Shown: piece by piece, positions 1-64,000 of the stretch | Layout of the letters: every line of letters begins with the position of its first letter | How positions within the stretch are numbered: position 1 is the stretch's first letter | Assembly: GCA_946699065.1 (NCBI GenBank) | Contig: CAMPDV010000010.1 | Span: forward strand, 868,001-932,000 | Direction: 5' to 3' | Source of the DNA: Loxodes magnus | Lineage: Eukaryota; Ciliophora; Karyorelictea; Loxodida; Loxodidae | Length of the DNA: 64,000 nt | Position numbers and translations under genes: made by a program | Notes under the pieces: model-generated | The model's database searches: none | What the model saw: only the letters and a program-made list of their open reading frames with translations | What the model was told of the DNA's origin: nothing

Positions 1-1054
1 GGGAAATAGTTCCTGGAGCTATTTGTACAGGACCTAATCAAATAAAAATTGCTTCTAAACTAGTTCCTCTGGTTAAATTTCTACTATTTGTATTCTGGCC
101 TTTAGCTAAGCCTTTTGCAATATTTCTAGAATACTGCTTTAAACGTGACGATTCTAAGAAAAGATTCACCATTCATGAGTTCAAAGCTCTGATAGACATT
201 CATACTCGTAAGGCAATGTTTTTCTAGACTTAGTATGCGAGGTAATCGATGAGTAAATCTAGCGGAAATAAATTAAAATCCTGGATCAAAAAATTGATTC
301 CCTATAACTTAGAGAATATAAGAAACTAAAACACTAATGAAACCTCTTAAGTTGAATCTACTAGAACTGAACCACCATCGGCTCACTTAGATCCCAAGAA
401 AAGCGAATGCGAACCATTACTTTAAGCTTAGACAGATATAATATTATAATCGCTTAAAATTAGAGAGTAAACCATATAAACTATAATGATTCCTTTTAGA
501 AAAGTTTACAAGGTAGATGTAAATTCTATTGTTAACTGGGATTTTGTTCAGCAAATAATAAACTCGGGATACTGAAGAGTCTTAGTTTACAAAGGTAATG
601 AAAATAATGTAATTGGAATTCTGTAGATAAAAGATCTGCTTCTCTTAGATAAAACCTAGAACAAGAAATTAAATGAGTATAGCTAAGTTAAGCTAAAAAT
701 TCCTTTAATAACTAAACCTTCTAAAACGCTTCTTGACATTGTGCCTTAGCTTAATAAATCTAACTGTAAAATGGCCTTGATTACTGAATCTGTAAGATTT
801 TATATTTTTAGAGTTAGAATTTGATGTACTGCATGCAAATAAAATAGGAGTTCTAAGGTGAAATATTAGGTATTGTTACTTTTAAGGATATCACTTAGTT
901 TATTATGAAAACTTCATTAAATGATGAAGAAGGCTTGGAGCTTTCGGTTAATATATCAAATCTCAGCTTTTTTGATTAAGCATCCTTACCAGAGAAGAAA
1001 GATAAGAAAAGCAAAGATAGTTTCTAGGCCTTAAACACTCAAACCAAAGAGTGA
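1..1054 (+). CDS. CNNM/ancient-conserved-domain metal transporter, 3' part
   Basis: Partial; the 5' end lies outside the window. Read in frame from base 3 with TAA/TAG as Gln. The first residues (EIVPGAICTG) match the end of the DUF21 membrane domain, followed by a hydrophobic helix (KFLLFVFWPLAKPFAIFLEY) and the FTIHEFKALIDIH segment. A long linker leads to a CBS pair: MIPFRKVYKVD, SGY-W-RVLVYKGNENNVIGIL (TGA at the W) and, after the intron, GEILGIVTFKDI. CNNM proteins are magnesium-linked membrane transporters or sensors. A 20-nt intron (792-811) must be removed to stay in frame between the CBS halves. The stop is TGA 1052-1054. The family call is strong; ion specificity cannot be read. Confidence 0.85.
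792..811 (+). other. 20-nt intron in CNNM-like gene
   Basis: Starts GTAAG and ends TTTTAG. Removing it joins ..ALITES to the second CBS segment in frame. Keeping it runs into the wrong frame before GEILGIVTFKDI. Confidence 0.85.
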
Positions 1055-2250
1055 TTTACAAATATTTTCTTTAAGAATTTAATCCAAAAACTCTATTTTC
1101 TTATCTTTCACTATAAGTGCTTATACTCAATGTTTTTAATAGCCCAATTTTCATACACTTCACAATACAGCTGAGCAAATATTAAAGTAATATCGTTCTT
1201 GCATTATGAAGTCTCAGTTACATTGATTAATTAAAAAAATAAGATTGAAAAAGACTGAAATTCTATTTAGGAAAGATCAATAAAAATGGCTAAAAGGCAT
1301 TAGAATAGCATATCAATTACTTCATAATTAAGGAGATATTAATATCACTACTTAGAAGTTTAATTTAAAGTATAAGTAAAGATAATTTATTGAATACTAA
1401 GTACTTAATCCTCTATCAGCCATCCATTTATAATCACTAATTGTATTATTAAATAAGTTGACAAAGGTAACTTACTTATTAACTAGCTGGCTATTATTTT
1501 TTCTTTAGCACAAAAATAAGAAACACTAAGTTACTCTTTTAATTATTCTTCTAATGTTCTAAGTCCATTTTTCTCTAATGTTGCATATCATATTATCTAT
1601 AGATAGTAGATAATTATATTGAGATTGGTTAAGCAAACTCTAATATTGAAGATCATAATAGACTATTATAGTATTTCAATATACTAGTATTTTATTAAGC
1701 TACTATATTATATATAGCTAATACCCTTCATATATCAGTTCAAATATATTTCTATTTAATAGTTCAATAGATTTTCTTAACGCTAAAAGCTTTATATGAA
1801 TAGATGGGATAAGTTCCATCATATCTATTTCTATAAGTTACTAAATCTTGCTTTTTATAAAGTTATCTCTTATTAAAGATGAGCAGTCTGATTATATTAT
1901 AGCTTAAATAAAAGCCTTCTATATATGATGCATATTACTTTTAGGAGTAATTTAATTGTATATCTTAGTACTTATAAGTTCTCTAAATACCATTCTTTAA
2001 TAAGTAAATCTAAACTTCTCAGCCACTATTACTCTATCAAACTTCCCTTTTTTATTCTAACTTAGGTATATTGTATTAATAGCATCTGGTAGCTTTATAA
2101 GTTTCTTTAATAAATTTGATTTGATAATATTGGATAGATTTAATGAAGAGCAGATAATCTAAGTAATAGTAAATATAATCAGCTAACTAGGAAACTAACT
2201 AAAGCTTTTAAAAGAAATCTAAGCCCCCATCAGGTATCTAAAATCAAGTG
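1055..2250. other. AT-rich intergenic spacer
   Basis: I see no sustained reading frame free of TGA and no RNA gene here. The sequence is very AT-rich with short ATTA/TATA runs. Confidence 0.5.
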
Positions 2251-3948
2251 ATGAGTTAGCAATAATAGACAGCTACTATTAGAAAGAAATAAACTAAGCA
2301 AAAGAGTGTAAAGCAAAGCCCTTAGTAAAGTGGTAATACAAGTTTTGTATCTACCTAAAAAGAGTCTATTCTTAATCTAAGCTTTAATTCTGATTTTTCA
2401 CCATTAAAGTAAGGCTAAGGAAATGCAAGGCTGAAAGAACTGTGCTAGGAGGATAAAGTAAAAGTAAGTGATTTGCTTAAAAGACTAAGAGAGGAAAAAG
2501 AGCAGAAACAATGTTTATAAGAAAAGGTTAATTAGATAGAGAGGTAAAGTGCGTAAGATCTGAATGAAATAAAGCTCCAGAATTAAAATCTGAAGTATGA
2601 TAATATAGAACTTAGTAAGAAGCTATAGAGTACACTTGAGATGTTTAGAGATTATAAAAAGTCAGTGTAAATTCAATAGTTACAAAGCTTTAAAATTCAG
2701 CAAGATAAGTAGAATAGTCTTAAAAGTAAAACTTGCAATACTGATCTTAACTTAATTTAAAATGAAGCTGAGTCCTTTAAGCAAGTTTACGAGAAATACA
2801 AGTAACATCTACATAAAAATTTGGATTTTTATTAATAGAAATCTACTCAGACTGTCAATGAAATTGCTATTTAAACTGATTTTCCGAAGGAATAAAATAT
2901 AAGTAATAATATTCCACAATCTTCACTTTAAATTTCTTAGTTACTTTATGAAGATTCCTCTAGAATGTATTCATAAACACCTTAATAAATGATTGGTTCG
3001 TCAAATAAGCTTGATTTATAGTCTAAGCAAAATAAGTAAAATAACTCTCCTAGTAAATAAGCAGCTGAAGAAATTAAAAGTCTTAGAAAAGAAATGGACT
3101 TTCTACAGGAAAGTTTGAGGAACTTGAATATAGAATCAAGTAATTTACAAGCTTCAACTTTATCACCATTTATCTTATCCCAATTAGCACAATAACATCC
3201 AAGAAATTCTAACTGCCATGAAAATTTTTGAATGTAAAAGCAAGCACAACCACCTAAATTTAATTAAAATGAAAGTTTAGAAGAACAAAATTTAAAATCA
3301 GATCATAGTTAAGATATTTTGGACACGATTAATCAGAGTGCGCTCAAAACTGAAAGCGATTAGTCAGGAGATGAAAGTAATAATTAGGATAATAAAATTC
3401 ACGTAAGGAAAGTTAGCTTTAAAAATGAGATTTAAATTATACCTGAATCTAAATATGAGGATATTGATTTTCTATAGAGTGAAGAAGTTAGTTAGTCTTC
3501 CCTATAGGAAGAAAAAAAAGAGTCTTAAATCCCATTATAATAAAAATTGACAAATAAGATAAATAACAATGTTAAAGAGTCAAATAAAGAAAAAGAATAA
3601 TAGGAATTTTAGATTTAGACTCATTCTAAAGCTCATAATTTGTAATCATTTAACAAGGCATAAACAAACAAAAACGAATAAATTCATAAAAAATAAGAAA
3701 CTGTCTAATCCATTAAAAAATAAGAGTAAAAGCCAGATGAAAGTAAAGCTTAAGAATTCAACGATTAATTTTACGAAGATCAATTACTTTATTTATTGAA
3801 CGAAATAGAGGAACCTTAGGTTTCACGAAAATTAAGTTTCAATAATGTAGGTATAAATAATAACATCAATAATCCTAAAATTAACTAAGTTAGATAGGTT
3901 GCAACTATAAATAGAAATCAGAATAATAAAGACAAAAAGCTAGAATGA
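2251..3948 (+). CDS. Gln/Asn-rich coiled-coil protein, unknown function
   Basis: 565 residues in one uninterrupted code-27 frame. ATG 2251 opens MSQQQQTATIRKKQ, where the Gln run is written TAG CAA TAA TAG, and TGA 3946 closes ..KDKKLE. Residues about 70-170 are heptad-like (SDLLKRLREEKEQKQ, then DLNEIKLQNQNLKYDNIEL), with another coil near EEIKSLRKEMDFLQESLRNL. The rest is low-complexity Ser/Asn/Gln with acidic stretches. One in-frame TGA (ENFWMQK) is read as Trp. I recognise no catalytic or membrane segment. A cytoskeletal or basal-body role would be a guess from the coiled coil alone. Confidence 0.8.
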
Positions 3949-4602
3949 TAAGCAAAACATATAATCTGCTAAAATAACTAATTCATTACTCGTTTTAAAA
4001 TTGAAGAGCTATTTTAAAAATTTTTTATAAGATTTCTAAGCAAATGGTTAAATAATTTATTTAAAAGGTAGAATTTCCAATTTAAATTAAATTTGCACTT
4101 TAATTTTACTTTTTATATGTTAAAGCTATAAGAATATAGAATATAGATAATGTTCTAATCGCTAACTTTAGCTGGCAGTTAATAATTATAAAAAATGAGT
4201 AGTCTTTTTAAAGAGGGGAAAAGCAAACAATTTATTTATGGTATGAAAATTATTGCTAAAATGTTTATACTTTAGCATAATTGAATTTAGTTATCGTATA
4301 AATTGTACATAGATATACTAAGATAATTTTATAGTAAGACTTCTTAAAAGTATTATATAGTGAATTAGAAGCGGGATAGTAAATAAAAGCCACATATATT
4401 AGCTCTAATTCAGAAATAGAAACTTTTACAACCAGTTAACATTCTTCACCTCAATGTCTTGATTAAATTAGAAGCTGAATATTATAATTATCTATTACAT
4501 TCAATTTTGTTAAAGGCCTTTGTAAACTTGAATTCTATACATGGGCAATTTAAACCATTAACTTAATATATTTGATAATTAAATCAAAGTTATCAAATAA
4601 AA
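3949..4602. other. AT-rich intergenic spacer
   Basis: Nothing recognisable between the two forward genes. Confidence 0.5.
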
Positions 4603-6003
4603 ATGCAAAATTCATAGGAAAGCTATCAGAGAGAAGGAGTTAAATACAATAATTGACTATGGATGAAATACTAGGTTCAAGCTAAGATATTCTTCATAAT
4701 TTTTTAAGGCTCCTGATTTCTATAACTAGTTATTATTTTATCATCAGCAACTATAGTTGCTTATCTTGAATAATGAATCATGCTGGGATTGTAAGGATTT
4801 TTTCTCTGCAACTGGTTCTTTATAATAAAATTCACACTGTAATTAAACTTCTTTTGATGCAGCAAAATTTGGTACTTTTTATACTGCTTTTTTATAATAG
4901 GATTCTCAAGTGTATCAGGATATTTTTAGTATGTATTTATGTATGCTGAATCAGATCTAGATGATGTATGAAATGCGTGGAATATAATTGCTTTCTTTCT
5001 AATTGCTTTACAAAAGTTACTATATTTTTCTATTTATGGAGGACTGCTTGCATATTAGCTTAATTGTAGCAAAGAAACAAGCCTAGAATAGTAGAAAATA
5101 ATTGAAACTTCAAATTATAGTGAAAATGCTATTTTTTACAAGAAAGAAGATCTTTAAGCTTCTTACCATTATTAATAAACATCTTAAATAGATTTTATTG
5201 TTTCCCTTATCTTAATTAAATAGAATGCTAGTAGACTCTTAAATGTAAGGTTAGGCATATTTAAGCTCTGTATATCAATTTCTTTTTCTATATAACATAT
5301 TCTAAAATTTAACCTTTAAGCATGCTTAAGCCTTTTGCCACCCTTAATCGAGTTTTTTGTGAAAGATATTTTATTTGGGCCATTATATTATTAAAATTAA
5401 GCTAAATCAGCATTGCTCAGTTTCTTATATTTTTATAGATAAAAATATTTTTATCTTAATAAAGAGAAAGCTCTTTATAAGCACTATTGATAGTAAGCTA
5501 TTTTAGAAGTGAAATACTAGTCTAATATATTTGAATAACTATTTCTTATATTGGTATGAATATACGAAGAGCTTGCTTTTATATTTGAGATAGCTTAATA
5601 TTTATTAATTATTCACGAATTTATCACCTATTTAGACTGTATCATAGTAATAGCACTATTTATTAATATAACTCCTTAGAATTTAATTTATTTAAGCATG
5701 CTCCCATATTTTTCTATTTTAGTTGATTCACTACATTAAATTATCTTAACTATTACTATTTATAAGTATTAGACCCTGCTGTTTGCTAGAGGTAAGTTAT
5801 AATTAACTCAGCAAACCAAGCAGTTCAAGTATATTCTTATTGATTCCTGTAAAATACCGTCCAATTATATCTCAGACTTATAAACATCTTATTGCTTTTT
5901 TATTTATATGATGGTCTTTTGACCATTTTCATAATTTATCTATTCAGCACAATAGTTAATTCTTATAAACCGCCAAGCCTTTTAGAATATATAAAGTAAC
6001 TGA
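4603..6003 (+). CDS. Polytopic membrane protein, unknown family
   Basis: 466 residues from ATG 4603 to TGA 6001, one exon. About eight to ten hydrophobic segments are visible: IIFQGSWFLQLVIILSSATI near residue 30, GFFLCNWFFIIKF, WYFLYCFFIIGF, IIAFFLIALQKLLYFSIYGG, FKLCISISFSI, then from about residue 280 LFLILVWIYEELAFIFEIA, LDCIIVIALFINI and a late CFFIYMMVFWPFS. Charged loops lie at about 155-200 and 235-265. Eight in-frame TGAs are read as Trp, reasonable for a membrane protein. There is no intron and no recognisable transporter signature. TAA lies three codons before the TGA, so it is read as Gln. Family unknown; that it is a real membrane protein gene is fairly sure. Confidence 0.75.
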
Positions 6004-6231
6004 ATTAAACTTATGAATACTAAACAAAATACAGTCCTTAAAATAGATGGAATAAATATCTTATTATGCTTTAGTGTTTTACTTTAGTCAAAATTATGTA
6101 GTTATATTTATGAAGTATAGTAAGATACTTAATACTATCTGTGATAAGTAAGTTATACTTATAATGAAGATCTTTATATAAGCTTTAAATCTATAAATAT
6201 ATTAAATTTTTGTTTGTATTCTTCATGGTTT

Positions 6232-8394
6232 TCACTAAAACTTGTTAGGACTGTTCTGCTAACTATACTTCAACTGCTAATACCACTATGGCACCTTTAC
6301 TGGTGTTTGCTGAAGAGAGAAATTCTTTTATGAAAACTGTTTCTGAGTACTTTGAAGTCCTGACAACGTCTTTCCTGGAGCATCTTGTGCTACCATTGTC
6401 AAAGCATCATAAATCATTTCTAACTTAGGTCTTTATGATTTAAGTTTGGATAACTCAATTTCAAGATTAGCGTATCTTTTTCTTATTGCATCTAACTCTT
6501 ATTGATAAGATGTAATTTATTATTGATACTTCATCAAATCTTACTTTTATTGTGCTATAATTCCGTCCTTTTATTGGATTTACTAGATTAGATATTAATA
6601 AGGCTAAGATGTATTTTAAAGCATTGACTTGTTTGTTTCTAGTTCAGAATTTTAAGAATGTATATATTTTTCTAATTCTGTTATCTACTTCTTCAATTCT
6701 TCTACCTCCATGGTTTTAGCTCTTAGCTAGGCAGCTAATTGCAAACTTTATTAGATTCTTCTCTTTGCAGTAGTTGGCATTTATTTTTCTAGCATATCAC
6801 TGTCAAGCTCTTAAATTGCAAGATCTAATTATTTTTCAATATCCTCATATTACTTAAGTTATTCAGTTGTAAGCATTAACTTTGCACGGTATTCAGCTAA
6901 CTCTTCCTTGTTTTATGTAGTTAATTTGACGCATTCTTACTTTAAGACTTCCACCTACTCTTGATAAGATTCATTTGAAACTTTCAATTCTTTTATATTC
7001 CTTAATGCTTACTCATAGTTTGCTTATAGTAAATCAAACTTCTCTTATTTAATTTTCAACTATGATTTTATATCTGAACTGTAATCCTCGGATGTTCTTT
7101 TGAATTAAAGGAATTCCATCTATAGTTCCTCGTAAGCTGATTCTTTATCCTTCAATTAAGTTTCAAACTTTTAAGATCTTTATTCAGCTTCATCTCTAGT
7201 GTCTTTTAAATAACGCTCCTTTTGCTCATGTATTTCTTATAGTGTATCTTTGGCATATTTCAACTCTCTTGAATGGTTCTCTCTCATTTATTATAACTCA
7301 TTCTAAAATTTCTCCTCCAGATTATTTGTTTTTTCAGTCTTTGTATCAAGCAAACGGTCTAAGTATGTTTGAGATTATTATTTTACATTTGTTAGCTCTT
7401 TGTTCAATCTTTCATTATAGTCCTCTAAACTAGACTTCTTATCTATTAGCATAGCATTTTCCTTAGTTAAGAAGTTTTTATCTTAGATCACCAAGTCTAA
7501 TTCTTACCTTAATCTTTATATTTCTTTCTAGAGCTCATCTCGCTAAGCAGTGGTACTTCCAATTACTTGTGCTTGAGTAGCTGTTTACTTTCTTAGCATA
7601 TCTAATTCTTCTTCCTCTCGCTTATAATTTATGGTTAACTAATCGTATCTATTAGCCTTTTATTCCATATTAGAAAGATTTTACTATAATCTATAAACTT
7701 CTTCCTCTAGATTTTTATTCCTTTTTTCAGCTAATTCTAACCTTTTTTACAAATCACTATTTCTTTCTTCCCAAGCCTTATTTTAAAATGTGAAATCTCT
7801 CATAATTTTCTCGTATTTCTCCTGAACTTCTTAGTAAATCTGCTGTACTTATAAAAACTCATTCTTATACCTTTCTTCACTATTCTTATGCTTCATTACT
7901 AATTCATATACTTTTATTTATACTCATTCTGATATTGATGTTAACTCTTCTGGCTATTGTTTTAGTCTGTTATAATCCATCTATGGGATTAGCATTACTG
8001 ATAGACTTTCCTTTAAAAAGTCCATTTTCTATTTGAGAAGAGGAGCTTCCTGCTCATATTTCCTCTGAAGAGTTCTGATTGCTTGTATCTCTTCATTGTT
8101 CTTTTCCTGATATTGCTTAAACTCATTACGAAACTACTGCTTTTAAATCTCAATCCTATCTAGCAGTTCTTCTCTTTCCTACAGGGTTATTTTTAATCTC
8201 AATTCCATGTCCTTTAATCTTACATCTTATTCTTTAGAAACTCTGAAAGAGGACAGCTGGCCTGATTTAGAAACATCAAACTCTGAATCTGATTCTGAAA
8301 CCGTTAAATTTCCCATCTCGAGTGCTAACAGATCCTGCTCAGTAAAATGAGACATGGGAATGTTAAGTTCTTGCATTAAGTCTTAAGCATACAT
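6232..8394 (-). CDS. PIBF1: PIBF1/CEP90 centriolar-satellite and basal-body protein
   Basis: 720-residue coiled-coil protein in one exon, ATG at 8394, TGA at 6234-6232. Almost the whole chain is heptad-rich. The C-terminal part carries the PIBF1 signature: TTAKRRIQQSLQLAAQ at about residue 540, QPYQYLIQQIQQKDGIIAQQ, and a LEIELSKLK / LEMIYDALTMVAQD block. In animals PIBF1 (CEP90) acts at centriolar satellites and distal appendages and is needed for ciliogenesis. The length is close to the family's. One in-frame TGA near residue 160 (ISEW) is read as Trp. The last codons are TTT TAG TGA, so a Gln-type TAG directly precedes the terminator. The start is the first ATG of the open frame. Confidence 0.88.
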
Positions 8395-9944
8395 TTAAGA
8401 ATAAATTATTAGTATTATATATAAAATGCTAAGAAATTCATCTCTATCTTTATATTTACTTCATTAGCTATTATCCTATTCTTTACTTCTAGCTTTATTA
8501 TCTTACATTAGTATGATGGTATTTAAGATTTTACCTTGATAACATAAGAGTTATCCTTTAATTTCGAGGACGAATTTTTCATCTGTCTTCAATTGTAAGC
8601 AAAACTAAACAGCTTAGTTAATCTTAACAAGTAATGAAGTTAATGATTATATAATACTAATTAGGGCTATATTGAAAGAAGATGCTAACTTAAATAATAA
8701 TAAACTTAATTTTCATTTCTCATAAAAGAATTACTCAACTTCAGCGATTAAATGCTATATAAGCAAATTATAATGAAATTAAAGCCTCTTTTATGAAACG
8801 TAAGCCAATAAATAAAATCAGCTAAATTTTGATATCTCTTTTATAATAACTAGCTTTAATCTTTATTGAACGAATTTATGTAAAGCTTATTTGTAACTAT
8901 TGAATCTTCTTAGCTTTCTAATTTAAATTGTTTATTTAGAAATATCTCTAGTTATGTTAATAAAGCTACTCTATCAGTTTATTAGATATCTTTATAGTTT
9001 TTAACTTAAAAATAATTTAAATTAGGATTGCTATATATACATAGATGCAATTACTCCTTACATTATCTCTAAACTTTTAATCATAGACAAAATATTTTTT
9101 CCTTTTACTAAGATTTCTAGAAAATATTCAAAAAGTGACTTAAGCCTGTTTTCTAAATTTTATCGTTATATCTATTAATTATAAATAAGACTCACTACAA
9201 TAAAATAATGATACTACTATAATAAATACTCCCCTTAGTATATTGATTACTACTATAGCAATAAATATTATTTATAAAGGTTTTCCTTTAACTTTATGTA
9301 TCCAACATACTAAGATCTTAAGCTACTTTATCAGTTTATTTCTACTGTTTAAATTTACCTATTTAGATAGTATAGCATTGCTATACTATAAATTATATCT
9401 TAAATGCTTTATCTCATTTCATTTCTAATTACGATACTTTTAAGTGGCCTTATGTCTATTTTATTGTAATATATCATAATTGACCAAATACTCTTAACTA
9501 TAAACTTAGACTTAATACTCTAATAATATTCATATTGATAGCAGTCTTTTAATTAGAAGTAACAGGCTGATTAGCAAAATAAGCAAGTTATAAAGTAAGA
9601 TATATAATAAAGCTTGCTTAGTAATAGCAGTGAAACTATAATTATTTAAAATCTAAGATATAAGATATAAGCACCTTATTAAAATTTATAGATTAGATTA
9701 ACTGTTAATCTATATCTAATATCTAGCTGCTTCTTTATTAGGATATAAAGGGAATATGCTAAACTATATAAACCTTTAATATTAAAGTATTTATTTAGAA
9801 ATAGAAAGTAATATGATATTATGGTTAATCACTTACAAGGCTTTAACTTAATACTAGATTAAAACATAATGAGTAATGGGTACATTTTGTAGTATGCATA
9901 ATTTAATTGGAATATATTAATTTAAGCAAACCAATTATAAATAA
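8395..9944. other. AT-rich intergenic spacer before tRNA gene
   Basis: No supported coding sequence. Short open stretches such as 9243-9428 are AT-rich translations without a conserved pattern. Confidence 0.5.
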
Positions 9945-10018
9945 GGTCGCATAGCTCAGCTGGTTAGAGCGCTGTGCTAATAACGCAGAGGTCGTGAGTT
10001 CGAGACTCACTGTGACCA
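9945..10018 (+). tRNA. tRNA-Ile (anticodon AAT)
   Basis: Cloverleaf readable by eye. Acceptor 9945-9951 pairs with 10011-10017 (one G-T), the discriminator is A10018, the D arm is GCTCAGCTGGTTAGAGC, the anticodon stem is CTGTG/CGCAG with loop CTAATAA, and the T arm carries GGTCG..GTTCGAGAC. The anticodon AAT decodes Ile. CCA is not encoded. Five T's at 10019-10023 form a typical RNA polymerase III terminator. No intron. Confidence 0.96.
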
Positions 10019-10023
10019 TTTTT
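10019..10023 (+). terminator. Pol III T-run terminator of tRNA-Ile
   Basis: TTTTT directly follows the discriminator base, as at eukaryotic tRNA genes. Confidence 0.8.
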
Positions 10024-10133
10024 ATATAATAGTAACAAGTTTTGTAAAGATATTAAGTTATGAAGAAGCTAAGCTAGATAGTGTTACAAAATAAAATTAT
10101 AATAAAATTAAAAATGCAATTAAAGTATTTTCC

Positions 10134-11693
10134 TCATTTTTTCTTTTTCTTTCCCATTCCCTTTTTAACCTTCTTTTTAACTTTAGGAATAGGAGGAAGT
10201 GGAACTCTCAATCCGTTATCTACTGGTTTAGTTTCAGTATGTGGTGAATAAATACATAAGTCACTCCTTATATTACTAAGCTCTTAAATTTCTTCCTCTG
10301 ACAAGTTTTTTATCTTCCTTATATCTAAATATTTCAAATTTGTGCATTACTTAACTAATTAAGACAACCAATAGAAGCTAACTTCTCCTATATTACAAAT
10401 TTCTAGTTCAGTTAGAGATTTTTACTCTGCTAAATATTTTAACCCAAAGTCTCCTAAACCAATCAAGCCTCCTAGTTTTAGGCCTTTAAGTTACAAGAAT
10501 CCTTAAGAGGAAATTTAAATATGTTTTTCTTAGTCAAACATTTTCATCATTCCTTAGTCACCTATATTTTTACAGCCAGTCATGTGCAGTTATCTTAACT
10601 AAGAGCACGAAAATAGAGAGTCGCATAGATTGTCTGTTATACTTTACTGATCAAGAAAATTCATTTTCAAGTATTCCAAGCTTTTACTTTTTTTCTCCAC
10701 TAAATGACCAAGTCCATTATCTGTAAGTTGCTTTAACCCACTGATATTCAAACTTCTAATTAAGTTTTTACTATTAGCAAGAGATTTTATACCAAGATCT
10801 GTTATTTTATCACAGAATGAAATTTCAATTTCTTCTAAGCTAGAAATTTAAGTACTCAAATACTCCAGAGAAGAGTCAGTAACAGCTTATGGGCATTTGT
10901 TCATTTTTAGAGACATAATATGCTTACAGTTATCAGCAATATCTTTAACAGCTTATTCTCCCAAGCTGTTATTTCATGAAATATCTATTTTATAAAGTTA
11001 TCTGCACTGCTAAGTTAATTTGGTAAAAGCTTCCTGGGAAATGTTTATTCCTCTTAATGAAATCTCTTTTAAGTTTGGAGCATAATCTCCAATTTTAAAC
11101 AGAAACTCATCACGCAGCCACCAATGCTATTCAACATTCAATGACTATACTTCTGGATTTTTTAGCACCTCTGCTAGACGAGCTTCTGTTAGTACAGATT
11201 ATGGTTACCCAGGTTTTCATGTCTTTTTGAAAATGGAATCTTGAAATTTTTTTTCTAATACTGGGTGTTTTTCAGGACCAATTATAGCATGTGCAGGACG
11301 AACAGATGAAAAGCTGGATAAGCTTGGGTTCGACCTAATAGATTATTCTACTAAAGTCTAATGACTAGCTGTACTTAAACTAGCAGTACTCAACTTTTGC
11401 ATCCTAGTATCAGGTAATTTGTAATTCGTTCAGAAGTTTTCTTTTTTATGCTAAATGCCCATAGTTCTAACTTGTAACTCTTTCTACTCAGTCAATTATC
11501 TCCAGCTCTAAGTTCTTTAACTAATTTGTTCTAAACCTTCTATTCTCGTTGATTAGGATGACGAAAGAGGTCTCACTGATAATCCTCTAGGTGCAGTCTA
11601 AATTTATTTTTAGTAGTGAAATTCTGAATTGCTATAGTCTTTGGGAGTATATTTCTTATATCTCGCAGATTCTAGAAAAGCGGGATAATTCAT
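10134..11693 (-). CDS. Leucine-rich-repeat protein, FBXL/AMN1-like repeats
   Basis: 519 residues, one exon, ATG 11693, TGA 10136-10134. The N-terminal ~190 residues are Ser/Gln-rich and irregular. From about residue 230 come cysteine-containing LRRs of the F-box/AMN1 type: LKEISLRGINIS, LYKIDISWNNSLGEQAVKDI, IMSLKMNKCPQAVTDSSLEY, LEEIEISFCDKITDLGIKSL, SLNISGLKQLTDNGLGHL, LRQLHMTGCKNIGDQGM, LKGLKLGGLIGLGDFGLKYL. The tail is strikingly basic (VKKKVKKGMGKKKKK). I see no clear F-box at the N-terminus. The repeat type is common in SCF adaptors and axonemal LRR proteins, so the repeats do not fix the function. Confidence 0.85.
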
Positions 11694-12449
11694 AGAGCAT
11701 CATCCAATAAGAGAATTATGTTACCTTCAATGTTATTATCTATCCTAGAAATACATTGTAACTTATTATTTTAATAGTAACTAAACTTATTTTCTACTAT
11801 TCACTCTTTTGTTTAATTTAACACTTATCACTATTTATTAGCCCTATTTACTTTAACTGTCTCTATTTCTTAGTTTAGTCTTGAATTAGGTTTGTTTTAT
11901 CACATCTCTTTAATCTTGGTACTAATTATAGAAATTAATAAGGATATTATATAATATACTAATGAGGCTTCATGTAACTATAAGTTGATATGATGAGTTT
12001 TATTAAGCATTGTATTTATTAAGCTAAAGAGGCTTTAATATTTATTATTTACTTATTTGCTTATTAGAATCAGCTTTAGGCTAATTATAGGATAATAGTC
12101 TTGGTTTAGTTTAAAGCTAGTATATTAAAGAAGTATTAAGAGCATATTAAAGATTAGAATTTTAATTATTTTATTATAAATGCATTTCATCTCTTTTTCT
12201 TAGACTTAAATTATCCAAATTTATAGAAGTTAAGTTTTCTTTTTTGCACTGAAAGCCTTACATTTGAGATTGTTTGCTATCATTAATATAAAAAACCTTA
12301 ATTGATATAATGATAGAAAGTATAAGTTAATGATAACCTTAAAGTGGCTTCTTTAGGCTGTATTACTAGTGATTGGTTGTCTGATTGATTATTAAAGATG
12401 ATAGCTATTAGATTATTTAATTAAGGTTTATTTATCCATTTTAAATAAA
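11694..12449. other. Intergenic spacer between divergent genes
   Basis: Separates the starts of the LRR gene (-) and IFT56 (+), so it should hold both promoters. I recognise no conserved element. Confidence 0.5.
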
Positions 12450-14120
12450 ATGATTCGCCCAGGTTCTGCTTTGACTAGAATGAAATAAAAATAATCAGCT
12501 CCAGGAGGACCTACTGCTGTGAAAAAGGAGTAGTAAGTTCCAACACTAAATGAAATGGTCTAAAAGAGAGATTGATCAGGAGCAATTACTTTACTAGAGT
12601 TTTAGAAAAAAGGAAAAGATGAAAAAACGCTTCTTTGAGTTGCATATTGTGCTTTTCATTTAGGAGAATATAAGAAAGCATTAGATTGCTATGATGATCT
12701 GACTAATAGACCTGACTATAATACAGATCTCCATTTATACAAAGCTTGTTGTCATTATGCATTTTGCGATTATGAAAAAGCATATGAAGAGTGTTTAAAA
12801 ACGAAAGAAAGTCCTCTACAAATAAGACTTATGTTTCATATTGCTCATAAAAGAGGAGACGAAAATGCTTTAATGGTATATCACCATAAGCTAGGATCTG
12901 AAACAGAAGATTAACTCTGTATTGCTGCAATACATTACCTTCGTTCGCATTTTGAAGACGCTACTGACATTTATAAAAGATTGCTTCTAGACAATAGAGA
13001 ATATCATGCGCTTAACGTCTATATTGCACTATGCTACTATAAACTGGATTATTATGATGTCTCATTAGAAATTTTGAATGTTTATCTATCTTAAGAGCCA
13101 CATAGCGTAACAGCAGTAAATCTAAGAGCATGTAACCATTTCTAACTTTATAACGGAAGAGCTGCTGAATAAGAATTAAAGGCACTTTAATAAGCATCAG
13201 CATCAGGAAATGTATTCTAATAGAATGATCTTTTGAGACATAATTTGGTTGTATTTCGTGGAGGAGAAGATGCTCTTTAGGTGCTACCTCCATTGGTAGA
13301 AGTTATACCTGAAGCCAAGCTGAATCTTGTGATTCACTATTTAAAAAATTCAGAAATATAAGAAGCTTATAACTTAATCAAGGATTTAGAACCAATGGCT
13401 CCTAACTAATATATTATAAAAGGAGTAGTTCATGCTATGCTTGGATAAGAAACGGAATCTAAGGAACATCTGAAAATTGCTTAATAGCTATTTTAGTTGG
13501 TTGGAGCTTCGGCTGCAGAATGTGATACAATTCCTGGAAGATAATGTATGGCTTCTTGCTTCTTTTTGCTAAAATAGTTCGAAGACGTTTTGGTTTATCT
13601 TAAAAGCATAAGGTAGTATTTTTAAAACGATGATGATTTTAACTGGAACTACGGCATAGCAAGTGCTGCAGCTGGAGAGTATAAAGAAGCAGAAGAAGGA
13701 CTATTATTAATACAAAACGAAAAGCATAAAACTGACTATGTTTATCTATCTTGACTTGCAAGAATTTATATTATGAATGGGAAAGCAGGTGCAGCTTGGA
13801 ATCTATACATAAATATGGAAACTAGCAACGAATCTTTTTCTCTCTTACAACTCATTGCTAATGACTGTTATAGAATGGGCCATTTTTATTACGCAGCAAA
13901 AGCTTTTGATGTATTAGAAAGACTTGACCCTGATCCAGAATATTGAGAAGGCAAAAGAGGAGCCGTTGTAGGAGTTTTCTAAATGCTTGTAGCAGGTAAA
14001 GAAGATAATGAACACTTGTTAGAAGTTGTTGACCTACTAAGAAATACAAATAACCCCCAAGTAGAATATATAATTAAAGTTATTAAGAAATGGGGTAAGG
14101 AAAACAATTTACAAATCTGA
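12450..14120 (+). CDS. IFT56: IFT56/TTC26 intraflagellar transport complex B subunit
   Basis: 556 residues, no intron, ATG 12450, TGA 14118. TPR-rich protein matching IFT56 (TTC26/DYF-13) along its full length: [140 protein letters not shown]56 belongs to the peripheral IFT-B complex and helps import motility-related cargo into cilia. Four in-frame TGAs read as Trp; three of them fall where the family has Trp (before VAYCAFHLG, in YLSWLARIYI, in PEYWEGKRG). The next TGA follows [11 protein letters not shown], where the family ends. Identification is very strong and calibrates the code. Confidence 0.97.
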
Positions 14121-14755
14121 TTTGTTATCATTTTATTTCCAACTTACTCATTATTGTATTCCTATATATCTACTTAATCTTCATTATCTTAATCAATTCT
14201 TATATAAAACGATAGTTTAAAAATATCAGGAACACATATAATTAAGAAATTACTTGCTGTAAAGTATTAACTCTAAGTTAGCTGTGATTTATCTTTATAA
14301 CTAATATAGAAATTTATACCTTTTTAATACATAATTGAAGTATCTCTTACACTATAAGCTTAATTTGCTTATTATTAAGTTATTCACTTAGCCAATCTAA
14401 TGCTCTGTTTATAAATAGATTCTATTCTAATTTTGATATTATATCTCTCTTATTTGATTGAATAACCTTATATTGTAAATTACATTGCTAAAGGTTTAAA
14501 TAGCTTAATTTGATTCTTATACTTTATAAGGAAGGATGATTCTCATTAGAAGATAAAGTATTAAAGTTAAAAGCTATCTTAATAATATCGTAGTGAAGGA
14601 AAATTTTATTAATCTTAGGATATGAATAGTTCTATTCATTATCTGCCATATAAAGGGGAATTTTTACTAAAGAGAATTAATTAACTTTAGAGGGGAAAGA
14701 TAATGAACTAAAATGCTTAAACTAAAACATTTAAATAAGAATTAAATAAAAGCTA
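14121..14755. other. Intergenic spacer between convergent genes
   Basis: AT-rich; nothing recognisable. IFT56 and the next minus-strand gene converge on it. Confidence 0.5.
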
Positions 14756-15442
14756 TCAAGATATTTATTCCCTGTCAAAAGGATATGAATACCCCAAATC
14801 AGCAAATAGTTGTTGGGATTTCTTTTTCCATTCTTTAAAGATGTATTTTTGCTAGCTCATCATTCTTTCAAATTCCTCTGGAGATAATTTTTGTTTCTGC
14901 TACTATATTATCTTTCTTAAATGTTTCAGGTGCTTTAAAGATTAATCATTTTATAAATAGTACTCTTTTTCCTCTTCAGAGATGGATTATAAGAACATTT
15001 GAATTCAATTATTTCTAGTTCTGACATCATTTTCACCAGTTAGATCGTTAAATGTATCTCTAGCAACATGCTAGCAGTTATGCTTTAATACATTGTATTT
15101 TTATTTATTTGCATTCTTCTTAAATATCTCTTTTGCTTCTTTCACTGTTAATAAAGGAATGCACTATGCCTAACGAAACATATCTTCAGGCATAAGACTT
15201 CAATATGAATCTGAAAACATAGGATCTTTTGCAGGGCCATAATCCATTCTTACTTTTCTGCCAGTATCAGTTGTAAGCACAATAAAAGAATGATCTGCTA
15301 CAATTAAAGACTTTTAACTATTACATCTTTCTTCAACGTATATTACTTATTCTTCATCAGCAGATTTCAAAGAGTACATAAAATGAACTACTAAGGAACT
15401 TGACAGAACTGACTTTGGAAACAATAAAAAGCCTTTCAGCAT
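14756..15442 (-). CDS. Small papain-like-fold protein (LRAT/NlpC-P60 type), putative
   Basis: 228 residues, ATG 15442, TGA 14758-14756, no intron. An in-frame TGA lies just upstream of this ATG, which supports the start. Candidate catalytic residues: His51 in VADHSFIVLTT, and Cys123 in LKHNCQHVARDTFNDLTG. The spacing and the N-C-x-H block resemble LRAT/NlpC-P60 thiol enzymes, which form acyl-enzyme intermediates. The C-terminal ~80 residues are a charged helix (EEEKEYYLQNDQSLKHLKHL). TAA (Gln) occurs three codons before the stop. The fold is inferred from the His/Cys pattern only, and the substrate is unknown. Confidence 0.65.
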
Positions 15443-16227
15443 TTAATTTCAATTAAATAATGATTTAATATCTTTATAAGGAGATTAATCAATCATCTGC
15501 TTTATATCTTTCCTTTAATAGCAATATTTAAATATAGTGCTAGATTATACATAAAATTATTATATCCATCTTAATATTTGGATAATTTTAATTCTAGGCA
15601 TACTGACCAATAATAGGTTCATTTAAGATACTTATTTCTTTACTTTTCTAATAGTAAATATTAAAATCCCTAAACTAAGCTTAATCTTATAAGAATCCTT
15701 TATATTCTTATATAATACTACACATTTATAACAAAACTTTTCCTTCCACCATCTTTAAATACTATCTTCCTCGCATACTACACTATCTAAGCACTCATCT
15801 GATATTAAAAGTTATGCTAGAATGTTTAATTAAATGCTTATGGCATTAAAAATTAAATAGCATCAAAGTTAAATATTAATTTCTTCTATTGCTAGTTATA
15901 TTATTCATAAGCTATTATATTATAAATATTACTATTCCTAGCTTTCTTTATTCTTACCTTAAGGTTTCTTTTAATTGTCTAATATAACGCTCTTAAGCAA
16001 TTGTATATAAATTATGAGTTTTAGACTTATAAATATGCATCTTTTGACCTAAATGCATTTCCTAGTAAATAGAGCAAAGTGTGAGAATAATGCTATTATC
16101 CTTTTAAAAGGAGAAGCATTAGTATTGCTAATAAATATAGAGCAAATAGCTAGTAGATATACAAAGTAAAGAGAGTATTTAATAGCTTAGTATTTAAGAT
16201 GAAAGTAACTTTATTAGAAATACCCAA
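15443..16227. other. Intergenic spacer
   Basis: AT-rich; no supported feature. Confidence 0.5.
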
Positions 16228-17808
16228 TCAATCTGATTTCGATTTACTTCTTCTGTGCTTTTTTACTTGCTTTTCCTGAGTAACTTCTACCTGCTGCTTG
16301 GTTTTCTATCTTTTTCTGCCTATATTATACTTCTTCTTTACTTTCTCTAGCTTTTAATTAAATTCTATTATAGTGTTCTTTATCTTTGGTTGAGCTTTTA
16401 CTATTGTGGGTTTAAAAGCTAGTTCCATACTAAAAGCGAATAAAAGCAAAGCTAAATATAATAGAGCTTACCTAGCAGTTTTTAGCAAGGAAGTTCAGAT
16501 AAAATGACAATGATTAAAGGAAATGGTAAGAATCAAAAGATGATATCAAGGTTTTATTATGTAATTCAAATTATTAGTAAAGGTACTTAAGCTATAAGAA
16601 GCATAAACTCATTTAATCAGCTGAAATTGAACTACGGAAGCAGAATAACATTATAGTAAAAGTTATCTATCTAAAACTAAGGTAGCAATAAAGAAGCACA
16701 TCCCATTAGAACATTTCACAGTGATATCTATATAAATGCATACAATTAGATTGGAGAAAAAAAGATAGTACATAACTATATAAACGCTAGTTAGAATTAA
16801 AGCACCTTCAACTACCTTTATACTATGTATTGTTTTTAGAGTGCAACATGCTAAAAATACAAAGAGAATTGATTGGTTTGAAGGAGATAATAAAAGAATC
16901 CAACTCATAATGCTGCAAGTCTTGCTGATTTTGTTTATAATTTGTTAAATTATCAAATCCTAAATAGTTCTTACTCTAAGAAAGCTGCTCATTAAGAACA
17001 GCTCTATTCCAATAAAATAAAGGAAAAGAGTTAAATTGGGAAATCTTAATTAATATATTATCATAGCTAAGCAGCTTGATATATATATCAAAAAGCTTGA
17101 GTACAAAATTTGACTAAAGATATAAACAATTCTATTAGGTTTAAGACAAAGAAATAAGAGTATTCCACCACTCAATAGCTTATAAACTAGAAGTTCAGTT
17201 GCATCAATCTATATCACATTATTAAATAAAACAAAAATCGAAGTTTATCAGAGAATTAGGACATTTAGCAATTGACTATCTTTGTTATTCTTAAACCAAA
17301 TTATATATCAAAAAATACAAAGCAAAATTAAAATTTTCCAGCTATTGATGCATAAAATCATACCATAAATCAAAACATTCGTTTAAATCTAGAAAGATAG
17401 TAAACTAAGGTTTCATAATAGTATACAAATTCCCATTCAAAGAGAGTACTTTTCTAAATAGGAGGCGTATTTGAACAAATCACTTCTAAAGTACATAATA
17501 ATAAAGGCACAAACAACTCTAGTCAAATTTCAGTACAAGTTAGTGTATTTTCCCAGTTCTAGCTTGCTTTAATAGAAATAATAAAGAGATACTCAAAGAA
17601 ATACTATAAAACTAATATCAAATCTAGCTTTAAAAACTAAGCTTCATAATAAACCACTTCCAAGCGAAAAATGGATATACTTCCTAAAGTGATTGATACT
17701 AAAATACGATGCTGTTATTTCTAAGCAGCCTTACGCGAATTTCCAATACAGATGGAAGCTTACAAAGTAAAGCATAAAAGATACTAAGGAATAAATTCAA
17801 ATTTGCAT
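16228..17808 (-). CDS. Polytopic membrane protein with basic C-terminal tail
   Basis: 526 residues in one frame, ATG 17808, TGA 16230-16228. About ten or more hydrophobic segments run from the N-terminus (SLVSFMLYFVSFHLYW) to LLYLALLLFAFSMEL at about residue 455. A strongly basic cytoplasmic-type tail ends KKHRRSKSKSD. About eleven in-frame TGAs are read as Trp, all inside or beside membrane segments. The short open frame starting at ATG 16428 is not a separate gene: it is in frame with this one and forms its tail. The topology resembles ER-resident polytopic enzymes or transporters, but I cannot assign a family. Confidence 0.7.
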
Positions 17809-18846
17809 TTTTTAATAAGTAGCTAATTAATATACTCTTATCTTTACTTTAATAGTCACTTAGGAATAAAATAATTTTACTCTTAAATATGAGAACAACT
17901 GAGTTTAAATATTACTAGGTGCTTTGACCTAATTTGTAGGATTATTTACATATAATCTTTATTTGTTGTATCTAAATCTCATAACTCTAATAATTTTTGT
18001 CCAACTTAGCCAATTACTTTAAATATAAAGTTTAATTTCTAACTCTTATGTATGCTTAAAAGAGAAAATAAAGGGAAATAATTTAAATTAATAACTAGAA
18101 GCTAATCCTTCAACTTTATATGTTTTAATTTAATTTGCTTGCAACATTTTCTTATATTAATCTCATATTTAGATTCCTTTTCTGTAACTAAATTTATTCA
18201 GCTTTTAGCAATCTTTAATTAGCAACTAAAAAATGGAAAGCTTTCATGAAAAATAATTCAAGTATATAAATTTAGATTGTAAGGATATTTCCATTTTGAA
18301 AATAGCTTATTTTTATGTTTTTATTTCAAGCAGCTCTTTCTTACTATCCTTAAGTCCTTGGAACTTTAAATTTAACTTTTACTAATAAATATAAATATAG
18401 TTAAATTTACTTTATCATGCTTAGCTTATTTAATCTACTAAATTTACTATTTATATGATAATTGGTTTTTTATATATCTAAATTAAATTATTATGTGTAA
18501 ATTACTACTATATGCATATTTAATATTTAACATCTATAAATAATCTAGCTTTAGAGCGTTATTTATCTAATGTAGACACTCAATTTAATCATCTTTTTCT
18601 GCAATACCTTTATTTCAATCCTTTCATCACAAGATTTATATTGTTTAAAAACCTATTTTTTCCTTATAGGTATTAAAGCAATGGGCTTATTCAACTTTAT
18701 GAAGCTATTAGTTAATCTTTATATGAATCATACTCTTCAATTCTTTCTGCTACTGATAATTAGACAAACTTATATGATAGTTAGTTAGCAAAGCTAGAAT
18801 CTCTTTTAATTATTACACTATCCTAACTTTATTCCTTTTTTAGCCC
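17809..18846. other. AT-rich intergenic spacer
   Basis: No sustained frame. The 3' end of the next gene upstream on the minus strand may fall inside this stretch, because its terminator is unclear. Confidence 0.45.
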
Positions 18847-19943
18847 TCAGATAGAAGTAACTTAATTAAGTACACTCTAGCCTTATAATATAACTAGGAT
18901 ATTAAATTAGATATTAGATTGTAAGTTTAGCATTAAATAATTAAAGAACAAAATAGTGTTAAAATGAATCTTGCTGGACTAGAAGGTTCTCTGTTTCTTT
19001 GGTTAGTTTTTCCTATATTAATTAATTACTGTTTCTCGTTAAAAATAATCTAACTTTGCGAAGAATTTACTGTGATCTTCACTTTCTGATAGATGCTCGC
19101 TACTTTCACTTGAGCGTTATAGTATTTAGTCAACTTTTTTATCTATCTTTGAGAATTTAGACTATTGCTTGCTTTACGGGACGTATTAGTAGCCTTGCTA
19201 ATTTTATAGTTGTTCCTTTAATTCATTAAGTTCGTTTTTCAAATCTTCGTTCTCAGCTTATAACTATGCTGTTGCTTTGCTCTTAATCTAAAATAAAAAA
19301 ATACATTTAACTGATCTTTCAAATGCTTCTCATTTATTCTACTTACTTCCAACTCTGCTCTCACTCTTGCTAGTTCATTTTCCAATAGTCTTGAGTAATT
19401 TTAATTGACTGGGGTTTGTTAATTTGATTATGTGGCTTGAATTTAAGTTTTTGGTCTTTGAACTCTTTATACTTCCTCTTGTTTTATCTTTCCCTTATTA
19501 GAAGTTAATGCACCTTAAGTTTATCACTACTGATTGTTTATAACTTGATTCTATAAATTGGTTTATATAGCAAGACCAACAGAATTGTTTTCTTGCTGCG
19601 GGGCATTTTTCTCTTCGATACTTTTACTTGTTGGATCTCTTTTATTCCATTCTTTAGCTTATTTCTTGTAGAGAAAAGGAAATTGAGACTTATTTAATAC
19701 AGTGAGTGCACCTTCAGGAGGTATTTTTGAGAAAGGTTCCTATAAGTTTTGATTAATAATCATTTAAAGAAGCAGCTCAGCATAAGTATTTCTATTCTTC
19801 TTTCAGACAGGATTGGTCATAACTTAGCAAAGCTTTCTAGACCATTACTCTACTCTTATCCTGTCATGTTTACTAAGCATTTAATAGTTCTTTTCTATTT
19901 CTAGCATGTAATTTACAAACAAGTCGTCTAATTTATTTGACAT
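18847..19943 (-). CDS. DUF4485-domain coiled-coil protein (CEP112-type N-terminus)
   Basis: ATG 19943. Residues 4-85 match DUF4485 as in CEP112: LDDLFVNYMLEIEKNY, IRVEQWSRKLCQVM, WKKNRNTYAELLLQMI, EPFSKIPPEGALTVL. A Gln-rich linker and a coiled coil follow (SRLLENELARVRAELEVSR, then AENEDLKNELNELKEQLQN). A 17-nt intron (19288-19304) splits the coil; without removing it the heptads are lost. CEP112 is a centrosomal protein, so a basal-body role is likely but inferred. The 3' end is uncertain: in this frame the first TGA is 18849-18847, after an AT-rich hydrophobic tail from about residue 310 that does not look coding. A second tiny intron near 19009-19025 is possible. Confidence 0.75.
19288..19304 (-). 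other. 17-nt intron in DUF4485 gene
   Basis: GTATTT...TTTTAG on the minus strand. Removal joins HLKDQLN to IKSKATAQLQAENEDL and keeps the coiled coil. Confidence 0.8.
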
Positions 19944-21209
19944 CTTTAATACAAGCAATTGATATTAGAGTGGAAATCACTCTATCAGTATTATGAATAT
20001 TCATATAGCTATACTTTAGATCTAAATAAGGATTCTAAGAGAGCAGTCATTTAATAATCCTAACTTACATTTCTCTTCTTTAATAACTAGTTAAGACATA
20101 CAAGCTTATTCAAGTTAGAAGGAATACTCTAAATTAATAATAACCAAATACCAGTTTTATCTATTTCATATATTTTAATAGAGTGATACCATGACAAGCA
20201 TTAAAGAGTATAGCACTAAAGTATATTAAGATAATGATTAGCTGGCTATTCATTAATGTGACTAAGTTGTATTAATTAATGCATTTTATCATTTAATTCT
20301 TAATTCTATAAGAAAAAGGCTCTGATTCTTTCAATTTACAGTAATTAGATAAAATAAAATCTTAAAAGAGCTAAATTACTATAATTTTAAAGACTTTATA
20401 ACTTTAATCAGTCTTAATATTTCTTATTTCAATTACCTTAATAAATTTATCCTTTAGCTAGAAACTTATTAAAACAGCTTCTTTATAATTATGTTTAAAA
20501 GTATGCTTTAATATCTCACTTTAGATCAGCTAATTAAGTATTTCATAACTATTAAATATTAATTTTAAATAATGTTCTCTTAGTTTATCTTTCAATTAGA
20601 TAATAGCAGTCTATTTTATTAATAAAGTTAAATTTATCCTATGCATTAACCTTAAAAATTTATCTGGTAATACTATTTTATCCTGCTATCAACTATAGTA
20701 CTACTATCTAATATCTCTATTATAGATTTAACTAAGCTTATAAATAGAGCGGATACTTATAGAAATATAGTTTTTTATAGTATATTAAATGAAGTAGAAT
20801 ACAGTGTGTTTGAACTACTAATAATGATATTTTTTGGCAGTTATTATAACTAATGCTAGAAAACTATCTGCATATTCCTAAATTTTACTAATCTTAATGA
20901 TTAATCATTGATAACCCTTCAAGCTCTATTATAGTTGAGCAATTAAACCTAAAAATATTTTAGTTTATTTTCCTACTTTCTTTATGCGTTAAATATGTAC
21001 AAGATATTTAGTCCATTATTCACTATATAGATTATATTTGGTACTAAAATTCTGGCTTTAGTTATACTTAATAGAATAAAACTCCACTTAGTAATTAGAT
21101 TTTAAGGCGAGAGAGAAGTTAAAAGTATGTTGATTTGGAGAGATTTGAAGATAATAATTTTAATATTAAAATTACTAATTTAAACAAATCCACCTTGAGA
21201 TTTGAATGC
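19944..21209. other. AT-rich intergenic spacer
   Basis: No supported coding or RNA feature. Confidence 0.5.
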
Positions 21210-23670
21210 TCATTTATTTTTGTAGATTTACATCTGAATAAAAATTTACATTTCTACTCTGCTTGAGATTTCTCTACAAAGGAGAACAATCTCTCGCAGT
21301 TTTCAATTCTTTGCTTTACAGCTAGAAGCCCTGCTAGTTCAACGAAGCGCTGCTCCTGTGTGAAACAAACTTAGTTTACATTGGAGGTTTAAGTCTATTT
21401 TCTGGAACTAAGTTTTCTAAATAGTTCATAGTTTAAGCCTAAAATTCTTGGTCCAATATATCTTAGGTTTTGCAAAGCTCTCCCTCTAGTTCAAGCCTAT
21501 TAATCAATTTTTTAATCTCTTATTTTGCTTCTTTGGTTTAGACTATTTTTTCTTTGAATTGAATAAGTTTATTAATTAGATACTTTATTTCATTTTTTAG
21601 CTAAAGTTCTTTTTCCACAAACTTTTACTCTTCAAGTGCTTAATGCAATTTATATTCCTTCAATTATTTTTTAAGTCTATCTATTTCTTTCTCCAACTGA
21701 TGGTTTATCGCATTTGTGCTAGTGAGTTTTTTACTAAACTACTGAAGCTTATCCTCAAGAACTTTTTTCTATTCTTACAAAATTATAATTTAACTCCTTG
21801 ACCTTCCTGAATTTAAGCTCTGAGTAGTGTTTTATACTCCACACTACTAATTATAAAAGTGTTCATATTCCTCTGACAGACTTTCTAATTTACAACTTTC
21901 GAACATAGCAAAACTATTATTAAATTGAATATTAGAAATGTTCTAGGCACTTGCATTACAGTTACTTATATGCTCCACAAAGTTTTAGGTTGAAAATACT
22001 AATTTACAAGAATCACATTCAATCGCTCCTGCTGCCTATATTATCTTTTTGTATTACTAAAGCTAATATAATTCAGATTGAGATATATGGGTTTAATTTG
22101 CATATTGGCAACATTAGTTTGTCTTATGCTTATTTTAAGTCTCATATTCTTACTTTGCTTGTAGAATAAGCTAACTAGATTCCCTTTTTCAACTTTTGTT
22201 TTTCTGACTAATTTGTAAATCTGAATAAGACAAGCTTTAGGATACAGAATCGTCAAGATTAATTTGCTAGTTTTCGGTTTTATTATACATTTCTGTCTTT
22301 ATTCTTGGGCTTTTAGAAGAATGCTTTTTAGGGGGCTAGAGTTACGCAGGACTTATATCTCTTGAAGAAAGAGGCTTCTAGTTATTCTGCTAAGTCATCT
22401 GTTTTGGAAAATTATAAGACATCTAAAGCAATTTTTTAGAAAGTTCGTCATTTTTCTATTTCAGTTTTTAAATCATCAAGTCTTTCTAATGAATTTCTTA
22501 GTTTAATTGTTTCGAAGAATTGGTATTAGGTGAAAGAGAAATATCCTCTTCTATATTTTTCTAAAACATGGCAATCCTCATTTTTTCTTGCTTAAGTCTC
22601 TACTCATATTCCATCTCAAGATTATCTAATTAATGCTTTAATTCTTCATTTTCCTTATTAAGCTGTATTTCATTATCAATGTACTACTATATTTTCTACT
22701 TGTATTTTTGATTTAATTGAGTCTGCTTTTGATACTCGGTTTGCAATTATTCAGTTCGATCCAAAACCTCTTTAGCCTTTTAAAGTTTTTGCTTCAAACT
22801 TTTAACTTCTTATTATTTGCTCTCACTTAACTCTTGTAATTAATTCTACAGTTCAGTGATATGCTATTGCTACTGTTTAATCTTAGCTTCTAGTTCTCCG
22901 TTTAATTACTAAATAGTAACAAGTTGCTCTTCTTTTTCTTTATATAAGGCATCAAGTTTAGCACTATAGACAGTTTCATTTTAATTGGAAAAAGAAAGTT
23001 CTTGTAGTTTGATTTTTAGAGATTCTATTTAGTTTTGCTACTGTAAAATCTATTTTTCATACTCATTTTTGATATCTGAAGCCATAATAGTATGTTATTA
23101 CTAGATCTTGTACAGCTTTTATTCATAATCTTCCTAATTTTTTTTAATTTAAGCTTCTTGTTCTTACTTATGAAGCATAATTTCTTACTTCAGTTGATCT
23201 GAATAAGCATGCTTCTTCCAGTTTTCAAATTAATCGATTTAGATCTTATAAGAGTTGATAATGCTTTCAAGTTTTTCAATTTCTTTCTAGTGCTGCTAAG
23301 AAGTCTAGTTCATCTTCTATTTCATTTCTTTAATTTTATCCTTCTCTCTTTGAATTTGCTCCTAACTATGCTATTTAATTTCTTTTATCTCAACTTGATG
23401 TTACTAGACAATTCTCTCCAACTCACTCTCCATAATATTTTTAAAAGGCTGTTCCTCTTTCGGTTAATTCCCATATGCTTTGTTAAGAGAATCGTTCATT
23501 CTTTTCAAGTTCTGAATCTGAAATTTTAAGTCTTCAATTTCTAAGGATTGCAATTCGATTTTATACATTTACTCCTTTTCTAATTTGGTGGTTAAAGCAT
23601 TAGGTGAAGGTAAATTTTATTCTTAGGAAGAGTTTTGCTTCAGTAATATAGAGTCTTACTGATTCTTCAT
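21210..23670 (-). CDS. Long coiled-coil protein with C2HC zinc finger
   Basis: 814 residues, ATG 23670, two exons. Residues about 35-420 form an almost continuous coiled coil (MESELERIVQQHQVEIKEIK, QEVKSLKQKLQKAKEVL and similar). At about 550-572 is a CDSCKLVF..NFVEHISNC finger (C-x2-C-x12-H-x4-C). A second coil (LEKEIDRLKKQLKEYKL, about 625-740) follows. A 16-nt intron (21234-21249) lies eight codons from the end. Without removing it the frame runs on with no TGA for well over 100 codons; with it the protein ends MQIYKNK at TGA 21212-21210. The architecture suggests a centrosome or basal-body scaffold, but I cannot name a family. Confidence 0.85.
21234..21249 (-). other. 16-nt intron, shortest in the window
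   Basis: GTAAATTTTTATTCAG on the minus strand. Its removal brings a TGA into frame seven codons later. Confidence 0.8.
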
Positions 23671-24248
23671 ATACAGTTTATTTAAACAAATATACTTTTA
23701 ATTCACTTTAATTCAATTACGCCTGCTACTCTATACCTTACCTACTTACAGAGCTGCATTCAAAATATACTATTATATACAAAGATGCTAATTAGAGTAA
23801 GCTAGCTTCATAGTGGAACTGGTGGTATATGATAGCGAATTAATGATTAAACTATGGAGATGGTAAGTGAGAATAGTAAAGTATTAGTTTAATCTTTAAA
23901 TTAAGGAAATTTATAAAAGAAAGTAAATAAGCAGTATTTTAAGGCTTTACATTATTAAGAGGAAGAAACTCCATAAGCATGTTAAGTTTAAACCATAACA
24001 GTTAGTTAAGGTTAGCTGTATATGCATACAGAAGAAGTCAAATATAGGTAGGTTGAATGTTGTTTAATAAGAAGTTTAATTTTCTTACTTATAAGGTAGT
24101 GGAAAGTAAGCAGAGGATAATAGTGGGTTAGGATTAAAGAAATTTAATAAATAGTTGAATAAGTAATCGTAAAGGCATGTAGTAGTTTATAGAAATAAAG
24201 GGATAATAATGATTTCATTAATAATAAAAAGGATATTAGAACTATTAA
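23671..24248. other. Spacer between divergent genes
   Basis: AT-rich; presumably holds both promoters, with no recognisable element. Confidence 0.5.
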
Positions 24249-25913
24249 ATGGAAAACTCTCAAAAATACGAAACAAGTAGGAATATGCTTAGAAGAATTA
24301 ATGAAAAGCGAAAACTCTCCGCTAACGCTAAGCCTATGCTTTTTCCTGTTCCTAACCCGCAAGCTAATATGAATTCTCCTACTTTGTAAACCTAATTAAA
24401 TAAATTACTTTAGCATGAACCTGACTTTGATAAAGAAATTGATAGAGATTATGATGTTGTTAGCTCTCATTTAGGATCTGAGGGGAAGAATTCGAACATT
24501 GGGAAAAAGTTTCTTTAACTTAAGGACTTGGCAGTTGAACTAGAAAATGGTTAAAACAATGATTAGTCTTTGAGCGTTTCTGAGGAAATTTCTAGTTTTC
24601 AAAAAGAAGCTTTCAACTTTTCAGACTATTTCAGAAACCACTAAGGCTAAGAAGAAGAAAAGCACATTTAAGTAAGCCAGAAAGCTTCTCCTCTACTTCC
24701 GTAAAAAGCAAATGCTACTTAGACAAGATAAAATACAGTGAAAAAAGAATCTAATAAATATGAAACGCCTCTAAACACAAGATCCAAGTCTGAAGACAAG
24801 GGTAAAGAAATTTCCCCTTTAAATGGTATAGAAATATTAGGCGACTAGAGCAGTGTTTAGGAAGATGATATAGAAGAAAACGTTATACAATCAAATCCTG
24901 CTAAATAAGATGTATTATCTTAAAATCAGTCTCTTTTCAATAAAGAAAATGGCATAAATCAAAGTGATTATAAGATTAATAAATCTTATAATGTACAAAA
25001 TAAGAACTAAGATTAAGTCATTTAGAATCAAAACGAACTAAGGTAGCGAAACATACAAAAAAAGCCCTCTTAATTATCCACGAAGTAAAAGGAAATAAAA
25101 TTAGAGACAGATATTTAAGTGTAAAATATAGTTGAATTCAAAAATGTATAGTTGTCACCTATCATAAACCAGAGAAAAAAAGTAGAAACAAAACATAATT
25201 TAAATTATTAAAAAACAACTGAATGTCATACTTAGCAAAATAATTAAGATAAAGGCTCTCCTAAATAGTTTGACACCAACTTTAAAAACATTGATCTATT
25301 GTTTCCTGATTTTATAATAAGAGATAGAATAAGAAGTGGAGCTAATCCATTTGATGTTTAACAAGAGAATATAGTGCCTGCTAATAAGGAATAAGACTTA
25401 AATTTCAATGAGGACTAAGCTATGGAGCCTAATTAGAGAGTAAGAATATCTATTAATGAGTTTGTTCTTGAAGAGTAAAAATCCCCTAGAGATTCTACAA
25501 GCAGGATGACGTAATTTAATTAATAATTTTAGATAAAAAATAGTATTTTGTCCTAAATGCTAGCGTGATAGTGCTACGAAAGCTGAAAGGATAGTAACTA
25601 GAACAGCATAGAGGTAAATATAAATAAAGGGTAAAGTTAATCATTGGTAAAAGATATAAAGCACTTAATGTTCAGTTGCTTTTAAGGAAGCTTCTGCTAC
25701 GGTTCTGATGATTAGATAAAGGTTGTATACAAATGTAGAACCTGCCATGAAATTCTCATTTCTTAATTTGTTTTTCTTTTTTCATAAATTGAAAATTATA
25801 TTTCCCTAAGAAAATTTAATGTAACTGTTATCAACTAAAAGTGTAATTACTTCATCCTAAGAAATAAATGGGAACTATTTGTGGAAAATGGATGCTAAGA
25901 GTTAGTAAATTGA
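24249..25913 (+). CDS. Acidic Gln/Asn/Ser-rich protein with Cys pairs near C-terminus
   Basis: 554 residues, ATG 24249, TGA 25911, one exon. The first ~430 residues are disordered-looking (many Q, N, S, D, E), with TAA/TAG used freely for Gln. From about residue 437 the composition changes. A Cys cluster appears (FSCFQGSFCYGS, then YKCRTCHEIL, then NQKCNYF and NGCQELVN), which could bind zinc. Two in-frame TGAs near residues 440-446 (MLAWQCYESWKD) are read as Trp. The alternative is that the first of them (25566-25568) is the real stop and the Cys-rich tail is not made. The ordered, less AT-rich tail favours the long form. No family recognised. Confidence 0.7.
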
Positions 25914-26931
25914 ATGAATAAATGCTTATGGAATAAGGTGTCAAAAGTTATTATTTTTATTAAAGAAGTATCTAAATAATAGTACTTAATTAGTTATAAT
26001 GGAGCCAAGTGGATTGTAAAAGTAAGATATTCTAAGCAATATCAAATAAATTTTAACAGTATTTGTTTGCTAGAGGCACATCAATAATTAGAAATAATTA
26101 ATATAAATAATTAGTATAACTAACCAAATCTTAAAATTCATTTAAGACTAGCATTGCTATAACTTCATTGAATGATAATAGAAAAGGGCATTTAAACATA
26201 CACTTACAAACTATTACATCTTCAATAGTAAATACAATCTAATCAACACCAACATAAATAGGAACTTGATTGATATTTAAATGCTAAAGAAATCATTCTA
26301 CCCAATTAATTTACTAAGACTAGTCACTTAATATAATAAGCAAATAGTCCTAAATATTAAAAATTGTTCATAAAGCAAAATCTAATACAGTGTATCTTAA
26401 GCATTGATAAGTAACTATAAAGTTTAAAATTATAGATTAAGAATCTTAATTGCTTATAATTAACTATTTAAAGCCGAATTCTTTATTAAAATAAGCATAT
26501 AAAGGGTAAATAGTCTATTAACTATCAATTTTAATAGCAAAATTAATGATTTATTCAGTTCTTTTTATTTCTTCTAAGCAAGAGTAAAATAATGCTAGAT
26601 TGATGCAATATTCTGTATACAAGATTACTTATCATTCTTATTAGAAGCAAGCGAAATATTACTAGGATGCTTAAAGTATAAATAGTTAAATTTGATTTGG
26701 AAGTATTTATATATTGTAATCTGTGATGAAATAGCATTATTATAAAAATTTCTTATTTTATGCAGAGAGAGATAGGCAAAATATAATAGCCAGAGGTGAA
26801 TGAATGATTTTATACCTAATGCTTACTAGATTTTGCTATATTGTATAAAGGATTGATATGTTAAAAGCATATTAAAGCTTCTCTTAATTCTTATTTTTAA
26901 TTTTAATAGTTTACTTTAAATTTATTTATTC
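25914..26931. other. Spacer between convergent genes
   Basis: AT-rich; no supported feature. Confidence 0.5.
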
Positions 26932-28299
26932 TCAAACTTCCTGTCTTTCGAAACTTGGCTTGTTTTCTTAATTAATGCTTTCCTTTTACGAGCTTTTTGA
27001 TTATTTCAATTCTATTTCATCATGTTCTAAAAATTTCTCTGTATCTAAGTGGGAAATTTCGAAAGGTTCACAGAAGCTTAAAGTAACTACATGACTATAG
27101 CCACAACTTAACTAATTATAATAAAGACTTACTTTTTTAGCTTTTATTTGGTAATCATAAATTTGGACAGGGGCGATATTATGAGTTTTGGGTAAATCTT
27201 TGCCAAGACATCCCTAGAGATTACTTCCAAAGCCAATAATACTTCCGTCATTAAGGAGTAGTAAATTAAAGTGACTTTTAGTGCAGATTTTTTCTACTTT
27301 AGGCTTAATAGAATCCAAAACTGTAGCTTCTTATTGTATATATTTAATGTCTGTTTTTATTCCTAGTTAGCCAAAGCAGTTCGCTCCTCATATATATACT
27401 TCACCCTAAGAAGTCAAAGCAATCGAATGATAAATTCCGCATTGAATATCTTTAATTTTAATTCTTAGCTAATCGTTGTGCTCGTAGTTTTTGAACTTAA
27501 CTTCTTAAGGAGACAAAATATCTTAGTAGCTTGAATTTAATTCAATATAAGGATTTCCTCATGTATATATTCTATTTTTCTCTACATTTAAAGCTAATAC
27601 ATGTGACATTCCTGCAGACACTCTACTAAACCCTCCTATTTCATTAAGAGGTATTTAGGTAGGTTTATCGGCTTTTTAATATGATCCTAAACCAAGAACT
27701 CCGAATTTTTACCATCCAAAAGAATAAGCTTCATTCTTATTATTTATCACTATAGTGAAATTTTTTCCACATGCAACATCTTTGACATTCATATCTCAAA
27801 AGAAATCTACAATCTTAGGTTCAATCTAAATGTTACTTCTTAGATCAATACCGTTGTTTATTTTACTATTAAGAGAAAGTCTATATCCAAGCTAATTATC
27901 GTCACCGCATCCTCAAGAAAATAAAAGTCCTTAATCAGAAATGGCACAGACATGATTAGATCCCACTGATATTTTTACGATATTAATATCTGGCTGCATA
28001 TCTTAAACATTTTAAACTTTATTTGGATTTTATTGCTAGTTTATTATACTTTCTCTCTGATATTCTTCTAATTACTTGTTAAAGGCAATTTGAACTGGTT
28101 TATCAATCTACTCAGAAGGTAGTTATCCACATTAAGCATATATGTTTTCTCCCCAACATAGCATATCATTATTGTTGGTTTTTACAAATGTATTATATGG
28201 CCCACAATATATTTTTTCGAATGCTTTTATATTATTGAAATGCCTTCCTGATTTGTCTATGATTTATCCCTAGTCGTTGCTTCCAAACATAAAGAGCAT
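26932..28299 (-). CDS. RCC1-repeat protein
   Basis: 455 residues, ATG 28299, TGA 26934-26932, no intron. It opens with the first blade strand LFMFGSNDQGQIIDKSG. Further RCC1-type blades follow: NNDMLCWGENIYAQCGQL, SDQGLLFSWGCGDDNQLGY, NNKNEAYSFGWQKFGVLGLG, TSQGEVYIWGANCFGQLGI, LLNDGSIIGFGSNLQGCLG, with connecting ISVGSNHVCAI, VACGKNFTIVI, IQCGIYHSIAL and LSCGYSHVVTL strands. That supports a six- to seven-bladed propeller. Three in-frame TGAs fall exactly at the blade Trp. RCC1 propellers serve as Ran exchange factors or, more often in protists, as scaffolds; the exchange-factor surface cannot be judged by eye. The C-terminal ~40 residues are charged and outside the propeller. Confidence 0.9.
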
Positions 28300-28478
28300 C
28301 TTACTTCCTATAGAATCTTATAATTTGAATGTTGGTTATTTTTACCCCATATTATAAGATAAAAAGCAAGATTAAATATTTAATCAGACTTTATGCTTTA
28401 TTTACGGTATTAAGATAGCAGGTTTATTAAAATTAATATAAAATCATCCTTTTAAATTCGTTTTTTATTACACTTTAT

Positions 28479-30074
28479 TTAACTTTTCGCTTTTTTTAAT
28501 TCCTCCAATTCACCTCCATGTATCTTTCCCGTATAATTTACTTAATAATCTACCTATTAAATTTACTCTGGCTATTTGTCTAGTATAAAGCTCTCAAGGA
28601 AGCTTTCATCTGAAGGTATATTTATAAAAGAGTTTTCACTTAGAAAGTTTGATCTTTGGCTTTCTTTTTCTCTCTAGGGTATTTTACTTTATTTTTAAGT
28701 TGGAGTAGTTTGGAATGTATTAGCAAATACATTTTCTAGCAATTTTATACGAATCTTCCTCATCTATTTATTTAGTTAGTCGTTCGAGTTCTTCAATCTT
28801 GTATTTTCTGACATTAGAGCAGAAATCTGATTATTAAGATCTGATTATTTGGTTTCAGCATCCTTATCAACTTCTTGATATTTTCGATTATAGTCTAGTT
28901 TTAATTTTTAGCAACTACTTGCAACATTTATTCTTAACTAAGGACTCTATTAAAATTTAGCTTCTGATTTTGCATTTTTAAAGATAGGGGACTATTTGAA
29001 GTTTTTGCTTTTAAAATCCTATGTACTTCTCATTAATTCTTATCTTGTATTTTTCGTTTAAACTTTACTCATAAAGCCCTAAGAAGTATTACTTTTAATC
29101 TTATCTTTAGCAGTAGGAGAAAATTATGCTTTCTAAGTTTTAATTTTTGTATTATGATTTGCTTTTTAGACTCTCAGCATAATGCTTCTAGGAGAAGCAT
29201 TTAAGCTTTAGCTTTAAATCATGCTCATTTGAACGAACTGGCTTTCAAGCATCTTTTGATATTGATTAATTTATTTTTGCTAGATTTCTATTTAGTTAGA
29301 CAGCTTATCAATAGCCAACTGGTATTAGTTGTTTTACTAGACTAATGCTTTGTTTTAGTTTATTAGCTTTTATATGTCATTGTTGCTTTCATTTTGCTTG
29401 TGTTTTATATAATCTTTTAAACTTACCACTTACTCTTGTAGCTTCTCATTATTAGCTATTTCTGTTTCTAGTCTAGTTTTAAGTTCTTAAAGCAAGCTTA
29501 ATGATATTTCATGTCTCTATGAGTGATTTTCACCTTAAAACGAGTTTAAAGATTGCACTGCTTTAAGTTTCATTTAGTCTTAATCGTTTAGAGATGATAC
29601 AGTTATAAGTGATTTTTAAGCATCCAGCATTAAAATTTCAGGTTATTAGCCAAGGTTGTTTTCACAATCGATTTTAGCAGATTTATTCTAATTTCTCTTC
29701 TTAATGTAGATTTACTTCCTTTAAGATAACTCTTATTATTACTGAGCCAGATTAGAAGGAGTAGTATAAGTTCTTTAAAGCTAATGAAGATAAGGATTAA
29801 TTTAATTTATCAAGGATAGATTATCCAATTTATTAAACGCAGTTTCATTACTATAAGTAGCGTTTTTTGGCAAGGACTGATTAGGTTTCTACTAATTATA
29901 ACTAAGCTTGCTGCTTTTTCTTTTATACTATTCTTTAGACTAATTTTATAACCTGTTCGATCTAACTAAGCTCTAGTCATCAGATTTTTCGGTTACTAAC
30001 ATATTAAATTTTTCCAATTCAAGTTTGGATATAAAAGCAGTTTCTTCACTTTCCTCTGCATTTAAGTATTACAT
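28479..30074 (-). CDS. Coiled-coil protein, unknown; terminator unclear
   Basis: ATG 30074. About 530 residues, Ser/Asn/Gln-rich with coiled coils at about 205-325 (SLLQELKTRLETEIANNEKL, QNQYQLAIDKLSNQIEI) and about 405-450 (NRKYQEVDKDAETKQSDLNN). It ends in an acidic-basic helix (GGELEELKKAKS). No TGA follows in this frame before the RCC1 gene starts, only 180 bp away. The coordinates given stop at the first TAA after KAKS (28481-28479). Alternatives are a 1-nt length difference in the A7 run near 28490, which would bring TGA into frame 15 codons on, or an unseen intron. It shares strand with the RCC1 gene. No family recognised. Confidence 0.6.
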
Positions 30075-30313
30075 TTATATAAAACAATCCACTTTAAAGA
30101 TTAAAATAAAGAGTCAATTACTAAAGCTTTAAGCCTAAATAGAGCTATTTATTATAAGTAAAGCTATTTAAATTCCCTTTTCTACCATACCACTCACTGC
30201 TTATTCTATATTCCCTTCTTTCTTATCTGCTATGATTTGATCCATATTAGATAGCATTTCAACTAACTGTCTTTAAAGTTATTTAATTTCTTGATTATAA
30301 ATCAAGACTGTAA

Positions 30314-31873
30314 ATGGATAACAACAAGAATAGCTCTAAGACTTGAAGTAGTTCAGTAAAGATTTCTAGAAGCTAATAAGTTTTTAGAGGAAAGCCATTT
30401 AGCTAGAGTGTCTAGACTAAGGTTTAAGTAATTAAAAATTAGACTAATAGAAATGTATAAAGCAATAAGGCTTAGCATTTACAACCTAAATTTTCTCTTT
30501 CTCCTAGACCTACTTAAAGAGCTTAAATGAGAGGCTTAAAATAAGAAGAGAGCACTTTTAGAAGTTCATTGAGAAGTGATTATAAAACACCTATTTCTTT
30601 GCAGAAGGTTATTGAGTAGAATACTATAAAGAAGCAGAATCAGGGGATTAATAATTAATTGTCCAAATCCTATAGATTAAATGAAACTTCATTCTCGCTA
30701 AGTGTTAAAAAACTGGATGTTAGAAGGTAATCGCTTTCAAAGTAAATCATACAAAAGTAAGTAAAAATAAAGCCCTTGAGTTAAAATGTAGTCTAAAGGC
30801 TTTAATAAATAAAGAAGGAGGAATATAAGCAGTTACCTATTCCAAGAGGATTTTAGCTTCAAAATACTTTTTATGTTGGCCCTGGCAACAATAGCGAGCT
30901 AGTAATTCGAACTTTGATTAGTAAAGGACTAACATAAGAATTAGACAAAAATAAAACAGTAAAAGTTCGCTGAATTTTATAGCCTTATGGAATAGACTAC
31001 GAGAATCTATGGACTGGAATGCTAGCTAATCATGTCCCTGAACTCTACAAATTTTTCACATGAAAATCTAATTTGCATCATATTCTAGTTCAAGGAGGAG
31101 CTGCATCCATACAGCCTAAAACATTTCAATTGACAAATAGAAAAGAAACAGAAAGTTTTCTAAATGATACAAAAGGAGGAATTTGGTTATGGAAGCCACC
31201 AGATTTAAGCTAAGGTAAAGGGATAAAGGTATACAAAAATGTAATAGATTTAAAAAAGGAAGTAAAGAATAAGTAGTTAAAGAGAGGAATTATTCAAAGG
31301 TATCTTGAAAACCCTTTGCTTTTACATGAAAACAAATTTGACATAAGATGTTATGCTTTAGTTGCTCACTGTAAGCCTCTTATAGCATTTTGATACCCTG
31401 AATATTATATAAGAAGATCACTAGAAAAATTTGATTTGTAGAGTGATAATTATATGGTTCATTTAACAAATAACTCTATTCAAAAGAAGCATGAATAATT
31501 CAATGCAATGAAGGAAGAAACCATATGAAGTAAAGAGTAGTTCTCAAACTATATCTAAGGAGATCTTATTCGAAAAATCGATGAACAAATCTTTAGTCAA
31601 ATCAAAACTCTTTTTACAGTAACCAAAAATCATATAAGGTAAAAAGCAGGATGCTTTGAACTACTAGGACTCGACTTTATGATAACTAAAGATAACAAAG
31701 TTTGATTTATAGAAGCAAACACGAACCCTGCACTTTGATAAGATACAACTGTTTAGTAGTCTTTAATAGAAAAAATGCTAAGCGATTTAGTTGACTTGGT
31801 CTTTCATCTGAATTTAGACAATGGAATTGGAAAAGAATTGAAAGGAAACCTGTTTTAGTAGGCTTACCCATGA
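30314..31873 (+). CDS. Tubulin-tyrosine-ligase-like (TTLL) enzyme
   Basis: 519 residues, ATG 30314, TGA 31871, no intron. A Ser/Gln-rich N-terminal extension (~190 residues) precedes the ATP-grasp TTL domain. Visible motifs: VKVRWILQPYGIDYENLWTG, GGIWLWKPPDLSQGKGI (ATP-binding loop, about 288), IIQRYLENPLLL, KFDIRCYALV, MVHLTNNSIQKK, GCFELLGLDFMI and VWFIEANTNPAL (metal-binding Glu/Asn, about 460-474). Such enzymes ligate amino acids (Tyr, Glu or Gly) to tubulin tails. Which one cannot be read here, but glutamylation or glycylation is usual for ciliary TTLLs. Seven in-frame TGAs are read as Trp, including the VWFIEAN and NPALW positions. Confidence 0.93.
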
Positions 31874-32316
31874 CTTTTCTATACTTTGATTAAGTATTCT
31901 AAGTTTTTTAAATAAGCTCAATAAATAATAATTTTGTTTGTCTAGATAAATTCTTATTTATAATGCTTAATAAGTACAAGTAGCAAATTCTAATTGCATA
32001 TAGGGAAAGATTAGAGAGGATATTAGTTAACATAAATATCCTTATTATCTTCCTATAAAGGTAAGAATATAAATTTTTTAATTATTCAGAGTGCTTGCTT
32101 AGTATGTTAAAAGTAGCAAACACCTGATTTAAAGTTTTTTAGTTTATAAAAGTTAATAAGAAGAATACAAGAAAAATATAGAAGCTAAAGTAGCTCTAAT
32201 TTGATTTCTCTTAGCTTTTTGCCTTTATTTAATAGTGTAAAGATAAGGTATCTTAAGCTATACTTAATCCGTTATTAATTAGAAATAATCATTTAGAATG
32301 TACAAGTGAGCATTTT
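31874..32316. other. Spacer between convergent genes
   Basis: AT-rich; nothing recognisable. Confidence 0.5.
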
Positions 32317-33249
32317 TCACTCTAAGAAACCCCTCCAAAGCATATTTTCATTACTTTCTTGAGTTGACTGAAGAATATTTCTCAAATCTTCAGAGTTTTC
32401 TGCTTTTAATATAGTTTCAAAAAATCCTTGGTAATATTCTTCTGAGTCTTAGTTAGCTTCTTAAGTTTGCTTACATTAAAGTAAATTGTCCAATTTATTT
32501 ATTTGAGGTTATTTGTATTTTTCATGAACTTTCTTATAGTAATTCTAAAAAATTGATATTTTGAGTCCTGTTCTTTATTCTGGACTTTTAGAAAACTTAA
32601 GAGATGGAATTTTGTCTTTTTATTAACTTTAAAACTTATCAACTCCCACTTCTTTTTCAGGATAAAAGGGTTACTTTTCCTTTTATTCTAAGCATTTATT
32701 TTGAATCTTCTAGTGAGTTATTTAATCTCTAATTTTTAGCTCACTAAAGCTGAAGTTATATTAGTTATCTACATCTTAAGTATATTTATGAGACTCTAGA
32801 GCCTGAATCTATTTGTTTTCCTCTCTAAATTCTTAAAGTTTAGGATAATTTTGAACTAAAGGCTTATTATGTTGAGTAGGCTCAACGTTAATTATATATG
32901 CTTCTTTATTTAAACTACAAGTAGAGTCATATATAGCACCATCATATGCCTCTTCCCCCAAATAGATATTATCCTCCTCATCTTATACTTCTTTAACTAA
33001 ACTCTCCTCAAAATTCTTTAAGATATCCTGCTCTATTTCTTCAAAACTTAATTCTTTTGATACTTGCTTCTTTTGATAAAGAATAAGAAACTAATTACTT
33101 TCAACTTACTCTTCTAACTACTTCTAATCACTCTTTTAAGGTTCTTATCTGATTTGGTGTTTTACTCTATTATTTTAGATTATTTAGCTGTTTAACTTCT
33201 CATTCGAATGTGCCTAAATATGCTTAACTTAGCTTGCTTTATTTTCCAT
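32317..33249 (-). CDS. Acidic helical protein, unknown
   Basis: 310 residues, ATG 33249, TGA 32319-32317, single exon, no in-frame TGA elsewhere. N-terminal ~55 residues are Gln/Ser-rich. Then comes a conserved-looking acidic block (ELSFEEIEQDILKNFEESL, EDNIYLGEEAYDGAIYDS), a PKLQEFREENKQIQALESHK helix, and a C-terminal YYQGFFETILKAENSEDL / NENMLWRGFLE end. The steady frame and D/E-rich codons argue for a real gene. No motif that I can name. Confidence 0.7.
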
Positions 33250-33793
33250 TCTCTCTATTTATAATCTTCTTCCTCTTTTTGTTATATAAATATAAAGATA
33301 TTTAAGATACTAAAAATGAAATAAATTACTAATACTTAAGTTCATAAATAACGCTAAAAGGAGCAGTCTATACAAGGTAAATATAAGATAATCTGAAGAG
33401 CTTTCCAAGTAGAATAGACTAGAAGTAAACATAGTAAATAGGTGTATATCTTCTTCTCTTTTATATTACAAAGATTAGCCTATATGATTATCTCACTCTA
33501 TAAGACAATATTGGTCTAGATCTCTTAAGGAACTGAAAACCTTATAGATTTAAACGAAGTTAGACTATAAAGTAAATTAAGAGTTAATATATAAGCTTAT
33601 AGATAAGCATACATTAGAAGCAGATTTCTATTTAAGTGATATAAGCATAATGCATGCCAGTTAAATTAATAAATAAGTGAGAGATTTAAAAATTTAGAGT
33701 TGGAAAAGAAAATAAGCAGCAAATCTTTCCAAGCCAATTAATTTAAAATTAGAAAGCTTTAAATTTAAATTAGATTCAAATTTATAATTATAA
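33250..33793. other. Spacer between divergent genes; possible 5' extension of importin alpha
   Basis: An in-frame ATG at 33650 would add 48 residues to importin alpha. The added stretch is AT-rich and unlike the family, so I treat it as 5' leader. No other feature. Confidence 0.45.
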
Positions 33794-35527
33794 ATGCTTA
33801 CCGCGGAGATTAGACTTGACTTACCTGAGAGTAGATCTATGTAAGACAATAAAAATAGTATTCATTCCTACCTTAAAGGCCAAAATCTATCAATAGCCAA
33901 GGAAAAAAGATAAGAGTTTTAGATTGAGTTAAGGAAATAAAACAGACACAGCAAGTTTAACCAAAGGAGATTCTAGAATTCACTATCAAGCAAGTAATAA
34001 GAATATGATGATTTCTAAAAAATAAGCCTTTTAGATAAATCCTCAATTTTAATAAGTAATCAGCTCATCTTGCGAACTCCTACAATTCTAAGTGAGTAGA
34101 ATCAAAGTATTATAGCAAAACTCTAGCAAATATTGGTTTATATGAATCAATAGTGAAACAAAGAGAACCATGAAATTCCACTCTTTTGTCTTTACACAAT
34201 TAGGAAAAACTTAACAAATATCTTACTAAATTCTGATCAATAGTTTTAAATATTGGAAGCTGTTTATGAAGCAAAATTAATTCCTAGAATAGTGGATTTT
34301 CTTAAACCTGAGTATCTAAAATTCAGAAAAGAAGCTTTATGGGTGGTTATTGGAATTACTTCAGGGCAAAGCTTATTCATTAGAGAGTTGATAAACAATG
34401 ATCTGATCCCTTTACTAATAGACATTATATAGCAAAAGAATGATTTAGATGATGTTTAAGATACTTTAATAGCTTTAGGAAATATTGCAAGCGATAACTA
34501 GGAGAATAGGAACAGCTTAATATAGCAGAACTTCATCAATATTGTTATAGATCTAATTCAATGCGATCAAGGAATACCTCCAGATTTACTAGAGATAAGC
34601 TTATGAATTCTCTGGAATTTACTGAGAAGTAAAGAGGTCGATTAGACTTTCTTTCATAAAGCCTTGAAGATTTTCCATAAAGCATTGTATATAGATATGG
34701 ATAATATAATAAGGGAGGCATGCTTAGGTATTAAAATTATTCTATAGGATGAAAATTAGCTTGAGTTACTTTTTGAAAGAGGAGCTCATGAGAAAGTTGT
34801 TGAGCTTTTGGATAATTTGGATAGTAGCTATCTGCAAGAAGTCATTAATATCTTAGCGAAAATATCAGAAGGTGAAGATTAATATACTGAAGCTTTAGTA
34901 GAAATAGGAGTATTTCCTAAGCTGAAAAAAGTAATAGAGAAAAATAGAGAAAAATAGAGAAAAATGTGAAGTAATAAAGGAAGTTCTGTTTGTTATTAGC
35001 AATTTGCTGGTTCAAAAAGAAAATCATATATAAGTCTTTATGGAGCAGAGTTTCACTTCATTTATCTTTGAGTTATTAGACAGCAAAAGCAAAGATGTAA
35101 GTATCATTAAGATATTTAGGTTTAATACGAAGCTTTATATTGTATCTTTAATATTTTACAATACGGTAATTGCACTTAATTACAATACCTGCTCAAGCAA
35201 AACTTAATCTATCTCATTATCTAATTTAAGTCAGAAAAGGAATTTAAAATTATAAGTTTGGTACTTGATATGATATATGTAGTCTTAGAAAAAGGATTGC
35301 AATATTAAGCGTAAATCGGAAGTGTGGACATTTTCCTACAATTTGATAATTATGGAGGAATTAATCTTTTGAACGATACCGAAAACCATCCTAATCAGAA
35401 TATAAGTGCCAAGGCTGTTACAATAAATCAAAAATTCTTTAGTTCAGAAAACTGTAGTGCAGAAGTAGAAAATTATTCTTAGTCACTTAAACTAGAAATT
35501 CCTTCAAGTGGATTTATATTTTAATGA
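33794..35527 (+). CDS. Importin alpha (karyopherin alpha)
   Basis: About 563 residues in three exons, ATG 33794, TGA 35525. The N-terminus holds a basic importin-beta-binding region (AKEKRQEFQIELRKQNRHSK, then FNQRRF). Armadillo repeats follow: AVYEAKLIPRIVDFL..KFRKEALWVVIGITSGQ, IPLLIDII..DVQDTLIALGNIASDN, LLEISLWILWNLLRS, IIREACLGIKIILQD, CEVIKEVLFVISNLL, VQYEALYCIFNIL. The Trp-rich ALWVV/WILWNL surface is the cargo groove. It carries classical nuclear localisation signals through the pore with importin beta. Two tiny introns are needed: 34931-34949 (in a 10-bp repeat tract) and 35097-35119. The end reads TTT TAA TGA. The start choice is tentative (alternative ATG 33650). Confidence 0.9.
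34931..34949 (+). other. Putative 19-nt intron inside 10-bp repeat tract
   Basis: Starts GTAATAG and ends TAGAG. Its removal (or any loss of 1 mod 3 bases) restores the armadillo frame before CEVIKEVLFVISNLL. The flanking sequence is a GAGAAAAATA repeat, so slippage is an alternative explanation. Confidence 0.55.
34936..34965 (+). repeat. Three-copy 10-bp tandem repeat (AGAGAAAAAT)
   Basis: Three near-perfect copies of a 10-mer at the boundary of a predicted exon. Because 10 is not a multiple of 3, every change in copy number changes the frame. Confidence 0.85.
35097..35119 (+). other. 23-nt intron in importin alpha
   Basis: GTAAGT...TATTTAG. Removal joins SKD to VQYEALYCIFNILQYGNC, an armadillo helix, and opens the frame to the TGA. 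Confidence 0.85.
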
Positions 35528-36139
35528 TAATGTAATGAACTGTTAGTTTTAATACTAATTTTATGATTAAAATAAGAATTTTAATTTTAAGTCATCAACA
35601 GTACCAAAAAGTAAAAGCATGTATATTGAGCGCTGAAACTCTTATAAATATTAATTATTTAATGTTACTATATTTTTTAATTTACGATATTTTGACTCAT
35701 ATTCTTAGTACGTTAATTGTAAATTTTATGTAGTTTCTATATTTAAAAAGCTCGAAGCTATATCAATAAACCTTTTTTCTGGTACTGATCTTTAAATATT
35801 TCAAACATCTACTGGGATTTTAATGCCTTTACTATTTGCAAAATTAACCTTATATAAATCTAACTTTTGCATATTTTTGGTTCTTTATAGATTTATACTT
35901 AAGATAACTTTCTTTACAATTGTATCTAATAGCTTTATTAAATAGCAGAACTAAAGATAAGAACTTATTACAAGATACAATGGTTAGAGAAATGATTGAT
36001 AAGAGTGGTTATGATAGAATGCTTATAAAATGCTTAGTAGTGTTGCTTAATTGGCTTGATAGTTGTTATTCAAAATAAAATAAGATAAAAGGCAAATTTT
36101 CTTAATTAAGTTATGTAAGGTGTAGGTTATAAAGCCTAA
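35528..36139. other. Spacer between convergent genes
   Basis: AT-rich; no supported feature. Confidence 0.5.
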
Positions 36140-37348
<1,209 letters not shown>

Positions 37349-37739
37349 TTTAATCTCACACTTCTTTGTCTTTAATTTTCAATATGGCAGATGAACATAG
37401 TAGTCTGGATTTCTTTAAATTCCATTTTACACTCATTTTAATTATTTATCATTACTTACCATATTTATCATTAAACTCTAATCAATTAATGCATGTTCTC
37501 TTTACTTATTCTCAGTACTTTGTAAATTATCTTTATGATAGCTCTAATTATTTATATAAATTTATCTATTAACTGAGCGAAAGCAAGAATTTGTTGTTTA
37601 TATTAAATCTTTTAAAAGACACTGAGGAATATAGACTATTTAATGGTTTAAAGCGAAGACAATAATAAGACTTATATACCAGCTTATTTAATACTAAATT
37701 TAAAGTTATTAGCAGCATTATGAACACGTCGCCACTTCT
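37349..37739. other. AT-rich spacer
   Basis: A plus-strand open stretch at 37366-37572 translates to a hydrophobic AT-rich peptide without conserved pattern. I do not call it a gene. Confidence 0.5.
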
Positions 37740-39989
37740 TCATTCTATCATTGATTAGTTTTACTTTTCACTCTTATTGAATAGGAAAGACACATCATTA
37801 CTCTTGCTAAAAGCTTTCTTTTATTACTGAAATTTAGGAGTATTTTGGAGTTTAACCCCTAGAACCAAGAGATCCCCGTCTAGTTAAAATTTTTTTGTTA
37901 GCTTATTTATATTGATAATATTTTAATCTTTTAATGATTTCATACTTTAGTTTATTGTCGTTTTGGTCTATTGCTGTTGATTTCTATATGCTTAAGCAAA
38001 GTTCTTTATAGTATCTAGAACCTATTTCTTCTATAATAAATCAAGTTTTTACTAATCATTTTGTCCATTTATTTACTTTTCAGTTTTGTAATTTACAGAT
38101 TCAAACTCTTAGTCCTTTTATATTAGCTTATCTTATGTTAGTTTGCTATCAATCTCTGATGTGTTGATTGGTAATACTGAGTCGTGTATTTAATTTTTCA
38201 CTATCTCTTTTGAGAATTTTCTTTTCTATTGATTTTGATTTACTTTCATAGTACTTCGAGTACTTTAAGTTAAATTCTAGAAGCTACTATTGAAGCTAAA
38301 ATTCTACAATTCGTCTTAAATTATGTTTATTAATTCAGTATTTAAGTTTAAAAAGCTTTGATCATTAGTATAGAAAGTTTCTTATTAGATAGGACTAGCA
38401 CTTACTTAATCGAAGCTCAAATCTATGTCATTTCTATATCTTTTTGAGTTTATATTCAAATACTCACTTGTCTTAAAGGTATTTAAAGAGGAAAAACTTT
38501 CATCATTATTTTCACGATTTTACACTTCTTAAGTTTTGCTTTGTAGGTTAGATTCTTTTACTTTACTTTTCTTGAAATTTTTGTAATTTTAACTTGATAT
38601 TACATTCTCCTCATTTTTTTTACTTTGTTTCACATTTTAGTTACTTTTAGTTTCTTCTTAGCTTTTTTAACTTTTTTATCTTGAAGATATTTTATTTCTA
38701 CTCTTGGTGGCTAAATCTTATTAATGAATTTTCTTGGTGTATTTTATTATCTACTACATTATTTTTTGGCCCTTTTGGTCACTTTACTCACTGCTCTTAT
38801 TTATCTAAGACTTTTTAGGACTTCTATTTGTTCTTAGCAAGTTACTATTTTAATTAATTTGAAGAGTTATTCCATTCTACTTCTCTTACACTAAAGATTT
38901 AGGGGTACTGAAGTAATGTTAGATTTATGAGCTAAAATATCCTTAGTTTATTACTCTGCTTGATTGCTTATTTTTATCATTAGAAGGAGATTCTGTTGGA
39001 GTGTGCTGAGAACTATTCTTCCAGCTCAAAATTTCTTAAGTTTGTGTTTAGCTTAATTTAGTTTATTCGTTCTATTTATCACATTTTTTGTTTGTTACCT
39101 TTTCCTAATTTTTGATTAACTATGAAGTTGATTTTTCTCAAAGACTTATCTAACTTTAGTTAAGATTCTTTGCAGAATTATTTTAAACCTACTAGCTTAT
39201 CTTATAAAACAACTAGGGATTAATAACACTTTAGCTCTTCAAATGAATTGCCTTACTTGATTACTTCATCTCATTATTAGTTTAAGATCTTTCATTACTT
39301 TAGTCAGCTTTTATTTTATCTTTCAGGTTACTTTATTTCTATTCTTTAGCATTATTCTTCAAAGTTTGGTGCTGATCGTTATTTAACTGAGATTTTGATC
39401 TTTAGTGCATCTAAACAATTTTAGGTTGATATGATTACTTTTTTATAGCTTGCTATTACATTAAACACTAATTATCTTATCCTAACTTTGGTGTAGAGCG
39501 TTGATTACGCATTCAACTATTTAAATTGCTATCAATAAGCAGCTTAAATTTCTTAAACTATTATTGCTTTTTATTCTTAAACTTATCTTTATAAAACTGA
39601 ATTTCTTACATATGCTTACTCTAATTTTCTTTTTCACTATTTTAAATCTTCATTTTTCTTTAGAAATTTTGACTATCTACTGCAGAGATCTTTCTAGGGC
39701 CATTCAATATTTTTATCTTTTTGCACTTGCTATTTTAGCTGTTTATATTACCTGATGAATTTGGCTTAAAAGACCCTTCAATTGCTATATTTAGTAAACT
39801 AGAGTTTAAGCTATTGTTTACGTCTTTACAAGGTTTTTCACTTTTCTGTGAATCCAAACGCCTAACTTATTAGAATTCCTATTATTCAGTTATTTCTGAT
39901 TTCAGACTTGAACTTTCAGATATTTTCCTCTAAAATTTTTCAGGCTCTGAGTTCTTTCTAAGATGAGATTTTTCAAAAAAAGAGTGCAT
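37740..39989 (-). CDS. Large low-complexity Lys/Asn/Ser/Gln-rich protein
   Basis: 749 residues in a single frame, ATG 39989, TGA 37742-37740, with only two or three TGAs read as Trp over 2.2 kb. That is far fewer than chance in DNA of this composition. Composition is dominated by K, N, S and Q; there are no obvious coiled coils longer than a few heptads and no membrane segment. Repeated motifs of the type SPKKSQINKS and NKKCDKQNE suggest a basic, disordered, perhaps nuclear or cytoskeleton-binding protein. The C-terminus is better ordered (VLDTIKNFAQAYRNQQQ, LDGDLLVLGVKLQNTPKF). No family recognised. Confidence 0.75.
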
Positions 39990-40136
39990 TTTAATAATTT
40001 TTTAGTATAAAAACAGTTAAAAAGTAATATACTATGGAGTTATCATCAAAGTCTTAAAATTAACCTTATTAAAGATATGAGGAGATAAGTAGAAATCAAT
40101 TATTTAATAATTTAGCTATTTTTATATAAAAGAATA

Positions 40137-41826
<1,690 letters not shown>

Positions 41827-43296
41827 TTTAATCTTAGGAGTAGATATCAAAACTATTTTAATTGTTGAATTTAATCTTAATGTGCAACTACTTTTCTTAA
41901 ACGCTACTGCATTTATTAAGGATTTGAATTACTTATTTTTAATTATTCTTTTGGTTATATTTTGATTTTCTCTTATATTGCATAAATAATAGTCATATCA
42001 TTTAAGAATTAAGTACTCTGAAGCTTCTTTAGTTGCATTTGGCATTATATTGTTGGATCTATTTTCTACACTATCGTTAGGATAGATATTGCTTTTTAAA
42101 TAAATGCTTTAAGTTTTAGATAAACATATATACAAGAGCACTCTTATATAATATTAAAGTATAGGCATAAAGCAATAACTAATTGATATGCATTCTATAA
42201 GATAAGGTTAATTAATATTATAACAGTTTAAAGCATCTAATTAAGTCCCTGCTATATCTGTTTGATAATAAGAATAAAGCATTAAAGGATATAATAGCCC
42301 CTTAAAATTAGGAAAATGCTAGTACTATAGAAGATTTTAATATTTTAAGGATATCTGTTCTTTATAAGATAATATTTTCTGTATTAAGTCTAACTAGAAA
42401 AAACTAATTACATATCATTATACTAATTAATATAGATATAACCTTTTTTCTTCATTTACTATATCAGATATACTTTTAGTTATTTTACTTCTTATATTGG
42501 TAGGGAAAAGATACTTTTTATATTATTAATCAATCATGTTTTGCAGATTAGATAAAGCTCTTATTTTAAACTTGATTAAGGAGCCATTTTAATAAATATT
42601 AGTTTCTCTTTTTATTAAAGCTTTTTCCCCTAATTTATATATCTACAGTATTTAGCTTAATCTGTTTTTTATTGTCATTAAACCTAGTTTTGCTTAGCAA
42701 GATTTGGGCTATTCTTAATATTTTTTCCGATAAGTGAGATAAATGCAAAGATTTTTCTTAGTCCTTAACATTAGATAGTAAATTTATCCACTATATTCTA
42801 TTTTTTTCTTCTTATTCTAAAGAATTTTTTATATAAAATCTCACCATCAATTAGCATATAAACCCTCTTATTAAAATCTCAAATAGAGACTAAAGAAAAG
42901 AAAATATTAGTTAACTTACCATTAGAAGAGAAAGTAACTATTTGCTAAACCTTTTGCTTAGCTTTCCTGGTATATAATTAGTAGCAAGTTTTTAGTAGTT
43001 TTTAATTTAAAAGTTCAAAGCCATATATTTAATATTTATCCGGCTTGAAAATTTGAAATTTAGTAAAAGTTAAATTATAATTTAAATTAAAAATACAATT
43101 TTTTAGGACTGTATATATACTTTTCTTTAAATCAATAAAAATAATGTCTATATAATAAAATTCGAATTTTATATGCAAATAATTAAAATAGTATATGGAG
43201 ATATTTATGGCTTTATAAGTATTTTTCTTAAGAAGATAAAAGGATAAAGTTTACTGATTTAACTCTTTATTAAAAGAAAATTTTAAACCATAAAAG
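41827..43296. other. AT-rich spacer; left edge of duplicated segment
   Basis: No gene seen. From about 42900 onward the sequence resembles 52910-53237, so the duplication starts in this spacer. Confidence 0.5.
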
Positions 43297-45585
43297 TTAT
43301 TCCTCTTTTTCAATTTCCATGAATTTAAGTATTTTTTTGTCAATTAAGTTGAATAACTTGATATCTACTGGATCCTCTGCTTTCTAGTTGATAACTTTAT
43401 TGCAGAACTCAAGTACCTTATCTAGTTCTTAATGGATTTTAATACTATTTAAGGTTTCTTTTTTCTGTAATTTAAATTAAGGTGACAGTGAGAATTCATT
43501 TTAACAATCTAAATCAACTTCTTTCTATCAGACAGTAGGTTTAGAGATATAGTTGAATACGATTAATTGATTATCATCAAATATTATTTATTTTAATTTT
43601 TCTATTTCTATCATTTTTTTTACTAAGTAGTCAGCTTCTAAATAATCTTTGATCATCTCTTCTGCTTTTTCAAAAATTTCTATTTTCTTTTAGTTTTCAT
43701 TCTTTATTTAAAGTTCTTAATTCTATTTATTGCATCTTTTAAATATCTTGTTGAAATAGTATTAGAAAAAATTCGTTTTAAAGCTATTCTGTTCTTTATT
43801 TCTAGTTCTTAAATAATCTATTTTTTTATCAATTGGCATTTGAAGATTTAATCGTTTAGTGGATTTATTACTAGTTTATGGTTCTTATTTAAAGCTTTAT
43901 TCAGATGTAGGATATCATTTTTAACTCGTTTCATTCAAACTTTCTTTCGGTATTTAGTAATCCTTTCCTTGTTATTTTTTCTCTCCAAATTTATAGATAA
44001 GGGGATTCGAAAATTTAGGATTTTCAATTTCATCGATAGTTTGATTATTTTATAGAATTTCCTCTTCTTTTTTCTAATTTTAAAACGAATCTGTTAAAAT
44101 GTCAGGTGATATCTTTACTCTTTCTGAGTTCTCTTTTACTTATTGAATATTTTGCTTGGCTATTTGATATATTTATTACTAACTCACATTTATAGAACTT
44201 TCATTTTTTATATCTTTAGCTTAATCTTTATTTTCATCAATGGAGATAACTTCTAAATCTTAAGTGTGAAAATCCACTCTCGTCATTTCGTTCTTTAACG
44301 GTTTTTTGCGCGTGCTTTTTCAGTTATTTTATCATCCAGAAGCCAATTATTCGCAACTAAGATTAAAATCAATACCACCAGTCTATGGATAAATTTTTTT
44401 GCTAGGTTTCTTTTAGGTTTACGAAGAACTAAGCGTTTAATTTGTTTAAAGCTGCTTATCTTGAAAATCTTCTCATTCAAAAATATCATTAACAAACTTA
44501 TTTGCGAAGGCATATTAAGCATAGATTCTTACCAAGAAAGAGCAAGTTATAAGAATAATATTAAGAGTACCTCCTATCTAAGCAATTACATCTTGGAATT
44601 TCTTGTACCTTCTCTTATATTATAATATGAAGTCAGAAGAGTGAATATATAACTAAAAAAAATAAGGATTTTCTTATTAAAAGTTAGCAGAAAAATCATC
44701 TTAACTTCTTTCTATTAAAATATCCCTTTACGTATAAGAGTTTTCCAATAAAAAGCCATCATCAGTTATAATCTCAATGGATTTGATGAACATAATACTT
44801 TATTTAGAGGAATACATATCAATAGTTCAAAATTATTCATTAAGCTTGTCTTTGATAGGCTGTTCGTAATTAGAAATATCGATTATTTTGTCAGTATTTG
44901 TGAGCTAAAAATAAAAGTTATTTTAAACTAACTTCTGAATTTCACTTTATGAAGCACATATAATATCTGAATCTGATGAGTTCTAGCACACTTTTACTTT
45001 TATATATAAACCACTCATATTAATTTCAGTTCATCAACCTCCTACTTAAAATGTTTCTTGGTCAATACACTAGCTGTGTTAATAATTTGAGAGCGGTCTA
45101 TTGAATTAGTCTTCAAATCCTTTAAAATAGCTAATATCGCACTATTTTGAAGGAATAGGCTAAGTATAGATATTATCAGGAGTTTGAATAATATATCCTA
45201 TTTCAATGGAGAAATATTGAGGTTATATTTCAATAATTTAAGTCTCATTTGACAATGCAAAGGTCAAAGTGAAATTATTCTTTCCAATGTACTACCATGG
45301 AGCTTATTCTTATTTTATGACTTAAGAAATAACATTTGGATTTGTTTTATTAACCATATCACTTCCCATATTAAAAAAGGCAAGCAAAAATAGTCCGTAA
45401 GTGCAAACAGATAAGAAAGTCCCAAAAAATGTATGGAATCCATTAAATCTTTTGTAAGTCAGTCTAATTTGAGTAGGGTAAATATCAAAAAAATATAAAA
45501 GATTTAATTCCATTTTTTATTTATCTTCTATTATATTTACTTCATTCTTAACTAAAAGACAAATGCTCACTTAAAGTCTTTTAAC
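42900..45585. repeat. Duplicated segment, copy A
   Basis: Matches 52910-55530 in the two-TM gene, in about 70 bp upstream of its ATG (both carry a near-identical TTTTATTTATCTTCTATTAT stretch) and in 3' flanking sequence. Looser similarity seems to continue towards 46.2 kb and 56.1 kb. Edges are by eye. Confidence 0.75.
43297..45513 (-). CDS. Two-TM ciliate membrane protein, copy 1
   Basis: 738 residues, ATG 45513. TM1 lies about residues 28-50 (FHTFFGTFLSVCTYGLFLLA) after a short MELNLLYFFDIYPTQIRLTY start. A ~260-residue lumenal or extracellular domain with paired Cys (about 125, 149, 176, 186) follows. TM2 lies about 313-333, preceded by YKRRYKKFQDVIAQIGG. The ~400-residue Gln/Lys-rich cytoplasmic tail ends LFNLIDKKILKFMEIEKEE. 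The layout resembles a family of ciliate membrane proteins of unknown role. TAA/TAG are Gln throughout. No TGA follows in frame nearby. The coordinates stop at TAA 43299-43297; alternatively a 24-nt intron (43265-43288) would create a split TGA. Close paralogue at 53238-55454. Confidence 0.75.
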
Positions 45586-47040
45586 TATTTCAAAATAGAA
45601 GAAACTTAAAATCAAAAATAAGTTTTCCAAATAATCTGATTGTTGCTTTATTAATTTTAGATAAGACAGAAGATAAAAAATATTTAATATTTTGAATCTC
45701 ATCTTATCCTTCCATTAGTGATAAATTGCTGCCTTTAATTTACAAAGTTTTAGCTTTAGCATTTAACTTTAGTAAATATAATTTTAGTTTCTATTTTAAA
45801 TGAGTCAGTAATATAAAAATTAGCAATACGCTGAACTTTGAGTCATTCTTTTATTATTTTAATTGGATCTTAGAGTCCATAGAAATTAATATTGTAGCAA
45901 ACTATAAGATATATAAATAATCTTATTATTGCTATATATCTTGCTATCTACTTTTCTATCTTTTTCGAATTTTATTTATAATCTCTCTTCAGAATAGCCA
46001 ACTCAATTAGCTGTGTTACATGATTATCAACTAATCCCTTGCAAGTGTTGTCTTCAAAAGAATTCTTTCAGAGGGAATAATAAAAGGATGTCTACTTCCT
46101 AAGTAGCTAAAGCTTATTTACGATTACTAAATTTAAATAATTTTCTAATTAAATTAAATTATAAAATTGAAGTAAAGTATGCAATAAATTAAAGTAGCTT
46201 TAGTTATAATTTAGATTATTTCATTTTTTAATTATATACTTTTCATTATTTCTAAATGCTAATACTTAAAAACTAGAACTTAGAAAGATAAGTATTTTAC
46301 CTAGATTTATAGAATCTTTGTTATTTTATTTTATAATAATCTATTCCAATTACTTACTTTAATCTTTTAGTCCTCAATGAAACATTTTTAATTTATAATA
46401 ATTTAGATAAAGTTTGTATAGGCAAAATTGTCATTAAATCTTAAGATCATTATTAATATTTAGCGCTTTTTTAATATTATCCCTATATTAATTTAATATT
46501 TTTTAAGTTCATTTCTAAATAAAATAAAAGAGTTTTTAGAGTACTAAAACTAGAAACAATCTAGATTATTTATTTAAAACCTAACTCTTAGCATCTACTA
46601 AAATAATAAAGATAACTTTAATCTTATTTTCAAAAGCTAAATTAAGTCCTCATTATTCTAATTCCTTTAAATTATTTATCTTTACCATTTTTATTTCTAT
46701 TAAACTTAAATTAAGGCAAGAAGTTCAAAAGTAGGATTTATTAAGTTAATATTTATACTACAATTTTCTAACTACATCATTAAATTATAAATAATCAAAT
46801 TTTAGCATTTAAAATATAAGCTTATGGTGCATAAGTTAATAGAATAGGGTTATTTATATTTAATAGTGCATAATCTAAGTATTATTGTTATTAGTATAAT
46901 TATCCTCTTTCTTTTAATAATTAAGTCTTTAAGCTATAATAATCTCATTCATAGATCTTACATACTTTCAATTATGAATGCTCTTTTCTTAGATCTGTAT
47001 ATATTTAATATTTTATTATAATTATAAGTTATTATAAAAT
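45514..47040. other. AT-rich spacer
   Basis: First ~70 bp conserved with 55455-55530. Beyond that, scattered similarity to 55.5-56.1 kb and no gene. Confidence 0.5.
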
Positions 47041-47513
47041 AATGGCTTCTATGAAAAACATACCTTTCTTGATTAATATCTTAAAAATAAGAATAATAAC
47101 TCATTCAGACCGAAGAAAAACCTTAACAATAAGAGTAAAATTAATCTTAAGAGTAGTTTGTACAAAAGTGCATCAATAGCAAATATCTAGGAAGAATGTA
47201 CATAATTAAAATAAAAAGTAGAAAAATAAGAATAATACTAGATAAAATAGACAAACAACTATAACTTTAATTTTCATCTATAGATGAGGCTATAATTAAG
47301 ATCTAAGCTTAAATAGTTCAAAAATTAAACGAGACTGATTAATAATTTATAAAAATAAAAATTAGTTTAATACATTTGTTAAAAGTAACATCATTACAAA
47401 AAATGCTGAAAAAACTCAGAAATTTATAAAAATAAATAAATCATTTTAAACGATTTATTTATAATCTGACTAAAAAAGTTGACTAAACTATAGATAAAAA
47501 TTCTTTAATTTGA
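47041..47513 (+). other. Possible small multi-exon gene, unresolved
   Basis: Protein-like stretches appear in shifting plus-strand frames: NKSKINLKSSLYKSASIANI then QEECTQLKQKVEKQEQ, and later IDEAIIKIQAQIVQKLNETD running to FIYNLTKKVDQTIDKNSLI and TGA 47511. They could be joined by tiny introns (for example one of 23 nt starting GTGCATC), but no ATG is placed convincingly. In such AT-rich DNA, Lys/Gln/Ile-rich translations arise easily, so this may be spurious. Confidence 0.25.
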
Positions 47514-48306
47514 GTTGCAACTAACCTAAAAATAGTTTTTTCAAGAATCCATCAAATCTAAAATAGCTAAGCAAATATTAGATAGTTAAGAAATCAAAAT
47601 TATAAATTGTATTATCTAATAAATCCTAGCTTTATCTTATTAAAATTTGGGTATTTTTTGTTTATGCAATTAATGACTCAAATTCAAAGCAATTAATGTT
47701 ATTGATAGCTAATTATAGCCTTTAAACACTCTAAGCTGCTTATTTAATCCACGAATTGAGATTCAAATATCTTCATAACTCAAAATAAGACTTGAAAGAT
47801 AATTTTCTTTTATTAAGTTAACCTTTTTTAGGAAGTTGATACATTGAGTTAAGCAATTTCTAATAGACAGTTTATTTAAATGAATTAATACGCAAAGTTA
47901 AACATTAATTATTTGATTATTTATAATTTTTTAATAAACTGCTTTTTAAAGAATTTCGTATCTTTTGCTATTCTACTTGTCATTTTCATTTTGTATATAC
48001 TTTAAACCATTGAATGCCACAACCATTATCATATAATTTCTTTTTTAGATTATAATGAATAGTAATAAAATATCTAAACATTAATTTAGAATAAAAAAAT
48101 GTTGCTTATTATTTGTTGATTTCAATTAAAAACTGAGTAGTGTTTTACTATAATAAGAAAAATTTAGATATTTTTAATTTTTAAGGCATATAAAAATATA
48201 CTATTTTATCTTTTTATTTAATTACACTAAATCTTTCTTTTCTATTTTTATATAATGATAATAATAATAATCTATTATAGTGGATTTTCTTTTATCACTT
48301 TTAAGT
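47514..48306. other. AT-rich spacer
   Basis: Nothing recognisable. Confidence 0.5.
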
Positions 48307-49917
48307 TCAATTTATTTGCTTTAAAATATTTCTACTGTTTTTTCGAATTTGCTCTTATATTTCTTATTCAACTTCTTCATCTTGCTCTGAGTTTCAGTCC
48401 TCTTTTTCCACTTTTGATATAGCGAATCCAATAGTTTCTTTAAACATATTTCTCATTATTCGCTTCCGTTATTTTTTTTTGTAATTATATTCCTGATAAA
48501 AATTTCTATAAATTTTACCTTCTTCTGCGTGTAATATATTTAGATCAGATTTCTCCGAAAATATTTTTTCCTCAATTCTTACTTTATATTAAACTATTAA
48601 CATTGCTTTACTAAATATACTTTAGTCTTGCAGAATCAACGACTTAATCTATTTTCTGCCTGTAGATATAATCGTAATTTTCAACTTTTTCAATATTCAT
48701 AGGGTCTCCATTGTTTTAGTTTTTCTAGTTATTAATTGTGCTTATAAAGTAAATTAATTGATTCTTTCTTCTATTTATTTTAGTTGAAAATTTACTTCTT
48801 GCGTTTCCGATTTGCCGCCGACTTTCTTTTTAAATTAAACATTTTATTGCTGAATCTTCACCACAGTTTTTCTCAAGCCCTAAATTTTTCGTTTAATTCT
48901 AAAGACTAAAAATTTTAAGATTTGTTCTCTGAGAACAGTTATTATATTTCTTTTAGTGATTCATTGTTAAGGTTATTTATTTTTTGAAGGAGAGGTATAA
49001 TTCATTTTTTATTTATAATAATCACTATACCTACTATTTGTAATTTCAGGTATGAGGTACATCTAAATAAGAATAATAATTCAATTGATTATTGTGAATC
49101 TTCTTTAATAGATTAACTACTTTTTATTCTTTAAGTATAAGTTTCTAAATCTAGTTTTTCTTCGATCTCCTTTGCTATCTTGAGTTTCAATTTTGATCTT
49201 ATACTTTAGATATAATTATTTCATTTTACAATATAATCTAATACACTCTGCTTGGACTTATATTTTTCAATACATAGCAAACTTCCATTTCTATTCAGTT
49301 GGTATGTCAGGTAGGTTAAGAGGCCATATTTAACAATTTATTTCTATAATAAAATTTTTTTCTATCTAATTATAAAATTTCTCTGCTTGGTATCACCAAG
49401 TAATTTGCTATTATGAGTTAAAATCCGACTGTAGCTCTTCGGTCTACCATATGGACTTCATCATCATCTTCATAATTTATTAAATCCTGACTTATTATAA
49501 ACATCTCTTTCTTCTGGGATTTTAATTCCTCTTCAAGTTTTTTATGCTTCTAATAAGTTGATGAATCAGCTGTTTCATCTACTTAGAGTCCATTTGTTCT
49601 ATTTCGATATTGTCTAAATCAAAGGTAATAGGATCTTTTTGAATTGTCATACTTTACCTTTTTCGTTTATTTTTTATTTTTCCGTTATTATTTTTATTGA
49701 TTCATTTGAATGGTTTCTTTTTTCAGTTTCCAATGGAAATGTTGAGAGTTGTGTTAGCTTTCTGTTCTAAATTTTATCTCAGTTCTTACTTATCCTTTGA
49801 TGGAAGAAATCCTCTTTATTTTAATTAGTAGGAGTTAATATTCTTTATAAGTTCTTCTAATCTATTAGAAAATTCTGGTTATTTTTATTAAGAAGAGCGT
49901 TAAGTTGAAGAAGACAT
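48307..49917 (-). pseudogene. Frame-disrupted gene or multi-intron gene, unknown
   Basis: ATG 49917 opens a convincing N-terminus (MSSSTQRSSQQKQPEFSNRL, then EELIKNINSYQL) and the 3' end is convincing too (ETIGFAISKVEKEDWNSEQD running to TGA 48309-48307 in the same frame). Between them the best coding signal jumps between all three frames: KKLEEELKSQKKEMFIISQD with NYEDDDEVHMVDRRATVGF, then AKEIEEKLDLETYTQRI, then NIEKVENYDYIYRQKIDQV. Candidate introns of 23 nt (starting GTAAAG) and 17 nt (starting GTATTG) fix two of the jumps but not all. In the single ATG-to-TGA frame, TGA is about as frequent as expected by chance, so either many tiny introns or decay. No family recognised. Confidence 0.45.
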
Positions 49918-50299
49918 GGTGATAATACGTGCTTCTGGTTTTCTCTCCTGTTCTAAGAAGGTGGTAAAAAAACCCTTCTTGAAGCCAGCAATTTTATATT
50001 ATATATTTTAAGCTATAATATATTTTTTATTTTATAAATGCTTTTCCCAATTTACCAAACAATTGAGTTTTTTGGATTTCTATTACTTTCTAGAAATTTT
50101 CTCACCCATATGATTTTTATTAATTTTATTATTTCTTTATTTGCATTTTATAATTTTATTATTGAATATTTGATAAAATTTAAGGCTAATATTGTGGAAA
50201 TAATTTAAAGCAAAAATAAACAAATCAAAAAACTAATAAAGGTAAGAAAATTTTTTAATTCTTTTATCTTTTCTTTTTTATCTATTTCTTGAAAGATTT
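49918..50299. other. Spacer with element shared with 57.4-57.5 kb
   Basis: The ~60 bp upstream of ATG 49917 resemble the sequence around 57420-57500 (a shared GGAGAGAAAA-CAGAAGCA word set), consistent with common descent of the two 5' regions. The rest is AT-rich. Confidence 0.5.
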
Positions 50300-51024
50300 T
50301 TAATACTTTACCTTCCAGTATTCAGAAGTATATATTACGTTACAATTGTCTTATATACTAGTTTCCTCTATGACAATAAATTCTTATTTTTAATAATTTT
50401 TGCTTTAATTTTGATCTTCTTCCAACTCCGAAACATCTTATAATTATAAACTAAAAGTAGAGTTGATTTACAGTAATACCATTTCTTTCTAGAAATTTTA
50501 ATATTTAAATTGCAGTTTGTTCCCATTTGTTTGATATTTAATTTTATAGCTATCTTTCTACTCTCTCACTATTCATTTTAAATAAATGTCCTATCCTATT
50601 CCTGAATTAGAAATTTACTCGTGAATATATTTTTAATTTCGTTGATTGTGATTAAGTTTTTATTCTACTTATTTAAATAATTTTAGCTATCTATTATTTA
50701 TTTTATTGACTTGAATATTTTTTTTCTTCAAAGTTTTAACACATTTTCATTAATCTCTAATCTCTTCTTTTAATAAAAAAATTATTTAAATTCACATACA
50801 ATATTTTTTAATCTTCAGTGCTTATTTATTGTTCAGTTTTCTTTAATTCTAGTATTTCTCTTTAAGTGAAGCTTTTTCTAGTTTTAAAAAGCTAAATAAC
50901 AGTCTCCCTTTTATTACTTTCTTTCTCAACTTTTTCTTAATTAATTTAAAACTTCTATTATAGCTTTTTCTACTTTTTTATATGCTTGATATCATATTAT
51001 TACATCTAGATTAACTTTTTCCAT
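50300..51024 (-). other. Coding trace, frame unresolved
   Basis: A stretch near 50780-50960 reads INQEKVEKESNKRETVIQLF, then KTRKSFTQREILELKKTEQQ and ISTEDQKILYVN, more acidic and ordered than background. It is not in frame with the nearest ATG (51024) without an intron, and no end is clear. It could be an exon of a broken or multi-intron gene. Confidence 0.3.
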
Positions 51025-51195
51025 ATTAAGATTAGCTTAAAAAACTTATTACATGCCATTAAACTAATTATAAAGATATATAATGAATTTTATTATTAGT
51101 TATATAAATTAGTTATTTTAAATGTTTTACCTTATATTTAAGTAAGACAAAGATAGCTTATACCGTATTAGACCATATATACAAATACAAATACA

Positions 51196-52015
51196 AAATT
51201 AAATGTTTGGCGTTCTTGGAGGCATTTTAACCTCTTTCTCACCAGCCTCTAGATTACTCTAAAGGCTAAATATAAAAGTTTAAATGTCTCTAAAATCCTT
51301 CTCCTTGCTATGCATGTTGTCATTGAATTATTATTTCGCCAGATACTTGATATCTTTTCCTTGCTAATTTCTTACAATATAATCTTTCTCTTATTCTTGA
51401 TAGTTTTAGCTGTTATTGTCTCTTCTTTTTATTCTCCAACTTCTTCTATTAGATTCAGTATCTTATTTAAAGTTTTAAAATTTCTTGCATTATTTCCATA
51501 GATGCGATCGAGAGCTATAATAATTGCATTTTTTTTATTCTCATTTAGGTTTTAATCTTGAGTTTTTCCTTCGATTATCATTTGAATCATTTCCATATTT
51601 TTTTAGGCGCTGCAATTTTTGTGATTTTCTTGTATTTTTTCTATTTTGTGACCAGTTCTATCTGCTTCTATTATTAGTGTTATGATTAGTTTTTCTGGTC
51701 TTGTGAATCATTTCAAAATGCCTTAAGGTCTCTTTCTTAGGTCTTAAGTCTCGATTCCATTTCCTCTGCAAGTTCCAATTTTTCCATTAACTTCTTATTA
51801 TCTTTCTTCACATTTTTGACCTCTTCCTAGAGTTCAAACACCACTTTTAACAGCTAATTATAGCTTATTTATTACTCTGTGATAAGATTGGAGGCTTTCG
51901 TACTCTTAACATTTTTAGTCTATTTCTTCGGCATTTCTTTAGAAGTATGAGATTCGATTTGAAGGATGACCTTTTTGGTTCTCTTCCCCTGGTCCTAGTC
52001 TCTCTAGGATGTCAT
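51196..52015 (-). pseudogene. Frame-disrupted coiled-coil gene, unknown
   Basis: From ATG 52015 a good coiled-coil N-terminus is read (YNQLLKVVFELQEEVKNVKK, then MEKLELAEEMESRLKTQERD). After about 100 codons the signal moves to a second frame (LIIEADRTGHKIEKIQE, NAIIIALDRIYGNNARNFKT) and then to a third (KDIKYLAKQQFNDNMHSKEK ending NLEAGEKEVKMPPRTPNI). The first jump has no GT between the frames, which argues for an indel rather than an intron. The GC content of the 5' third is higher than the surroundings. Probable pseudogene or a segment with assembly errors. Confidence 0.4.
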
Positions 52016-53237
52016 TAACTCCTGCCTTTCTGGAGCCGCGAAAAATTCTGATTTTTTTTTCCAACTATTAACCTATATTTATTATTGAATAAATAAGTTA
52101 TTGACTTTTGAGTCCAAATAATTTAATTTTCTATAGCCTTTTAGTAAATTTACTTTTAGTTAATTGTATAAGTATTTTAGGTATCTATGAAAAAAACTAA
52201 TAGCTTATAAAGAAAACATTAAAATGCTATCTTTTAAATTATTTACTTTTATAATTTAATCTAGCAGTTCTTTAAAGTTCGATTCTTTTTGATTTTACAT
52301 TTGTATTAAATAGCTAGATATACACTCAATATTTTATAATTTTGTATCTATAATTGCATTTAATAGTTAAGCTCATTAATTTATTTGCTTTACCCTTTAA
52401 AGTACAAGCTTTTATTAATGCTTATTAATTTAATTCTATAACCTTGTCAAGTTATCAAATTTGTTATGATGGAGATCTTTTCCGAAGAAAATCAAATTAA
52501 ATTTGATAAATAATATCTATTTCACACATATAATTATAAAGTCTTTAAGTTAGTGCTTTATCATATATTTTAAATAAGCTATTCAATAGGGTTGTTGGCA
52601 TCATATCATCGGACATTTTTACTTCCTTTTTTGCAAATAGGTAAAATATTAATTAATTTAAACTCATTTGGTATATTGAATGTTCTTAGCAAACTGCTCC
52701 TAAAAATTGTATTTATAATCAATTATAATAATTATTATATGATAAGTGAGATAAGTAAGAAGGAACTTTTAATGAATTAAGAAATTTAGCTTTTGGATAT
52801 TTACTCTCCTATAATGTTTTATTTTTCTAATACTCTTAAGAAATTGTTTAAAGTAAACCTTTCTTCAATTAGTCTAAAACTCTTGATAATATTCTATAAA
52901 TAGTGTTAAAAGAAAATTAAATATTAGATAATTTTCCACTATAAGAGAAAACTATTATTTAACTAAATCTTTGCTGAGCTCCAATATATACATTGAAGAA
53001 AGTTTTAAAATAACTTTTACTTTGAAAAAGCAAAGTAATTTGTTTTAAATTTATCTATTCTTAAATTTTAAATTAGAGTATAAATTTAAGTTACATTTTA
53101 GATCTGAAATATAACTAATTTTTAAACATTATAATAAAATAAAAATGGCTTAATAAGTATATTTCATAAGAAAATAAAAGGATAAAATTTACTGTTGTTT
53201 AGACTCTTTAATAAAAGATAATTATAAACCATAAAAG
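52016..53237. other. AT-rich spacer; left part of duplicated segment copy B
   Basis: No gene supported. From about 52910 it resembles 42900-43296. Confidence 0.5.
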
Positions 53238-55530
53238 TTATTCCTCTTTTTCAATTTCCATGAATTTAAGTATTTTTTTGTCAATTAAGTTGAATAACTT
53301 GATATCTACTGGATCCTCTGCTTTCTAGTTGATAACTTTATTGCAGAACTCAAGTACCTTATCTAGTTCTTAATGGATTTTAATACTATTTAAGGTTTCT
53401 TTTTTCTGTAATTTAAATGAAGGTGACAGTGAGAATTATCTTGAGCTAAGTAGTTCAATTTCCTGTGAACAGACAGTAGGTTTAGAGATATAGTTGAATA
53501 CGATTAATTTATTATCATCAAATATTATTTGTTTTAATTTTTCTATTTCTATCATTTTTTTTACCAAGTAGTCAGCTTCTAAATAATCTTAAATCATCTC
53601 TTCTGCTTTTTCAAAAATTTCTATTTTCTTTTAGTTTTCATTCTTTATTTAAAATTCTTAATTCTATTTATTGCATCTTTTAAATATCTTGTTGAAATAG
53701 TATTAGAAAAAATTCATTTTAAAGTTATTCTACTATTTATTTCTAGTTCTCAAATAATCTATTTTTTTATCAATTGGCATTTGAAGATTTATTTGGTTGG
53801 TGAATTTATTTTTAGTTTATGGTTCTTATTTAAAGCTTTATTCAGAAGTAGGATATCAATTTTATCTTGTTTCATTCAGGCCACTTATTGGTATTTAGTG
53901 ATCGCTTACTAGTTGTTTCTCTTCTCCAAAATTACAGATACTTCCATTTGAAAGACTAGGGTTTTCAATTTCATCAATTGTTTGATTATTTTATGGAATT
54001 TCTCCTTCTTTTTTCTAATTTTAAAATGAATGTTTTGAAATATCAGATGTTGTCTTCTCTCTTTCTTAGTTCTCTTTTATATCATGAAGATTTTTTTAAT
54101 TTGTTTGGTTTTCTTACTACTAATTAACATTTTTAGAAGTTTCATTTTTTTCATCTTTAGCTTAATTTTTATTTTCATCAATAGAATTTTCTTCTAAATC
54201 TTAAGTGTGAAAATCCACTCTCGTCATTTCGTTCTTTAACGATTTTTTGCGCGTGCTTTTTCAGTTATTTTATCATCCAGAAATTATTTCTTCACAACTA
54301 GGGCTTAAATTTGCATTTTCATTCTTTGGATAAATTTTATTGTTAGGTTTATTTTTTTGGTATGAAATGTTTGGAATTTAAATTGATTAAAATTTATCAT
54401 CTTATAAGTTCTCTAAATCAAAAATATCATTAGCAAACTTATTAGCAAAGGCATATTAAGCATAGATTCTTATCAAGAAAGAGCAAGTTATAAGAATAAT
54501 ATTAAGAGTACCTCCTATCTAAGCAATCACATCTTGGAATTTCTTGTACCTTCTCTTATACTACAGTATATTGTCAGAAGAGTGAATATATAACTAAAAA
54601 AAATAAGGATTTTGCTACTAGAAGTTAGCATTAAAATCATCTTAACTTCTTTCTAGTTAAATATATCTTTACGTATAAGAGTTTTCCAATAAAAAGCCAT
54701 CATCAGTTATAATTTCAATGGATTTGATGAACATAGTACTTTATTTAGAGGAATACATATCAATAGTTCAAAATTATTCATTAAGCTTGTCTTTGATAGG
54801 CTGTTCGTAATTAGAAATATCGATTATTTTGTCAGTATTTGTGAGCTAAAAATAAAAGTTATTTTAAACTAACTTCTGAATTTCACTTTATGAAGCACAT
54901 ATAATATCTGAATCTGATGAGTTCTAGCACAATTTTACTTTTATATATATACCACTCATATAAGGTTCAGATCACCACCCTCCTACTTAAAATTATTCTA
55001 GATCTATACATTAATTGAGATAGTATTTTGGTCCTGGTCTATTGAAATATTCTTCGAATCCTTTAAAATAACTAATATCACACTATTTTGAAGGAATAGG
55101 CTAAGTATAGACGCTTTAAGGGGTTTGAATAATATATCCTAATTCAAATGAGAAATACTGAGGTTATATTTCAATAATTTAAGTCTCATTTGACGATGCA
55201 AAGGTCAAAGTGAAATTATTCTTTCCAATGTACTACCATGGAGCTTATTCTTATTTTATGACTTAAGAAATAACATTTGGATTAGTTTTATACATCATAT
55301 CACTTCCCATATTTAAAAAGGCAAGCGTAAAAAGTATGTAAGTACAGATCGATAAGAAAGTCCCAAAAAATGTATGGAATCCATTAAATCTTTTGTAGGT
55401 CAATCGGATTTGAGTAGGATAAATATCTATAAAATATAAAAAATTTAAATCCATTTTTTATTTATCTTCTATTATATTTACTTCATTCTTAACTAAAAGA
55501 CAAATACTCACTTAAAGTCTTTTAAATTAT
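52910..55530. repeat. Duplicated segment, copy B
   Basis: Counterpart of 42900-45585, about 10 kb away in the same orientation. The distance from the two-TM start to the next 5' element (about 2.0 kb against 4.4 kb in copy A) suggests that copy B has lost the region matching 47.5-49.6 kb. Confidence 0.75.
53238..55454 (-). CDS. Two-TM ciliate membrane protein, copy 2
   Basis: 738 residues, ATG 55454, exactly the same ORF length as the copy at 43297-45513. The N-terminus and TM1 (YKRFNGFHTFFGTFLSICTY), the Cys-containing loop, TM2 (IGGTLNIILITCSFLIRIYA) and the last ~130 residues are nearly identical to copy 1. The cytoplasmic stretch of about residues 345-560 and short loop patches (around FNRPGPKYYLNQC and GGWSEPYMSG) differ strongly. 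No in-frame TGA closes the ORF; I end at TAA 53240-53238. As in copy 1, a 24-nt GTTTA..AAAG stretch just downstream would make a split TGA if spliced. Function unknown. Confidence 0.75.
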
Positions 55531-56997
55531 TTTATAATAAAAAAATGTAAATCAATCAATAGTTTTCCAAACAAGCGCTTTATCATTAATTAATTTTAGA
55601 AAGATAAAAATCTTTAGTACTTTTAATCTTATTTTTAATTTACTATCATTACATTAGTTAATATTTTCTTCTTTTAATATGCATTACTTTAAAATTTAGC
55701 ATTTATTCTTAGTTAATATATTTTTAGCTTCACTTAAAAAAACAGTAATAAAAAAATAATAGTACATTGAGATTTATATTAGTCTCTGCTTTTTTTATTT
55801 GGATATTAGAGTTTAATGAGACAAATTTTGTAGCATAATATAAATATAGAAGTTTTCTTATCCTTAGCATATATCTTTCATCAGCTTTTCTATTTTTAAT
55901 CAATTCCTATTTTCAATCTTCTACAATATAATTGCTTCAATTATCTGTTTACATAGCATTCAACTAAATATTTTAAAGCGTTTTCTTCGAACTTTTATTT
56001 CCAAGGAGAGTACAAAATGATAATTACTTCCAAATTAAGTAGCTTATTTATTTGCTAATAACTGAGTTTATTTATAAAGATAACTATAATTTTGAAGTAG
56101 AAAGACTGGATAAATGGAAGTAATTTAATTTAAATTGTAATAATTATCTAATTTAAGTTTATTAATAATTAACTTTTCATTATTTCTATAGGCTTATATT
56201 AACTATATAAAGCTTAAAAAGGAAGTAATTTTAACCTGTTTTAATGTAAATTTAACTATTATATTTCTTAATAATCTATTTTAGGTACTTGTTTTAGATG
56301 TCATTGATGATCTTTATATATGGAAGAGATTATATAACTTTGCAAATTCTAAACTAAAGATATATCTTGATTTCATTATTAATTATCTATTCTTAAAATA
56401 AACTTTCTAAGCCATTTTGCCTATTGCAGAGATTTAATAGCTTGTAGTTTTATCTAAATAAAGAAATTTAAGTGAACTTATAGCATAAATTAGAAGATAT
56501 TCAGATTAGCTTGAAGTATTACTCTTATCAATCCCTTAATTAACAGAAACTAAATAGAAAACTATTTTCATAATTTCTTTTTTCTAACTCATTTAGATTA
56601 TTAATCTTTGTTGCTTTTAATTCAATTAAATTTAAAATGCGAGTGGAATCTAAACTAAACTAGAAGTTAATAAAGATGATTTATTAAGCTATTAGATATA
56701 CTTAAACAGTTTAATCCGTTATTTTTAATATCTGTATTTTAATAGCCATATCAAACTTCTTGCTTAGCTTTTAATTAATTATTAACTTTTAATAGAATAT
56801 TAACTAATTGTCAAATCAATTAAAAATTGCTGCCCAATTATCTAATAACCTTTAAAGTATTTTACTTTTAAAACTTATTTATAATAATTTATTTCATCGA
56901 ATTTGCTCGCTACTTTATAAAAGCTTTAAGTAGACTTTGATGATTTTATTTAGCTAATATATTTTATTATTTAAGGGGGTTGAAGCGATAAATTAAT
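55455..56997. other. AT-rich spacer with weak similarity to 45.5-46.8 kb
   Basis: First ~75 bp nearly identical to the copy A upstream flank, then patchy similarity. No gene. Confidence 0.5.
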
Positions 56998-57474
56998 TAA
57001 TTTACAAAAGCTTATCAATTAAATATTCAATCTTCGTTTCATATCTTTCTTAGAGTTAAGCAAAGTTATGTATGCTTCCACTGTAGCTTGATGTTCTAAG
57101 TCATGTTAGAGTTTCCCTAACTGCTATTCTGAGTCAAAAGAATTTTTATTAATTTGAAAATAATTTTATATGTTTGATTTAGTCAATTACTAGATTTTAC
57201 TCTTAAGTCAAGTTACAAAGAAATTATTTTTTATAATTTAATGATCTATTCAGTCATTATTTTCTATATTGTGAACTATTTCTATATCAGTTGTGGAACT
57301 ATGTTGTTACTTGCTTACCTTTTTGTAAAAGCTATTATTAAGGATTATTTTAAGTATAATTTCTTAATTTTCTAATTTTATTCTCTGTTAGTCAATTGAA
57401 AATTATAAGAAGTTTGAGATAATTAAAGCTAATACGTGTTTGCTAGAGTTGCTTCTGATTTTCTCTCCTTTCAT
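56998..57474 (-). pseudogene. Short coding remnant, frame-disrupted
   Basis: ATG 57474 opens MKGEKIRSNSSKHVLA. After AT-rich sequence a convincing helix appears (FDSEQQLGKLQHDLEHQATV, then EAYI). The signal then continues in another frame (FAQLQERYETKIEYLIDKLL). No GT lies between them, so the join needs an indel, not an intron. The 5' end resembles the 5' region at 49.9 kb. Probably a truncated remnant in the duplicated segment. Confidence 0.35.
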
Positions 57475-57802
57475 TGAGGAGGTTATGTAAAATCCCTTCT
57501 ATAATTAATTTACCATTTAAATATTGTAAGGATAGCCTTTTTTCCATAATATTTTGAAATATGTAATAGAACTTATTTTATCTTTGCAAAACTAATCTAA
57601 TAATCTACTAAATATATTGTACTAATATTAACTAGAAATGTATAAGAATTATTTAAAATTGAAATAAATAAATGAACACATTTAAACATTTTAATTCATA
57701 GTTTTTTATACTTTTTAAAACTAAATTAAAATGTAAAAGAGACAGCTTTTTCAATTAAATAGATATACAAATAAATATACTCAAAGCGTTGAAGATATCG
57801 AA
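57475..57802. other. AT-rich spacer
   Basis: Begins with the ~60 bp shared with 49.9 kb; otherwise nothing. Confidence 0.5.
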
Positions 57803-59002
57803 TCATACATAATCAATCCAGTTTTGAGGTAACTCTTCTATTTATGTAGTAAAATAATTTTCCAATTTTTTTATAAAATGCTTATCTTCATAAACTATGA
57901 AGTTTATACACACTCTTTTTCTTCCAAATTTACCACTCAAACCTATTCTATCTAAGTAGTCATCATAATCTTAAATCAGATCATAATTTACTATTATATA
58001 AGTATCATATATAGGAGTTTGATCTAAACGATCTATCAAAACTAAAACTCTACACTTTCCATATCTAAATTCTCTTCATACATTTGTTTATTCCTCAGTT
58101 GAACTTTCCTGATTTAACGTTAAAGTGATAATATTATTTTAGCTTAACTCTTTCTAAATTCAGTTAACAGTTCTGCTCTTATTACAATAAATAACTACAT
58201 TATTTATAGGAAACATATCAAGTAAATCCAGCAATGTTTCCATTTTTCATTTTTCTCTTTCAATTTCTACATAAAATTACCTAATACCATCTAAAGATTT
58301 TTCCCATGATTAATTACTATTTATTTCGGTTGAATTCTAAAGTAACTTCTATTTCAAATCTAAAACTAATTTATCAGTGTAATTTGTGCACAAGCATATT
58401 TAGACTTCTATAGATAACTATTAAACTATTTCTTCTAAATAAGTTTCTAATCCTCTTTAAATTATTTTTTAAGCATAGAATACTGAAACTATTTTTATAT
58501 TTCTCATGATGTTTTTGTTTGTCTTCATTACATTAGAAACACTCAGTGGAGTTCCTATTATCACTTAGATGTTTTATTCTATAGCTTCTAAATCTCTTTA
58601 CATTTAAACTCCACCTTTTAAGGTCCAAGATTTTACACATAAAAATTTTCCAAGCTTCTAAATCTGAGAGTTGATAAGTTAAGCAGTTTGCTTATTATGA
58701 ACTAAAATTAAAGCTTAAGTTTCATCCAATTACTCGTTAATTAATTATAAAATGCCAATGAGAATAGAAATGATCTATTCCTTTTTGCTTGATCATATAC
58801 TAAAAATATTTGCTCTTTCCAATATATTTTAAATATGTTCTACTTAAGCTTATTTAACTTTAATTATTTCGTTCTCTTATAGTGCTTGCAATAGAGTCGC
58901 TTTTAGATTAAGTTCTCTAAATTCTAATATTCGCTAGTTCATTTCAATTATATAGGTTACTTTTAATTTACTAACTAGGTTATTTAAAATACATTGCAAC
59001 AT
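57803..59002 (-). CDS. eIF4A-like DEAD-box protein with degenerate ATPase motifs
   Basis: 399 residues, ATG 59002, TGA 57805-57803, no intron: the normal length of eIF4A without its N-terminal extension. eIF4A-like blocks: ELNLKATLLQAL, QALILVHNKQTAQLINSQIQ, QVIIGTPLSVSNVM, LDGIRQFYVEIEREKWKMET (very close to eIF4A), VVIYCNKSRTVNWIQKEL, WREFRYGKCRVLVLIDRLDQ, YIIVNYDL, YLDRIGLSGKFGRKRVCINF, and QIEELPQNW at the end. The catalytic motifs are gone: the Walker A position reads SIWSSKKEQ, the DEAD position reads VFYAQK, SAT reads CTN, and the motif V ARGxD is missing. The open, full-length frame argues for a retained non-catalytic paralogue rather than recent decay. Confidence 0.85.
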
Positions 59003-61342
59003 TAATTTTATTAGCGAAAAACTAAGCTAAAAGATCTAATATAAGAGACTTTTGTTAAAGTATGTAATACTTTAGAATATATCTATATAATATGAACTAG
59101 TAAGCAAAAATATTTAAAATAATATCTTAGTCTATTAATTAAGAATCAAAGTGATAAATATAGCAATATATACTTGAATGTTTGGATAGAGCTATATAAT
59201 CTAACCAGTATCTATCTTTTTATCAAGTCAAAGCTAATTATGTAATAAACCTCCTAATAACTAATATTAGATCTTTTACAATGCTATATTTATAAATTTA
59301 GAGGAAAAGCTAAAGAATCAAAATACTTATTTAATAAATTCTAATAAATATTGCCTTAATAAGCATTAAGCATATAAGAAGAATATTAGCTTTAATTAAT
59401 GCTAGTAGACTTTAATTGAATAATAACTAAGATACGATAAATTTAGCATATAATAATAAGTACTTTAGTTATTTATAATATCTCTTAGAGAGTTATTATA
59501 AGATAGTAGTAGTCTTATATAATTAAATTATATCAATAGCATTATTAAGTAATTATTACAAAGTGATTATCATCTATAGAGCTTTTTCTTTAGGGATTTG
59601 ATTGCTTGGTTTAGTAACTTTAAACAATTGTTTTCGTATAAATATTTATTACTATAAATTTAAACCTAAAACAGTCTATAATTATATTTTCACAATTACA
59701 CTTAATAAGAAGTATTTAAGTAAGTATATGTAACCAAAATTTTAATTACATTTAAAAATACCCTTGTTCTAGCATTCCTTCTAATAAAGGTAAAAATGAG
59801 ATTGAAATAAGAAGATACTATAAAATACCTATAGCTAGTTTAGTATTATAAGATTGCTTACTTGAACCAAAACTTGTTTAAGAGATTATAAAAATATTTA
59901 GCTTATATTTCATGCTTATCATCTAGAGTTTAAGTTTCTCAATATTAATAACTTAATTGTGTATTTTAATTGAGGTATTAACTAGATATTATATAAACTT
60001 ATTTATTGATAAATGGTTTGCTAAATCAATGAGACCTGAATAATAAATTTTGAATTGAGTTTGTTAAAAGGTACTCTCAATAGAACTAGCAATTTAGATA
60101 TAATATCTTATTGGGAATAGTTAATAAAGCATAAAGTAAAATAATTATAGAAGGTTTAGGATTCTAAGTTAGGCAAGCCATTTATAAGATTGTATAAATA
60201 TGATACTTAGATACAAACTATTAAAATTTAAACTTAAAAAAGCAAACTAAACTATAGGTAACATTTAACTAAATAAATAGGAGCAAACTTATTTATTTAA
60301 ACTAATAATACCTTATTTATTTTTTAAATAAATTATATAAATTAGTTTATTATGAATAAGCTTAAATAAAAAATACTTCTTTAAGATCAACCTATCTTTA
60401 ATAGCAATTTCATACTAAGTACAGAAAGAAAATTTAGCAAAAAGATACAAATTTAAAATATTCGGCAAGTAAAAAATTAAAGTTATATTGTCATAAATAA
60501 GCTGGTAATATCACTTTTTTATCTTGACTGTTTGAAGTATTAAGTTAATTCGAATCTGATTTAAGTATTTTTAAAATAGATGATAATATAAAGTATGATA
60601 AAAGCTTGAATAGATGTATAAATTTAATTGAAAAGTTAATTATGCTATAAAATGTTTCTATAATTAAATTTTGAGAAAATAAATGGAAACCTATATAAAT
60701 TATTTATAGTATAATGTTCTACTGAAAGCTAAATTAAATTATATAAAAAGAAATAATTGAAGAAAAATTTATCTATACTAGCTCTTAAATTTCATTGAAG
60801 TATGAATGTTTCACAAAATTCCTAATTTTTTTAATAATTAATAATTTTTAGATTTATATAGAATTAATTAGCAAAAATTTCTAATTAATAAGTGATACTT
60901 CTAAACCTGTCCTTTCTTAAGAATGATTTATCTTATAGCAATTTAATTTTACTCTTGAAGTAAAATATTTTAAGCAGCAAAAAAAAATGAATATATCTAT
61001 CTACAATTTTTATATGATAAAACTTAAATTAAAAGATCCTCTTAGCATTTTTTATGTTTTTACAACTAAATCTATATATTTTTTATCCTTCGCATTTAAA
61101 AAAACAAGTTAAAATATATTTCAGATTAACTGAAAATATATGGAGTAGCCCTATTAGTTTTTTGATATTATAAAATATAAAGATAAAATTGTAGTTCTAG
61201 TTATCAAAGTATTAGTTAAGGATATTCTAAATTAATAAAATTTATTATTTTATGCAAAATACGTTTGATTGGAAACTAATAAAGACTGGATAAAATTGAT
61301 ATACTATTTTAAATTAACACTAAAAGGAAAATATCTAACTAA
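59003..61342. other. Long AT-rich intergenic region
   Basis: The longest gene-free stretch. Very AT-rich, with no supported frame, RNA or repeat. Confidence 0.5.
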
Positions 61343-62350
61343 TCACTTGATTGCTTCTTCATTTTTATTTTGCGCTAAAATTCTTTATTATTGTAGAAAG
61401 CGCATTATTTGGATTAAGTTTTTGGGATTGTTATAACACTTTATTGATTGATCGTCTTTTTGGAAATTTCCTTTATTAAAATGAATATTAAAAATGATTT
61501 TGATCAAATTCAATAAAATGTTATAACATTCGATTGCTTTTTCTTTTTTATCTATCATTTTAAACCTCCCCCTGTCATATATAATTATTTTGTAAACAGA
61601 ACTTGTTAAATATTATTCTTTTTCTTCGTTTATAAACTTTTTTGGGAAGATTTTTGTTGAGCACAACAAAGATCAAGGCGGTAATTTAAATTATTCTCTT
61701 TTTTTAACTTTTAATATCTTCTTCGTGTTTCCTTCCTTGAAAGAATGATCATTAAGGATTTAAAATCCTTTTATAATCAAGATTTATTAGCACGATATTA
61801 TAAATTTGTCCTTCTTTTCTGTGCTACCTCTAAAAACCAGCAAAATATGAATTGAAATTCATAGCAGTTCCTTGAAATACTTTGACTTCTTCAATTTATC
61901 TTTAATATCTTAGAATATTTGCAAATTCTTTTTATTTTCTAATTTTGCGAAAGATCATTGAAGCATTGATTTCTTTTTTAAATCTTCAAAATCCTTAAGA
62001 TCGAGAGGATACTCTTTGCTTAGTCTAAAAAAATATTTTAATGACTTAATTTCAAGTTTAATTTTGCTTAATTCAGGTGATTCTTTAGCTTGATGAAAAG
62101 GCTTTATAGCTGCTCCTTCTCTTATAAGAGCTGAACCATTTATAGATTTATCAGTACAAGTGGTGTCCTAACATTATATTACTTCTTTATGTATGTCTAT
62201 GGGTTGCATGAAAAATTTTTTAATCCTCCAATAATTCACATCATAAGATATACTCTGGCTTTTTTTAACTTTGCTTTTTTCTAAAGAATGTTCACATAAA
62301 CTTTCAATCTTATTTCTACTATTTTACTTCTTAGATTCTGCTGAATCCAT
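61343..62350 (-). CDS. Unknown protein with TPR-like C-terminal remnant
   Basis: 335 residues, ATG 62350, TGA 61345-61343. N-terminal ~150 residues look genuinely coding (SISYDVNYWRIKKFFMQPID, LSKEYPLDLKDFEDLKKKS). The middle is less convincing and another frame competes at about 61650-61700. The end (KEKAIECYNILLN, GNFQKDDQSIKCYNNPKN, NEEAIK) looks like TPR units with length errors: read one base over, the next words give NPNNAL, typical of a TPR loop. So the gene may contain unplaced tiny introns or be a decaying TPR gene. TPR proteins of this style start again at 63915. Confidence 0.45.
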
Positions 62351-63914
62351 TTTTATAAATTAGATTTCTTATTTCTTTAAATTGAACTCCTTAAACTTAA
62401 TTAAGCAAGTTTATCTAATTTAAACTCTTTAATTTAAATTTATTTCTTAATAAATTAGATTCTAGAAAACTGAATATTGTTCTTTATATGCATCTATAAT
62501 GGTATGCATCTAATAATTATACCTTATATATTCCTACTACTCGTTATACATTTATTCATCTATTTTATCTCCCTTATACAACACTAAATTTAATTTGATC
62601 CAATACTTCTAGCCCTAATTTTAGAGATAATTTTCTTAATCCTTGACTATAATTCTCTTCTAAGAATTAGTTAAAGCATTCATAATAAATAATAAACTTT
62701 TCTATTAATCTAATTGAAAACAATACGGAACATTATAGTAATAATATTAGGACTCTAATTATATTAATTTGATTATGATTCTTAAAATAATTAGACTAAT
62801 TTATTAAACAAAGCATACCAAATTGGATGATTTATAGAAATAGCTATTTTGCTTTATTTAATGCTAACTTACTTTATCTAGTTACCTTTATTGTAATATA
62901 AATTCTAGAAATTCAATTAATTTCATTCAAGAGATATTTTAATTTCTCTTTTTCATTTTATAGCTTCGATTTGTTTTTCTACTTCTATAATAAACCAAAT
63001 TTTATAGTGTTTCAGTAGAAAGCCTTTAAGTTGTATGTACTTTGATATCTTCATTAATTCCAATATATCTTATAATTTTGTAAACTATAAATCAAATAAA
63101 GTCGAAAAGAGTTAGCAGAAATATAAAATAAGAGAAGGTAATTGATAAATAAAGAATAAAAGCTAGTAGCTAAATAAGTGAATTAACTGTTAAGACTTAG
63201 AAATGTTATACCCTAGGTATATTATTTTAAATTACTTCCTACTTTTGTATTTACTAAAGTTAATCTTCATTAAAGTCAATAAAAATACTTCAGACACTTT
63301 TATGAACTCAATTCGTTAGGAAAGCTTTTTATTAGCTTAGTGATATATTTTTCAAGTAAACGCATTCTAAATTAACTTTTCTTATGCTTTTAAACTATAA
63401 TTTAAAAAATTAAGTAAATAAATCTAAAGATAAACAGCGTTATTTTTAATCTTCTTTACTGGAATTTATGATAAAACTTATGAACATTAAATGATAAATA
63501 AATATAAAATGCTAATTAGACTATTTCTGTTAAAAGCCCTTTTTATTTCATTTTTATATTATAAATTCTTAGTTTAGCCAGTTTTTTGCTAGTTTTGTGC
63601 ACAGAAAAGTGATAGAGAAAATATTTTCTTTACTAACTTTATTTAATCTCTTAAATGTTATTGTTTTCTCTAATAGATATATAGAAGAGCCAAATCATTT
63701 ATATGCTTAGATAATGAGAAAGCTATAAGTCTTAGCTATATAGGAGAATTATTAATAGATGAACCTGGAAGTTTTATGTATGGGTGATGATTGCATTTTA
63801 TACTTGATTCTATTCTTAGTTTTAGAATTGGAGTTAAGAGCTTTAATTTGCATATTTACCATTTATTAAGCAGAATACTCTCATTATAAGTGCTTCATTT
63901 TCAGAATTATATAA
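62351..63914. other. Spacer between divergent genes
   Basis: AT-rich; no supported feature. Confidence 0.5.
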
Positions 63915-64000
63915 ATGGGGAATCTTGTTGATTAAGGAAATGAGTTAGTTGAAAAGGGAAAACTATTTGAAGCACTTGAATGCTATGATAAAGCTATTTA
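63915..64000 (+). CDS. TPR protein, 5' end only
   Basis: ATG 63915 opens MGNLVDQGNELVEKGKLF, then EALECYDKAI, at which point the window ends. This is the first helix pair of a tetratricopeptide repeat of the common ciliate type (EALxCYDKAI). Gly2 after Met could be myristoylated, which is speculative. TAA occurs once, read as Gln. Everything downstream is outside the window. Confidence 0.7.

Follow-up and report, generated by a model that had tools for sequence, protein, structure and literature searches.

Glutamine at UAA and UAG, and tryptophan or stop at UGA, in an IFT56 gene from a karyorelict ciliate that is very probably Loxodes magnus

Introduction

Code 27, the nuclear genetic code of karyorelict ciliates, reportedly rests in part on earlier work by Seah et al. 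in 2022. For Loxodes magnus this code (table 27) has been reported together with a somatic assembly of 706 Mbp; UAA and UAG specify glutamine, UGA is read as tryptophan or as stop, and 3′ ends are short and AT-rich, the 3′-UTR averaging 53 bp (PMC11441545). According to the portions of that paper available to us, the last 20 or so codons before L. magnus stops are poor in UGA and UAA, but not in UAG. The code also rests on earlier work that includes PMC4967479, the source, again in part, for a similar system: in Condylostoma magnum (table 28) UGA is likewise context-dependent near mRNA ends, but UAA and UAG serve as stops too. A further parallel is Blastocrithidia, in which UGA is Trp, tRNA-Trp(CCA) has an anticodon stem of four base pairs and eRF1 is changed at Ser70, to Gly, whilst UAR encodes Glu and UAA is the stop (PMC12153298, in part). 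The available parts of PMC13092985 and PMC12005148 refer to a four-pair tRNA-Trp(CCA) of Loxodes, for which both cite Swart et al. The main text of PMC11441545 contains neither 'tRNA' nor 'eRF1', and tRNA-Trp arrays of Loxodes went unmentioned in the portions of papers that a literature search, supplements and subscription papers apart, covered.

Here we consider a stretch of 64,000 nucleotides (the window) in which a reading of the letters alone had recognised an IFT56 gene using this code, and compare it with a second copy of the gene, with other genes of the same assembly and with the systems described above.

Results

An intact IFT56 gene

The sequence-only reading had described a full-length IFT56 carrying four in-frame TGA codons and many TAA and TAG codons, and this description was confirmed. 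With TAA and TAG translated as Gln and TGA as Trp, the gene forms one unbroken frame of 556 residues, in which 18 TAA and 8 TAG codons supply 26 Gln and four TGA codons supply Trp (Table 1). A phmmer comparison with Chlamydomonas IFT56 (PDB 8bd7 chain E), the sole IFT56 from outside this genome to be compared, gave E=2.5e-210 and 702.9 bits, aligning query residues 22–555 to residues 19–554 of the 555 in the chain without a frameshift. Full-length similarity that includes the C-terminus argues for membership of the IFT56 family, and it is in codon usage that the gene differs from its Chlamydomonas counterpart. The alignment of residue 555 with residue 554 of the chain also bears out the proposal that a fifth TGA stands where IFT56 proteins end. 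Three of the internal TGA codons had been assigned to conserved Trp positions; of these, codons 63 and 435 face Trp in Chlamydomonas, and codon 499 faces Leu there but TGG in the paralog. A tblastn search of IFT56 against phage records gave no match.

Table 1. Positions, strands and supporting comparisons for features of the window
Feature	Position	Strand	Evidence
IFT56 coding sequence, 26 TAA/TAG and 4 TGA in frame	12450..14117	+	Full-length Chlamydomonas match
Sense TGA, codon 42	12573..12575	+	Paralog TAT (Tyr); Chlamydomonas Tyr
Sense TGA, codon 63	12636..12638	+	TGA in both paralogs; Chlamydomonas Trp
Sense TGA, codon 435	13752..13754	+	Paralog TGG; Chlamydomonas Trp
Sense TGA, codon 499	13944..13946	+	Paralog TGG; Chlamydomonas Leu
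Terminal TGA, probable stop	14118..14120	+	C-terminus of family; common to paralog; similarity ends there
AT-rich stretch unconserved in paralog, 21% GC against 33% in coding sequence	14121..14270	+	Paralog comparison
RCC1-repeat protein segment, in-frame TGAs	26878..28353	-	
Tubulin-tyrosine-ligase-family segment, in-frame TGAs	30293..31849	+	
MYST histone acetyltransferase segment	36167..37534	-	Three TGAs face Trp (GKW, SYKSYW, KYWKGQ), two face Arg and Gln
Calcium-dependent protein kinase segment	37725..41648	-	Two TGAs face Trp (DIWS, KIWNS), 2/2 in the aligned region

A second copy of IFT56 lies on contig C186 of the same assembly (705,730,643 bases, 705.73 Mb), the window being on contig C10. 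The two copies share 535 of 556 residues, differ in the third position at 72 of 131 four-fold codons and have a dN/dS of 0.0073 with a dS of about 3, a value at which synonymous sites are near saturation. These figures bear on the suggestion that the gene is a decayed pseudogene, or mis-assembled, and that its TGA and TAA codons are real stops. Thirty standard-code stop codons in frame would be expected of such a gene, but a dN/dS this low between near-saturated copies indicates purifying selection, the homology is full-length and free of frameshifts, and in-frame TGAs recur both in other genes of the window and among the dynein C-terminal regions considered below (13 of 19). We regard decay or mis-assembly as extremely improbable.

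The copies also exchange the codons in question. Besides the four sites in Table 1, both have TGG at codons 399 and 548, codon 450 is TGG in the window and TGA on C186, and codon 557, the terminal TGA, is the same in both; TGA and TGG are thus swapped at three of the six Trp sites common to the two copies. At Gln sites there are 10 swaps of TAA or TAG with CAA or CAG.

Similarity between the copies starts shortly 5′ of the ATG and ends at the terminal TGA, in agreement with the earlier claim that the gene closes at position 14120. The GC content falls from 33% in the coding sequence to 22% in the 60 nt past the stop in the window, and from 36% to 18% on C186, and neither copy has an in-frame TGA in the 99 codons beyond the terminal one. 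Homology and the loss of conservation together suggest that this TGA is used as the stop. The earlier reading had further pointed to the lack of a sense TGA in about the last 55 codons as a sign of a position-dependent signal. The observation is accurate, the last sense TGA being 58 codons before the stop, but it makes a weak positional argument, since the final 57 codons contain a single Trp (codon 548, TGG) and are uninformative alone.

The same code in other genes

Four further segments of the window contain in-frame TGA codons, several of which face Trp in relatives of the predicted proteins (Table 1). For a wider survey we took two further regions of 100 kb, one upstream of the window and one surrounding the C186 paralog. 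A simple scan of codon usage marked 50 segments on C10, those of the window among them, and 36 on C186. Twelve likely paralog pairs, read by eye from a BLAST table, are common to G000:C10:768001-932000 and G000:C186:318001-418000, which points to segmental or whole-genome duplication.

Codon swaps were counted in 13 pairs, namely these twelve, IFT56 included, and one within C10, with TGA, TAA and TAG masked and a local identity of at least 50%. TGA stood opposite TGA in 11 codon pairs and opposite an unlike codon in 19 places, 12 of them TGG and seven others (Leu and Tyr twice each, Phe, Cys and TAG once each). TGG, for its part, faced only TGG (14 pairs) or TGA (12). Replacement or misalignment would also give the seven partners other than TGG, as well as the two mismatches among the five MYST codons. 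CAA or CAG stood opposite TAA 55 times and opposite TAG 44 times; codons for other residues did so 92 and 40 times, respectively, a spread like that of CAA and CAG themselves. Homology and codon swaps argue for Gln at UAA and UAG, and for Trp at UGA within genes. The alternation of TGA with TGG between paralogs, together with the TGA codons facing Trp of kinase and MYST relatives, speaks against selenocysteine or some other residue at these sites, to which we attach a negligible probability.

The ends of the twelve pairs are less uniform. In five (A13/B21, A16/B15, A26/B1, A31/B8 and A33/B12, the last being IFT56) similarity breaks off at a TGA that occupies one and the same column in both copies; in two (A23/B34 and A29/B3) the TGAs of the copies are at most two or three codons apart, and in the remaining five a matching terminal TGA was not seen in the frame examined, perhaps owing to short introns or diverged ends. 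Within the window, a duplicated pair at 43297-45372 and 53238-55313 (both minus strand) is also without a nearby in-frame terminal TGA; by eye, excising a putative 24-nt GT-AG stretch from either copy would give a TGA split by an intron. A putative 29-nt GT-AG intron, also placed by eye, lies near the end of the segment at 24093-25655 (plus strand), and its removal would lead to two consecutive TGAs.

Codon choice near dynein C-termini

The C-terminus of dynein heavy chains is conserved and includes a Trp a short way before its end. A genome search with the Pfam dynein heavy chain C-terminal domain produced 46 matches, several of which can belong to the same gene. Of 24 genes judged to extend to the end or nearly so, 20 were retained (genes on C6, C13, C26 and C100 were left out). 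In all 20 the C-terminus, placed by eye, is followed by TGA, and in all 20 the Trp lying 13–20 codons before the stop is TGG. Further upstream, Trp is encoded by 23 TGA and 85 TGG codons (23/108 TGA; Fisher p=0.023), an off-frame stretch of gene L054 with 8 TGAs having been dropped from the Trp counts and kept in those for Gln. A sense TGA occurs in 13 of 19 C-terminal regions and in none of the other six, L054 being left out. Glutamine codons show a sharper pattern: the last 20 codons contain 11 TAG, 5 CAG, 4 CAA and no TAA (n=20), against 177 TAA, 100 CAA, 71 TAG and 28 CAG further upstream (n=376; p=6e-6). Both p-values overstate the evidence because the genes are related. Taken with the published L. 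magnus data, the dynein set gives modest support to the position-dependent signal at TGA, unlike IFT56 alone.

The missing TAA codons touch on whether the code could be of the Condylostoma kind, with UAA and UAG as further stops. They hint at possible recognition of UAA by eRF1, even now, towards the end of the message; a rare UAA stop in karyorelicts was reportedly suggested by Seah et al. in 2022, and the five paralog pairs in which no matching terminal TGA was seen could be counted on the same side. Yet TAG is the codon used in 8 of the 13 dyneins with a Gln four codons ahead of the stop, putative short introns of the type noted above can close some of the window genes seemingly without a terminal TGA, and neither UAA nor UAG ends any of 22 genes, the two IFT56 copies and the 20 dyneins, all of which close with TGA. 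A code with three stops is unlikely on this evidence. By homology, these 22 ends support UGA as a stop, as in code 27.

Transfer RNA genes

CCA is the anticodon of the tRNA-Trp genes that we fetched. In one class the 27-43 pair is mismatched (A.C on contig C67, U.C on C148), which leaves an anticodon stem of four base pairs, as in Blastocrithidia; this class would be predicted to decode UGA. The exact four-pair arm is present in 124 genomic copies (52 + 72), and the 100 matches listed are all on C67 and C148. The C67 array, with a spacing of about 187 bp, has 49 arms, and 48 tRNA-Trp genes are predicted in it. The usual 24-nt start is found in 48 units; the last of these is truncated, and the other 47 do not differ from each other over 72 nt. 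The one unit that starts differently was left out of the comparison. Across the 47 units none of the 72 tRNA columns varies, against 77 of 139 spacer columns. The exact five-pair arm has three copies, all on C110, whose T-stems contain one or two mismatches. An arm-pattern search of the genome, confined to the arm sequence, did not find a UCA version of the tRNA-Trp arm.

A short arm pattern with a UUA or CUA anticodon gave 287 matches (160 + 127), against 12 for the control, and of eight examples retrieved, seven are predicted to be tRNAs carrying one or other of these anticodons. The codon swaps suggest that they are charged with Gln. A four-pair stem considered for the CUA-anticodon tRNA was dropped, the drawn structure having five pairs. 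Among the matches listed, the CUA arm forms a tandem series with 588 bp spacing (G000:C130:557668-566488) and the UUA arm one with about 275 bp spacing (G000:C214:232619-235377), and both have many dispersed copies too. The genome listing also contains many copies of another tRNA, presumably tRNA-Cys. Because this tRNA and those with UUA and CUA anticodons are multi-copy as well, tRNA-Trp gene dosage is not established as a special cause, and the 124 copies do not clearly stand out. Within the window a single tRNA is predicted, a tRNA-Ile (AAU) at 9945-10018 on the plus strand.

The release factor eRF1

A search of the genome for eRF1 gave three matches, two eRF1 copies on contig C196 and a third sequence on C2 that we take to be Pelota. 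The two copies, L005 and L006, lie about 35 kb apart (G000:C196:19713 and 54613). Further in-frame TGAs occur within a few codons after the terminal TGA of each. With residues numbered along the human alignment, L006 has Ala at Glu55, RAQNIKS in place of TASNIKS, Ala at Ser70 and FLCENTF in place of YLCDNKF, so that sites E55, T58, S60, S70 and Y125 differ from human, and L005 has the same residues at these sites. Position 70 is thus altered here as in Blastocrithidia, to Ala rather than Gly.

Discussion

We conclude that the IFT56 gene in the window is intact, is read with nuclear code 27 and comes from a karyorelict ciliate, which is very probably Loxodes magnus, and we put the probability of this explanation as a whole, mechanism included, at about 95%. 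The assignment of UAA and UAG to Gln and of UGA to Trp or stop, made in the sequence-only reading, is sustained by the paralog swaps, the kinase and MYST codons, the dynein ends, the tRNA genes and the altered eRF1, and it is from the code that a karyorelict origin of the window would follow. The IFT56 finding is a correct sighting of a code already published for L. magnus, and in codon meanings, AT-rich 3′ ends and the avoidance of UGA and UAA ahead of stops we found no difference from the published account. The ends of the IFT56 and dynein genes set it apart from Condylostoma, and its use of UAR for Gln and UGA for stop from Blastocrithidia.

A mechanism may be sketched from these components. 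UAA and UAG would be read as Gln by the tRNAs with UUA and CUA anticodons, whose genes are present. In the body of the message UGA would be read as Trp, most likely by tRNA-Trp(CCA) with the four-pair anticodon stem, as published work on such tRNAs elsewhere suggests, in competition with an eRF1 that the alignment shows to be altered at several stop-recognition residues, with a probable effect on that competition. Near the 3′ end of the mRNA the balance would shift towards eRF1, and the last UGA would terminate translation; the poly(A) tail and the proteins bound to it would probably bring about this shift, as has been suggested in the case of Condylostoma. If eRF1 is favoured near the mRNA 3′ end, sense UGA and UAA should therefore be avoided just before the stop, the pattern seen in the dyneins here and in the published L. 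magnus data.

A more specific version can be offered only tentatively, and we think it somewhat more likely to be wrong than right: that the tandemly amplified tRNA-Trp(CCA) with the broken 27-43 pair reads UGA against an altered eRF1 that still recognises UGA, weakly recognises UAA and does not recognise UAG. Were this so, tRNA dosage would make read-through the default and only the end of the mRNA would restore termination, and the avoidance before stops of UAA but not of UAG would be explained.

In conclusion, a context-dependent code that gives two meanings to a single codon has been independently confirmed from DNA alone. The paralog codon-swap test, and the use of dynein C-termini as a test of the positional rule, are both reusable, and the tRNA-Trp arrays and the changes in eRF1 bear on how UGA came to encode Trp in some ciliates.
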